From: Erysipelotrichaceae bacterium
GTDB lineage: Bacteria > Bacillota_I > Bacilli_A > Erysipelotrichales > Erysipelotrichaceae
Length of the DNA stretch: 48,070 nucleotides
Assembly (NCBI GenBank): GCA_030523555.1
Contig: JAUNIH010000005.1
Span: 1 to 48,070, forward strand
Direction of reading: 5' to 3'
The notes below the pieces were generated by a model that ran no database searches, had not been told where the DNA came from, and worked only from the letters and a program-made list of their open reading frames with translations. Shown here piece after piece: positions 1-48,070 of this stretch (positions within the stretch are counted from its first letter, which is position 1; every line of letters begins with the position of its first letter). The position numbers and the translations under genes were made by a program.

Positions 1-571
1 CTAGTGTATAGGCAAAATCAACTTTAAATAAATCGTAGTTGAAATGTTCTGTTCCCCTTCCTACTTCTTCATCAGGTGTAAAACAGATTCGAATTGGACC
101 ATGTTTAAACTCAGGATGATTAATGATATATTCAGCCGCTTCCATAATAATGGCAACACCGGCCTTATCATCAGCGCCCAGTAAAGTTGTACCATCAGTT
201 ACCACAATAGTCTTTCCAACACACTTTAAAAGATCAGGAAATCTTTCAACAGTCGTAACAAGTTCTGGATTAAGTTCAATATCCTTACCGTCATAGTTTT
301 CAATGATTCTGGTTTTTATATCTGCACCGCTTGCAGCTTCCGATGTATCCATATGGGCAATAAGACCAAGTGTCATCATATCCTTATCGCCTTCAATATA
401 ACCATAGACAAAACCATATTCATCTTTATTCGCTTCAATACCCATCTTTAAGAGTTCATCCTTAAGATGTTCAGCCAGTAAAAGCTGTTTAGAAGTAGAT
501 GGTGAAGTTTCAGAATACGAATCAGATGTCGTATCATAGCTTACATAATCAAGAAATTTATCAATCAGCAT
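1..571 (-). CDS. pepT: Peptidase T (tripeptide aminopeptidase), N-terminal part, cut by window edge
   Basis: This is an M20-family, zinc-dependent cytosolic exopeptidase that releases the N-terminal residue of tripeptides. About 190 residues are present and the reading frame runs off base 1, so the C-terminal half is missing. Translated by eye, it starts MLIDKFLDYVSYDTTSD, which is typical of PepT. It contains the metal-binding AHMDT, the bridging Asp in LLGADDKAG and the catalytic Glu pair in TPDEEVGRGTEHF. The start ATG (571-569) has a strong GGAGGGG Shine-Dalgarno directly upstream. The gene begins 9 bases after the stop of the aldo/keto reductase gene, so the two are probably cotranscribed. 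The family is clear. The exact peptidase T assignment rests on overall motif order. Confidence 0.88.
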   Translation of the reverse strand, partial: MLIDKFLDYVSYDTTSDSYSETSPSTSKQLLLAEHLKDELLKMGIEANKDEYGFVYGYIEGDKDMMTLGLIAHMDTSEAASGADIKTRIIENYDGKDIELNPELVTTVERFPDLLKCVGKTIVVTDGTTLLGADDKAGVAIIMEAAEYIINHPEFKHGPIRICFTPDEEVGRGTEHFNYDLFKVDFAYTL

Positions 572-580
572 AGTCCCCTC

Positions 581-1621
581 CTATTTATTCAAATCCGTCA
601 GTATTATACCTGTATATCTTGGTGAATATCTTTCCAGTTCGTAACATTCCCCTTCAAGTACAGGATATCCGTTCAAAAATTCTCTTATCTTACTCATATC
701 TTCTTCATCCATATCAAAATTGAGTGTATCGATATTTGATGAAATATGTTTTGAGTTTCTGGTACCGACCATTACCGCGCCTACACTTTTCTGCCTTAAG
801 ATATATTGAGTTGCGACATTGGCGATTCTGACGCCATGTTTATCGGCAATATCTTTCAACAGTACAAGAAGTTTCTGCAGTCCATCCCATTCAAGAGTAT
901 CTTCAATTACCTGCATATATTTGACCTGTGATCTTGTCTCAGGTGAAAGATATTCTTTTCCCATATATCTTTCATCAAGAAAACCACCGGCTAAAGTACC
1001 ATAGGCAAAGGTATAGATGTCGTGTTCCTTTGAAAAATCAAGTAAAGTCTTTTCCGGTCTTCGATCAAACATCGAATACTGAGCCTGATTGGATACCACA
1101 TCAATTCCCGCATCGATCATCATCTTCAGCCTTTCAGTATCCATATTGCACATACCGATATTTCTGATCTTGCCCTTTTTCTGAAGTTCTACAAGATTCA
1201 TCGCTGTTTCCATCATTCCATCAATCGAAAAATCCCACCAGTGAAACTGTACAAGATCTAAAGCTTCCCTGTTCATTCTTAAAAGAGAACGATCGACGAT
1301 TCTTTCAACATATTCCATATTGATTACAGGAAGTACAGCCTTATCCGGTACAAACTTGGTATGTATCTGAATATCTTCATGGCAATAGTGTCCGCTGTCT
1401 TTGAGCTCTTTGACAAACTGTCCCAGTATCTCTTCAACACCGGTATAGATATCAGCGCAGTCAAAAGTTGTATAACCCTCGTCGACAAGCTTATGAAAGG
1501 CGTAGATCGCATCTTTGATATCAAGTTTGCCCTGCAGACAGTGTTCCGCCGATAACTGCCAGCACCCGTTAATAACCTTATTGAAGGTATATCCGTTTTT
1601 AAATTGTGATTTCTTTTCCAT
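581..1621 (-). CDS. Aldo/keto reductase
   Basis: This is a 346-residue NAD(P)H-dependent oxidoreductase of the aldo/keto reductase TIM-barrel superfamily. The catalytic tetrad is visible: Asp54 and Tyr59 in FDCADIYTG, Lys89 in HTKFVP and His127 in QFHWWD. A C-terminal cofactor-binding segment (VGAVMVGTRN) is also present. The substrate cannot be read from sequence. The start is supported by a TAAGGA Shine-Dalgarno. It lies 26 bases after the TIGR04076-like gene and just before pepT. No terminator is visible between these three genes, so they may form one transcript. Confidence 0.88.
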   Translation of the reverse strand: MEKKSQFKNGYTFNKVINGCWQLSAEHCLQGKLDIKDAIYAFHKLVDEGYTTFDCADIYTGVEEILGQFVKELKDSGHYCHEDIQIHTKFVPDKAVLPVINMEYVERIVDRSLLRMNREALDLVQFHWWDFSIDGMMETAMNLVELQKKGKIRNIGMCNMDTERLKMMIDAGIDVVSNQAQYSMFDRRPEKTLLDFSKEHDIYTFAYGTLAGGFLDERYMGKEYLSPETRSQVKYMQVIEDTLEWDGLQKLLVLLKDIADKHGVRIANVATQYILRQKSVGAVMVGTRNSKHISSNIDTLNFDMDEEDMSKIREFLNGYPVLEGECYELERYSPRYTGIILTDLNK

Positions 1622-1647
1622 ATACTATTCCTTACTGTCCAAAGGAA

Positions 1648-1965
1648 CTATCGTACATTCACTGTGCGAAAGAGTTCATTTTTTTGTGTTCTGGTGATTT
1701 TGAAGCGGGCCCCGCAGTTGGGATCAGGACAGGCAATATAGGCATCTGTAGACATCCAGTCATTAGGATTATTTACTCTCTGTTTTGCGGGTAATACAGG
1801 AAGGATAGCAGATAAGGCATACATTGAAAAACCGGTGTCTTTTTTAAAGATCAGATTTTCCCCTTCTACAAGAAAATAATCTCCCACCTTATGTGAACAC
1901 ACAAAAGGTTTGTCTCCTTCAACGACTTCAACCTTCAGATCATAGATTTCAAAATTATCATCCAT
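1648..1965 (-). CDS. TIGR04076-like small protein
   Basis: This small cytosolic protein of about 105 residues has no assigned function. The visible pattern, an initial YDLKVEVVEGDKP, then KVGDYFLVEG, a MYALSAILPVLPA helix and a late CPDPNCGARFKI, matches my memory of the TIGR04076 family. The Cys pair near the C terminus could bind metal, which is inference. A longer frame extends up to 2037. I chose the ATG at 1965 because it has an AAGGGG Shine-Dalgarno six bases upstream, and because the longer frame would run into the promoter. It is the first gene of a probable operon with the aldo/keto reductase and pepT. Confidence 0.72.
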   Translation of the reverse strand: MDDNFEIYDLKVEVVEGDKPFVCSHKVGDYFLVEGENLIFKKDTGFSMYALSAILPVLPAKQRVNNPNDWMSTDAYIACPDPNCGARFKITRTQKNELFRTVNVR

Positions 1966-2008
1966 AAATATCCCCTTAAGATATAAATCACTTTGTTTTA
2001 CTATGTTT

Positions 2009-2037
2009 ATCTTATTTCCGAAAAATAAGGATGTCAA
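2009..2037 (-). promoter_or_regulatory. Promoter of the TIGR04076-like / aldo-keto reductase / pepT transcript
   Basis: Reading the minus strand, a perfect TTGACA (-35) is followed after 17 bases by TAAGAT (-10). The predicted start near 2002 leaves a leader of roughly 37 bases. It is divergent from the promoter at 2065-2093. Confidence 0.6.
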
Positions 2038-2064
2038 TTAAAAAACAAAATATGAGTTAACCGA

Positions 2065-2093
2065 TGGAAACTCTATTAAAAGCGTAATATAAT
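2065..2093 (+). promoter_or_regulatory. Promoter of the M24 peptidase gene
   Basis: TGGAAA is separated by 17 bases from a perfect TATAAT. The predicted start near 2100 precedes the TAAGGAG Shine-Dalgarno of the gene at 2115. Confidence 0.6.
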
Positions 2094-2114
2094 TCATTCT
2101 GTAAGGAGATTAAC

Positions 2115-3284
2115 ATGTTAAGCAAAAGAAGAGAAAAATGTCTGAAAGCCATTAAAGACAAAGGACTTGATGGTGTACTTTACGCCCTTGGTCCAAATTT
2201 TCAGTATCTGTCTGAATCCCACGCCTGTCTCTGGCAGCGTAACGCCATGAATTCCTGGGCTAAAATATCCGGCGCATCCATCATGCCGGAAGCTCTGGTA
2301 TATGTAAACACCAAGGGTGATTCAACCGTACTTACCATTCCTAAACACAAGGACAGTATCAATACTTTAATGAATGAGGTTGTGGTAAGCTATTATGATC
2401 AGTTTGAAGATGAACTAACCCATATCATTGACGGTAAAAAAATAGGTATCGGAAGAGACTGTGATACCTGGATGAAGGAAATACTTAAAACAGTTGATCC
2501 TGAAATTGAAACAGTAGACGCCGAAACCCTTTTGGAAGATATAAGACGTATCAAGGATGAAGAAGAAATATTCAGAATGCGTAAACTGGCGAAGTTTACT
2601 GATGATGCGGTGATGTATGTATGTAAACATCTTAAACCTGGTATGAGTATGTTTGAGGCGGAAAGAATGATTGTCGACTATGGTCTCAAACACGGCATGC
2701 AGGATCTATCATTCTCACCTACCTGTGGTTTCAAGACCAGAAATACCGAAAATGCACAGGCAATTGAACCGTTTGAAAATGAAAGAAAACTTGTTGAAGG
2801 TACAATGATCGCCTATGATATAGGTTATATGGACCAGGGCTACTGCTCAGACTGGGGAAGAACAGTCTACTACGGTAAAGCTCCTGAACTCGTTAAAAAC
2901 GGCTATAAGGCTTTACAGGAATCTCAGTGCTATATGGTTTCCAAGATTAAACCTGGTGTAACAAGATTCGGTGACCTCTACGGCTATATCTGTGACAAGG
3001 CAGAAGAACTCGGTTATTATCAGTATCTTCGTTTCAAAAGAGAAGAAGAAGGTGGTAACGGTCATCATATCGGTACGGAAGTCCATGAAATGCCATTCCT
3101 TAAAAACACTTCCGATCTGATCATAGAGCCTGGTATGATCTTCTGTTCAGAACCAAAGATGTTCTTCAAGAACGAAGGATATATGAGAGTTGAAGATATG
3201 ATTCTGGTTACAGAAGACGGCGCAGAATTCCTCACTAATTTCCCTAGAGATCTCTTCGAAATAGATTTCTCCAAGAACTTATAA
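2115..3284 (+). CDS. M24 family metallopeptidase (Xaa-Pro aminopeptidase-like)
   Basis: This 389-residue cytosolic pita-bread-fold hydrolase has a creatinase-type N-terminal domain (about residues 5-150) and a C-terminal M24 catalytic domain. The five expected metal ligands are all present: Asp235 and Asp246 (DIGYMDQGYCSDWGRT), His318 (NGHHIGTEVHE), Glu346 (FCSEPKMF) and Glu360 (MRVEDM). This suggests an active enzyme, most likely cleaving X-Pro bonds. A creatinase-like or other relative is not excluded. The start has a good Shine-Dalgarno (TAAGGAG). It is the only plus-strand gene in the window and ends in a hairpin shared with the converging aldolase gene. Confidence 0.85.
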   Translation: MLSKRREKCLKAIKDKGLDGVLYALGPNFQYLSESHACLWQRNAMNSWAKISGASIMPEALVYVNTKGDSTVLTIPKHKDSINTLMNEVVVSYYDQFEDELTHIIDGKKIGIGRDCDTWMKEILKTVDPEIETVDAETLLEDIRRIKDEEEIFRMRKLAKFTDDAVMYVCKHLKPGMSMFEAERMIVDYGLKHGMQDLSFSPTCGFKTRNTENAQAIEPFENERKLVEGTMIAYDIGYMDQGYCSDWGRTVYYGKAPELVKNGYKALQESQCYMVSKIKPGVTRFGDLYGYICDKAEELGYYQYLRFKREEEGGNGHHIGTEVHEMPFLKNTSDLIIEPGMIFCSEPKMFFKNEGYMRVEDMILVTEDGAEFLTNFPRDLFEIDFSKNL

Positions 3285-3288
3285 AAAC

Positions 3289-3315
3289 AATAATCCGGTT
3301 CAGAACCGGATTATT
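3289..3315. terminator. Bidirectional intrinsic terminator between converging genes
   Basis: A 12-bp perfect stem (AATAATCCGGTT with AACCGGATTATT) encloses a three-base CAG loop. A-rich sequence on one side and T-rich sequence on the other let it serve both strands. It fills the space between the M24 peptidase stop and the aldolase stop. Confidence 0.85.
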
Positions 3316-3987
3316 TTAATCTTCACTTAAATCAGGTAAGCCACCGGTACTAATACCCATGGCTTTTCTTCTTTCTAAAAGTCTTTCTACTTCTTCTTTA
3401 TTAAATCCCTGAGCTTTACCGATAGAAGGAACTATCGAATATGTCTTTGCCACCATCTCGGCAGACTCCATTCGAAAGAAAGCCTGTTCAGGTGTATTAC
3501 CCCATGTGAGTAAGCCGTGATTTGCCAATAGACAGCCATTGTAGTCTTTGCAGAAAGGTGCAATTGAATCAGGAACTTCCTGCGTACCTGGTAAGGCATA
3601 TGGAGCTACAGGTATTGTCCCTAAACCTATTACCGCTTCTATAAGATAAGGTTTATCTATAGGTTTATGGCATATGGCAAAAGCTGTTGAAAAAGGCGGA
3701 TGGGCATGTGTAACGGATCTTACTTCCGGATTTTCCTTGAATACCCTTAAATGCATCTTTATCTCTGATGTAGGCTTATATGTACCTTCGATGATATTGC
3801 CATCAATATCCATCTTCAATAACATTTCTTCATTCATATGTCCTTTGGATACACCGGTCGGTGTAGCCCATATGTATCCTTCATCAGTCATAACGGTTAT
3901 GTTTCCATCATTAGATGAAACATAATCTTTTTCATACATTCTTTTACCGATTTCAATTATCCATTTTTTAGCTTCAATATCATTCAT
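3316..3987 (-). CDS. Class II aldolase/epimerase, L-fuculose-phosphate aldolase-like
   Basis: This 223-residue zinc-dependent class II aldolase is of the FucA/AraD/RhaD type, which splits or epimerises phosphorylated keto-sugars. The zinc site is complete: a Glu in PTSEIKMH (Glu75, catalytic in FucA), His94 and His96 in THAHPPFSTAFA, and His157 in LANHGLLTWG. The N-terminal SSNDGNITVMTDEGYIWATP is the usual phosphate-binding segment. Length fits FucA. No fucose or rhamnose genes are nearby, so the true substrate is open. An AAAGGA Shine-Dalgarno precedes the start. The yneF terminator lies just upstream, so it probably has its own promoter. Confidence 0.82.
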   Translation of the reverse strand: MNDIEAKKWIIEIGKRMYEKDYVSSNDGNITVMTDEGYIWATPTGVSKGHMNEEMLLKMDIDGNIIEGTYKPTSEIKMHLRVFKENPEVRSVTHAHPPFSTAFAICHKPIDKPYLIEAVIGLGTIPVAPYALPGTQEVPDSIAPFCKDYNGCLLANHGLLTWGNTPEQAFFRMESAEMVAKTYSIVPSIGKAQGFNKEEVERLLERRKAMGISTGGLPDLSED

Positions 3988-4004
3988 AATAAATATCCTT
4001 TATT

Positions 4005-4028
4005 TAAAAAAGGAAACATAAGTTTCCT
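4005..4028 (-). terminator. Intrinsic terminator of yneF
   Basis: On the minus strand the stem AGGAAAC/GTTTCCT closes a four-base loop and is followed by a run of T. It starts four bases after the yneF stop. Confidence 0.8.
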
Positions 4029-4031
4029 GTT

Positions 4032-4247
4032 TTACTGACCCATTGATTTCATGATTGCACGGATCTGTGCTTCAGAAGGTTTTCTTCCCATCTGAGAGTA
4101 CATTGCACGAATCATCTTTTCATTGATTGGTGGGTTTTCTTTAAGCTGTTTTTCAAAACTCTTCTTTGTTACAAAGAAAGAAATCGCAGCTCCAATAAGA
4201 CCACCTACAACAAAATAAACAATTGACATTACTAATCCTGATGACAT
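4032..4247 (-). CDS. yneF: YneF family (UPF0154) small membrane protein
   Basis: This 71-residue protein has a single N-terminal membrane helix (about residues 5-27, rich in Val, Gly and Ile) and a charged cytosolic tail. The tail contains NPPINEKMIRAMYSQMGRKP and SEAQIRAIMKSMG. This tail is the signature of the UPF0154/YneF family, which is widespread in Firmicutes and has no firm biochemical role. An AAAGGAC Shine-Dalgarno supports the start. It is monocistronic, with a terminator straight after the stop. Confidence 0.88.
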   Translation of the reverse strand: MSSGLVMSIVYFVVGGLIGAAISFFVTKKSFEKQLKENPPINEKMIRAMYSQMGRKPSEAQIRAIMKSMGQ

Positions 4248-4488
4248 ATTATTACCGTCCTTTACTACAATGAATATTCTATAAAAATATTGTTTGTTTG
4301 TCTAATAAGCCTGACAAGAGAGAAATTTCCCTATTCTCCAAAGGTGGGCCATCTATCATTACCTTCAGGATTCCAACTCAATGGCCTTCAACACCAGTAA
4401 TGAATTTCCAATAGTCCGTAGTATACATGTAGGAATTTCATATAGACTCATCAGGCAATTTCATTATAAAACATAATTTATATATTTA
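4248..4488 (-). other. Long intergenic stretch, possible decayed coding remnant or structured RNA
   Basis: This is the longest gene-free stretch apart from the T-box leader. On the minus strand a TATAAT lies at 4463-4468 with no good -35. Downstream of it, one frame reads YTTDYWKFITGVEGH before a stop, and the neighbouring frame continues LSWNPEGNDRWPTFGE before another stop (about 4331-4454). This looks like a protein tail with a frameshift. The same DNA can also form GGCCAT/ATGGCC and TTGTC/GACAA stems, so a small RNA is the alternative. I do not recognise either. No terminator for the upstream lipoprotein gene is visible here. Confidence 0.3.
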
Positions 4489-5070
4489 TCAGTCTTGATT
4501 AATTGTTGAAAATGGTTTAATAATCCGCTCATATACACTTTCAAGCTTGCTGATCTGATCAAGAGTCGGACTTACATCCAGTTCAAGCCCATCAAAACAG
4601 ATATGATTATCACCGAGCTTACCGTTTATTACCTGAAAAAGATGCGGAGTAAGCAGTACCTTTTCTCCGTTTTCATCAGTGCCTAATATATCATACATGT
4701 ATTCCTGAAGCTTATCCTGAAGTTCTTTATTGTCTACAAGATTTTCTTCTTCTGAATTGGCATCAATATAATATATCGTCACACCAAGATTCATCCCTAC
4801 TTCGTTGATGTATCTGGTGACTCTCTGACAGCAGTTGCAGTTGGATCTGCCTAACAGAAAGAGTCCGGAACTTTCATTATCAATGACATTGAAAAGCTGT
4901 GATACACCTACCTCCATAAAACAGTTGTCTGTTGAATTGACACCCTTATAGACAGACATATCAACCTTTTTTGCCACGATATCATATGTATAGTTTATTG
5001 TTTCTTTCTGAGATGATGAACATCCGCAAAGAACGCAAAAAACCATTAATATACACAAGAGTTTTTTCAT
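4489..5070 (-). CDS. Thioredoxin-fold lipoprotein
   Basis: This 193-residue exported protein has a lipoprotein signal peptide with lipobox LCGC; Cys17 would be lipidated and anchor it outside the membrane. A thioredoxin-like core follows. LFLLGRSNCNCCQRV carries a C-N-C-C (residues 78-81), which satisfies the CxxC redox spacing, and a later LLTPHLFQVINGK has the Thr-Pro expected for the cis-proline loop. The likely role is thiol-disulfide chemistry at the cell surface, but the partner is unknown. Its ATG overlaps the stop of the upstream kinase gene by one base, so translation is coupled and it is the last gene of the pheST operon. It could instead be a non-catalytic thioredoxin-like protein. 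Confidence 0.68.
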   Translation of the reverse strand: MKKLLCILMVFCVLCGCSSSQKETINYTYDIVAKKVDMSVYKGVNSTDNCFMEVGVSQLFNVIDNESSGLFLLGRSNCNCCQRVTRYINEVGMNLGVTIYYIDANSEEENLVDNKELQDKLQEYMYDILGTDENGEKVLLTPHLFQVINGKLGDNHICFDGLELDVSPTLDQISKLESVYERIIKPFSTINQD

Positions 5071-5963
5071 TATAATTTACTGACCTTTATCTGATCTATT
5101 ACTTCTTCTACCTTATCTCTTGAACAGAGATCATTTGAATGGGTTGTAGCTATACTAGCCGCAACCGCATAAGAGAACTTTTCAATTGTATTGGCACCTC
5201 TTAAAGATGCATAAAGGAACCCGGCAACCATTGAATCTGATGAACCGGTAATATTCACAAGAGATCCCTGAATGGATTCTGACATATATTTTTCATCAGC
5301 GCTGTAAAGATATGAACTTTCGTCTCTGCTTGAATACATGACATACTTAGCACCCTTGGATATCATTTCTTCCATCGCATCTTCACGATCCTTGCCTGTA
5401 GCGTTAAGATAGCTGCGGTTTAGTTTGACTAGATATGGCTTTACATCAACACATCTGTCCATGATATCCGCATCCGAATCAAGAACGATTTTCACATTCT
5501 CTTTAGCCAGTTCATGAATGGTTTCAACGATATCATCCTTGATATCTTCTTCAATATTTCCTGAAAGTACAAAGTAATCACCATCATATATACTTAACAG
5601 ACGGTTCTTGAAATTAGTAAACTCCTGTTTGGTAATATGAGGACCCTTGGCATTGATGCTCGTTTCATGAACATCACTCATAACCTTAATATTGATACGG
5701 GTATTATCCTTGATGGTCGTAAATAACGGCTGGATATTTGGATATTTAGACAGGATTGAAAGATAGAAATCTTTTGTGAAACCGCCAAGAAAACCCAGAG
5801 CTACATTGGTAATCTGAAAATTGTTCAAGACAACCGAAACATTGACACCTTTACCACCGGCATCATACATTTCCATATGCGAACGGTTTAGCTTATCAAT
5901 ACTGATTTCATCTAGTGTTACATAATAATCAAGTGAGGGATTACTTGTACATGTATATATCAT
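5070..5963 (-). CDS. PfkB-family sugar kinase, 1-phosphofructokinase / tagatose-6-phosphate kinase type
   Basis: This 297-residue cytosolic carbohydrate kinase belongs to the LacC/FruK branch of the PfkB family. It starts with the branch-typical TCTSNPSLDYYV, has the substrate-binding DAGGKGVNVSVVLNNF at about 34-49, and has the C-terminal signature TGSSDSMVAGF with catalytic Asp243. The usual GAGD is GSSD here, a mild change. It probably phosphorylates fructose-1-phosphate or tagatose-6-phosphate. No PTS or fruR-like gene is adjacent, so the substrate is uncertain. An AGAGG Shine-Dalgarno sits within the end of pheT, only two bases upstream of this gene, so it belongs to the T-box-controlled transcript. 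Confidence 0.8.
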   Translation of the reverse strand: MIYTCTSNPSLDYYVTLDEISIDKLNRSHMEMYDAGGKGVNVSVVLNNFQITNVALGFLGGFTKDFYLSILSKYPNIQPLFTTIKDNTRINIKVMSDVHETSINAKGPHITKQEFTNFKNRLLSIYDGDYFVLSGNIEEDIKDDIVETIHELAKENVKIVLDSDADIMDRCVDVKPYLVKLNRSYLNATGKDREDAMEEMISKGAKYVMYSSRDESSYLYSADEKYMSESIQGSLVNITGSSDSMVAGFLYASLRGANTIEKFSYAVAASIATTHSNDLCSRDKVEEVIDQIKVSKL

Positions 5964-5965
5964 TC

Positions 5966-8362
5966 TTACCTCTGTCTGCCATCAAACTTATTCATAATCG
6001 CATTAACAACAGCTTCATGAACCGGATTAACGTCTTCTGTCTTTAAAGTCTTTTCTTTATTTTCATAAACGATATTCAAAGAAACAGATTTGTATCCTTC
6101 TTCAATATGTTCACCCTGATATACATCAAATACCTTTGAACTCTTAACGAGATTGCCGCCTGCCTTCTTGATGGCATTAATCAGATCGCTGGCTTTGACA
6201 TCATCTCTTACAAGAACTGATACATCTCTTGATACAGATGGGTACTTAGAAATAACAGGAGCTTTCACTTTTGAAGCCTTGGCATTATTCACCACATCCA
6301 GCATCACTTCTGCATAATAGACATCATCAAGCTTCTTTGATTTGGCATATACAGGATGAATCTTACCGAAAATACCTAATAACTTATTATCCATCATCAG
6401 TACAGCTGACTGGTATGGATGGAAATGTACAGTATCAAGACTGTTTTCCTTAACAGCCACTCTGCCCATTTCATATCCCATTTTAGACAATATTTCAGTA
6501 ATAATTCCCTTTATTACATAAAAATCAGAAACAATTGATAAATGTTTTACTTTAGACTCCATGAGATTTCCTTCCATCAGTACACCAAGTCTTTCTTCTT
6601 CAATATCTTTAGCGTATACCTTTGATATTTCAAAGAGTTTGACATTGGAATTTCCATGGTCAAGGTTATAGCCTAACGCTTCAAGTAATGAGTTCATTAA
6701 AGAAGTACGGCAGTATTTTCTCGCATCAGATAATGGAGAAACCATCGCCACCGCTTCACCTGCTGGCAGTAATGCGTCTTTGATATAATCATCGGAAACA
6801 AGAGTATAGTTTGATGTTTCATTAAAGCCATGAGATGTCAGAAGATTTCTTATTACCCTTCTGTTTTTCTGAGCAGTACTCAGTTTGCCTACAGTCTGAG
6901 GCATTAACGGAAGTGTAGATGTAAGATCATCAAAATCAGTAAGTCTTACAATTTCTTCATCGATATCTTCAGGAATCTTGAGATCCATTGCACGATATGA
7001 TGGGATGGATGTGATAAACATATCTCCTTCAACTCTGCAATCAAATCCCAGACGGTGCATAACATCAACAGCTTCATCCATTGTATATTCTTTACCGATC
7101 AGAGTATTAAGATGGCTTAATGATTCACTGATTTCATATGGTTCATAATCAGGTTTACCGTATTCAACAGTCTCTTCAAAACCATTAGCATCAGCACACT
7201 GAATAAGCAGATCTACCGCTCTGTCTACTGCCTTGTTCTGTGATAAAGGTTCAAGTCCCTTGGCATATCTAGCGGCAGCTTCAGTCTGTAAACCAAGACG
7301 GTTGGAGGTACGTCTTATCTGTGCGTGATCAAATAAAGCCGCTTCAATGATAAGACCTGTAGTATCATCAAGAATCTTGGTGTTGTCTCCACCCATGATA
7401 CCGGCAATACCGATAGGCATATCATCAGAAGTGATCATAAGATCACCCTTTTCAATACTGTATTCAATACCGTCTAACGCAGTATATTTACCTTCATAAT
7501 CATCCTTAACCGTGATATTGAGATTAGGATTTGTACGAAGATCATAGAAATGTAAAGGCTGACCGGTCTCCAGCATAACATAGTTTGAAATATCAACGAG
7601 GTTATTGATACATTTGATGCCGTTGGCTCTTAAATGTTCCTTCATCCAGTCAGGTGATTCCTTGATTGTGACATTTCTTACTACTTTCGCTAAGAAATGA
7701 GGACAGTTCTTTGATTCAGAACTTAATCTGAATGAAGATTTTTCACCAATGTTCGCTTTACCATCAAATTCAGGAAGATCTACTTTTCTGTTTAAGATTG
7801 CACCGATTTCCTTAGCCATCGCAAACATGGACAGACAGTCAGGTCTGTTGGCATAGATCGATACATCAAGAATGGTATCTTCATATCCCAGTTTATTAAG
7901 GATATCAGTATCTCCGACATTAAAGCGATCATCAAGTTCTTCAATCCCGTTCTGACTAGGAGAATCATCACTCAGAAGATTTTCAGGTACACCGAGTTCC
8001 TTTAATGAACATAACATACCATTGGATGCCTCACCTCTGATGACACCCGCTTTGATTTCACCACCAGGCAGTTTAGCACCAACCTGGGCAACGATAACCT
8101 TTAAACCCTTACGGCAGTTAGGAGCACCACAGACGATGTTTAAAACTTCACTTCCGATATCTGTTTTAGTCACATGAAGATGATCGGAATTAGGATGATC
8201 CTTACATTCTAAGACTTCACCGACAATAAGATTTGTTCCTTCGCCGATCTTTTCTACAGATTCAACTTCAAAACCGCATCTGACCATCTGGTCGATAATA
8301 TCTTCAGTACTTAAACCTGATAAATCAATAAAACTGCTTAACCATTTTAAACTTACTATCAT
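5966..8362 (-). CDS. pheT: Phenylalanine-tRNA ligase beta subunit
   Basis: This 798-residue beta chain of the alpha2-beta2 phenylalanyl-tRNA synthetase is full length for bacteria. In order it shows the EMAP/OB tRNA-binding domain (about 40-150, VGEVLECKDHPNSDHLHV and CGAPN), the B3/4 editing domain (SIYANRPDCLSM onward), the B5 domain, the inactive synthetase-like core, and the C-terminal FDX-ACB anticodon-binding domain (SKYPSVSRDVSVLV). The start has AGGAG about ten bases upstream. It sits 13 bases after pheS and is controlled with it by the T-box leader. Confidence 0.97.
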   Translation of the reverse strand: MIVSLKWLSSFIDLSGLSTEDIIDQMVRCGFEVESVEKIGEGTNLIVGEVLECKDHPNSDHLHVTKTDIGSEVLNIVCGAPNCRKGLKVIVAQVGAKLPGGEIKAGVIRGEASNGMLCSLKELGVPENLLSDDSPSQNGIEELDDRFNVGDTDILNKLGYEDTILDVSIYANRPDCLSMFAMAKEIGAILNRKVDLPEFDGKANIGEKSSFRLSSESKNCPHFLAKVVRNVTIKESPDWMKEHLRANGIKCINNLVDISNYVMLETGQPLHFYDLRTNPNLNITVKDDYEGKYTALDGIEYSIEKGDLMITSDDMPIGIAGIMGGDNTKILDDTTGLIIEAALFDHAQIRRTSNRLGLQTEAAARYAKGLEPLSQNKAVDRAVDLLIQCADANGFEETVEYGKPDYEPYEISESLSHLNTLIGKEYTMDEAVDVMHRLGFDCRVEGDMFITSIPSYRAMDLKIPEDIDEEIVRLTDFDDLTSTLPLMPQTVGKLSTAQKNRRVIRNLLTSHGFNETSNYTLVSDDYIKDALLPAGEAVAMVSPLSDARKYCRTSLMNSLLEALGYNLDHGNSNVKLFEISKVYAKDIEEERLGVLMEGNLMESKVKHLSIVSDFYVIKGIITEILSKMGYEMGRVAVKENSLDTVHFHPYQSAVLMMDNKLLGIFGKIHPVYAKSKKLDDVYYAEVMLDVVNNAKASKVKAPVISKYPSVSRDVSVLVRDDVKASDLINAIKKAGGNLVKSSKVFDVYQGEHIEEGYKSVSLNIVYENKEKTLKTEDVNPVHEAVVNAIMNKFDGRQR

Positions 8363-8375
8363 CTTGATTACACTC

Positions 8376-9401
8376 CTATCTCTTAAAACCGTTTAAGAAA
8401 CGGACATCATTGGCATATAAATCACGGATATCGGTAATGCCGTATTTGAGCATGGCAACTCTTTCAAGTCCCACGCCAAACGCAAAACCGGTATATTTCT
8501 TGGAGTCGATATTGGCCATATCCAGAACATTCGGATGAACCATACCGGAACCCAGGATTTCAATCCAGCCTGTACCCTTGCAGGTAGGACAACCCTTACC
8601 GCCGCAGATATGACAGGTCATATCTACTTCAAAGCTTGGTTCGGTAAATGGGAAATATGATGGACGGAAACGGATCTTCGCATCTTTGGAGAACATTTCT
8701 CTGATCATGAGTTCCAAAGTTCCCTTTAAATCAGCGACAGTAATATTTTCGCCTACGACAAGTCCTTCACACTGATTGAACTGGTGAGAATGTGTCGCAT
8801 CATCATCATCTCTTCTGTATACCTTACCAGGACAGATAACCTTGATTGGAAGCTTGTCGGCATTCTTTTCAAGTTCTCTCATCTGAATGGCGGTAGTCTG
8901 CGATCTTAATAAAGTATTCGCATCAACATAGAAGGTATCCTGCATATCTCTTGCCGGATGTCCTTCAGGAGTATTGGCCTTGGTAAAGTTATAGACATCA
9001 AGTTCTACTTCCGGACCTTCAGCGACGTTATAACCCATACCGATAAAGATATCTTCAAGTTCCTGCTGAACAAGAGTCAGAGGATGTAAAGAACCTATTT
9101 CAGGTGTATAGGCATCTAAAGATATATCGACCTTTTCGCTTTCCATCTTCGCATTCAATAATGTGGCTTCAAGACTTTCTTTCTTTTCTTCTAAAGCTGC
9201 ACTTACCGCATTTTTAAGATCATTGACCTTCTGTCCGAATAATGGTTTTTCTTCAGGAGAGAGTTCTCTCATCTGAGCCATCAGGCCCTGAATCTTACCT
9301 TTTTTTGAAAGGTACTCAATTCTTAATTCTTCAAGTACTTTTGAATCAGCTCCGGCTATCGCCGTCAAAGCTTCCTCTTTGATTTTTTCTAAATCCAGCA
9401 T
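8376..9401 (-). CDS. pheS: Phenylalanine-tRNA ligase alpha subunit
   Basis: This 341-residue catalytic alpha chain charges tRNA-Phe. An N-terminal coiled coil (about 1-85) binds tRNA. The class II core follows, with motif 2 near [23 protein letters not shown], a Cys-rich insert [14 protein letters not shown] that could hold zinc, and motif 3 [14 protein letters not shown]. The open frame extends to 9455, but that part lies inside the T-box terminator. The ATG at 9401 with GGAGGAAATT directly before it is the true start ([12 protein letters not shown]). First gene of pheS-pheT-kinase-lipoprotein. Confidence 0.97.
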
Positions 9402-9411
9402 AATTTCCTCC

Positions 9412-9458
9412 AAAAAATAAAAGGTGGCCCAAAGGTCGCTAATGCGAGGTACCACCTT
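9412..9458 (-). terminator. Conditional terminator of the Phe T-box
   Basis: The outer stem AAGGTGG/CCACCTT has an inner TCGC/GCGA hairpin and is followed by TTATTTTTT. It shares its 5' arm with the T-box sequence, so antitermination excludes it. Confidence 0.85.
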
Positions 9459-9606
9459 ATCTTATTACTTCATCTCTTAACGCGAGAACACGTGGGTGAT
9501 TGGCCCAGCTAAGAAGTGAATTCACTGTTTCACACTGAGGATCTTTCACCATACGATCCCTTCTCTTTTCAGCTTTACGACAGTTACTGGTCTTCTATCA
9601 ACGTAC
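9412..9606 (-). ncRNA. T-box leader, phenylalanine-specific
   Basis: This is a tRNA-sensing riboswitch. On the minus strand it shows the AGTA motif near the 5' end and a distal loop segment TGGTGAAAGATCC. The specifier region reads GAA-TTC-ACTTC, placing the UUC (Phe) codon at 9518-9520. The T-box is AAGGTGGTACCTCGC at 9444-9458. The UGGU of the T-box would pair with the ACCA end of uncharged tRNA-Phe. The competing terminator stem AAGGTGG/CCACCTT (9452-9458 with 9421-9427) is followed by a T-run ending just before the pheS Shine-Dalgarno. Uncharged tRNA-Phe should therefore switch on the whole four-gene operon. Confidence 0.93.
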
Positions 9607-9612
9607 TTAAAA

Positions 9613-9621
9613 ATTATAACA
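9613..9621 (-). promoter_or_regulatory. Extended -10 promoter of the pheS operon
   Basis: TGTTATAAT on the minus strand is a perfect -10 with the TGn extension. The -35 position holds only a T-rich stretch from the rplA terminator. The predicted start is near 9606. Confidence 0.65.
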
Positions 9622-9631
9622 TATTAAAAAA

Positions 9632-9659
9632 ATAAAAAAAGGAGCAATTATTGCTCCTT
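9632..9659 (-). terminator. Intrinsic terminator of rplK-rplA
   Basis: A nine-base-pair stem AAGGAGCAA/TTGCTCCTT with a TAA loop is followed by a long T-rich tract on the minus strand. Confidence 0.9.
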
Positions 9660-9666
9660 GATTGGC

Positions 9667-10347
9667 TTAGGCTACTTCTACCTTGATACCAGGACCCATG
9701 TTGCTGGAAATAGTACAAGACTGAATGAATGTACCCTTTACAGCTGCTGGTCTGGCCTTAACGATAGTACCGTATAAAGCGTTAAAGTTTTCAGCTAACT
9801 TATCTGTATCGAATGAAGATTTACCAATTAAGCAGTTGATATTACCTTCCTTATCAACACGGTATTCAACTTTACCTTTTTTGATTTCTTCTACTGCCTG
9901 AGCGATATTGGTAGTAACTGTACCTGTCTTAGGGTTTGGCATTAAGCCCTTAGGACCTAAGATCTTACCTAACTTACCTAATTCACCCATCATATCTGGT
10001 GTAGCTACGATTACATCGAAATCGAACCATCCGCCCTTGATCTGATCAAGAACTTCTTTTTCACCGGCATAGTCAGCACCTGACTTTAATGCAAGATCAA
10101 CGTTTGCGCCTCTAGTTACAACCAGAACCTTCTGGCTTCTGCCTGTACCGTTAGGTAATACCATGGCACCACGGATCTGCTGATCAGCCTGACGTGGGTC
10201 AACATTTAAGTTGAATGATACACGGATAGATGCATCATATTTAACAGTAGTAGTTTTCTTAGCTAATTCACAAGCTTCAACAGCTGAATATTTCTTGCCC
10301 TTTTCGATTAACGCAAGAGAATTGTTATAGTTCTTACTTCTTTTCAT
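9667..10347 (-). CDS. rplA: 50S ribosomal protein L1
   Basis: This 226-residue ribosomal protein forms the L1 stalk, which moves deacylated tRNA out of the E site. It usually represses its own operon. The family-wide segments are visible: [35 protein letters not shown] and a C-terminal [11 protein letters not shown]. Length is normal. Its start codon overlaps the last base of the rplK stop, giving translational coupling. A strong terminator follows. Confidence 0.98.
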
Positions 10348-10760
10348 TAGTCAACTACCTCGATTCCCATCTGTCTTGCTGTACCAGCGATGATTTTCAT
10401 AGCTGCTTCAACATCGTTAGCCGATAAGTCTGGCATTTTGTATTCGGCGATTTCTTTTAACTGAGCACTTGTAATCTTACCAACCTTGGTTGAATTAGGA
10501 TTACCTGAACCCTTCTGGACACCAGCAGCCTTTTTTAATAAGAATGCAGCTGGAGTAGTCTTCAGTACGAATGTGAATGATTTGTCTTCGTACGCTGTGA
10601 TGATTACAGGAACAATTTCACCTGCTCTGTCCTTAGTCTGATCATTGAACTGAGTACAGAACTGAGGCATATTGATACCTGCAGATGCAAGTGCTGGACC
10701 TGGTTTAGCCTGGCCAGCCATAAAGTTTAACTTACAAACTTTCGCAACTTTCTTTGCCAT
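10347..10760 (-). CDS. rplK: 50S ribosomal protein L11
   Basis: This 137-residue ribosomal protein sits at the GTPase-associated centre and binds 23S rRNA. Visible landmarks are the N-terminal [26 protein letters not shown], which is proline-rich (here with Phe-Met in place of the usual Gln-Ile/Pro-Ala), and the C-terminal RNA-binding [14 protein letters not shown]. The open frame runs to 10790, but the ATG at 10760 ([11 protein letters not shown]) has GGAGG at good spacing, so the shorter start is correct. The leader upstream carries an L1-type binding structure. Confidence 0.97.
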
Positions 10761-10781
10761 ATCTTTTTCCTCCTTATGGTT

Positions 10782-10815
10782 GTGGGTCATAACGGAGCAG
10801 TTGCACTCCTACCAC
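10782..10815 (-). promoter_or_regulatory. Probable L1 autoregulatory site in the rplK-rplA leader
   Basis: On the minus strand GTGG pairs with CCAC and an inner GGAG pairs with CTCC. The asymmetric internal loop carries GTTATGAC on its 3' side. This resembles the 23S rRNA L1-binding element that L1 leaders mimic, with ATGAC as the tell-tale loop. It lies between the promoter and the rplK Shine-Dalgarno. The fold is seen; binding is inferred from the family. Confidence 0.6.
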
Positions 10816-10823
10816 GCTAAAAT

Positions 10824-10852
10824 ATATTAGCATACTTCCTATCTCATTACAA
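10824..10852 (-). promoter_or_regulatory. Promoter of rplK-rplA
   Basis: TTGTAA, a 17-base spacer and TAATAT with a TGC extension (TGCTAATAT). The predicted start near 10817 puts the L1-type structure at the very 5' end of the transcript. Confidence 0.6.
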
Positions 10853-10872
10853 GATAAAAATTTATATATATA

Positions 10873-10896
10873 AAGATTGCGGTTAACCGCAATCTT
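10873..10896 (-). terminator. Terminator hairpin after the DUF1667 gene
   Basis: A perfect 24-base palindrome (arms AAGATTGCGGTT and AACCGCAATCTT) begins right after the stop codon. The downstream tract is T/A mixed rather than pure T, so efficiency may be moderate. Confidence 0.7.
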
Positions 10897-11244
10897 CTAC
10901 ATATCCTTACACGAAATGATATCTATTCCTGTATCAAGGATATTCTTGACAATGATATCCCCCTTCTTTACAGGAGAAGATACACATACTTCCTTTAAAG
11001 ACCTGCAGGCTTCAAGAAGTTTTGATTTAGGAATAGCGCCATCGCTCTTGCATGGAAGCTGGCTGTGAAGTCCACCTTTGATCTTTACAGTAGTCGTAAG
11101 AACTCTTGTAGGATTGATCAGTTCATTTTTACCGTAGTCTTCACCGATTTTGCAATGATTTCCACTGACCTTATAATCATTTTCTTCATCTACCATTAGA
11201 TGACAGCCTCTAGGACATCCTATACAGATTAACTCAGTCATCAT
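10897..11244 (-). CDS. DUF1667 domain protein, partner of FAD oxidoreductases
   Basis: This 115-residue Cys-rich protein begins MMTELICIGCPRGCHL with later HCKIGEDYG. These are the CxxCxxxC and isolated Cys typical of DUF1667, which probably hold an Fe-S or metal centre. In many anaerobes DUF1667 proteins follow a GlpA-like and an FAD/NAD(P) oxidoreductase gene, exactly as here. The start overlaps the upstream oxidoreductase gene by 11 bases. Role as an electron-transfer subunit is inference from context. Confidence 0.82.
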   Translation of the reverse strand: MMTELICIGCPRGCHLMVDEENDYKVSGNHCKIGEDYGKNELINPTRVLTTTVKIKGGLHSQLPCKSDGAIPKSKLLEACRSLKEVCVSSPVKKGDIIVKNILDTGIDIISCKDM

Positions 11245-12490
11245 TTACCTCCACAACTCTTACGCTTATTCTTTCTTCAACTTTTGAAATGACATCAGAC
11301 AGTATATTTATCTTCTGCAGTTCACCAGGAGTAATATAATCCCTGCTGAACTTGGCGATGACATTATCCTTATCATCTATTACTTCAATACGGCATTTAG
11401 AGAAAGTTCTGTTTACCCTGAATGATATCTCAACGAGCTTGTTTCTTAATGGCAGGCGGATATGCTGAGGAACAGTATAGGTAACATTAGGGATATTCTT
11501 AACTTCAATTTCTCTTACATATGTAGGACTGTTTGTCACATAATCATAGGCAGCCAAGGCAGCCTTTTTGGCTTCCAAAGCTACATTATCCGCAAGGTCA
11601 TGAACCTGTACGACATTACCGGCACAGAAGATGCCAGGAATGGATGTTTCCATATTTTCATATACCAATGGTCCTCTGGTCTTAGGATCAATCACAATAC
11701 CGGCTTTCTTACTGATTTCATTTTCCGGAATAAGACCTACGGAAAGAAGAACCGTATCACATTCAAAGACCATTTCTGTTCCTTCAATCGGATTGAATTT
11801 TGAATCAACAGCGCTTACTCTTACTCTTTCTATACGATCATTACCTTCAATGGATGTAATGGTATGAGAAAGATATAAAGGTATATCAAAGTCTTCAAGA
11901 CACTGTTTGATATTACGCTGCAAACCGGCAGAATAGGAATTAATCTCAACACACGCCAGTACCTTGGCACCTTCTAAAGTCATTCTTCTAGCCATGATTA
12001 ATCCGATATCACCGGATCCTAAGATGACAACTCTTTTGCCTACACAATAGCCATCCATATTAAGATATCTTTGGGCAGCACCGGCTGTATAGACACCTGC
12101 ACCTCTGGAACCTGGAGTAGCTATGGCGCCTCTAGTTCTTTCGCGGCAGCCCATAGCCAGCAATACAGATTTTGCGTGCAGACACTGATAGCCATTGCCG
12201 TTAATCACATGAACATCATGGTTTTCATTTATATCGAGAACCATCGTATCAGACATTACTTCAACTCTGCTGTTTTTAAGCTGTTCAATGAATCTTCCGG
12301 CAAATTCCGGTCCGGTAAGTTCTTCTTTGAAAAGATGTAAACCAAAACCATTATGAATGCACTGATTCAGAATACCGCCAAGTTCTTTGTCTCTTTCAAT
12401 CAGCAGCACTTTTTCCATACCCGCTTCGCACGCAGATACAGCCGCAGACAATCCGGCAGGACCGGCACCAATTATGATCAGATCAAACAT
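11234..12490 (-). CDS. NAD(P)/FAD-dependent oxidoreductase of the glycerol-3-phosphate dehydrogenase set
   Basis: This 418-residue flavoprotein has two Rossmann dinucleotide sites: IIGAGPAGLSAAVSA near the N terminus for FAD and VILGSGDIGLIMARR in the middle for NAD(P). The late FCAGNVVQVHDLADNVALE is the second FAD-binding motif. It probably passes electrons between the GlpA-like dehydrogenase and NAD(P) or another carrier. The start overlaps the upstream stop as TGATG. The middle gene of a three-gene unit also found in other anaerobic Firmicutes and Thermotoga. Confidence 0.85.
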   Translation of the reverse strand: MFDLIIIGAGPAGLSAAVSACEAGMEKVLLIERDKELGGILNQCIHNGFGLHLFKEELTGPEFAGRFIEQLKNSRVEVMSDTMVLDINENHDVHVINGNGYQCLHAKSVLLAMGCRERTRGAIATPGSRGAGVYTAGAAQRYLNMDGYCVGKRVVILGSGDIGLIMARRMTLEGAKVLACVEINSYSAGLQRNIKQCLEDFDIPLYLSHTITSIEGNDRIERVRVSAVDSKFNPIEGTEMVFECDTVLLSVGLIPENEISKKAGIVIDPKTRGPLVYENMETSIPGIFCAGNVVQVHDLADNVALEAKKAALAAYDYVTNSPTYVREIEVKNIPNVTYTVPQHIRLPLRNKLVEISFRVNRTFSKCRIEVIDDKDNVIAKFSRDYITPGELQKINILSDVISKVEERISVRVVEVNDD

Positions 12491-13923
12491 CAGTACTGTC
12501 CTCCTTTAGCTTCATTAAACAGGATATTGGAACCCTTCTTATCCTGAAGTATTTCATCATATTCAAGACCTAACTTATCTTTAAGAATCATCGCTACCTT
12601 TTCACCGCAGAAACCACCCTGGCATCTTCCCATACCGGCTTTGACACGACGCTTCACACCATCGATACTTACAGGTGGAATCGGGGTATTGAATGTTTCC
12701 AGGATTTCCCCTTCCGTAATCAGTTCACAGCGGCAGATGATTCTTCCATATGCCGGATTCTTTTTAATAAGTTCATTTTTTTCTTCATCACTCAAGGACA
12801 TAAACTTGATACGTTTACGGCTGTCGATAAAGTTTTCTTTTTCAATCAGTTTTTCTTTACTCTTAAGCCATTCAAGTACGGCATTACCGATAGCTATCGA
12901 ACTTGATAAACCAGGAGAAGCTATACCCGCAAGATTAAAGAAATTCCTGACCGATTTACTTTCTTCAACGATAAAATCATCTCTGTCACACTTCGCTCTT
13001 AAACCGGCAAAGTTTCTGATGTTTTCTCTGAAATCAAGTTTTGGAACCATACGTGAAGATGCCTTCTTTACAAACATAAGTCCTTCAGCAGTCGTATCAA
13101 GATCATCCTTTGTGCATGGTGAAGAATCAGGTCCGATAACCAGGTTTCCACCTACCGTAGGTGTAACCGCACAACCCTTTCCTTTGGTACTAGGACATGG
13201 GAAAAGTGTTTTTGTCGTAAGATAACCCTGAGCCTTATCAAAAAGATAATACTGTCCTTTATTGGCAGATATAGTAAATTCTTTTTCACCAATCATTTCA
13301 TGAATGGTATCGGTATTAACACCTGCAGCGTTAACGATATATTTTGAATGATATGTATCCTTATCGGTAATTACGGTAAAGATATCGTTTTCCTTACTGA
13401 TTGATTCAACTCTGTTGTTTAAAAAGAGTTCAACGCCGTTTCTGACAGCTGTTTCCGCCAGGGCAAGACACAGTTCCCATGGAGAAACAATAGCCGCTGT
13501 AGGTGCATACAGACTGCCAAGACACTCATCAGATACATAAGGTTCCATTTTCTTTGTCTCTTCTTTATTCAGTATCTTTAAACCTTCAATACCGTTCTGA
13601 TGTCCTCTGTCCAGCAGTACTTTTAATGTTTCCAGATTTTCATCATCAAAAGCCAGTACCAGTGAACCGTTTCTCTTATATGGAACATCCAGTTTCTTAC
13701 ACAGTTCTTCCATCATCAGAGATCCTTCACGGTTATACTTCGCCATCAACGATCCCGGTTTGGCATCATAACCCGCATGAATAAGAGCGGCATTGGCTTT
13801 GGTTGTACCGCAGGCTACATCATTCTGAGCTTCAAGTATGGCTACTTTAAGATTGTATCTGCTCAGACAGTAAGCTGTCGCAGCCCCTATTACCCCTGCC
13901 CCGATAATTATCACATCATACAT
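12490..13923 (-). CDS. GlpA-like FAD-dependent glycerol-3-phosphate dehydrogenase with BFD-type Fe-S domain
   Basis: This 477-residue protein has an N-terminal DAO-type FAD domain (IIGAGVIGAATAYCLSRY, then CGTTKANAALIHAGYDA) and a C-terminal BFD-like [2Fe-2S] domain with ICRCELITEGEI and GRCQGGFCGEKV, giving the four cysteines. This is the architecture of anaerobic glycerol-3-phosphate dehydrogenase subunit A and close relatives. Glycerol-3-phosphate is the likely substrate, but no glycerol kinase or facilitator gene is nearby, so another 2-hydroxyacid cannot be excluded. An AAAGGA Shine-Dalgarno supports the start. Confidence 0.83.
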   Translation of the reverse strand: MYDVIIIGAGVIGAATAYCLSRYNLKVAILEAQNDVACGTTKANAALIHAGYDAKPGSLMAKYNREGSLMMEELCKKLDVPYKRNGSLVLAFDDENLETLKVLLDRGHQNGIEGLKILNKEETKKMEPYVSDECLGSLYAPTAAIVSPWELCLALAETAVRNGVELFLNNRVESISKENDIFTVITDKDTYHSKYIVNAAGVNTDTIHEMIGEKEFTISANKGQYYLFDKAQGYLTTKTLFPCPSTKGKGCAVTPTVGGNLVIGPDSSPCTKDDLDTTAEGLMFVKKASSRMVPKLDFRENIRNFAGLRAKCDRDDFIVEESKSVRNFFNLAGIASPGLSSSIAIGNAVLEWLKSKEKLIEKENFIDSRKRIKFMSLSDEEKNELIKKNPAYGRIICRCELITEGEILETFNTPIPPVSIDGVKRRVKAGMGRCQGGFCGEKVAMILKDKLGLEYDEILQDKKGSNILFNEAKGGQY

Positions 13924-13951
13924 ATTATTTATTCCTTTTGTCTATAACTTA

Positions 13952-13960
13952 ATTCTAACA
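13952..13960 (-). promoter_or_regulatory. Extended -10 promoter of the glpA-like operon
   Basis: TGTTAGAAT on the minus strand lies about 28 bases upstream of the ATG. No clear -35 is seen. Confidence 0.4.
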
Positions 13961-13967
13961 TCCACAT

Positions 13968-13998
13968 ATAAAAATAACCTGTGTTTTCACAAGTTATT
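13968..13998 (-). terminator. Intrinsic terminator of the recX-yhaM unit
   Basis: On the minus strand AATAACTTGTG pairs with CACAGGTTATT (one G-T pair) around an AAAA loop, followed by TTTAT. Confidence 0.75.
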
Positions 13999-14023
13999 TT
14001 ATTAACAATATTCATTTTATATT

Positions 14024-14959
14024 CTATTTATGTTTATAGAATGTTCGGTTCTCTAAAGCGAAGAGTTTTGCGGTGAATTCACCTTCATTGATATCTTTAA
14101 ACGCTTTATCAATAATATTTACTCTGGCATCGATATTATCAATCATAAACAGAATTTCAGCTTCTAAAGTTGCCGGTCTCATTGGTGAACCGTATTCGAG
14201 TTCCCCATGATGAGCAAGTATCATATGTCTTAAAATAAGAACTTCTTCACTCTCTTCCAGTTTAAGCTGTTTGGCAATTTCCAGAAGTCTTGCGTCACCT
14301 ATTGATATATGTCCTAACAGTTTACCTTCTGTAGAATATTCCGTCATTACAGGAGATGATAGTTCTTCAATCTTTCCCAAATCATGAAGAATAACTCCGG
14401 CAAGAAGATAATCCTTATTGATAATCGGATAGATATCGCATAAGGCAATCGCCACCTTCAGCATCCCTACAACATGCGTAGCCAGACCACCGATAAAGTT
14501 ATGATGAATCTTGCTGGCAGCAGGATATTCGTAGACATTGTTGTCATAATAGTTCAGCATATTTACGACAATCTTCGCAATATTTTCATTCTGAATCATA
14601 TTAACCGCTTCATGAATACTTTTCTTCAGATCATCCTTGGATATTGGTGACTTGAACACAAAATCATCCATATTAAGATCATTCTGCGGTACAGGAAGCA
14701 CTTTGGTAATCTTGGCCTGAAGATTGTTTTTATACTTAATGATATCCAGGGTAAAGTTATAGACCTTGCCTACTTCGAGCTGTTTTTCCAGTTCCGGTTT
14801 GACATCCCATAACTTTCCATCTATCGATTTACTGGAATCCTGCAAAGTAAGCGTCAGATAAGGAGAACCGTTATTGGTAGCCCCTTTTAAAAGCTGTGAT
14901 ATAAGAAGATTTATCTCCAGATGATCACCTTCATTAAAGTCTTTTACCTGTTTTGCCAT
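14024..14959 (-). CDS. yhaM: 3'-5' exoribonuclease YhaM
   Basis: This 311-residue nuclease is close to the usual YhaM length. An N-terminal OB-fold (about 10-95; SPYLTLTLQDSSKSIDGKLW) binds single strands. A C-terminal HD domain has HHNFIGGLATHVV, GVILHDLGKIEE and LRHMILAHHGELEYGSP, giving the His and Asp metal ligands. YhaM trims RNA and single-stranded DNA ends in Firmicutes. An AGGAGG Shine-Dalgarno precedes the start, 20 bases after the recX stop. Confidence 0.93.
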   Translation of the reverse strand: MAKQVKDFNEGDHLEINLLISQLLKGATNNGSPYLTLTLQDSSKSIDGKLWDVKPELEKQLEVGKVYNFTLDIIKYKNNLQAKITKVLPVPQNDLNMDDFVFKSPISKDDLKKSIHEAVNMIQNENIAKIVVNMLNYYDNNVYEYPAASKIHHNFIGGLATHVVGMLKVAIALCDIYPIINKDYLLAGVILHDLGKIEELSSPVMTEYSTEGKLLGHISIGDARLLEIAKQLKLEESEEVLILRHMILAHHGELEYGSPMRPATLEAEILFMIDNIDARVNIIDKAFKDINEGEFTAKLFALENRTFYKHK

Positions 14960-14979
14960 ATAATATTCCTCCTGATCTT

Positions 14980-15795
14980 CTACATTTCACTATCCAGAAG
15001 TTCTTTAATCGCTTCATATCGAAATCCTTTACCCATTAATGAAGCTGTTATCTTCTGTTTAAGTTCTATGTCTTTATATTTATTTTCGTATTTTCTTTTT
15101 ATTTTATTAAATTCTTTATTCAATAAATCATCTTCATTATCAGAACTTATCTCTATCTGATTAAACGCATCATTTATATCATCACTCGAGAATCCCATAG
15201 ACATGAGTTTTGCCCTGATACTTCTTTTTTTATCAGCCAGTGATTTGTTCTGAATCTTATCGTTATATTTCCTGACAAGTTCAAGAACCTTATCCGATTG
15301 AGAACTTTCAGTAAGATACTTATCAATATATTCCTGACTTATACCTTCTTTTAACAGTTTATATCTTATCTGCCTGTTAGATAGAAGTGTATCACTAAGA
15401 TACATGATTCTGTTTTTACAGTACTTTTCATCATCAAGATAACCTTTAAGAATAAGTTCATCTATAATCTGATTTTTAATTTCATCACTTATATCAAAAC
15501 GTTTGAGATAATCTCTGATATTTTTAACGGTATTGTCTTTAACTGACAGTTTTCTCAGACACCCCTGATAGGCTTTAAGATACTTCTCGTTTTCTACAAG
15601 GATATTATAGAGATTATCATCAAGTCCCTTTAAAGATGAAATGGAATACTTTACATAGTCATCAAGACTTACAGATATCCTGGAGTCTTCAAGATATACG
15701 ATGACATAATTGTCTCTGATAGTATATTTTTTAATCGGATATTTTATATCTTTTACTTCGTATCTGTCCTTATTAAGGAGCTTTTCATAATTCAT
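14980..15795 (-). CDS. recX: Regulatory protein RecX
   Basis: This 271-residue protein is predicted to bind and restrain RecA filaments. It has the Firmicute RecX layout: an N-terminal segment and repeated three-helix modules such as LKRFDISDEIKNQIIDELIL, YLDDEKYCKNRIMY and LMSMGFSSDDINDAFNQI. There is no Shine-Dalgarno. Instead TATAAT lies exactly six bases before the ATG, so the mRNA is predicted to be leaderless. No recA is in the window. Confidence 0.87.
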   Translation of the reverse strand: MNYEKLLNKDRYEVKDIKYPIKKYTIRDNYVIVYLEDSRISVSLDDYVKYSISSLKGLDDNLYNILVENEKYLKAYQGCLRKLSVKDNTVKNIRDYLKRFDISDEIKNQIIDELILKGYLDDEKYCKNRIMYLSDTLLSNRQIRYKLLKEGISQEYIDKYLTESSQSDKVLELVRKYNDKIQNKSLADKKRSIRAKLMSMGFSSDDINDAFNQIEISSDNEDDLLNKEFNKIKRKYENKYKDIELKQKITASLMGKGFRYEAIKELLDSEM

Positions 15796-15801
15796 AAATT
15801 A

Positions 15802-15807
15802 ATTATA
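15802..15807 (-). promoter_or_regulatory. -10 element abutting the recX start codon
   Basis: TATAAT followed by six bases (TAATTT) and then ATG. No convincing -35 at 16-18 bases. Transcription would begin at or next to the A of the start codon. Confidence 0.55.
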
Positions 15808-15830
15808 GCCAAAACGCCGAAACATTAATG

Positions 15831-16334
15831 TCATTTTTCTGTCTCTTTCTTCTCAAGACGGTCGTATTTTCCCCGAAAATGTTTAGGAACAGGATTTTCC
15901 TTAGGATCTTTAACAAATTTATTAGTAAACATCTGTTCACTTATCGGTTTTATTGCCGGTCTTGGGGCACTTACCCTCTTGGCACCTAATGGTTTCCTGT
16001 TTTTATCAAGTATCAGCATTGCATTGCGGTTAATCGGGATATTTTTAGGTACAGGTTTATTTTCCTTATATGGAGAATAATACACGATAGAATTTGATGG
16101 ACTGATAACAGCGGTTCTTATACCCTTCTTTTTAAGATCAGTAACTATATTTTCTGCATCTTCCTTATCAAGATCTGTATAAAGATACTGAGGCATCTTT
16201 GAAACAATCTTCTTTGAAAGATCATATCCTACACCAAGCGTAACCATTAAAGATATATAACAGAAAAAGTCAGATCCTTCATGATCAAGAATTAGAATAT
16301 CGTAACCGCTTCTTTTTCTGTCTACTGTTTTCAT
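15831..16334 (-). CDS. Uncharacterised protein with an L7/L12 C-terminal-like domain
   Basis: This 167-residue soluble protein has no assigned function. Residues about 10-80 follow the pattern of the ribosomal L7/L12 C-terminal domain: a first strand YDILILDHEG, a helix region SLMVTLGVGYDLSKKIVSKMPQ in place of the L12 signature with leading Gly-Leu-Gly, then KEDAENIVTDLKKKGIRTAVIS like the L12 KEEAEE-helix and final strand. A basic, proline-rich tail of about 90 residues follows. The fold call is by eye. The start is probably leaderless (TATAAT six bases before ATG). It follows the PFOR terminator. Confidence 0.6.
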   Translation of the reverse strand: MKTVDRKRSGYDILILDHEGSDFFCYISLMVTLGVGYDLSKKIVSKMPQYLYTDLDKEDAENIVTDLKKKGIRTAVISPSNSIVYYSPYKENKPVPKNIPINRNAMLILDKNRKPLGAKRVSAPRPAIKPISEQMFTNKFVKDPKENPVPKHFRGKYDRLEKKETEK

Positions 16335-16340
16335 ATTTAA

Positions 16341-16346
16341 ATTATA
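16341..16346 (-). promoter_or_regulatory. -10 element abutting the start of the L7/L12-like gene
   Basis: TATAAT, six bases (TTAAAT), ATG. The -35 region falls inside the PFOR terminator hairpin and is not recognisable. Confidence 0.55.
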
Positions 16347-16354
16347 TCTTATTC

Positions 16355-16385
16355 AATAAAAAAGAGGCTTATTTCTAAGCCTCTT
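16355..16385 (-). terminator. Intrinsic terminator of the PFOR gene
   Basis: A 10-bp stem AAGAGGCTTA/TAAGCCTCTT with a GAAA loop is followed by TTTTATT on the minus strand. Confidence 0.9.
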
Positions 16386-16409
16386 CTGGTTTATAAACTA
16401 TAAGCCTTC

Positions 16410-19400
16410 TTATTTAGCTCTAGCTTCGAGATTTGCGAATCTTCTCTTAGCGTCGCTCTTAGCTTTTTCGTAAAGTTCTTCAGCCTGATCTGGATTGATC
16501 TTGAGCAGAGCGTTGTATCTTGCTTCATCCATCAGGAATTCCTGGAACTTATCGAAATCAGGAGTCTTGTAGTCAATTGTTAATGGAGATTCATTTCTAG
16601 GATCGTATCTGTAAAGAGTAACGTAACCACATTCAACAGCCTGTTTCTGAACTGTCTGCTGTTTAGATAAGCCACCCTTGATACCATGCAGTTCACATGG
16701 ACAGTAAGCGATGATCAGAGATGGACCATCATAGCTTTCAGCTTCTTTTAAAGCCTTGATAGTCTGCATTCTGTTGGCACCCATACATACAGATGCAACA
16801 TATACATGACCGTAGCTCATAGCAATCTGACCTAAGTCTTTCTTGGCAACAGCTTTACCACCAGCAGCGAACTGAGCGATAGAAGCAGCCTGTGAAGATT
16901 TAGATGACTGACCACCAGTATTTGAGTAAACTTCAGTATCGAGTACCAGAATGTTTACGTTCAGGTTGTTGGCGATTACATGGTCTAAGCCACCGTAACC
17001 GATATCGTATGCCCAACCGTCACCACCGACGATCCATACTGAGCATGATACTAAGTCCTTAACTTCATCAGCCAGAACATGAACTGCTTCGCAGCTTGAC
17101 TTAGCAGCGAGTTCACCGATCTTGCCGGCAAGTTTCTTTTCTTCTACACGGTTGCCGTTAACCTTCAGATATTCTTCTAATACTGCCTTTAATTCAGGTT
17201 CAACATTATCAAGATTATCTTCCATAGTCTTTAACAGACAAGCCTTCTTGTAGTTCTTAGCTAATGCCATACCATAACCGTATTCAGCATTATCTTCGAA
17301 TAATGAGTTAGCCCATGCAACACCATTACCATTCTTATCAGTAACAAATGGAGTAGATGGAGTAGAGCCACAGTAGATTGATGAACAGCCTGTTGCGTTA
17401 GCTACCAGCATATCAGGACCGAACAGCTGAGAAACCAGTCTGTAGTAAGGAGCTTCACCACATCCAGGACATGATCCAGGAACTTCGAAGTATGGCTGTA
17501 AGAAGCCGATACCCTTAGGTGTATCATTTACAAGTTCAGTCTTGTATTCAGTCTGTTTGAACAGGTAGTCAGCTAATGGAGCTTCATTCATTAAGTCATG
17601 AACGCTAACCATTTCAAGAGCCTTGTTACCACCCTTGCCTGGACATTCTTTAGCACAAAGACCACAACCTACACAGTTATCAGGAGAAACCTGAACTCTG
17701 AACTTGTAGTTTTCAGCGCCCTTGCCCATAGCCTGGATAGTTTCAAATGCCATAGGAGCATTCTTAACTTCTTCTTCAGTTAAAGCGAACTGTCTGATTG
17801 TAGCGTGAGGACATACAAATGAACAGAAGCCACACTGGATACAGTTTTCAGGATTCCATTTAGGAACAAATGAAGCGATATTTCTGTGTTCAGCATAAGA
17901 AACATTGTTTCTCATTGTACCGTCTAATACACCGTTCTTTAAGAAATCAGAAACTGGCATATCATAACCGCTTAATGTATCGAATGCCTGAACGAATTCA
18001 TCGAAGTAAGCATCACCAGTCTTTTCAACTTCAAATTTAGTAGGAAGGTTAGCCCATTCAGGTTTAACAGGTACTTCTACAAGTCCTGACTTACCAGCGT
18101 CGATTGCGTCCCAGTTAGCCTGAACAACTGCATCACCCTTCTTGCCATAAGACTTCTTGGCAGCAGCCTTCATTAATTCAACAGCCTTATCATATGGCAT
18201 GATCTGTTCGTTTAATGCGAAGAATGCAGACTGTAATGTAGTATTGGTCTTGCCTCTCATACCGCATTCGTTAGCGATCTTAGTACCATTGATGATATAG
18301 AACTTGGCATTTTTCTTAGCCAGCTGAGCTTTCATTCTGTTAGGCAGGTAATCTTCAATCTTATCAGCATCCAGCTGAGTATTCAGTAAGAATGTACCGC
18401 CATCCTTTAAGCCTGCAGTAACATCATATCTTAATACATATGAGTCTAATGAACATGACACGAAGTCAGCATTGTTTACATAGTATGTAGAAGTGATTGG
18501 TGTAGGACCGAATCTTAAGTGAGATCTAGTAACACCACCGGCTTTTCTTGAGTCGTACTGGAAGTATGCCTGAGCATAGTTGTCAGTATTGTCACCGATG
18601 ATCTTAACAGAGTTCTTGTTGGCACCAACTGTACCATCTGAGCCTAAGCCCCAGAACAGACATGATGTATAATCACCAGCGATCTTGAAATCAGGATCAA
18701 CATCGAGTGACAGATGTGTAACATCATCAACGATACCGATAGTGAATTCTTCTTTTGGAGCAGACTTGCTCATTTCATCGTATACAGCCTTGATCTGGTT
18801 TGGAGCAGTATCTTTAGATGCGATACCATATCTGCCACCGATAAGCTTGATGCCTGAATCTTTCAGTACGCTTAATACATCAAGATACAGAGGATCTCTT
18901 GTACCGATTTCCTTGGTTCTGTCTAATACAGCGATAATCTTAGTGCTCTTAGGCAGTACATTGTATAAATATTTAGCTGAGAATGGTCTGTAAAGATGAA
19001 CAGAGATAACACCAACTTTTTCACCTTTAGCAACCAGTACATCGATAACTTCTTTGATTGTTTCTACTACAGAACCCATAGCTACGATTACACGTTCAGC
19101 ATCTGGAGCACCATAGTAAGTAAATGGCTTGTAGTCTCTTCCTGTATGTTCAGAAATCTTAGCCATATAGTCGTTAACGATATCAGGTATTTTAGCGAAA
19201 TGTTCGTTCTGAGCTTCTCTGGCCTGGAATACAACGTCATCGTTTTCAGCACCACCTCTGGTTACAGCGTTGCCATGAGGATTTAAGCCGTTTTCCTTAA
19301 ACTTCTTGACAGCATCCATATCCAGCAATGATTTCAGGTAATCATAGTCCATTACTTCTACTTTCTGGATTTCGTGAGAAGTTCTGAAACCATCGAAGAA

Positions 19401-19907
19401 ATGCATAAATGGTACGCTACCCTTGATTGCAGCTAAGTGAGCCACACCACCTAAGTCCATAGCTTCCTGAACGGAATTTGAACAGATCATGCACATACCA
19501 GTCTGTCTGGCAGCATAAATATCTTCGTGGTCACCAAAGATAGACAGTGAGCTTGTAGCTAATGCTCTGGCAGCAACGTGTACAACGCCTGGCAGTAATT
19601 CACCAACCCATTTGTACATGTTTGGAATCATCAGCAATAAACCCTGAGATGCAGTGAATGTGGTAGCTAATGCACCACCCTGTAAAGTTCCATGAACAGC
19701 ACCTGCAGCACCTGCTTCTGACTGCATTTCTGCAACTTTTACAACGTTGCCGAATACATTTTCGCGCTTTGAAGTAGCCCATGCATCCACAACTTCAGCC
19801 ATTGTTGAAGATGGAGTGATAGGATAAATAGCAGCGACATCAGTGAACGCATACGCGCAATGAGCAGCAGCGGTATTACCGTCCATAGATTGGAATGTTT
19901 TTCCCAT
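16410..19907 (-). CDS. nifJ: Pyruvate:ferredoxin (flavodoxin) oxidoreductase, single-chain
   Basis: This 1165-residue homodimeric enzyme oxidises pyruvate to acetyl-CoA and CO2 with reduction of ferredoxin, and is central to anaerobic energy metabolism. Domains in order: the pyrimidine-binding TPP domain (YPITPSSTMAEVVDAW), the transketolase C-terminal-like domain, the EKR/gamma domain (LFWGLGSDGTVGANK), a two-cluster ferredoxin domain (CIQCGFCSFVCP and CVGCGLCAKECP), and the C-terminal TPP domain with CPGCGEAPY, GGDGWAYDIGYGGLDH and DTEVYSNTGGQ. All cluster cysteines are present. AGGAGGAG precedes the start. The gene stands alone between its own promoter and terminator. Confidence 0.97.
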   Translation of the reverse strand: MGKTFQSMDGNTAAAHCAYAFTDVAAIYPITPSSTMAEVVDAWATSKRENVFGNVVKVAEMQSEAGAAGAVHGTLQGGALATTFTASQGLLLMIPNMYKWVGELLPGVVHVAARALATSSLSIFGDHEDIYAARQTGMCMICSNSVQEAMDLGGVAHLAAIKGSVPFMHFFDGFRTSHEIQKVEVMDYDYLKSLLDMDAVKKFKENGLNPHGNAVTRGGAENDDVVFQAREAQNEHFAKIPDIVNDYMAKISEHTGRDYKPFTYYGAPDAERVIVAMGSVVETIKEVIDVLVAKGEKVGVISVHLYRPFSAKYLYNVLPKSTKIIAVLDRTKEIGTRDPLYLDVLSVLKDSGIKLIGGRYGIASKDTAPNQIKAVYDEMSKSAPKEEFTIGIVDDVTHLSLDVDPDFKIAGDYTSCLFWGLGSDGTVGANKNSVKIIGDNTDNYAQAYFQYDSRKAGGVTRSHLRFGPTPITSTYYVNNADFVSCSLDSYVLRYDVTAGLKDGGTFLLNTQLDADKIEDYLPNRMKAQLAKKNAKFYIINGTKIANECGMRGKTNTTLQSAFFALNEQIMPYDKAVELMKAAAKKSYGKKGDAVVQANWDAIDAGKSGLVEVPVKPEWANLPTKFEVEKTGDAYFDEFVQAFDTLSGYDMPVSDFLKNGVLDGTMRNNVSYAEHRNIASFVPKWNPENCIQCGFCSFVCPHATIRQFALTEEEVKNAPMAFETIQAMGKGAENYKFRVQVSPDNCVGCGLCAKECPGKGGNKALEMVSVHDLMNEAPLADYLFKQTEYKTELVNDTPKGIGFLQPYFEVPGSCPGCGEAPYYRLVSQLFGPDMLVANATGCSSIYCGSTPSTPFVTDKNGNGVAWANSLFEDNAEYGYGMALAKNYKKACLLKTMEDNLDNVEPELKAVLEEYLKVNGNRVEEKKLAGKIGELAAKSSCEAVHVLADEVKDLVSCSVWIVGGDGWAYDIGYGGLDHVIANNLNVNILVLDTEVYSNTGGQSSKSSQAASIAQFAAGGKAVAKKDLGQIAMSYGHVYVASVCMGANRMQTIKALKEAESYDGPSLIIAYCPCELHGIKGGLSKQQTVQKQAVECGYVTLYRYDPRNESPLTIDYKTPDFDKFQEFLMDEARYNALLKINPDQAEELYEKAKSDAKRRFANLEARAK

Positions 19908-19935
19908 AAAAAAAATCTCCTCCTATGCAATTTAA

Positions 19936-19941
19936 ATTATA
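19936..19941 (-). promoter_or_regulatory. -10 element of the PFOR gene
   Basis: A perfect TATAAT about 28 bases before the ATG leaves room for the AGGAGGAG Shine-Dalgarno. The -35 is weak. Confidence 0.5.
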
Positions 19942-19984
19942 TCTCAAAGAAGAAGATTTTAATATATATTTTAAAGCGTTTTCA

Positions 19985-21943
19985 TCAGGAATTCATTCCG
20001 GTAGAAATTGTTACCACTATTGCAGCATCTTTTGAGTAAGTTGCCCTTCCTACATGGTTAACTCCATTGACTGTAACAGAAATGAGATATCCCTCAGATG
20101 TATCATTTGATGTAGTCCCATTTACCGTTACGTTTGTGAATCCGGCACTGTTTTTCAGATAATTGGTAATATTGTTCTTGCTGTTTTCAAATGATGGCGT
20201 GCCGGAACCGACAGTAACGACACCAAGATCCTGAACACTGCCAAGGGTTATTTCGGTAGTCTCTACGCCTAAAGAAACACTGTATCTGATGGTTTCGCCA
20301 GTAGTGTAATATCCATAACCATGCCAGAGGATATTGCCCGCAGCTACAGTGCTGGAATAGTCTTCTTTTTCCGTAGTCTGCGCAGGTACAAGTCCAAGTG
20401 CTTTTACAGCTGTTTCAAATTCGGAAACAGTTTTGCCTTTGTAGGTTTCGCTCGCAACATAGCACTGGCTTGAAGTTCCTGAAGAAGATGAAGATGAACC
20501 AGACCGAGATCCAAGAGATACGCTGTATCTGAAGGTTTCACCTTCTACATACTGGCCATAGCCATGCCACAGGATATTGCCGGCTGGAACAGTATCAGAA
20601 TAATCTTCATAATCTGTAGTCTTTGAAGGCACAAGACCTAAAGCCTTGGCTGCAGTTTCAAACTGAGCTACTGTATAACCCAGATATTTGTTTTTGGTGA
20701 TATATCTGTCTTCATCTGTTACGGTTGTAGTGGTAGAAGTCCCTGATTGCGAACCAAGAGACACGCTGTATCTGAAGGTTTCGCCGTCTTCATACTGGCC
20801 ATAGCCATGCCATAAGATATTACCGGCTGGAACAGTATCAGAATAATCTTCATAATCAGTAGTTTTTGAAGGTACTAGACCTAAAGCCTTGGCTGCAGTT
20901 TCAAACTGAGTTACTGTATAACCCAGATATTTGTTTTTGGTAATGTATCTGTCTTCATCGGTTACGGTTGTAGTGGTAGAAGAAGATGATCCAGATTCAG
21001 GTCCTAAAGACAGACTGTATCTGATGGTTTCACCATCTACGTAGTCACCAGATCCGTGCCACAGGATATTTCCTTTGGTTACTGTATCAGAATAGTCTTC
21101 ATAATCTGTAGTCTTTGAAGGTACAAGGCCTAATGCCTTGACTGCTGTTTCAAATTCTGTAACAGTCTTGTTCAGATAGGTATTCTTGGTAATAGTGATA
21201 GTATTTTCATCAGAAGAAGGACCTAAAGACAGACCATACGAGATGTTTTCATTTTCGGTATATGTACCATATCCATGCCATACTATATTGCCTTTGGCAA
21301 CAGTATCATCATAATCATCCTTATTGGAATTGTGATATGGGACAAGATTTACTTTCTTGACTGTCGTTTCAAATGATGAAAGAGTCATACCGACAAATTC
21401 ACCTGATGTAACTTCAATCTCACCATTGACGATAGTCTTTGTATTTTCAGCACCTTTTGATACAACAATCATTACAGGTGTATCAGTAACGATTGGTGTT
21501 GATAAAGGAGTAATGGAAATAATATGATCAGCTTCAATCGTATCTGAGAACTCTTCGTTGTATGTGACGTTTGTAAGAGCGTTCTGACTTACCCATGTAC
21601 CTATATCAGTTTTAGTGAGTGTTGCGATATTGTCAGGAAGCACAATAGTGGTATCTGGTCCATCAGAAATTCTGAAGGTAATGCTTCCATCGACTACTTC
21701 ACCTGCCTTGATAGACTGGTAGATGACACCATTTTTTTCAACAGTATCAGAATATTCATATTCAATGGCACATGGATTGTCTTTAAGAGATGCACACCAG
21801 GCATCAACATCACTTAATGTTCCTGTACTTAAATCAGGTGCCTTGATGGAATTCATATCTGTAAAAAGTGTGAACCCCAGAAATCCTACTCCGCATAAAA
21901 GCGCCAGCAGAATAATAATCAGAACAATATTCAGTTTCTTCAT
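19985..21943 (-). CDS. Membrane-anchored PASTA-repeat protein without kinase domain
   Basis: This 652-residue protein has one N-terminal membrane helix (about residues 5-30) and is otherwise extracellular. At least seven PASTA-like units follow. Units four to seven share LGLVPSKTTDYEDYSDTV-type cores and NILWHGYG motifs, and units five and six are almost identical. Ser/Thr-rich linkers such as SGSSSSTTTTVTDEDRY separate them. A different C-terminal domain of about 90 residues ends the chain. PASTA domains usually bind peptidoglycan or muropeptides in PrkC-type kinases; no kinase domain is present here. It is the last gene of the surface operon, three bases after the GH73 gene, with its own AGGAGG. 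Role as wall-binding or sensing protein is inference. Confidence 0.78.
   Translation of the reverse strand: MKKLNIVLIIILLALLCGVGFLGFTLFTDMNSIKAPDLSTGTLSDVDAWCASLKDNPCAIEYEYSDTVEKNGVIYQSIKAGEVVDGSITFRISDGPDTTIVLPDNIATLTKTDIGTWVSQNALTNVTYNEEFSDTIEADHIISITPLSTPIVTDTPVMIVVSKGAENTKTIVNGEIEVTSGEFVGMTLSSFETTVKKVNLVPYHNSNKDDYDDTVAKGNIVWHGYGTYTENENISYGLSLGPSSDENTITITKNTYLNKTVTEFETAVKALGLVPSKTTDYEDYSDTVTKGNILWHGSGDYVDGETIRYSLSLGPESGSSSSTTTTVTDEDRYITKNKYLGYTVTQFETAAKALGLVPSKTTDYEDYSDTVPAGNILWHGYGQYEDGETFRYSVSLGSQSGTSTTTTVTDEDRYITKNKYLGYTVAQFETAAKALGLVPSKTTDYEDYSDTVPAGNILWHGYGQYVEGETFRYSVSLGSRSGSSSSSSGTSSQCYVASETYKGKTVSEFETAVKALGLVPAQTTEKEDYSSTVAAGNILWHGYGYYTTGETIRYSVSLGVETTEITLGSVQDLGVVTVGSGTPSFENSKNNITNYLKNSAGFTNVTVNGTTSNDTSEGYLISVTVNGVNHVGRATYSKDAAIVVTISTGMNS
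20521..21012 (-). repeat. Near-identical tandem DNA repeats encoding PASTA units
   Basis: Within the PASTA gene the segment beginning CGCTGTATCTGAAGG at 20521 recurs at 20764, a period of 243 bases (81 codons). A more diverged copy begins near 21013. The two nearest copies differ at few positions, which suggests recent duplication or gene conversion. Confidence 0.8.
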
Positions 21944-21945
21944 AA

Positions 21946-24555
21946 TTAGCCTCCTATCACTGATGTCTTAAGCATCAGTCTTTTTCTTATAGCAGATGTA
22001 TAGAATGTCGCACTCTTTACACCGTTATCAGCACTGAAATCTGGATATCCGTAATTTGTTATTTCACAGACATCGTAGTTACTGCCGTTTTTAATCGTCA
22101 GATAGACAGTATAATCACCATCAAGATCAAAGGCAGTCTTACCGGTATTATCGCTTGTCGCTACAAAGCTGATATTATCCAGTCTGAAAGATGTGCCCAG
22201 TTCTTTCTGATAGTCTATATCTGTATCAACAATCTTCGTATCAAGCTTCAGACAGTTTCCTTTATCTGAAACAAGATATACATTGTATTCAATGCTGTCT
22301 TTATTATCGAAATCACAGTAATAGATAAACGCATGACCATCAATTCTGATTACACCGTTTTCATCAATACTGTAATTATCTAGACCCGCCAGAGAATTAC
22401 GTTTACTAGGTTTAGAAATACTTTCAAAAGATATCTCATCAGGCAGAGAAAGTATATCAAACTGCATACGGTAGAATGATTCTTCTCTCATCTTAACGTA
22501 ATATGTATAAGTATCATCTTTAGATGCCATATATCTGAAATCAACATATGAAGATGCGATATATGTTTCCATACTGTATGAACCAATAGTAGTTACAAGC
22601 TTTACGCCATATGATCCCTGAGGGATACCGGAATCCTTAAGATTGAGCTTCAGATCAAATCCGCAGTATGTATAATCGTACTTGTCATAAAGCGTATAGC
22701 CATCAGAATCAATGACGTCCGCATTAAATGCATAGGTATTTTCTTCATTATTGAGATCATAGAAGACCACCTTCTGGCTTACTGAAGAAGGATCCTTGTA
22801 ATTGAAGCCGCTTATACATCCGACACCATTGATATGCAAGGTATCTGAAGTAAGTTCTACTTCCCTGATTGATGTATTAAGCACATGATCAAAATCAACC
22901 TGGTAAACAGTATCCGCATTAAGCAGCGTTACATATTGCGTATCAATATATCCAACTGATTTTGACCAGTCATATGAATAGACACCGTCATCAGTAATGA
23001 TAGTTCCGTTTTCTACATTGTTTGTAGACTGAATCTTATATCTTCCAGCCTCTTCTTCTAAAACGATAACGGTCAGATCTTTCTGATAATGAGATCCGTA
23101 CTGTCCGGTATAGAGGACGGTGTTGCTGGTAGCTGATGTATAGATATTAGGATTCCATGAAATATTGGAATCATAGAGAACATCGTTATAGTTGTTTTTG
23201 ACAAAACCGATAGTATATTTGTTGTAGTCGGTAAGTTTACCGTTACGGTTATTGGCATATTTGTCTAAGGCATAGGCAATGGAGGCAATCTTTACACCCC
23301 AGTAAGGATCTGAAGCGTAACATACGTTGAATCCTGCGCCTTTATTACCTACACATGAACCGAAATATCTTCTGTTGGTATAATCTAAGAACCATCTGAG
23401 GTTTCTTCCCATCTGTTCCTGTACACAGTGAGAAACAGAATTAAAGTATGAAGCATCATTAGGCGAAGAGTCATATGCCGACCAGCCGAAGAGATTGTTT
23501 CTGTTGACCGCATATCCTGAAGTACCATACGCTGATTCAAGACATGCCATCGCAAAGATAATCATCGCATTGCAGCCGTATTCATTCTGCATATCAATGA
23601 AGGTCTGCCCTTCATTTTTAAGTACAGAAGTGGCGTTAGGTTTCATACTGCTTAAGAAACCATCAAACTTGTCAGCAGTAATAGACGTCTTTGATCTTAC
23701 AGGAAGGAACTGATAGTAGTTATATGCTGTACCTGCATATTCTGTAAGTAATGAATCAGTATAGAAATTGATACCGTCATTGGAATAGTATCTGACACCC
23801 TTTTTCATAAAAGGATATCCAGCTGCATTATCAATATACAGTTCATATGATAAAGGTTCACTTCCACTTGCCGGATAGGCTCTGTAATAATGGAATGCGA
23901 GATCGGTATAATTGCCGTTATCCTTTAATTCATAATAGTTCTGATGTGGAGTTACATAGAATGGTCCTTCATTTTCGTAGGTATTAAGACCACCCAGCCA
24001 AATGCCAAGATTGTTTTCAATGTACTTTGTAGGTACCAGATCGGTATATTCCAGATCAGTATATCCTTCAAAACCATTCATCACAATCTGGATATATCCT
24101 CTTCCATCAGATTTGATATCCCATAATTCTTCTGTGCAGGTATCAATATAGGTCATTTCATAATGGTTAGATATGTATGTAGTCTTGTATCTGCTATCAT
24201 CACGTTTAGTCGGATCCTGATATAGAGTCAGTGTCGCACTGTTTTTTCTTCCTGGATACGAATATGCGAGACCAGAATTCATGGCTACGATTTTTGAAGG
24301 AGAATATGATTTTGAATATCTTACGACATAATCCATATTGGCCTTCATTGCGCTTTTGGCTTCAGAAAACGAAGAATGGCAGGAAACTGTAGTAAATGAT
24401 CCATCATCTTCTATATAGGAAACTTCAAACTGATCAACAGGACATCCCATGGCATAATATTCAGTGGCATAGACCGCAGTAAAAGCTTCACCCATCGGCA
24501 TTACCAGCGTGAACATAAGACATGTGAGAACTGTAATAAATAACTTTCTAAACAT
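21946..24555 (-). CDS. Secreted GH73 N-acetylglucosaminidase (peptidoglycan hydrolase)
   Basis: This 869-residue exported protein has a signal peptide (about 1-30, ending near AVYA). A GH73 glucosaminidase domain at about 295-435 has catalytic Glu340 in MACLESAYGTSGYAVNRNN, followed by NLFGWSAYD and a WGVKIASIAYALDKY end. Flanking regions look like wall-binding or SH3-like modules (before 290 and about 450-520) and then beta-rich Ig-like domains. It probably cuts glycan strands in peptidoglycan during growth or separation. There is no LPXTG motif and no clear Shine-Dalgarno. Translation is likely coupled to the upstream gene, whose stop lies three bases away. Confidence 0.85.
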   Translation of the reverse strand: MFRKLFITVLTCLMFTLVMPMGEAFTAVYATEYYAMGCPVDQFEVSYIEDDGSFTTVSCHSSFSEAKSAMKANMDYVVRYSKSYSPSKIVAMNSGLAYSYPGRKNSATLTLYQDPTKRDDSRYKTTYISNHYEMTYIDTCTEELWDIKSDGRGYIQIVMNGFEGYTDLEYTDLVPTKYIENNLGIWLGGLNTYENEGPFYVTPHQNYYELKDNGNYTDLAFHYYRAYPASGSEPLSYELYIDNAAGYPFMKKGVRYYSNDGINFYTDSLLTEYAGTAYNYYQFLPVRSKTSITADKFDGFLSSMKPNATSVLKNEGQTFIDMQNEYGCNAMIIFAMACLESAYGTSGYAVNRNNLFGWSAYDSSPNDASYFNSVSHCVQEQMGRNLRWFLDYTNRRYFGSCVGNKGAGFNVCYASDPYWGVKIASIAYALDKYANNRNGKLTDYNKYTIGFVKNNYNDVLYDSNISWNPNIYTSATSNTVLYTGQYGSHYQKDLTVIVLEEEAGRYKIQSTNNVENGTIITDDGVYSYDWSKSVGYIDTQYVTLLNADTVYQVDFDHVLNTSIREVELTSDTLHINGVGCISGFNYKDPSSVSQKVVFYDLNNEENTYAFNADVIDSDGYTLYDKYDYTYCGFDLKLNLKDSGIPQGSYGVKLVTTIGSYSMETYIASSYVDFRYMASKDDTYTYYVKMREESFYRMQFDILSLPDEISFESISKPSKRNSLAGLDNYSIDENGVIRIDGHAFIYYCDFDNKDSIEYNVYLVSDKGNCLKLDTKIVDTDIDYQKELGTSFRLDNISFVATSDNTGKTAFDLDGDYTVYLTIKNGSNYDVCEITNYGYPDFSADNGVKSATFYTSAIRKRLMLKTSVIGG

Positions 24556-24558
24556 AAT

Positions 24559-25521
24559 TTATTCTAAAACCGTAGACACCTTTACCCAGTCAGGGCTGTT
24601 AGAGAACATGATAAACAGCGTACCGGAATAGTCAGGACTTTCATCCATGCATTCCGTTTCAAAGAATAAGGCACCGTTTTCACCAAGAACAAGTTTCTTT
24701 CCGAGAACGTTTTCTGCCTTGACAGATGAATATTCAGAATTCATACATGGAATTTCTGTTGAAGTTCCATCCTTAACAAATTTGGCATCAGTAATCATCA
24801 CATTGCCTTCAAGAGTATTTACGTTGATTCTGAAAGTAAAGACTCTGAGTGTAGATGCTACTTCATATTCTTCACCATTGTGCAGCATCATCGTTGAAAT
24901 CGAACATGAAGATACATTGACACTGGTGTTGTTGACATTGATATTCTGTGAAGTATCAAGTTTAAGTTCACTGACATAGTGAATCTTTGAATCAAGATCA
25001 ATCGTTATCATTGACTGATCTACCGCATTGATAATACGTAAAGCTGAATCAGCTGTTGTATAAGGAATAAAGATACGGCACTGGTAAACGCTCTTTTCAT
25101 AGGAAACAGTATTTACCACATTGAGTTTGCTGGTCTTGTATCCCTGCTCTTCAAGAGTGCTCATATACTTTGATACACTGTTTAAATATATTTTCTGGGA
25201 GGTCTGAAGATTACCCAGATCAAAAGATACCGCATCAGCTGATGTAAACTTAAGTTCAGCTACTACAAAGCTGAAACCGAGTTTATCAGTATCATCAACG
25301 TAGTTTTCATAATCAACAAGTTCAACCTTTATATCAGAAACGGTATTTACCGGATCTGGATCAGTATAGACAACAGTATCAGTGGTACTGGTGCTGTTAT
25401 TCTTGTTCAGCATTCTGTACAAGGAAACTCCGCCCAGCAACAGAAGACTTATAAAAAGCACTACTGTCAATACGAGAATGATAATTCTGTCTATTCTTAC
25501 TCTATTCTTCTTCTTAGCCAT
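24559..25521 (-). CDS. Membrane-anchored extracellular protein of unknown function
   Basis: This 320-residue protein has a basic N terminus (MAKKKNRVRIDR), one membrane helix at about residues 13-36, an Asn/Ser/Thr-rich linker and a mainly beta-rich outer domain. I recognise no family. The start has AAAGGAG and overlaps the stop of the Phd-like gene by one base (TAATG). Position between a Phd-like gene and a GH73 hydrolase suggests a cell-wall role, which is inference from operon context only. Confidence 0.7.
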   Translation of the reverse strand: MAKKKNRVRIDRIIILVLTVVLFISLLLLGGVSLYRMLNKNNSTSTTDTVVYTDPDPVNTVSDIKVELVDYENYVDDTDKLGFSFVVAELKFTSADAVSFDLGNLQTSQKIYLNSVSKYMSTLEEQGYKTSKLNVVNTVSYEKSVYQCRIFIPYTTADSALRIINAVDQSMITIDLDSKIHYVSELKLDTSQNINVNNTSVNVSSCSISTMMLHNGEEYEVASTLRVFTFRINVNTLEGNVMITDAKFVKDGTSTEIPCMNSEYSSVKAENVLGKKLVLGENGALFFETECMDESPDYSGTLFIMFSNSPDWVKVSTVLE

Positions 25522-25730
25522 TATTTCTCCTTTAAAGATTCTTCAGCTTCTATAAGCTGAGAAAAACGTGAAATAGGAACAATTGCCGCCATCGGCTCAT
25601 TGTTCTTGACTATTATCTTGATATCATCCGGACCTAAAGAATCAATTATCTTAGAGGCTTTTCCCTGGTTTAACTGAGATATAGGTACCAGTGAATTCAG
25701 CATAGTAGAAAATACAGATTTTGTACTCAT
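25521..25730 (-). CDS. Phd/YefM-like small protein (antitoxin fold), no partner toxin
   Basis: This 69-residue protein has VPISQLNQGKASKIIDSLGP, then IKIIVKNNEPMAAIVPISRFSQLIE. This is the order of the Phd/YefM antitoxin N-terminal domain (a VPISE-like start, short helices, then the strand pair around NxxPxAxxV). No RelE, YoeB, Doc or PIN toxin gene lies beside it. It heads the surface operon instead, so a DNA-binding autoregulator is a reasonable alternative. The start is directly behind a perfect consensus promoter with TATAAT six bases before ATG, hence probably leaderless. It could also be translated from the GAGGT that touches the ATG, but that spacing is too short. Confidence 0.7.
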   Translation of the reverse strand: MSTKSVFSTMLNSLVPISQLNQGKASKIIDSLGPDDIKIIVKNNEPMAAIVPISRFSQLIEAEESLKEK

Positions 25731-25736
25731 ACCTCA

Positions 25737-25765
25737 ATTATAAAAAAACACTATAAATATGTCAA
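25737..25765 (-). promoter_or_regulatory. Perfect consensus promoter of the surface operon
   Basis: TTGACA, exactly 17 bases, TATAAT on the minus strand, the best sigma-A match in the window. Six bases separate the -10 from the ATG of the Phd-like gene. The remaining gap to galE is AT-rich and shows nothing else I can name. Confidence 0.85.
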
Positions 25766-25836
25766 CAAATTTATCATGCAATTTATTATTATTTATAATG
25801 TTTTTAATATCTATTTATTTATCGTTAAATTTATAG

Positions 25837-26832
25837 TTATTTGTTATAGTAACGGAAAGAATCTTCACACATGTCTTCGATATCATATGCTGTTTCAAAG
25901 TCCAATAATTCCTTGGCTTTTTTTGTATCGGCATAACATACAGCTATATCACCAGGTCTTCTATCCATAATCTTATAAGGTATTTCATGACCGCAGGCTT
26001 TTTCGTAGGCATGTAATACTTCCATGACAGAATAACCCTTACCTGAGCCGACATTTATGACATCTACACCCTTATTCTTTTCAGCGTATTCAATAGCCAG
26101 CACATGAGCTCTTGCAAGATCTACCACATGGATATAGTCTCTTACACCGGTTCCATCAGGTGTATCGTAATCATCACCCCATACTCGTAAATAATCTCTT
26201 TCCCCGTTGGCAACCTGTGCAATATAAGGAAGAAGGTTATTAGGGATACCATTAGGTGTCTCCCCTATGAGACCCGACTTATGGGCTCCGATAGGATTGA
26301 AATATCTCAGGATGATAGCTGACATCCATTCTTCAGCCTTGCATAAATCAGTAATAATGATTTCATTGAATTTCTTGGATGTACCATATGGATTGGTAGT
26401 TGTACCTAAACCGTATTCCTCTTTAAAAGGTACTTCAAAATCATCACCATAGACTGTAGCACTGGATGAGAATACCAGGTTCTTTACCTGATACTTTTTC
26501 ATCAGTTCATAGAGATTGATAGCTCCAGAAACATTGTTTTTATAATATGTCAGAGGAATTGATACGGATTCACCAACAGCCTTGTATCCGGCAAAATTGA
26601 TTACCGCATCAAAACTGTTCTCTTTAAAGACATTTTCAAGATTATCCCTGTCCAGTACATCCACCTTATAAAAGGCAGGTTTTACACCCGTAATGGTTTC
26701 AATCTTATCCAGAACATCAATACTTGAATTATAGAGATTGTCTACAATAACTACTTCATGACCCGCATTTATCAGTTCAACACAGGTATGTGAACCGATG
26801 TATCCGGTACCGCCTGTAACCAGAATTTTCAT
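25837..26832 (-). CDS. galE: UDP-glucose 4-epimerase
   Basis: This 331-residue short-chain dehydrogenase-type epimerase interconverts UDP-glucose and UDP-galactose with bound NAD. Visible are the NAD site GGTGYIGSHTC at the N terminus, SSSATVYGD and the catalytic YGTSKK, plus a C-terminal DRRPGDIAVCYADTKKA. The open frame extends to 26874, but the ATG at 26832 carries GGAGG at ideal spacing, so the shorter start is chosen. It overlaps the end of rseP and is likely cotranscribed with it. It may supply UDP-galactose for surface glycans. Confidence 0.95.
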   Translation of the reverse strand: MKILVTGGTGYIGSHTCVELINAGHEVVIVDNLYNSSIDVLDKIETITGVKPAFYKVDVLDRDNLENVFKENSFDAVINFAGYKAVGESVSIPLTYYKNNVSGAINLYELMKKYQVKNLVFSSSATVYGDDFEVPFKEEYGLGTTTNPYGTSKKFNEIIITDLCKAEEWMSAIILRYFNPIGAHKSGLIGETPNGIPNNLLPYIAQVANGERDYLRVWGDDYDTPDGTGVRDYIHVVDLARAHVLAIEYAEKNKGVDVINVGSGKGYSVMEVLHAYEKACGHEIPYKIMDRRPGDIAVCYADTKKAKELLDFETAYDIEDMCEDSFRYYNK

Positions 26833-26833
26833 A

Positions 26834-27928
26834 CTAACCTCCAAAAACCTTTCCAATATCATTATATGTAACAACTATCATCAGCAGGATGAGCAGCACC
26901 ATCGATGCCGTCATAATCACTGATTCAAGTTTCTTGCTGATAGGTTTACCGATTATAACTTCAAATAAGGTTATTACAACTCTTCCACCATCAAAGATAG
27001 GTAACGGTAAGGCGTTCATGATACCGATATTCATAGAGATAATCGCAATAAGCTGAATATAGTAGACAAAACCGAGATTTACCGTCTCTGCAACTGTTGA
27101 ATAGATACCTACAGGGCCAGACAGATTATCTATACCAAGTCTTCCCGTAAACATCGATACAATTGAAGATATCATCAGTTTCACCAGCATCTTCATATAA
27201 TCAAGAGAATAATAGAAACAGTTGAAGATATTCATTTCTACAAGTTCCGTTCCCGCATTGGAGAAACTTATACCTACAAGATATCTGTCTTCTTCGATGT
27301 TGAATTCAGGTGTTACTTCTATATCAACCTTTGTACCGTCTCGATCAATTCTGAATTTCCAGGCACCGTTACCATCATATGCGGATAAAAAACTTACGAG
27401 TTCTGAATATGTATCAGGAGTAATACTTAAACCGTTTGGAAGTTCTGCCTTTTCAACGATATCTCCTGCCATTATACCTGCAGCTTCAGCCGGAGAATTT
27501 TCAACAACAGCTTCAATCTGAGGTTTGCTGGAAGTAGCGTAATATCCGTTGGACAGAATAACCATGGAGAATATTACCCACGCCAGAATAAAGTTCATGA
27601 ATATTCCCGCCAGCATTACCACAATCTTCTTTATTGGTGATATGCCTTTTAAAGTTCTTTCATAAGGAATATTGGTAGTATCAACACTAGGTTCCAGGTC
27701 ATTATCATTATCTCCGGCAATGGCACAGAATCCACCTAAAGGAAAAGCTCTTAAGGAATACTTTGTTTCCCCATACTGCTTAAAACAGATTAAAGGACCC
27801 ATACCGATAGAATATTCCGATACATATACATTGAATATTTTGGCTGCAACAAGATGGCCGAACTCATGTATCGCAATGATCAGACCCATCATTAATATTA
27901 AAAGTAAAATATTTATAATAGTAGACAT
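26834..27928 (-). CDS. rseP: RseP-type intramembrane site-2 metalloprotease
   Basis: This 364-residue membrane protease of the S2P family has the zinc motif HEFGH at residues 21-25 in the first membrane helix, a PDZ domain at about 130-220 (VVENSPAEAAGIMAGD), and a second active-site motif NALPLPIFDGG in a late helix. These proteases cut membrane-anchored anti-sigma factors or signal peptides. The place after dxr is the standard one in Firmicutes. The start lacks a Shine-Dalgarno and lies six bases behind TGCTATAAT, so a leaderless mRNA is predicted. Confidence 0.94.
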   Translation of the reverse strand: MSTIINILLLILMMGLIIAIHEFGHLVAAKIFNVYVSEYSIGMGPLICFKQYGETKYSLRAFPLGGFCAIAGDNDNDLEPSVDTTNIPYERTLKGISPIKKIVVMLAGIFMNFILAWVIFSMVILSNGYYATSSKPQIEAVVENSPAEAAGIMAGDIVEKAELPNGLSITPDTYSELVSFLSAYDGNGAWKFRIDRDGTKVDIEVTPEFNIEEDRYLVGISFSNAGTELVEMNIFNCFYYSLDYMKMLVKLMISSIVSMFTGRLGIDNLSGPVGIYSTVAETVNLGFVYYIQLIAIISMNIGIMNALPLPIFDGGRVVITLFEVIIGKPISKKLESVIMTASMVLLILLMIVVTYNDIGKVFGG

Positions 27929-27934
27929 ATTTAA

Positions 27935-27943
27935 ATTATAGCA
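27935..27943 (-). promoter_or_regulatory. Extended -10 abutting the rseP start codon
   Basis: TGCTATAAT followed by TTAAAT and ATG. The TGn extension compensates for a weak -35. Confidence 0.65.
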
Positions 27944-27967
27944 TTCCCCATCTGAATTAAATCTGAA

Positions 27968-29113
27968 CTAGGAGTTTGCCCAGAGATTATCAACGTATTC
28001 TTTAGCCCAGGCATGAGAAGATATAATCTGTTCGGCTGTCGGATTCTTGATGTATCTGGCTGTCTTCAGAGTTCTGAAGATATATGATTCAATATCCACA
28101 AATTCTATCCTTCCATTAAGGAATAAAGATACAGCTTCATCATTTGCCCCAATCAGTACAGCACCAAAGTTTCCTTCAAAGCCCCCTACCTGTTTGGCCA
28201 GTTTAACGAGTGGATAACGGGAATAATCCATCTTCTTGAAATGAAGTTCAGACATTTTATCAAAATCAAGATATTCAGTCTCCCTGTCCCATTTATGATC
28301 AGGGAAAAGAAGTGCATACTTGATCATCATCTTCATACTGGTTACACCAAGCTGAGCAATAACCGCTCCATCATTGTATTCAACCATCGAATGAACAGTA
28401 GCTTCCTTATGTAAGACAACATCAATCTTGTCATAAGGCATATCAAAAAGATAATGAGCTTCAATTACTTCAAAACCTTTATTCATCATCGTTGCCGAAT
28501 CAATGGTAATCTTCGCTCCCATATTCCATACCGGATGTTTAAGAGCTTTCTTCAGATCCGCTTCAATCAGTCTTTCTCTTTCGTAATCTCTGAAAGCTCC
28601 ACCGGTACCGGTAACTATGAGTCTTCGAATATCTTCTTTCTTATGACCCTGCATGCACTGCCATAGAGCTACATGTTCAGAATCTATAGGAAAAAGTTTA
28701 ACGTTATTTTCTTTAATCGCATTCATAATGATACTTCCACCCGCAACAAGCGTTTCCTTATTGGCAAGAGCGATATCCTTATGATTTTCAATAGCCAGTA
28801 ATGTCGGCTTGAATCCGGTAAAACCGACAAGCGCATTTACCAGCATGTCGTATTCATCAAGTTTGGCTAAAGTATATAATCCTTCATCACCACTGAAAAA
28901 ACGGATATATGGATATTCGTTTTCCAGTTCTTTATTTTCATTCTGGGTGCAGACATATTTTACTTTGAATTCTTTAAGTATCTCCTTAAGAAATTCAATA
29001 TTCCTGCCTACTGAAACAGCCACCAGTTCAAGTTCTTCCTGATGCTGACGGATAATGGCAATAGCCTGCTGACCGATTGAGCCTGAAGCTCCAAGTAATA
29101 CTAAACGTTTCAT
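27968..29113 (-). CDS. dxr: 1-deoxy-D-xylulose 5-phosphate reductoisomerase
   Basis: This 381-residue NADPH- and metal-dependent enzyme makes 2-C-methyl-D-erythritol 4-phosphate, the second step of the MEP isoprenoid pathway. Motifs seen are GASGSIGQQAIAII, ALANKETLVAGG, the metal site around PIDSEHVALWQC, TGTGGAF and WNMGAKITIDSATMMNKG. It starts within the cdsA stop (4-base overlap) and has no Shine-Dalgarno of its own, so translation is coupled. It feeds undecaprenyl synthesis with uppS in the same operon. Confidence 0.97.
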   Translation of the reverse strand: MKRLVLLGASGSIGQQAIAIIRQHQEELELVAVSVGRNIEFLKEILKEFKVKYVCTQNENKELENEYPYIRFFSGDEGLYTLAKLDEYDMLVNALVGFTGFKPTLLAIENHKDIALANKETLVAGGSIIMNAIKENNVKLFPIDSEHVALWQCMQGHKKEDIRRLIVTGTGGAFRDYERERLIEADLKKALKHPVWNMGAKITIDSATMMNKGFEVIEAHYLFDMPYDKIDVVLHKEATVHSMVEYNDGAVIAQLGVTSMKMMIKYALLFPDHKWDRETEYLDFDKMSELHFKKMDYSRYPLVKLAKQVGGFEGNFGAVLIGANDEAVSLFLNGRIEFVDIESYIFRTLKTARYIKNPTAEQIISSHAWAKEYVDNLWANS

Positions 29114-29868
29114 ACAAACAGCATAAATATAACACCAAAGACCACAGCGGTAGTCAGTATTGAATCATAACGGTCCAGAATACCACCGTGTCCCGGTATA
29201 AAGTTAGAGAAATCTTTTATATCAAAGTGTCTTTTGATCATTGAGAAAATAAGATCACCAATCTGTGATACAACAGGTAATACAATACAGCAGACAATCA
29301 TTCCAGGATTAAGAAGATTGAATACAAAGCACCATATAAAGGTACATACACTTCCGATAATCCATCCGACAACAGAACCTTCAATGGTCTTTTTGGGAGA
29401 TATACGTTCATTGAGTTTATGTTTACCGAATTTCATACCGGTAAAATAGGCAAATGTATCAGTCAGATAACACACCACAAATAAGGCACCAAGAAGAAAC
29501 ATGTCATAGTATTCCAGCATTCTCATAAAAGAGAGTCCATATCCGATAAGACCTGTAAGGAAATAGATCAGTCCGACATGTTCAAAGCTGAGTTTCTCAT
29601 CAAAGACAGCGATACCCCCAAGAATAACCGGTAAAAGGATAATCACATAGTTTCGATAATCACTTAAAAAGATCATTATCATTAATGATATAAACATTAA
29701 TCCAAATAACGGATAAGAAAACTTCTCATTTTTTCTGACCATAATAACTTCTCTACATGCCTGAAAGGCCAGAAGAATCATTACCGCATCAAAAAAGTAT
29801 CCTGATAAAAGGACTGCCGCAATAGTCACAACCGCTATAACTGCTCCGCTAATTATTCTTTGTTTCAT
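29110..29868 (-). CDS. cdsA: Phosphatidate cytidylyltransferase
   Basis: This 252-residue multi-span membrane enzyme makes CDP-diacylglycerol for phospholipid synthesis. The C-terminal signature SQIGDLIFSMIKRHFDIKDFSN...PGHGGILDRYDS is clear, and at least seven hydrophobic helices are visible. A TTG-start frame reaches 29880, but the ATG at 29868 has GGAGG six bases upstream. It overlaps the end of uppS by 20 bases. Confidence 0.96.
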   Translation of the reverse strand: MKQRIISGAVIAVVTIAAVLLSGYFFDAVMILLAFQACREVIMVRKNEKFSYPLFGLMFISLMIMIFLSDYRNYVIILLPVILGGIAVFDEKLSFEHVGLIYFLTGLIGYGLSFMRMLEYYDMFLLGALFVVCYLTDTFAYFTGMKFGKHKLNERISPKKTIEGSVVGWIIGSVCTFIWCFVFNLLNPGMIVCCIVLPVVSQIGDLIFSMIKRHFDIKDFSNFIPGHGGILDRYDSILTTAVVFGVIFMLFV

Positions 29869-30559
29869 CGCGACCTCCAAAACTTCTTTTTCTTCCCTGA
29901 TACTGTTCTATGCAGTAATCTAAAGTCTCGTTAGTAAAATCAGGCCATAAGGTATCAGTAACCACAAATTCACTGTAGGCAATCTGATAAAGAAGGAAAT
30001 TGGATACTCTTAATTCCCCGGCTGTACGTATCAGCAGATCTACTTCAGGAAGATCGTTTGTATAAAGATATGACTTGAAACTTTCTTCATCCAGGTCTTC
30101 TACCTTACCTTCCTTATAGTCTTGCGCATACTTCTTACATGCCCTTACAATCTCATCTCTTGAACCATAGTTAAACGCAAAGCTTAACACAAGACCTGTA
30201 TTCCTGCTTGTTTCTTCGATGGCGTCATTGATAACCTTCATGGTTTCAGCAGGTATTCTTTCTCTGTCCCCGATGATATTGATCTTTACGTTATTATCCA
30301 TCAGTTCCTTGATATATGAACTGAAGAAGATTTTTGGTAAGGACATGATATAGTTAACTTCTTCCGCTGAGCGTTTCCAGTTTTCCGTCGAGAACGCATA
30401 AACGGTCAGAGCTTTAATCCCCAACCTGTTTGCGTATATCGTGATATTTCTTAAGACCTCAACTCCCTTGTAGTGTCCGGCACTTCTTGGAAGTGAGTTC
30501 TTCTTTGCCCAGCGACCGTTACCATCCATAATGATCGCTACATGATTAAGCGTATTCAT
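29849..30559 (-). CDS. uppS: Isoprenyl transferase (undecaprenyl diphosphate synthase)
   Basis: This 236-residue cis-prenyltransferase builds undecaprenyl diphosphate, the lipid carrier for wall precursors. It has the typical start HVAIIMDGNGRWAKK with the catalytic Asp, then YAFSTENWKR and the late LLIRTAGELRVSNFLL and AYSEFVVTDTLWPDF. In most homologues the late motif is RTSGExRxSNFLLWQ; here Thr-Ala-Gly replaces Thr-Ser-Gly and Tyr replaces Trp, which are conservative. The start overlaps the frr stop (TAATG is upstream), so translation is coupled. Confidence 0.96.
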   Translation of the reverse strand: MNTLNHVAIIMDGNGRWAKKNSLPRSAGHYKGVEVLRNITIYANRLGIKALTVYAFSTENWKRSAEEVNYIMSLPKIFFSSYIKELMDNNVKINIIGDRERIPAETMKVINDAIEETSRNTGLVLSFAFNYGSRDEIVRACKKYAQDYKEGKVEDLDEESFKSYLYTNDLPEVDLLIRTAGELRVSNFLLYQIAYSEFVVTDTLWPDFTNETLDYCIEQYQGRKRSFGGRDETKNN

Positions 30560-31107
30560 TAAATGGTCATTATCTCTTTTTGTTTGTCTTTGGCAATAGT
30601 TTCAATCCTGGCTATAGCCTTGTCAGTAGCTTTCTGAATATCTTCAAGATATCCCTTTGAAGTATCTTCAGGAAGTTCCTTGTCTTTCTTTATATCATCA
30701 TTGATATCTCTGCGGATATTTCTGATCTGAACTTTTGCTTCTTCAGCCATCTTGTCAACATCCTTGCAGAAACCTTTTCTTGAATCTTCAGTCAGGCTAG
30801 GAACAGTGATTCTTAGGATATCGCCACCATTCTGTACAGGTAAGCCTAGATCAGACATATTTAATGCCTTTTCTACATCCTTTACAGAATTACGGTCATA
30901 AGGTTTGATTGCCAGTGTCTTACCTTCCTGAATGGAAATAGAGGCAATCTGATTGATTGGTGTAGGTGAACCGTAATAATCAACCATGACATGATCTAAC
31001 ATATTAGGATTTGCACGTCCGGTTCTTACTTTACTTAAATTGGAATTAAAAGCGTTTACGGCTTTCTCCATTCTTTCTTCTGCTTCTAAAAGATATAAAT
31101 TGTCCAT
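30559..31107 (-). CDS. frr: Ribosome recycling factor
   Basis: This 182-residue protein splits post-termination ribosomes with EF-G. Family features are VRTGRANPNMLDHVMVDYYGSPTPINQIA near residues 27-55, ITVPSLTEDSRKG, and the IRNIRRDINDDIKK helix. Length is standard. AAAGGAG precedes the start, 24 bases after pyrH, in the conserved tsf-pyrH-frr order. Confidence 0.97.
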   Translation of the reverse strand: MDNLYLLEAEERMEKAVNAFNSNLSKVRTGRANPNMLDHVMVDYYGSPTPINQIASISIQEGKTLAIKPYDRNSVKDVEKALNMSDLGLPVQNGGDILRITVPSLTEDSRKGFCKDVDKMAEEAKVQIRNIRRDINDDIKKDKELPEDTSKGYLEDIQKATDKAIARIETIAKDKQKEIMTI

Positions 31108-31131
31108 CTTATTCTCCTTTACAAATTATTA

Positions 31132-31824
31132 TTATTTGATAGTTGTACCGATAATCTTACCGGTAGCAGCTTTAACGATATTGTTTTCGTCATTGGCATT
31201 AAAGACAAATACTTCAACGCCATTATCTCTGCATAATGTCGCAGCTGTCTGATCCATGACACCCAGTTTCTTATCCAGTATTTCATCAAATGTCACATCA
31301 GTATACATCTTGGCATCAGGGTTTGTACGAGGGTCACTGTCGTATACGCCATCAACTCCGTTTTTAGCCATCAGGATCTTTTCCGCATGAATTTCTATAG
31401 CTCTTAGAGCACAGGCTGTATCAGTAGAGAAATAAGGATTACCGATACCTCCACCAAACAGTACAACATATCCTTTTTCGATAAGTTCATTGGCCTTTTT
31501 AACATCAACCTTGGATACACTTTCAACTTCTACAGCTGACATTACTTCAGCATTTACACCATTGTTTCTTAAGGCACCGGCCAAAGCCATACAGTTTAGA
31601 GTTGTGGCAACCATGCCGATGGTATCAGCTTCAACACGGTTGAAACCGACCTTTTCAAATTCCTTGCCTCTTACAACATTTCCGCCACCGATGACGATAC
31701 CGACACCGATATTATTATCTGTAATGTTTTTAACCTGTAAGGCCAGTGCATTAAGCATCGCTGAATCAAAGACCTTATCTCCACTTTTGAGGGCTTCCCC
31801 ACTGAACTTGATTAATACACGCAT
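31132..31824 (-). CDS. pyrH: Uridylate kinase
   Basis: This 230-residue hexameric UMP kinase is of the amino acid kinase fold. It shows LIKFSGEAL, VIGGGNVVRG, DTIGMVATTLN and a later KNGVDGVYDSDPR. The GTG frame at 31839 is rejected because that codon overlaps the Shine-Dalgarno (GTGGAGG); the ATG at 31824 is well placed. It has its own promoter after the tsf terminator. Confidence 0.97.
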   Translation of the reverse strand: MRVLIKFSGEALKSGDKVFDSAMLNALALQVKNITDNNIGVGIVIGGGNVVRGKEFEKVGFNRVEADTIGMVATTLNCMALAGALRNNGVNAEVMSAVEVESVSKVDVKKANELIEKGYVVLFGGGIGNPYFSTDTACALRAIEIHAEKILMAKNGVDGVYDSDPRTNPDAKMYTDVTFDEILDKKLGVMDQTAATLCRDNGVEVFVFNANDENNIVKAATGKIIGTTIK

Positions 31825-31847
31825 GTAAAAATCCTCCACTAACTAAT

Positions 31848-31876
31848 ATTATATAAAAATATAAGAATAATTTAAA
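31848..31876 (-). promoter_or_regulatory. Promoter of pyrH-frr-uppS-cdsA-dxr
   Basis: TTTAAA, 17 bases, TATAAT on the minus strand. It lies just downstream of the tsf terminator and about 23 bases before the pyrH ATG. Confidence 0.6.
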
Positions 31877-31880
31877 AGAC

Positions 31881-31909
31881 ATAATAAAAGCCATCCTAAT
31901 GGATGGCTT
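31881..31909 (-). terminator. Intrinsic terminator of rpsB-tsf
   Basis: Stem AAGCCATCC/GGATGGCTT with an ATTA loop, then TTATTATG on the minus strand. Confidence 0.85.
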
Positions 31910-31927
31910 AAGAATTAATTGGACTTA

Positions 31928-32815
31928 TTAGCCGTTAATCTGTTTGGCAACTTCATCAGCGAAGTTTTCAACACGTTTTTCGATACCTTCACCAACACAG
32001 TATCTTACAAATGACTTGCAGGATGCGTTAGCTTCCTTTAATACCTGAGATACCTTCTTATTTGAATCAAGGAAGTATTCCTGATCCATCAGACACATAT
32101 CCTTTAAGGCCTTGGAAACCTTACCTTCGATAGCGCCCTGGATAACCTTTTCAGGTTTACCGATGAATTTTTCATCAGCGTTAACGATTTCCGTCTGAAC
32201 TTTTCTTTCATGTTCAACTACATCTGCAGGCATATCAGCAGAAGATACATACTGAGGCTGCATAGAAGTAATCTGCATGGCAATGTGGTGAGCGAGTTCA
32301 GCATCTCCACCTTCCATAACGCAGATAGAAGTCTTCTGACCACCCATATGAACATAATCACCAAAGAGCTGATTATCTTCCTTGGTTACAACTTCAAATC
32401 TTCTTAAGACAATCTTTTCACCGATTGTAGCTGTAGCATCAATAAACAGATCATTTAAAGTCTTGCCTTCACAACTTAATGCGAGTGCTTCTTCATTGGT
32501 CTTGACATCAGACTTAAGAATAGTAGCAGCTACATCATCGAGAAGCTTTAAGAACTGTTCATTCTTGGCAACGAAGTCTGTTTCAGAGTTAACTTCTACA
32601 AGACATGCCTTATTGCCATCGATAACGAGTTTAGTTAAACCTTCAGCAGCGATTCTGCCAGCCTTCTTGACTGATTTGGCGATACCTTTTTCTCTTAACC
32701 AGTCAATAGCCTTTTCCATATCGCCGTCACTTGCCGCAAGAGCGTTCTTGCAGTCCATCATACCGGCGCCGGTCTTTTCTCTTAATTCCTTAACCTGAGC
32801 AGCAGTAATAGCCAT
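31928..32815 (-). CDS. tsf: Elongation factor Ts
   Basis: This 295-residue nucleotide exchange factor for EF-Tu starts with a UBA-like domain (VKELREKTGAGMMDCKNAL). The core has TDFVAKNEQF, the EF-Tu contact region, and IAMQITSMQPQYV. Length is standard. AGGAGG precedes the start, which overlaps the rpsB stop as TAATG. Confidence 0.98.
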   Translation of the reverse strand: MAITAAQVKELREKTGAGMMDCKNALAASDGDMEKAIDWLREKGIAKSVKKAGRIAAEGLTKLVIDGNKACLVEVNSETDFVAKNEQFLKLLDDVAATILKSDVKTNEEALALSCEGKTLNDLFIDATATIGEKIVLRRFEVVTKEDNQLFGDYVHMGGQKTSICVMEGGDAELAHHIAMQITSMQPQYVSSADMPADVVEHERKVQTEIVNADEKFIGKPEKVIQGAIEGKVSKALKDMCLMDQEYFLDSNKKVSQVLKEANASCKSFVRYCVGEGIEKRVENFADEVAKQING

Positions 32816-33798
32816 TATTCAGCCTCCTTTGTTGTTTCAGTAACAGGAGCAGCTTCAACTTCAACTGGTTCAGCAGCAGGTGCTTCAGCAACTGTTTCAG
32901 TAGGAGCAGCTTCGCTTGTGTTTTCTTTCTTGTTGATGAATCTTTTTTCAGAGTTGAATCTCTTAGGACCACGATTGTTGTTGTATCTGTTTCTTTCTTC
33001 CATTCGAGCTCTTCTTCTCTTTTCCTGTTCTTCAGCGTGCTTTTCAACGTTGATGATTACATCTTCCATAGTAATGTCATCAGTAATTTCACCTTCCTGA
33101 TAAGCATCCTGTAAGATACCACCCTTTGATTCGATAATCGCATCAGCCATTAAAGACATCATCAGTTTGATAGACTTGATGGCATCATCATTGGCAGGGA
33201 TTGGATAATCTACTAAAGCAGGATTACAGTTGGTATCACAGAGACCAAATACCGGGATACCAAGCTTCTTGGCTTCGGTAACAGCGTTCAGGTCTTCTTT
33301 TGGATCAACGACGACGATCGCATCAGGAAGTTTCTTCATTTCCTTGATACCACCTAAGAAGTTTTCCAGTTTTACAGCTTCCTTATGGATCAGGATCTGT
33401 TCCTTTTTAGGGTATACAGAGATTGTTCCATCAGCTTCCATCTGTTCAATTTCAATCAGTCTCTTGATTCTTTTCTGAATAGTACGGAAGTTTGTAAGTG
33501 TACCACCTAACCATCTCTGGTTGATGTAGAAGCTTCCAGATCTTGTAGCTTCATCAAGAATAATCTGCTGAGCCTGCTTCTTGGTACCTACGAATAATAC
33601 CTTTCCGCCTTCTTCAGCAATCTTCTTCATTTTGTCATAAGCTACCGCAAGATCTTCCTGGGTCTTGTTGAGATCGATAATGTAAATACCATTCTTAGCT
33701 GTGTAGATGAATGGTTTGCATTTTGGATCCCATCTTCTGGTCTGATGTCCGAAATGTACACCGTTTTCCAGAAGTTTTCTCATTGAAACTAGTTGCAT
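32815..33798 (-). CDS. rpsB: 30S ribosomal protein S2 with long C-terminal extension
   Basis: This 327-residue S2 protein binds the head-body junction of the 30S subunit. The canonical part (about 1-245) has [35 protein letters not shown] and [10 protein letters not shown]. It is followed by about 80 extra residues. First comes a basic stretch [15 protein letters not shown], then a long Ala/Glu/Pro/Val tail rich in acidic residues. Bacillus S2 is about 246 residues, so the tail is an addition. A GAGAGG Shine-Dalgarno fits the start. Confidence 0.97.
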
Positions 33799-33900
33799 TT
33801 ATTAATTCCTCTCTTTCCGTTACTCCTCCACTATTTCCAATAATCACTAACTTTTACAAGCACGGAGCGATCAATCCATAGTGTGTGTATGCACAAATGC
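33799..33900 (-). promoter_or_regulatory. Long 5' leader of rpsB, possible S2 autoregulatory element
   Basis: About 100 bases separate the predicted transcription start from the rpsB ATG, unusually long for this compact genome. The 5' part can pair AAGCA with TGCTT around a GTGCATACACACA region. Ribosomal protein S2 operons are often autoregulated, but I cannot match this to a specific known leader class. Confidence 0.35.
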
Positions 33901-33906
33901 TTTTAA

Positions 33907-33915
33907 ATATTAACA
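33907..33915 (-). promoter_or_regulatory. Extended -10 promoter of rpsB-tsf
   Basis: TGTTAATAT on the minus strand, just downstream of the murE terminator. The -35 is weak. Confidence 0.5.
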
Positions 33916-33921
33916 CATCCC

Positions 33922-33957
33922 TATATAAAAAGAAATAAGTTTTTACTCTTATTTCTT
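33922..33957 (-). terminator. Intrinsic terminator of murE
   Basis: Stem AAGAAATAAG/CTTATTTCTT with an eight-base loop and a TTTAT tail on the minus strand. AT-rich but long. Confidence 0.75.
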
Positions 33958-33963
33958 AATTTT

Positions 33964-35409
33964 TTAAATATTTCTTTCTTTTATAGCCTGTATAACTGCC
34001 TTTTCATCAGACATCCATGGTCTTCTGCCATTCTTATCGATAATAAAGTCATCACTTCCCTTACCTAAAACCAGAATGGTATCCCCTTTTTCTGCCATAT
34101 CAACAGCTTTCTTTATGGCTTCATATCTATCAAGAATGATTTCCGGTTCAAGTCTTTCAAAATAGGTTTTCATTTCTATAAGAATACCCATCATATCTTC
34201 ACTTGAAGGATCATCATAGGTAAGTATTACCTTATCTGCCCTGGCATCTGCAATCTTGGATGTCAAAGGTCTTCTGGTATGATCCCTGTCACCTGCCGCA
34301 CCAAAGACCGCAATGATCTTAGAGTTTTTATCAGTAATGGATTCCGCATAATCAAAGACCTTATCAAAAGAGTTCTGAGTAAACGCAAAGTCGATGACGA
34401 CATTGAAATCCTGTCCTTCCTTAACCAGCTGACATCTTCCCGGTGTAAGACTTATTTCATTAAGATAAGGAAGAATACTTTCGATTGAATATCCGTTTTC
34501 ATTCAATACTGCAATAACCGCCAATAGATTATAGACATTGAACTTCGCAATCATATTGGTTACTATCGGATAAGTCTTTCCTTCATATTCAAGATCAAAT
34601 GATGTTGAATCAGCGTTAAGAACAATATCTTTTGCCCTGTAATCACATTTGGAATCTATACCGTATGTCTTTATCCTGCAGTCACATACTTCCTTTACTC
34701 TTTCGGCATATGAATCATCTTCATTAATGATGGCAACACCATCTTTTTTCAGCATCTTAAACAGCAGAAGTTTACTGTTGAAATATGATTCCATATCCCC
34801 ATGAACATCCATATGATCCTGAGAAAGATTATTGAAGACAGCTGTTGTAAAACATACATCATCAAGTCTGTGAGTATACAGACCTTCACTTGAGGCCTCT
34901 AAAACCAGAGCCTTGCAGCCATGATCTATCATTTCTCTGGCGATACGGAAGAGTTCATCGGATTTAGGGGTTGTAAGGTTCAGTTTTGAATTGAGAATAT
35001 GTTCATCATATGAATATCCCATTGTACCGATATAACCGCATCCTTCAAACTTGGAAATAATCGATCTGATAATCCAGGCGATAGTTGTCTTGCCGTTGGT
35101 ACCGGTAATACCGATTGTATTAAGAGTTTCAGTCGGATAATCATAAAAGGCATTGGAAAATCTCGCAAAGGCAAACTCCACATTTTCCATCTGAAGATAG
35201 ATGACACCATCTCTTTTATTTTCTACGGGTTCGGAGTGTACGATAACTGTTGCACCGTTATCAATAGCCATATCAATAAAACGGTGTCCATCATTGATCT
35301 TTCCCTTTATCGCAAAGAAAATGGCCTTATCAGTCTTCTTTCTTGAATCCTGCATGATATTTAAGACATCAGTGTCTTTATCTGTTTTGAATACTTTACT
35401 TATCAGCAT
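33964..35409 (-). CDS. murE: UDP-N-acetylmuramyl-tripeptide synthetase (MurE-type Mur ligase)
   Basis: This 481-residue cytosolic ligase adds the third amino acid to the peptidoglycan stem peptide. The three Mur domains are present: an N-terminal UDP-binding domain, the ATPase with GITGTNGKTTI and LVLEASSEGLYTHRL, and the C-terminal domain with FGAAGDRDHTRRP. Where DAP-adding enzymes carry DNPR, this one has TYDDPSSED, so the added residue is probably lysine or another non-DAP residue. Start: TATAAT lies seven bases upstream and there is only a weak AGAAG, so a leaderless or near-leaderless mRNA is possible. It follows xerC by 17 bases. Confidence 0.9.
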   Translation of the reverse strand: MLISKVFKTDKDTDVLNIMQDSRKKTDKAIFFAIKGKINDGHRFIDMAIDNGATVIVHSEPVENKRDGVIYLQMENVEFAFARFSNAFYDYPTETLNTIGITGTNGKTTIAWIIRSIISKFEGCGYIGTMGYSYDEHILNSKLNLTTPKSDELFRIAREMIDHGCKALVLEASSEGLYTHRLDDVCFTTAVFNNLSQDHMDVHGDMESYFNSKLLLFKMLKKDGVAIINEDDSYAERVKEVCDCRIKTYGIDSKCDYRAKDIVLNADSTSFDLEYEGKTYPIVTNMIAKFNVYNLLAVIAVLNENGYSIESILPYLNEISLTPGRCQLVKEGQDFNVVIDFAFTQNSFDKVFDYAESITDKNSKIIAVFGAAGDRDHTRRPLTSKIADARADKVILTYDDPSSEDMMGILIEMKTYFERLEPEIILDRYEAIKKAVDMAEKGDTILVLGKGSDDFIIDKNGRRPWMSDEKAVIQAIKERNI

Positions 35410-35426
35410 ATCTTCTATTATACCTT

Positions 35427-36347
35427 TTATTCCTTGGAATGCGGGTGCGCATCATCAACGGCTTTCTTTAATCGATCATATGTAAGATGAGTATAGAGCT
35501 GTGTCGTTGAAAGATTCTGATGACCCAATAACTCCTGAACCGATCTTAAATCTGCTCCGTTATCGAGCATATGCGTGGCAAAAGAATGTCTTAACATATG
35601 CGGATGTATATCTACAGGTATACCGGCCTTAACTCTTGTATCCTCCAACATCAGCTGCACACTTCTTGGTGAAACCTTGCCACCCCTTGTAGAGACAAAA
35701 AGATATTCAAAATCATCCTTCGCATATAAGGGATAGTATTCATCAAGATATAGTCTTATGAGTTCATTTAATCTTGGATAGAAAGGAACCATTCTTTCCT
35801 TGTTGCCCTTACCGATTACTCTTAAGACGTTTTCATTTAAATCGATATTCTTGAGTTTGAGATCACAGCACTCCGAGATACGTAAACCACACGCATATAT
35901 CGTTTCAACAATCGTCCTGTTTCTTAGATCAAGCGGATCATCAAGATCAAAACTGTCAAGTATTCTTTCTATCTGATCGAATGTCAGCACATCAGGAAGA
36001 TGTTTTTCAACATGTACCTTACGAAACTGCAGGAAAGGATTATCATCAACGATATTTCTTTCGCAAAGATACCGATAGAATGATCTTAAGGCACTGAGAT
36101 TTCTGGCATATGTAGAATTGGATATCTTTCCCCTGCTGATCTTTCCTGATCTTAAGACATCGATATAGTCAAAGATCACATTCTTATCAACCTTTTTGAA
36201 AGAACTGATATCGTTTTCTTCCATATAGGCAATAAAACGGCTGATATCACGATAATAAGAATCAGCAGTTGCCTCTGATCCACTCCGTTTATCGTAGAGA
36301 TATTTTATAAAATCATCCAGTGTCTTATACAAGTTCTGCGAATTCAT
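35427..36347 (-). CDS. xerC: Tyrosine recombinase XerC-type
   Basis: This 306-residue site-specific recombinase probably resolves chromosome dimers. An N-terminal SAM-like DNA-binding domain (5-100) precedes the catalytic domain. All catalytic residues are visible: Arg156 (GLRISE), Lys180, His250 and Arg253 (HPHMLRHSFATHML), His276 (LGHQNLSTTQLYTH) and Tyr285. The location after trmFO is the conserved codY/hsl-region place of XerC in Firmicutes. The start overlaps trmFO by 23 bases. Confidence 0.9.
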   Translation of the reverse strand: MNSQNLYKTLDDFIKYLYDKRSGSEATADSYYRDISRFIAYMEENDISSFKKVDKNVIFDYIDVLRSGKISRGKISNSTYARNLSALRSFYRYLCERNIVDDNPFLQFRKVHVEKHLPDVLTFDQIERILDSFDLDDPLDLRNRTIVETIYACGLRISECCDLKLKNIDLNENVLRVIGKGNKERMVPFYPRLNELIRLYLDEYYPLYAKDDFEYLFVSTRGGKVSPRSVQLMLEDTRVKAGIPVDIHPHMLRHSFATHMLDNGADLRSVQELLGHQNLSTTQLYTHLTYDRLKKAVDDAHPHSKE

Positions 36348-37617
36348 TTACTTTTTTTAATGCGTGTTCTACGTAGTATTTTTTCTTTTCGCTCTTTGGA
36401 CCATCATATGCCAGTCTGAAGATTCCGAAATTGGCATTCATCGGTTCAAGCTTAACGATATTCTTATCTGATATGTAGTTTGCCATAGCCCCCATCATCG
36501 TATCACTTCCAAGTTCATACTTAATTTCGCCATTAAGATACTGAGCCATATTGATAGCTGCATATAAACCGCTGGCAGCTGATTCAACATATCCTTCAAC
36601 TCCAGATATCTGACCGCATATAAAAGTATTTGGATATTTAATAAACTGATAGTGATTATTGATGATATTGGGTGAATTGACATAGGTATTTCTGTGCATT
36701 ACCCCATATCTTACAATATGGACATTTCTTAAGGCAGGAATTGTCTTTAAGACTTTTTCCTGTGAAGGGAAAGTCAGATGGGTCTGAAAACCTACGACAT
36801 TATATAAGGTATCAATGGCGTTGTCTTTTCTTAACTGTACCACCGCATAAGGACGGATACCCTTATGTTCTAAACCTACAGGTTTCATAGGACCAAAAAG
36901 CAGAGTCTTATATCCTCTTCTTGCCATCTCTTCAAAAGGCATACAGCCTTCAAAATATTTTTCATCATCAATTGATCGAACATCAATCTTTTTGGCTTCC
37001 AGAATGGCATTATAGAATTCATCATATTCATCCTTTGTTAAAGGACAGTTGATATAGTCACCCTCATTGTCTTCATCATACCTTGATTTATAGTAGGCAC
37101 TTTCAAAATCGATTGAATCTTTTTCGACAATAGGCGCTACCGCATCATAGAAGTGCAGAAAATCATTACCGCATAATGTTGATATACTCTCAGCCAGTTC
37201 TCCTTCCGTTAAAGGACCGGAGGCGATAATGGTAGGAACATCTGTATCAATATCTTTTACTTCTTCATGATGAACGCTGATATTGGGATCGTTATTGATG
37301 ATTTCACTTATATATTCTGAAAAACCTTCGCGGTCTACCGCCAAAGATCTTCCGGCTGGTATACGGTACTTATCGGCTGCCTTCATGATTAAAGAATCAA
37401 GGGTTCTCATCTCCTCCTTCAATAAACCGACCGCATTATAAAGATCATCACTTCTTAAGGAATTGGAACATATGAGTTCTGCATAATTATCCGTTTTGAA
37501 AGCTGCGTGTTTTTTTACCGGTTTACATTCATAAAGATCAACACTGATTCCTCTTTTTGAAAGCTGATATGACGCCTCACACCCGGCAAGACCGGCACCG
37601 ATAACTCTGACTTTCAT
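36325..37617 (-). CDS. trmFO: Folate/FAD-dependent tRNA (uracil-54-C5)-methyltransferase
   Basis: This 430-residue flavoenzyme forms T54 in tRNA from methylene-tetrahydrofolate. It has the N-terminal FAD site VIGAGLAGCEASYQL and ECKPVKKHAAFKTDNYAELICSNSLRSD, then CPLTKDEYDEFYNAL-like and MKPVGLEHKG, and the late ISGVEGYVESAASGL. These are distinctive of TrmFO (formerly GidA-like). The start overlaps the topA stop by one base (TAATG). Confidence 0.96.
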   Translation of the reverse strand: MKVRVIGAGLAGCEASYQLSKRGISVDLYECKPVKKHAAFKTDNYAELICSNSLRSDDLYNAVGLLKEEMRTLDSLIMKAADKYRIPAGRSLAVDREGFSEYISEIINNDPNISVHHEEVKDIDTDVPTIIASGPLTEGELAESISTLCGNDFLHFYDAVAPIVEKDSIDFESAYYKSRYDEDNEGDYINCPLTKDEYDEFYNAILEAKKIDVRSIDDEKYFEGCMPFEEMARRGYKTLLFGPMKPVGLEHKGIRPYAVVQLRKDNAIDTLYNVVGFQTHLTFPSQEKVLKTIPALRNVHIVRYGVMHRNTYVNSPNIINNHYQFIKYPNTFICGQISGVEGYVESAASGLYAAINMAQYLNGEIKYELGSDTMMGAMANYISDKNIVKLEPMNANFGIFRLAYDGPKSEKKKYYVEHALKKVNEFAELV

Positions 37618-39617
37618 TATTTCTTCTTTCGACGGTAGAAACGTTTGTTTTCCTGACCTTCAATGGTTTCGGTATATTTGCAGTATGGGTATCCTGAACA
37701 GCCTACAAAGTAGTTTCCGTATCTTGATTTTCTCTTTAACAGAGGTTTACCGCATTCAGGACATACTCTTCCGGTATCTTCAGGTTCTTCTTTCTTGACT
37801 AAAGATTCCTTATAGTCACAGTCCGGATAGTTGGCACAGGCTTTGAACTTGCCGTATCTGCTCATTCTGATGATGAGATCGCCACCGCATTTAGGACATT
37901 TTTCTCCGGTTTTTTCCGGTTCAGGTTTTGTCATATTGGCATACGCATCATCAAGAAGCGGTACAAATCGATCATAGAACTCATTCAGAGAATCTATATA
38001 ATTCAGTTTATCAAGCGCAATTTCATCAAGTTCCTGTTCCATCTGCGCCGTATAATTGACATTGATGATATCCGAAAAGAACTGTCTCAGTTTTTCATCG
38101 GTGACAAGTCCCTGTTCAGTTGGAAAGAAATATTTGGTCTTGCCACCTTCAGAAGCTTTCTGATATTTGACATAACCTCTTTCCTGGATAGTTCCAATCG
38201 TAGAGGCATATGTTGAAGGTCTTCCTACACCTTCTTCTTCTAGAGCCTTGATAAGCTTGGCTTCGGTGTATCTTGAAGGAGCTTCGGTAAAGTGCTGTTC
38301 CTTGCTTATTTCTTTCGCCTTTAAGACATCACCCTTTTCAAGTTTTGGAAGGATGGTATCTTTGGATTTATCGTAATCGTTATAGATCTTTAAGAAACCG
38401 TCAAACTTAAGCTTTGATCCGGAAACTGTAAACTTGTATCCGTTATTATCGAATGTATAAGTAACTGAATCAGATACGGCATCAGCCATTAAAGATGCCA
38501 GTGCTCTGACATAGATAAACTTGTAGAGTTTGTACTGATCGCTGGTCAGATATTCTTTGATATCTTCAGGATCGTTGTTGAGATCAGTAGGTCTGATGGC
38601 TTCATGGGCATCCTGCGAATTCTCGTCGTTCTTTACACGATAGAAACCTTTATATTCCTTACCGTATCTTCTTTCAATCAGTTCATTGGCAGATGCCACA
38701 AATTCATTTGAAAGTCTTGTGGAGTCAGTACGCATATAGGTAATAAGACCGTGAGCGCCATCGGATAATTCAACACCTTCATACAGAGACTGAGCTACAG
38801 ACATCGTCTTCTTTGAAGTAAAGCCCAGTTTGATGGAAGCTTCCTGCTGAAGTGTACTTGTGATAAATGGAAGATATGGACTTCTTTTCTTTGATTTTTC
38901 ATTTATATCTTCCAGTACAAAAGAATCAGTAAGTTTATCAAGAATCTTCTGAGCTTCTTCTTCATTTTTTATTTCAACTTTTTTATTCTTATATTTAACA
39001 AGTAATGTCTCAATCTTCTTTTCAAGCTTTGCCTTGATGGTCCAGTATTCTTCAGGCACAAATGCCGCAATTTCTTTTTCACGATCACATATCATCGCTA
39101 CCGCTACCGACTGTACTCTTCCTGCTGATTTTGAACCGATCTTTTGCTGCATCAGTTTGGAAAGCTTGAAACCGATAATTCTGTCCAGTATTCTTCTGGT
39201 TTCCTGAGATCTGACTAAAGCCATATCAATCTTATGCGGATTATCAAGAGCCTTCAATACGGCTGACTTTGTAATTTCATTAAAGACGATACGGTTGTTT
39301 TCATTAAGATCAAGGCCCAGTTCTCTTGCGAGGTGCCACGATATGGCTTCACCTTCTCTATCCGGGTCGGTTGCCAGATATACAAAATCAGCATCCTTGG
39401 CCATCTTCTTTAACTGTTCAACTGTTTCCTTCTTGTCTTTGGAAACTACATAACTTGTCTTGAAATCATGTTCTATATCTACACCAAGACCACCTTTTCC
39501 TCTTGTTGAAAGATCACAGATATGACCTTTTGAAGAAGTGACTTTATAGTCTTTTCCCAAATACTTTTCGATTGTTTTAGACTTTGATGGAGATTCGACT
39601 ATTACTAAATTTTTCAT
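37617..39617 (-). CDS. topA: DNA topoisomerase I
   Basis: This 666-residue type IA topoisomerase relaxes negative supercoils. The N-terminal TOPRIM domain has VIVESPSKSKTIEKYLG and TDPDREGEAISWHL. The active-site region is GLITYMRTDSTR, and two C-terminal zinc ribbons are present (CPKCGGDL... and CPECGKPL..., each with four Cys). A frame extends to 39650, but the ATG at 39617 has ACAGGAG and starts with the canonical MKNLVIVESPSK. Confidence 0.97.
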   Translation of the reverse strand: MKNLVIVESPSKSKTIEKYLGKDYKVTSSKGHICDLSTRGKGGLGVDIEHDFKTSYVVSKDKKETVEQLKKMAKDADFVYLATDPDREGEAISWHLARELGLDLNENNRIVFNEITKSAVLKALDNPHKIDMALVRSQETRRILDRIIGFKLSKLMQQKIGSKSAGRVQSVAVAMICDREKEIAAFVPEEYWTIKAKLEKKIETLLVKYKNKKVEIKNEEEAQKILDKLTDSFVLEDINEKSKKRSPYLPFITSTLQQEASIKLGFTSKKTMSVAQSLYEGVELSDGAHGLITYMRTDSTRLSNEFVASANELIERRYGKEYKGFYRVKNDENSQDAHEAIRPTDLNNDPEDIKEYLTSDQYKLYKFIYVRALASLMADAVSDSVTYTFDNNGYKFTVSGSKLKFDGFLKIYNDYDKSKDTILPKLEKGDVLKAKEISKEQHFTEAPSRYTEAKLIKALEEEGVGRPSTYASTIGTIQERGYVKYQKASEGGKTKYFFPTEQGLVTDEKLRQFFSDIINVNYTAQMEQELDEIALDKLNYIDSLNEFYDRFVPLLDDAYANMTKPEPEKTGEKCPKCGGDLIIRMSRYGKFKACANYPDCDYKESLVKKEEPEDTGRVCPECGKPLLKRKSRYGNYFVGCSGYPYCKYTETIEGQENKRFYRRKKK

Positions 39618-39658
39618 AATTACTCCTGTAACAATTTTATATATAATCACATTTGTTT

Positions 39659-40369
39659 TTAAAATGCAATTTCTTCTTTTCTTATAGGTGTAGCACCTTC
39701 ATATATCAACAGATTATTCTGAACTCCGTTATCATCAAAGATATCATAGGGTAATACCCTTATTTCCTTACCCAGAGATAAAGCCTCATTGACACTGGTC
39801 ATCGTTCCAGATTTATCTTTACACTGCATGATATACATACAGTCACTTAAGGCAGCTATAATCCTGTTTCTGAAAGGAAAGTGATAATTCAAAGGTTCAC
39901 TAAGATGCGGATACTCAGAAATAATAAGACCTCTTTTCTCAATATCTTTAATAAGTTTGAGATTGGCATAAGGATAGATATAATCAATACCGCATCCCAA
40001 TATACCAATCGTATCCCTGCTGTTTAAATGGGCGCAGGCATCAATACCTTTGGCAAGTCCCGACACAACCACTTTATCCATCTTCTGACATAATCCTTCA
40101 GTTGCCTTTAAGGCATAATCACAGGGATTTCTTGATCCTACAACACTCACACATTCTTTATTAAGAAGACTGATATCTCCTTTATAGAATAAAACGTATG
40201 GCGGATATTTCAGATCAAAAAGTTTTTCCGGATAAGTGCTGTCAAGAATGGTAATGGCGTTTACTTCTTCATGAAGATCTACTGTCTTTCTTTCTTTGAG
40301 AGCCTTCTGAATTTCAAAATATTCTCCCTTGTAGTAAAGGGATAAACCTATAAGCTGTTCTCTTGTCAT
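39659..40369 (-). CDS. dprA: DprA/Smf-like protein, short form
   Basis: This 236-residue protein is a minimal DprA. It keeps the Rossmann-like core: VVGSRNPCDYAL, SGLAKGIDACAHL, GILGCGIDYIYP and HFPFRNRIIAALSD. DprA loads RecA on incoming DNA. Usual DprA is about 290-370 residues. Here the N-terminal SAM domain is short and the C-terminal winged helix is absent, ending soon after the core. No clear Shine-Dalgarno is seen before the ATG. The place before topA is canonical. Confidence 0.88.
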   Translation of the reverse strand: MTREQLIGLSLYYKGEYFEIQKALKERKTVDLHEEVNAITILDSTYPEKLFDLKYPPYVLFYKGDISLLNKECVSVVGSRNPCDYALKATEGLCQKMDKVVVSGLAKGIDACAHLNSRDTIGILGCGIDYIYPYANLKLIKDIEKRGLIISEYPHLSEPLNYHFPFRNRIIAALSDCMYIMQCKDKSGTMTSVNEALSLGKEIRVLPYDIFDDNGVQNNLLIYEGATPIRKEEIAF

Positions 40370-40400
40370 ACTAATTATTCGGATAAAAAATGAAAATTCC

Positions 40401-40426
40401 TAAACAAAAAGGTGATTTTTTCACCT
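40401..40426 (-). terminator. Intrinsic terminator of the LtaS-like gene
   Basis: AGGTGA/TCACCT around a five-base A loop, followed by TTTTGTTT. The stem overlaps the stop codon region. Confidence 0.75.
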
Positions 40427-42335
40427 AATTGAGAAAATCTTTTATAATCCGGTAATAATCATAGATCATAATATACTCTGACATCTGATATCTGCCGTTG
40501 ACTATATTATTCATTCTTCTTACATAATCATCCACATTATCAAAATAGATATCAGGATAGAAGGTATCGGTTGCGCTGTCATATTCACCAAGATCTGACT
40601 TCCATGAGTAATCGGCATATATGACAAGACCTTCATTATCAGACATGATATCCTTACCGATGATGATTCTTGAATCATATGGAATATTAAACAGATTCAG
40701 CATGGTTGGAAAAACATCGATGGTATTGCAGACCTTGTCTATCTTTGTTGTTTCAACGTCACAGTTATAGATAATGAGATTGTTGCGGTAGAGTTCAAAC
40801 TTATCAAGTGTCTTACCAGCCATCTCTTCTACTTCTTCATCAAGAAGGAAATAAGGATGGTGATCAGCCGCGAGAATTATAACGGTATCTTCAAGTCTGC
40901 CGTTTTCTTCAAGAACCTGCAGTAAGGAAGTCATAGCCTTCTCCAGTTCAAGATTACCGGCAATATAGGCTTTAACGGTATCAGAATAAGGAAGATCTTC
41001 TACAAGATCTCTGTTTTTATCAGCCATATCGTTATCTCCGAAATACCAGCCGCCATGTCCGGATACCGTCGCATAATAGACCATAAACTGATCATCATTT
41101 ATATAGTCCTGATATGTCGCCATAATCATTTCATCATCAGATTTAGGGAAGATGGTACAGCCCATTCTTTCTTCAAGACCGTTCCAGCATCCCAGGTAAT
41201 TATCAAAACCCAGAGATTCAAGATAGACATTACGCGACTGGAAATCATATTCATGGTCATGATAGGCATATGTCTTATAGCCCTGATTCTTAAAGATATC
41301 CGCAAGACCATATGGATAATAGTTGTCATATCTTGAAGATGATCTTATCCACTGCCGGTTAAGACAGTTTAAATCAGGCAATAGACCTGTAAGTAAAGAA
41401 AACTCACCACCGATAGTTGAAAGATTTGTAGGCGAATAATAGTTTGTAAAATCAAAACCGGAATGAATCATCTTATATAAGGTTGGAGTAAGTTCTTCCG
41501 ATACCATATATCCATCAAAAGATTCAGCCATGATATATATCAGATTTTTTCCTTCAAACATACCTGTATATTCATTCTTGTAGGTACATATTTCACTGTT
41601 AAAAAATGCGTTCATACTGTTTATGGTTTCATCATCAGACTCCAAAGTATCAAACGGTATATCAAGTATCTGTTTATCATATTCAACTTCAATGTCTTCC
41701 GTATTATCAACAGTATTTATCTTTTCTGCAAAACCTGTCAGATCTTTTCTTCCTGATATTACAAAAGTCGGAAGAACCCCGATATTTTTGACAGATCCGA
41801 TATAGTTGTTACGAAGAAAATACTGTTCATAGACTGCTGAATCAGGACTCAATATGGCAATCAGGAAAAACAGGGCAAAACTCAAAAGCCCGATTACCAG
41901 AGAAAAAGCCTTACCGTATTTATCTTTTCTATAGTCATTGATGAAACGACACGCAAAAAGCGATAAAACATACGGTGAAATAATAAGCAGTATCAGAAAG
42001 AAATTACTGGTTAGAACTCTTATTGTCTGCGGTATGAAATCACCTGTAAAGTTCCCTGCCAGTTTAAATGATGAAAGCGTAATAATAATACCGAAAGTAC
42101 GGTACATTATAAGGCTGGCACCATAGAAAAAGACAATTATAAAAGATACTATACCAAAGAAATATTTACGTGCTTTACCGGGTATGAAATCAGTAATGAG
42201 ACCCAGCATAAAAGCCATAAATACCACATAGAGTATGGTTGTGATAAATGACATATTAAGCGCATTCCCGGTAAAGATCTTATAGATCAGTTCCTGGAAT
42301 ACAAAAATAAACGCATATAATAAACTGTAAATCAT
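40425..42335 (-). CDS. LTA synthase family membrane sulfatase-like enzyme
   Basis: This protein of about 636 residues has five membrane helices in the first 210 residues and then an extracellular alkaline-phosphatase/sulfatase domain. Seen are NLIYIMAESFDGYMV (metal Glu), SPTNLSTIGGEFSLLTGLLP around the expected Thr nucleophile, and IILAADHHPYFL (Asp and His metal ligands). It probably transfers glycerol-phosphate to make lipoteichoic acid or a related polymer; a phosphoethanolamine transferase is the alternative. A TTG-start frame reaches 42344, but that codon lies only two bases from the -10 and before the expected transcription start, so I choose the ATG at 42335. Confidence 0.83.
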   Translation of the reverse strand: MIYSLLYAFIFVFQELIYKIFTGNALNMSFITTILYVVFMAFMLGLITDFIPGKARKYFFGIVSFIIVFFYGASLIMYRTFGIIITLSSFKLAGNFTGDFIPQTIRVLTSNFFLILLIISPYVLSLFACRFINDYRKDKYGKAFSLVIGLLSFALFFLIAILSPDSAVYEQYFLRNNYIGSVKNIGVLPTFVISGRKDLTGFAEKINTVDNTEDIEVEYDKQILDIPFDTLESDDETINSMNAFFNSEICTYKNEYTGMFEGKNLIYIMAESFDGYMVSEELTPTLYKMIHSGFDFTNYYSPTNLSTIGGEFSLLTGLLPDLNCLNRQWIRSSSRYDNYYPYGLADIFKNQGYKTYAYHDHEYDFQSRNVYLESLGFDNYLGCWNGLEERMGCTIFPKSDDEMIMATYQDYINDDQFMVYYATVSGHGGWYFGDNDMADKNRDLVEDLPYSDTVKAYIAGNLELEKAMTSLLQVLEENGRLEDTVIILAADHHPYFLLDEEVEEMAGKTLDKFELYRNNLIIYNCDVETTKIDKVCNTIDVFPTMLNLFNIPYDSRIIIGKDIMSDNEGLVIYADYSWKSDLGEYDSATDTFYPDIYFDNVDDYVRRMNNIVNGRYQMSEYIMIYDYYRIIKDFLN

Positions 42336-42345
42336 ATAAAACAAT

Positions 42346-42373
42346 AAAATATCACAATATGTATGAGTGTCAA
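42346..42373 (-). promoter_or_regulatory. Promoter of the LtaS-like gene
   Basis: Perfect TTGACA, 16 bases, TATTTT on the minus strand. The predicted start leaves only about three to four bases before the ATG at 42335. Confidence 0.6.
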
Positions 42374-42390
42374 CAATATATATTAAAATA

Positions 42391-42993
42391 TCAGAATAAT
42401 TTCAGCTGTCTTTCCTTACACGGTCTATAGGACATCCTGTAGAGTTTATTGAGACCATATTCATCCATCAGTTCAAGATGTCTTTTTGTACCGTATCCCT
42501 TATGTCTGTTGTATTCATACTGGGGATATAAAACGTTATACCCTTCCATCATTGAATCTCTGACAACCTTGGCAAGAATTGAAGCGGCAGCTACGGAAAT
42601 AGACTTGGCATCGCCCTTTACCATATCAATCACTCCGTGTCTTCCTAAAGGCATGGCATCAGTAATAGTCAGTGAATGAATATTTGTAGAAACACTGAGT
42701 TCATCCATGGCTTTTTTTGTAGCAGCATAGATATTGAGGCGGTCTATTTCTTCAGGCATTACGATCTTTATTGAATAATAATGGGCATCTTCAGTAATCT
42801 TTTTGAACAGTTTCCTTCTTTTCTTATCTGTAAGCTGTTTGGAATCATTGATATCATCGTTCTGGTAGTTTATTGGAAGCACACAGCACGCAACAACCAA
42901 AGGACCACATAATGGTCCTCTTCCCGCTTCATCTATTCCCATTACATACTGGCTGTTATCCCAGTATATCTTTTCATATTTGTTCTCTAACAT
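42391..42993 (-). CDS. rnhB: Ribonuclease HII
   Basis: This 200-residue nuclease removes ribonucleotides and RNA primers from DNA hybrids. The first acidic pair is Asp21-Glu22 in MGIDEAGRGPLCGPLVVA. DSKQLTDKKR and ITDAMPLG follow, and AKVVRDSMM carries the late Asp. The start overlaps the rbgA stop by seven bases. The order rbgA-rnhB is conserved in Firmicutes. Confidence 0.96.
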   Translation of the reverse strand: MLENKYEKIYWDNSQYVMGIDEAGRGPLCGPLVVACCVLPINYQNDDINDSKQLTDKKRRKLFKKITEDAHYYSIKIVMPEEIDRLNIYAATKKAMDELSVSTNIHSLTITDAMPLGRHGVIDMVKGDAKSISVAAASILAKVVRDSMMEGYNVLYPQYEYNRHKGYGTKRHLELMDEYGLNKLYRMSYRPCKERQLKLF

Positions 42994-43835
42994 TTCTGCC
43001 AGGTAATCTTCCCTATTCTTTCACTTCTGAAATCTTTTAATAAGAGATCTACAGCCTTGGTTCTGTTGATCTGATTATCGTTTGATAACCATAACTTTTT
43101 ATACGCTATGGCGCTTATGAGATCTTTCTCATTTTCATCTACTTCATAACGTCCATGAATTACACCAGGATAGTTTTCCTTAAGATAATTAAGCGCAAAG
43201 ACTACAAGCTCTTCTTTGTCTACTACCGAATCATTGATAGAACCCATCAAAGCCAATAGTCTAGCGTCTTCCTGATTTTCAAACTTCGGCCATAATACAC
43301 CCGGTGTATCTAACAGTTCAACATCCTCATTGATTCTGATCCACTGCAGGTTTCTGGTAACACCCGGTCTGTTTTCCGTCTTGGCTACTTTCTTTTTGAC
43401 GATATTATTGATGAATGTTGATTTACCCACATTGGGAATACCTACCACCATGGCTCTTAAGACTTTCTTACGGATTCCTCTTTCCTTTGCCTTATCAAGT
43501 TTGGGTTTAAGGATTGTCTTTACTTCGTTAACTACTTTTTTGGTGATATTTTCACTGGCACTGTTTAAAACAAGACAGTATTCATACTGTTTCTTCCATT
43601 TGTTATTCTCTTCTTCATCCGCAAGATCAGCCTTGTTGAGAATTATCAGACAGGGCTTGTTTCTGGAAAGTTCCTTGAGCAGAGGATTGGCTGAAGCTTC
43701 AGGGATTCTCGCGTCTCTTAATTCGATAACGATATCGACAAGTTTAAGCTGTTCTTCCATCTGTCTTCTGGCTTTCTGCATATGCCCGGGAAACCAGTTT
43801 ATATTCTTTGAAGATGTATTATCGCTGTTTTCCAT
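42987..43835 (-). CDS. rbgA: Ribosome biogenesis GTPase RbgA (YlqF)
   Basis: This 282-residue circularly permuted GTPase is needed for late 50S assembly. Motif order is permuted as expected: G4 ILNKADLADEE (about 65-75), then G1 GIPNVGKSTFIN (132-143), then G3 DTPGVLWPKF. A C-terminal RNA-binding ANTAR-like helical domain follows. The N-terminal WFPGHMQKARRQM is diagnostic. The start lies three bases after the lepB stop with no Shine-Dalgarno, so it is probably translated by reinitiation. Confidence 0.96.
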   Translation of the reverse strand: MENSDNTSSKNINWFPGHMQKARRQMEEQLKLVDIVIELRDARIPEASANPLLKELSRNKPCLIILNKADLADEEENNKWKKQYEYCLVLNSASENITKKVVNEVKTILKPKLDKAKERGIRKKVLRAMVVGIPNVGKSTFINNIVKKKVAKTENRPGVTRNLQWIRINEDVELLDTPGVLWPKFENQEDARLLALMGSINDSVVDKEELVVFALNYLKENYPGVIHGRYEVDENEKDLISAIAYKKLWLSNDNQINRTKAVDLLLKDFRSERIGKITWQKC

Positions 43836-43838
43836 AAT

Positions 43839-44336
43839 TTAATTATTGTATCCCATTTCCGCTAATGGATATATCACAAAGAAGTGAGTAGATATAATAT
43901 CTTCTTTTTTGAAGGCTCCATAGAATCTTGAGTCCTTGGATATCTCGCGGTTATCACCAAGGCAGTAATATTCATCTTCTCCTAGTACAGCTTCAAAGTC
44001 AGAAGTGAATACATCTTCACCCACAACATCTTCCATTACTTCTCCATTAATATAGAGAACATTATTTTCATATTTAATGGTTTCTCCAGGTAAACCTATT
44101 ACCCTTTTAACCAGTTTCTTGTCTTCACTCTGAAGTACACAGATATCAAAACGGTTAATCTTCATATTTCTTGATATAACAAATGAATAGCCAAACTGAT
44201 CAGCCTTAAGTGTAGGATACATACTTGAGCCGTTGACTACCGCACTTATCAGTACAAAATTAAAAAGCAGATAGGTAACTATCAGTGAAACTGCTATTAT
44301 TTCAAGAAAATCAATAAAACCGTTTTTCTTCTCCAT
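43839..44336 (-). CDS. lepB: Signal peptidase I
   Basis: This 165-residue membrane protease removes signal peptides from exported proteins. One N-terminal membrane helix (about 10-33) precedes catalytic Ser38 in NGSSMYPTL and Lys77 in LVKRVIGLPGE. The C-terminal box GDNREISKDSRFYG is intact. No Shine-Dalgarno is present: TATAAT lies exactly six bases before ATG, predicting a leaderless mRNA that starts right behind the rplS terminator. Confidence 0.94.
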   Translation of the reverse strand: MEKKNGFIDFLEIIAVSLIVTYLLFNFVLISAVVNGSSMYPTLKADQFGYSFVISRNMKINRFDICVLQSEDKKLVKRVIGLPGETIKYENNVLYINGEVMEDVVGEDVFTSDFEAVLGEDEYYCLGDNREISKDSRFYGAFKKEDIISTHFFVIYPLAEMGYNN

Positions 44337-44342
44337 AGTTAA

Positions 44343-44371
44343 ATTATATAAAAATAAAAGGTCGTTTTCAC
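44343..44371 (-). promoter_or_regulatory. Promoter of lepB nested in the rplS terminator
   Basis: GTGAAA (4 of 6 -35 matches) lies in the loop of the rplS terminator hairpin. Then come 17 bases and TATAAT, then six bases and ATG. Confidence 0.55.
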
Positions 44372-44377
44372 GACCTT
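44351..44377 (-). terminator. Intrinsic terminator of rplS
   Basis: Stem AAGGTCGT/ACGACCTT with a GAAA loop and a TTATTTTTA tail on the minus strand. Confidence 0.88.
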
Positions 44378-44384
44378 CTCGAAA

Positions 44385-44732
44385 TTATCTAACTTCCTTA
44401 ATCTTCGCAGATTTACCGGCACGGTCTCTAAGGTAGTAAAGTCTCGCTCTTCTTACCTTACCAACACGTACAACTGTAACTTTGTCGATAACTGGTGAAT
44501 GAACAGGGAATGTTCTTTCAACACCAACACCGTTGGAAAGTTTTCTTACGGTGAAAGTCTGACCGATTCCTGAACCCTGAACCTTGGTTACAACACCTTC
44601 ATAAGCCTGGATACGGAATTTGTCACCTTCCTGAATCTTTACGTCTACACGAACAGTCTGTCCGGGAGCAAGTTCAGGAACATCAGTTCTCATCTGGTCT
44701 TTAGTAATTTCATTAACTAAACCTAAATTCAT
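44385..44732 (-). CDS. rplS: 50S ribosomal protein L19
   Basis: This 115-residue ribosomal protein lies at the 30S-50S interface. It has [37 protein letters not shown] and the C-terminal [16 protein letters not shown] frame runs to 44762, but the ATG at 44732 ([13 protein letters not shown]) has AAAGGAG at good distance. It follows the HAD gene, not trmD directly, and has its own promoter and leader. Confidence 0.97.
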
Positions 44733-44762
44733 CTTACGTTCTCCTTTGACAAGTCTATACAT

Positions 44763-44792
44763 CTGTTCATAATCATACGAAAAGCGGAACAG
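44763..44792 (-). promoter_or_regulatory. Candidate L19-type leader hairpin
   Basis: In the short rplS leader CTGTTC pairs with GAACAG, enclosing an 18-base loop. An L19 leader motif is known from Firmicutes; matching to that class is tentative. Confidence 0.45.
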
Positions 44793-44801
44793 CGCTTATT
44801 T

Positions 44802-44830
44802 ACTTTATCATAAAAGAATCCTTAAATCAA
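44802..44830 (-). promoter_or_regulatory. Promoter of rplS
   Basis: TTGATT, 17 bases, TAAAGT with a TGA extension (TGATAAAGT). The predicted start near 44795 lies just before the leader hairpin. Confidence 0.5.
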
Positions 44831-44841
44831 TTCATTTCTGC

Positions 44842-45636
44842 TTAAAAAATCATATACACCATTTCATCTACCGAAGATGTATGTAAAGGTATCATTTCCT
44901 TCAGACTTTCTTTCGCATTACCCATAATAACACCTGTAGAAGAAAGCAGCATCGGCATATCGTTATCATTATCCCCGAAACTCAGTATCTGTTTAGCGTC
45001 ACACTCAAGAATCTCGGAAAGTTTTTCTACAGCCTTGGCCTTACTTACCCCATCCGGTACAAACTCAAGACAGTACGGTGAAGAATAGGCATATGAATAT
45101 CCTTGAAGATTCAAAGACGCTATATACTCTTCTTCCCTTTGCCTGTCTGCAGGATCATTCAGTACCAGAACCTTTGATCTTTCAAGATCATTTCTGGAAA
45201 AATCAAACAGGACAGGTGTCAGCCATCTAGCCTTCAGCCAGCTCTTTAAAGCTTTATTCTCACATGGTTTATTGACCAGAAAGATATCATCATCATATAT
45301 TCCACACACCAGATAATCAGCTTTTATTATCTTTTCAATATTTCTTACTTCTTCAGCTTTTAAAGGAAACAGAATTTCTGTCTTATTCGCCTTACAGTCC
45401 ATAAACTCTGAACCGTTACAGCCAAAGACATAATCAAGAGGATATTCTCCAAAAGCTTTTTCAAAGGCTTTCACCGCCAGAAAACATGGTCTGCCGCTGG
45501 ACAGACATACTTTATATTTACTTTCTTTAAGAGCCTCCAATGCCCTTCTTGTATATTCTGTCGTATTGTAGTCAAAATCAATCAGTGTTCCATCAAAATC
45601 AAAGACTATCGCTTTAATCTCTTCCTTATAATTCAT
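44842..45636 (-). CDS. Cof-type HAD-superfamily hydrolase
   Basis: This 264-residue cytosolic phosphatase is of the Cof/IIB HAD subfamily, which acts on sugar phosphates or cofactors such as flavin and pyridoxal phosphates. Motif I is VFDFDGTLID (nucleophile Asp13, acid Asp15), motif II is SSGRP, and motif IV is SFGDNDNDMPML. The start overlaps trmD by 11 bases with an AAGGAAA Shine-Dalgarno. It is an insertion between trmD and rplS, which are usually adjacent. The substrate is unknown. Confidence 0.87.
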   Translation of the reverse strand: MNYKEEIKAIVFDFDGTLIDFDYNTTEYTRRALEALKESKYKVCLSSGRPCFLAVKAFEKAFGEYPLDYVFGCNGSEFMDCKANKTEILFPLKAEEVRNIEKIIKADYLVCGIYDDDIFLVNKPCENKALKSWLKARWLTPVLFDFSRNDLERSKVLVLNDPADRQREEEYIASLNLQGYSYAYSSPYCLEFVPDGVSKAKAVEKLSEILECDAKQILSFGDNDNDMPMLLSSTGVIMGNAKESLKEMIPLHTSSVDEMVYMIF

Positions 45637-46342
45637 CTTCTATTTCCTTTATAAGCAGAACTTCTTGATCACTCAGTTCTCTGTTTAACATTTCAGGTCT
45701 ATACTTCATGGTCTCTTTGATTGCCATTTTAAGATTGTATCTTTCAATCTCCTTATGATTACCATTGGTTAAGACAAAAGGTACTTCCATACCATCATAT
45801 TCTACGGGTCTAGTGTACTGGGGATATTCCAGCAGACCGTTTTCATATGATTCTTCCTTCAGGGAATCAGAAGAGATACTTTCATCAAGAAGTCTTAAAA
45901 TACCATCACATATAACCATCGATGCCAGTTCCCCACCGGTCAGAATATAATCACCGATACTTACCTGTTCATCTATATATTTCTCAATGCGTGAATCAAT
46001 ACCCTCATAATGGCCACAGACAATCATCAGTTTTTCTTTCTTTGATAGACGCTTAAGATCATCCTGTGTAAGTGGTTTGGCCTTTGGCGAAGTAAGAAGC
46101 ACATAGGTGTCTTCATCCTTATTATTCATGATAGCTTCATGAACTACATCTACCTTCATTAACATCCCTGCCCCGCCACCATATGGCGTATCATCAACGT
46201 GACGGTGTCTGTCGTGAGAATAGTCTCTGATATCGACCAGTTTTATTTCGTGTTCCTTTTTGGATAGGACTCTAGAAATAATTGAAGTATTCAGAAAACC
46301 GTCATACATTTCTTTAAAAAGCGTAAGTACAGTTATCTTCAT
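45626..46342 (-). CDS. trmD: tRNA (guanine-37-N1)-methyltransferase
   Basis: This 238-residue trefoil-knot SAM enzyme methylates G37 next to the anticodon and prevents frameshifting. It has DDTPYGGGAGMLMKVD, LLTSPKAKPL, IVCGHYEGIDSRIEKY and the knot segment SIGDYILTGGELA. A C-terminal substrate-binding helix bundle follows. A GGAAGGA Shine-Dalgarno sits in the end of rimM (4-base overlap). Confidence 0.97.
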   Translation of the reverse strand: MKITVLTLFKEMYDGFLNTSIISRVLSKKEHEIKLVDIRDYSHDRHRHVDDTPYGGGAGMLMKVDVVHEAIMNNKDEDTYVLLTSPKAKPLTQDDLKRLSKKEKLMIVCGHYEGIDSRIEKYIDEQVSIGDYILTGGELASMVICDGILRLLDESISSDSLKEESYENGLLEYPQYTRPVEYDGMEVPFVLTNGNHKEIERYNLKMAIKETMKYRPEMLNRELSDQEVLLIKEIEDEL

Positions 46343-46839
46343 AAAAGTCCTTCCATCTTAACGACATCGATACGTTTATTATCAAGATCCACCTTTTCAA
46401 TAAAGATATCCATGATAAAAGGTACAAGAGTTTCTTTCTTATCTTCTTTAAGTACTCTCAGATAGTTACTGTGCATACCCTCTTCCACACTGATGACCTT
46501 ACCGCAGCAGACATCTTCGCAGTAGACATCAAGATCTTTAAGATCAGAAAAATAATATTCACCTTTCTTTAGAGGTTTAATATCTTCCTTACTTTTATAG
46601 ATATTGAGATTTTTATATTTCTCTACGAGATTTATATCATTGTTGTCTTTGAAAAGGACATGCAGAAATCCCTTATATTCTTTGGCTGATTCAACAGTAA
46701 AAGGAAGATGATCTTCACCCACATAGACAGTTGAACCTTTCTTATATCTGTCTTTTACAAAATCCGTATAGGAATCAACCTTGAGTTCACCTTTAATACC
46801 AAATGTATTGACAATCTTACCTATTAATACATATTCCAT
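46339..46839 (-). CDS. rimM: Ribosome maturation factor RimM
   Basis: This 166-residue protein helps assemble the 30S head near S19. Its N-terminal RimM domain (IGKIVNTFGIKGELKV) is followed by a PRC-barrel (KKGEYYFSDLKDLDVY...) ending in VPFIMDIFIEKVD. Its start has no Shine-Dalgarno, and TATAAT is six bases before ATG, directly behind the khpA terminator, so a leaderless mRNA is predicted. Confidence 0.95.
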   Translation of the reverse strand: MEYVLIGKIVNTFGIKGELKVDSYTDFVKDRYKKGSTVYVGEDHLPFTVESAKEYKGFLHVLFKDNNDINLVEKYKNLNIYKSKEDIKPLKKGEYYFSDLKDLDVYCEDVCCGKVISVEEGMHSNYLRVLKEDKKETLVPFIMDIFIEKVDLDNKRIDVVKMEGLL

Positions 46840-46845
46840 ATCTAG

Positions 46846-46851
46846 ATTATA
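46846..46851 (-). promoter_or_regulatory. -10 element abutting the rimM start codon
   Basis: TATAAT, six bases (CTAGAT), ATG. The T-tract of the khpA terminator runs straight into it. The -35 position (CATATG) is not a good match. Confidence 0.5.
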
Positions 46852-46884
46852 AAATAAAAAATTGTGAACATATGTTCACAATTT
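46850..46884 (-). terminator. Intrinsic terminator of rpsP-khpA
   Basis: A perfect inverted repeat, AAATTGTGAAC and GTTCACAATTT around ATAT, is followed by TTTTATTTT on the minus strand. Confidence 0.85.
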
Positions 46885-46885
46885 C

Positions 46886-47134
46886 CTATAGTGCTTCGAA
46901 TTTGATTGAGATACGCTTCTTTTCGATTTTGGAAGCTACCTGCAGCATCTGACGGATTGAATTGGCCATTGTACCCTGCTTGCCGATAAGACGTGCCATG
47001 TCAGAACTTGATGCGTAAACATAAAGAAGGATTTCATCTTCATTAATGCTTTCCATCTGTTTAACTGTACACAGATCACTGTCAGTGCAGAGCGGCTTTA
47101 CAATGTTCAGCAGTACTTTTTCTAAATCAATCAT
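46886..47134 (-). CDS. khpA: KH-domain RNA-binding protein KhpA
   Basis: This 82-residue protein is a single KH domain with YVYASSSDMARLIGKQGTMANSIRQML, where the GKQG replaces the usual GxxG loop. KhpA binds RNA and, with KhpB, affects cell division in Gram-positives. The start overlaps the rpsP stop (TAATG), and the rpsP-khpA-rimM-trmD order is the conserved one. Confidence 0.94.
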   Translation of the reverse strand: MIDLEKVLLNIVKPLCTDSDLCTVKQMESINEDEILLYVYASSSDMARLIGKQGTMANSIRQMLQVASKIEKKRISIKFEAL

Positions 47135-47403
47135 TATTTACCTGATTTGCTGTCTGCAAACTTCTTTAATGTGCCATTCTTGGCTAATAAAGAACGTACT
47201 GTTTCAGTAGGAGTAGCACCATCGTTCAACCACTTCAGTACTTTTTCTTCATTGATACTTACTGCAGCAGGATTCTTTGTTGGATCATATGTGCCAACAA
47301 CTTCAATTTCTCTACCGTCTCTTCTTGCTCTTGCATCAATCGCAACTATACGATAGAAAGGAGCTTTTTTAGCACCCATTCTCTTTAATCTAAGTTTTAC
47401 CAT
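47134..47403 (-). CDS. rpsP: 30S ribosomal protein S16
   Basis: This 89-residue ribosomal protein of the 30S body has [30 protein letters not shown], the unmistakable start of S16, and [20 protein letters not shown] supports the start. It begins a short rpsP-khpA transcript. Confidence 0.98.
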
Positions 47404-47429
47404 TTCGTTTTCTCCTTTTTTACTTACTA

Positions 47430-47458
47430 ATCATATGCCTATAAATTAAAAGAGTCAA
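47430..47458 (-). promoter_or_regulatory. Promoter of rpsP-khpA, nested in the upstream terminator
   Basis: TTGACT (5 of 6), 17 bases, TATGAT (5 of 6) on the minus strand. The -35 is part of the 3' arm of the terminator of the upstream hypothetical gene. Confidence 0.7.
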
Positions 47459-47476
47459 GTATTTTTACTTGACTCT
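47442..47476 (-). terminator. Intrinsic terminator of the membrane-anchored hypothetical gene
   Basis: An 11-bp stem AGAGTCAAGTA/TACTTGACTCT with an AAAA loop is followed by TTTAATTT. Confidence 0.9.
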
Positions 47477-47485
47477 ATATAATTA

Positions 47486-47992
47486 TCAGTACTGTCTCCA
47501 GAGAACCGTTATAATCTCATTCAGAAATTTCTGATCAATATCCGGTGGGATAATGTAATTCATAGTATATAAATACTTATTTATACGATACAGGGCGACT
47601 ATCTCAAAATATTCCCTGTCTGGTTCTTTTACTTTTCTTGAGTATATCCGATTATCTCTCCATGTCCTTATATTCTGGATTTTGCTCCAGGATACACCTT
47701 TTATTTTTTTGTACATATTGCCATGTACTTCATCGGCTATCCTTTCTATAGAATATCCGGTTTCTTCTACAGTAACCGTTATATCAGTACCTGTATTTGG
47801 TTCATAGAAACAGGCACTGCTTTCATCATCCGCAACAGAAACCAGTTCCGGTTCAAACTCCTTGGGATATTTTAATGAAAGATCTTTAAACTCCAAGCGG
47901 GGTTTCCTTAAATATATAAAAAGAAAAACAGAAGATAAAATCAATCCTGTTATTAAACAGATTATCCATTTACGGGATTTCCTGTATCTCAT
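47486..47992 (-). CDS. Membrane-anchored extracytoplasmic protein of unknown function
   Basis: This 168-residue protein has a basic start (MRYRKSRKW), one membrane helix at about 9-28 and an outer domain. The outer domain has LKYPKEFEPELV, a DITVTVEE strand and an IINKYLYTM-like YRINKYLYTMNYIIP strand before a last helix. This faintly recalls PsbP/DUF1795-type folds, but I would not assign a family. A GTG start at 47998 is possible; the ATG at 47992 with AAGTGAG upstream is preferred. In related genomes ffh-ylxM commonly precede rpsP; here this gene does. Confidence 0.6.
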   Translation of the reverse strand: MRYRKSRKWIICLITGLILSSVFLFIYLRKPRLEFKDLSLKYPKEFEPELVSVADDESSACFYEPNTGTDITVTVEETGYSIERIADEVHGNMYKKIKGVSWSKIQNIRTWRDNRIYSRKVKEPDREYFEIVALYRINKYLYTMNYIIPPDIDQKFLNEIITVLWRQY

Positions 47993-48025
47993 ACTCACTT
48001 AATTTTAATATATAAAGGCTATTTT

Positions 48026-48060
48026 CAACTTAATAGTTGATATGTCCATTTAATTGGACA
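48026..48060. repeat. Two adjacent inverted repeats near the window end
   Basis: CAACT-TAAT-AGTTG (48026-48039) and TGTCCA-TTTAAT-TGGACA (48043-48060) lie 31-68 bases upstream of the hypothetical gene start. They could be operators or a terminator of a gene outside the window. The sequence ends too soon to tell. Confidence 0.5.
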
Positions 48061-48070
48061 ATGTGGATGT

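Follow-up and report, generated by a model that had tools for sequence, protein, structure and literature searches.

What does a small protein resembling the Phd antitoxins do at the head of a group of cell-surface genes? The question is raised by a locus of an Erysipelotrichaceae bacterium known from a 1.79-Mb draft genome; the window, i.e. the whole stretch of DNA that was analyzed, comprises 48,070 nucleotides. The answer that we favor on the basis of sequence comparisons, with a probability of roughly two in three, is that a Phd/YefM antitoxin devoid of its toxin has been domesticated as the dedicated autorepressor of a wall-surface operon. The relatives used for comparison are almost throughout metagenome-assembled genomes of Erysipelotrichaceae, many of them from ruminant gut. 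The locus comprises the following features.

25752..25835, minus strand: predicted operator array; its 12-bp palindromic units (consensus GATAAATTTATC) follow the register of the –35 box.
25835-25824, 25823-25812, 25775-25764, and 25763-25752, minus strand: best units of the predicted operator array.
25737..25765, minus strand: promoter TTGACA-17-TATAAT; the –10 box ends 6 nt before the ATG of the Phd-like gene and the mRNA is predicted to be leaderless.
25521..25730, minus strand: Phd-like gene (69 aa), Phd/YefM antitoxin-type DNA-binding domain without the toxin-binding tail; predicted autorepressor.
24559..25521, minus strand: 320-aa gene, single-pass membrane protein predicted to carry two extracellular β-sandwich domains; no Pfam or NCBIfam family.
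21946..24555, minus strand: GH73 gene (869 aa), secreted LytB-like endo-β-N-acetylglucosaminidase with long N- and C-terminal β domains.
19985..21943, minus strand: PASTA gene (652 aa), membrane-anchored PASTA repeats without a kinase domain.

Open reading frame coordinates and synteny confirmed the presence of four tightly packed minus-strand genes headed by the Phd-like gene. The preliminary description was correct for the one-base overlap (TAATG) between the Phd-like and 320-aa genes and for the three bases separating the latter from the GH73 gene; the gap between the GH73 and PASTA genes is of two bases rather than three. The same-strand neighbors are rseP and galE upstream and the gene for pyruvate:ferredoxin oxidoreductase (PFOR) downstream. 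Since no terminator-like site was called on the minus strand from galE to the Phd-like gene or from the PASTA gene to the PFOR gene, read-through into or out of the operon is possible, and the transcript may be longer.

The perfect promoter attributed to the operon was recovered as the sole 12/12 match in 12 kb, among 31 promoter matches between positions 16000 and 28000. This total is unremarkable (43 in shuffled sequences); what stands out is that this one match is perfect and is conserved in relatives. The distance between the –10 box and the ATG of the Phd-like gene is exactly 6 nt in 28 of 32 relatives. In the window, a perfect TATAAT motif ending exactly 6 nt ahead of the ATG, without a Shine-Dalgarno sequence, was found for the minus-strand genes at 14980-15795, 15831-16334, 25521-25730, 26834-27928, 43839-44336, and 46339-46839. 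In 20 loci of the genus, the spacing was 6 to 7 nt for 29 of the 86 cases having a spacing of 0 to 30 nt. Leaderless mRNAs thus look common in the genus, as judged from these spacings, and a leaderless start was rejected as a trait special to the Phd-like gene.

The neighborhood of the four genes was analyzed in relatives, where they were found to stay together rather than to separate. The 320-aa protein was detected in 54 of 147 relatives and, when a profile was used, in 123 genomes out of 272 from the family, distributed in 26 of 59 genera. The Phd-like gene lies directly 5' of the 320-aa gene in the genus of the window and also in the genera g45, g47, and g90. In 38 of the 39 Phd-carrying loci of uncultured Erysipelotrichaceae, the gene called directly downstream of the Phd-like gene is that of the 320-aa membrane protein, and not a toxin gene. 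The exception, L145, looks like a failure in open reading frame picking, the GH73 gene being at the expected place. In these 39 loci, the 320-aa gene is followed by the GH73 gene on every contig that extends far enough, and nearly all of the loci contain the PASTA gene. At least one genome carrying the Phd-like gene (L167/L074) yielded no PASTA match, and in several members of the family the PASTA gene has the opposite orientation. Most of the genus retains the order rseP-galE-phd-320aa-GH73-PASTA-PFOR. In one genome (G232), the 320-aa gene is present in two tandem copies ahead of the GH73 gene (L187, 3420-5367). Several members of the genus encode a sugar-transfer associated ATP-grasp protein (PF14397) after the surface genes (L077, 10694-11692; L074, 8883-9878; L079, 11011-12009).

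In five other genera (g7, g34, g46, g15, and g36), the 320-aa gene is directly preceded by a gene for an AbiEi-type protein of about 189 to 222 residues, as checked by coordinates in ten genomes. Three of the five proteins scanned matched PF13338 at or just under the cut-off, and the other two are sequence homologues of these three. The AbiEi-type copies adjoining the 320-aa gene were at the top of the score list, the other AbiEi-like genes being unlinked. No AbiEii toxin gene was found beside these heads; loci of this type include L089, L095, L096, L098, and L199. Inverted repeats detected at AbiEi promoters (GTACCTAA/TTAGGTAC) were dropped as they occurred in L089 only and were inconsistent. 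A rapidly built tree of the 320-aa protein grouped the loci headed by the Phd-like gene in one clade with a few losses, apart from one outlier on a long branch; the loci headed by AbiEi were separate and more basal. The AbiEi heads and this tree indicate that the same surface genes were placed under two unrelated antitoxin-type proteins. No third type of regulator was seen, among the genomes looked at, in genera lacking both heads; the upstream gene is there unrelated and variable (FMN reductase, DUF1275, SRAP, GNAT, SRP54, or GalE). The four-gene set is conserved, but the unit extends more widely than had been thought: its core consists of the 320-aa and GH73 genes, present in 26 of 59 genera, and the head may be either the Phd-like gene or a second, interchangeable gene of antitoxin type.

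The Phd assignment required further support since the match of the 69-residue protein to the Pfam profile PF02604 (E-value of 4.7e-4, 20.3 bits) was below the cut-off of 29.8 bits. The profile was matched at an E-value of 0.01 by 12 of 24 relatives of the protein, and a sequence search of the PDB with the Phd-like profile gave no match. Support was obtained from further homologues retrieved by the Phd-like profile at unlinked loci within the same bacterial family. These homologues match PF02604 better than the cassette protein, and one exceeds the cut-off. Nine of them were read and found to be antitoxin-sized (mostly 101 to 113 residues). In eight cases, the gene was adjacent to one encoding a RelE/ParE-type or PIN-type protein, with toxin domains confirmed by Pfam where tested; in the ninth, the contig ends too early. 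The cassette protein aligns only to the N-terminal part of these toxin-paired homologues. It ends at residue 69, and the homologues run about 35 to 45 residues further; the C-terminal toxin-neutralizing tail is thus absent. In the genome of the window, PF02604 was matched by the cassette protein alone. The toxin pairing of the unlinked homologues, the match restricted to their N-terminal part, and the lack of a second PF02604 protein in the genome together identify the Phd-like protein, at the sequence level, as the DNA-binding half of a Phd/YefM antitoxin with no toxin left. The N-terminal domain of Enterococcus faecalis Phd alone (residues 1-55) binds a palindromic operator without tail or toxin (PMC13034048).

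Could the protein still act as an antitoxin, with a cognate toxin encoded elsewhere or found among the operon proteins, so that the locus would be a toxin-antitoxin module with a wall-cutting effector? The family resemblance, the capacity of GH73 enzymes to lyse cells, and the occurrence of two unrelated antitoxin-type heads in the same place, as if some property of antitoxins were wanted, are in favor of this possibility. We consider it very unlikely, however, since the protein stops at the point where its homologues continue into the toxin-binding tail, the genome contains no other PF02604 match, and the operon products carry signals for secretion or membrane anchors, so that the mature enzyme would be out of reach of an antitoxin in the cytoplasm.

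If the protein is a repressor, what does it bind? In relatives, the region upstream of the Phd-like gene contains copies of the 12-bp palindrome GATAAATTTATC that are spaced by 12 bp and follow the register of the –35 box, whose own sequence (TTGACAAATTTAT) includes one palindromic unit. Matches at 9 or more of 11 positions, wholly upstream of the –35 box, were counted and compared to 300 dinucleotide shuffles. The 61 matches obtained (8.7 ± 3.0 in the shuffles) included 57 located in two adjacent phases of twelve (0 and 1 modulo 12) and 34 in the exact phase (0.7 in the shuffles), a phase test that is partly circular when taken alone because the consensus was derived from the same promoters. 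Independent checks were provided by divergent genomes and by the toxin-paired loci. The array occurs in the same phase in divergent genomes that were not used for the consensus (L172-L176). Units of the same type were present at seven of the nine promoters of the unlinked antitoxin-like homologues (10 matches versus 2.6 expected, a number reached in 0 of 1000 shuffles). No array was found in 17 relatives devoid of the Phd-like gene, nor in L189 and L193, which lack this gene although they are positioned within or beside the Phd clade. Palindromes 12 bp apart at the protein's own promoter, a feature of the Phd/YefM family, are thus found at the cassette. The operators of YefM and Axe are likewise palindromes spaced by 12 bp from center to center that overlap the promoter (PMC7730913). 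The unlinked Phd-ParE and Phd-PIN pairs (L203, L205, L206, L209, and others) carry the 12-bp unit of the cassette, and cross-regulation may occur where a genome holds both.

AT-rich repeats located upstream of a strong promoter can boost that promoter, and the array might accordingly be a UP-like element or a site for a nucleoid protein rather than an operator. We regard this explanation as highly improbable: the units obey an exact 12-bp phase, which is that of the YefM operators, the –35 box is itself included in the array, and the array disappears with the Phd-like gene and recurs at unlinked toxin-paired homologues. Because of the phasing, the absence of the array where the gene is missing, its recurrence at toxin-paired homologues, and the YefM/Axe spacing, the Phd-like protein is most likely the ligand of the predicted array, with autorepression as the most likely effect. 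The DNA-binding autoregulator that had been suspected is therefore well supported, within a conserved unit, by synteny, the phased array, and the operator unit shared with toxin-paired homologues.

The Phd-like protein is mostly 71-84% identical to that of the window within the genus, about the same as GalE (69-81%), and the other three products of the operon diverge fast (about 25-58%). Such conservation exceeds the expectation for a repressor with a single target, and further sites or partners may exist. It might even suggest a global regulator that merely happens to lie at the head of the operon and is conserved on account of many weak sites elsewhere. This is quite unlikely in view of the distribution of tandem operator pairs, the type of site covered by the survey: in 36 genomes, 47 of the 60 matches were at the cassette promoter and only 13 elsewhere, for 6 in all with a reversed-pattern control. 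The one distant pair that was looked at, a second operator-like match in the genome of the window (C15), lies between convergent genes after the hup terminator and was judged to be due to chance.

The surface proteins placed under the predicted repressor were analyzed by structure prediction and profile searches. The 320-residue product had been described as a membrane-anchored outer protein, in agreement with its model, of good confidence (pLDDT of 87), which consists of one membrane helix and two predicted extracellular β-sandwiches. It belongs to no curated family in Pfam or NCBIfam (no Pfam match at an E-value of 1), and a sequence search of the PDB with its profile returned only a weak match to FliL (E-value of 0.13). 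The assignment of the next product as a secreted GH73 glucosaminidase was borne out by a PF01832 match over the cut-off (E-value of 2.3e-14), by the invariance of the catalytic residue Glu340 in 28 sequences, and by the likeness of the predicted structure and the sequence to pneumococcal LytB (TM-score of 0.80 on the target for the model and sequence E-value of 3e-39). The 652-residue protein matches PF03793 over the cut-off (E-value of 2.9e-20) and has few cytoplasmic residues, a single hydrophobic anchor, and PASTA repeats only, without the kinase domain of PknB or Stk1. A classical PASTA kinase is encoded separately in the same genome (contig C54). The membrane anchor and PASTA repeats of the preliminary description thus stand. 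As for the sensor-like role, a wall-binding ectodomain appears more likely than a sensor given the few cytoplasmic residues. A PASTA penicillin-binding protein and a PASTA LytR-type protein, named by reading of the sequence, are encoded elsewhere in the genome, as is a second kinase-less, lipoprotein-like PASTA protein of 546 residues (G000, contig C36, about 2073-2885; L133).

The gene set, its synteny, the truncation, the absence of a toxin, the operator array with its tie to an antitoxin subfamily, and the second antitoxin-type head are read directly from the sequence. Beyond these observations, we infer repression, a releasing signal, cotranscription, and a partnership of the surface proteins with a role at the wall. 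A chromosomal Phd/YefM antitoxin would have lost its toxin and toxin-binding tail and been retained for the dedicated repression of a surface operon. The 69-residue protein would bind as dimers, side by side, to the 12-bp palindromes, which extend from the end of galE into the –35 box. By covering this box, the dimers would keep RNA polymerase from the single strong promoter of the operon, to which the repressor's own gene also belongs. The operon would be off as long as the repressor is present; a fall in the repressor, for instance through the proteolysis that antitoxins usually undergo, would lead to joint production of the three surface proteins. The secreted LytB-like glucosaminidase would then cut glycan strands, the two β-sandwich domains of the 320-aa protein probably holding or positioning the enzyme, and the membrane-anchored PASTA protein would bind peptidoglycan. 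The outcome, by analogy with what is known of LytB, is probably controlled daughter-cell separation or wall remodeling.

A further possibility, which we regard as rather unlikely, is that proteins of the unrelated Phd/YefM and AbiEi families, each devoid of its toxin, were recruited independently to head one cell-wall operon, for the stress-sensitive turnover of antitoxins. In that case, loss of an unstable repressor under stress or phage attack would release a wall-cutting enzyme, and the locus would be a switch for wall remodeling or self-lysis made from toxin-antitoxin parts.

Orphan antitoxins are often taken for decaying relics of toxin-antitoxin systems. Here, the DNA-binding half of an antitoxin keeps its predicted operator, has a clear new target, and is conserved while its neighbors diverge, and a second antitoxin family occupies the same slot in sister genera. 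The locus thus offers a testable case of toxin-antitoxin parts domesticated as ordinary regulators. It also draws attention, in uncultured gut bacteria, to a wall-hydrolase module that includes an undescribed family of membrane proteins. Open-licence full texts, searched with partial coverage, provided no paper on orphan antitoxins with peptidoglycan hydrolases, on PASTA proteins and glucosaminidases of Erysipelotrichaceae, or on YxkC-DacA.

Among known systems, the chromosomal Phd-Doc of E. faecalis is similar in that the N-terminal Phd domain on its own can bind to a palindromic operator located close to the promoter (PMC13034048). The short form is there a laboratory fragment of a full antitoxin having Doc, whereas it is here a natural and conserved product. 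YefM-YoeB and Axe-Txe share with the cassette a Phd/YefM-type N-terminal DNA-binding domain and palindromes spaced by 12 bp over the promoter (PMC7730913). The cassette differs by the absence of the toxin gene and of the tail, by its targets, which are surface wall proteins, by a longer array that begins upstream of the –35 box and includes it, and by its unit, GATAAATTTATC instead of a TGTACA core. The AbiEi antitoxins of type IV toxin-antitoxin systems have counterparts at the head of the 320-aa and GH73 genes in five genera, but no AbiEii toxin adjoins these proteins and their scores are at or under the Pfam cut-off.

For the surface proteins, the C-terminal β-sandwich of the 320-aa protein aligns best, although weakly, with the DUF4352-like Firmicutes lipoproteins YxkC (Z-score of 8.8, a value near that of common arrangements) and YcdA (8.7). 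In contrast to these lipoproteins, the 320-aa protein comprises two sandwiches on a membrane helix; the identity is of 11-13%, and there is no Pfam match. The GH73 enzyme resembles Streptococcus pneumoniae LytB in the structure and sequence of its catalytic module, but has much longer N- and C-terminal β domains and is encoded together with a membrane protein, a PASTA protein, and a predicted repressor. Finally, the Staphylococcus aureus glucosaminidase SagB acts in complex with the membrane partner SpdC. A glucosaminidase is likewise encoded here with a membrane protein, with which it may act in partnership, although the latter is a single-pass β-sandwich protein rather than a multi-pass protein of the SpdC type.
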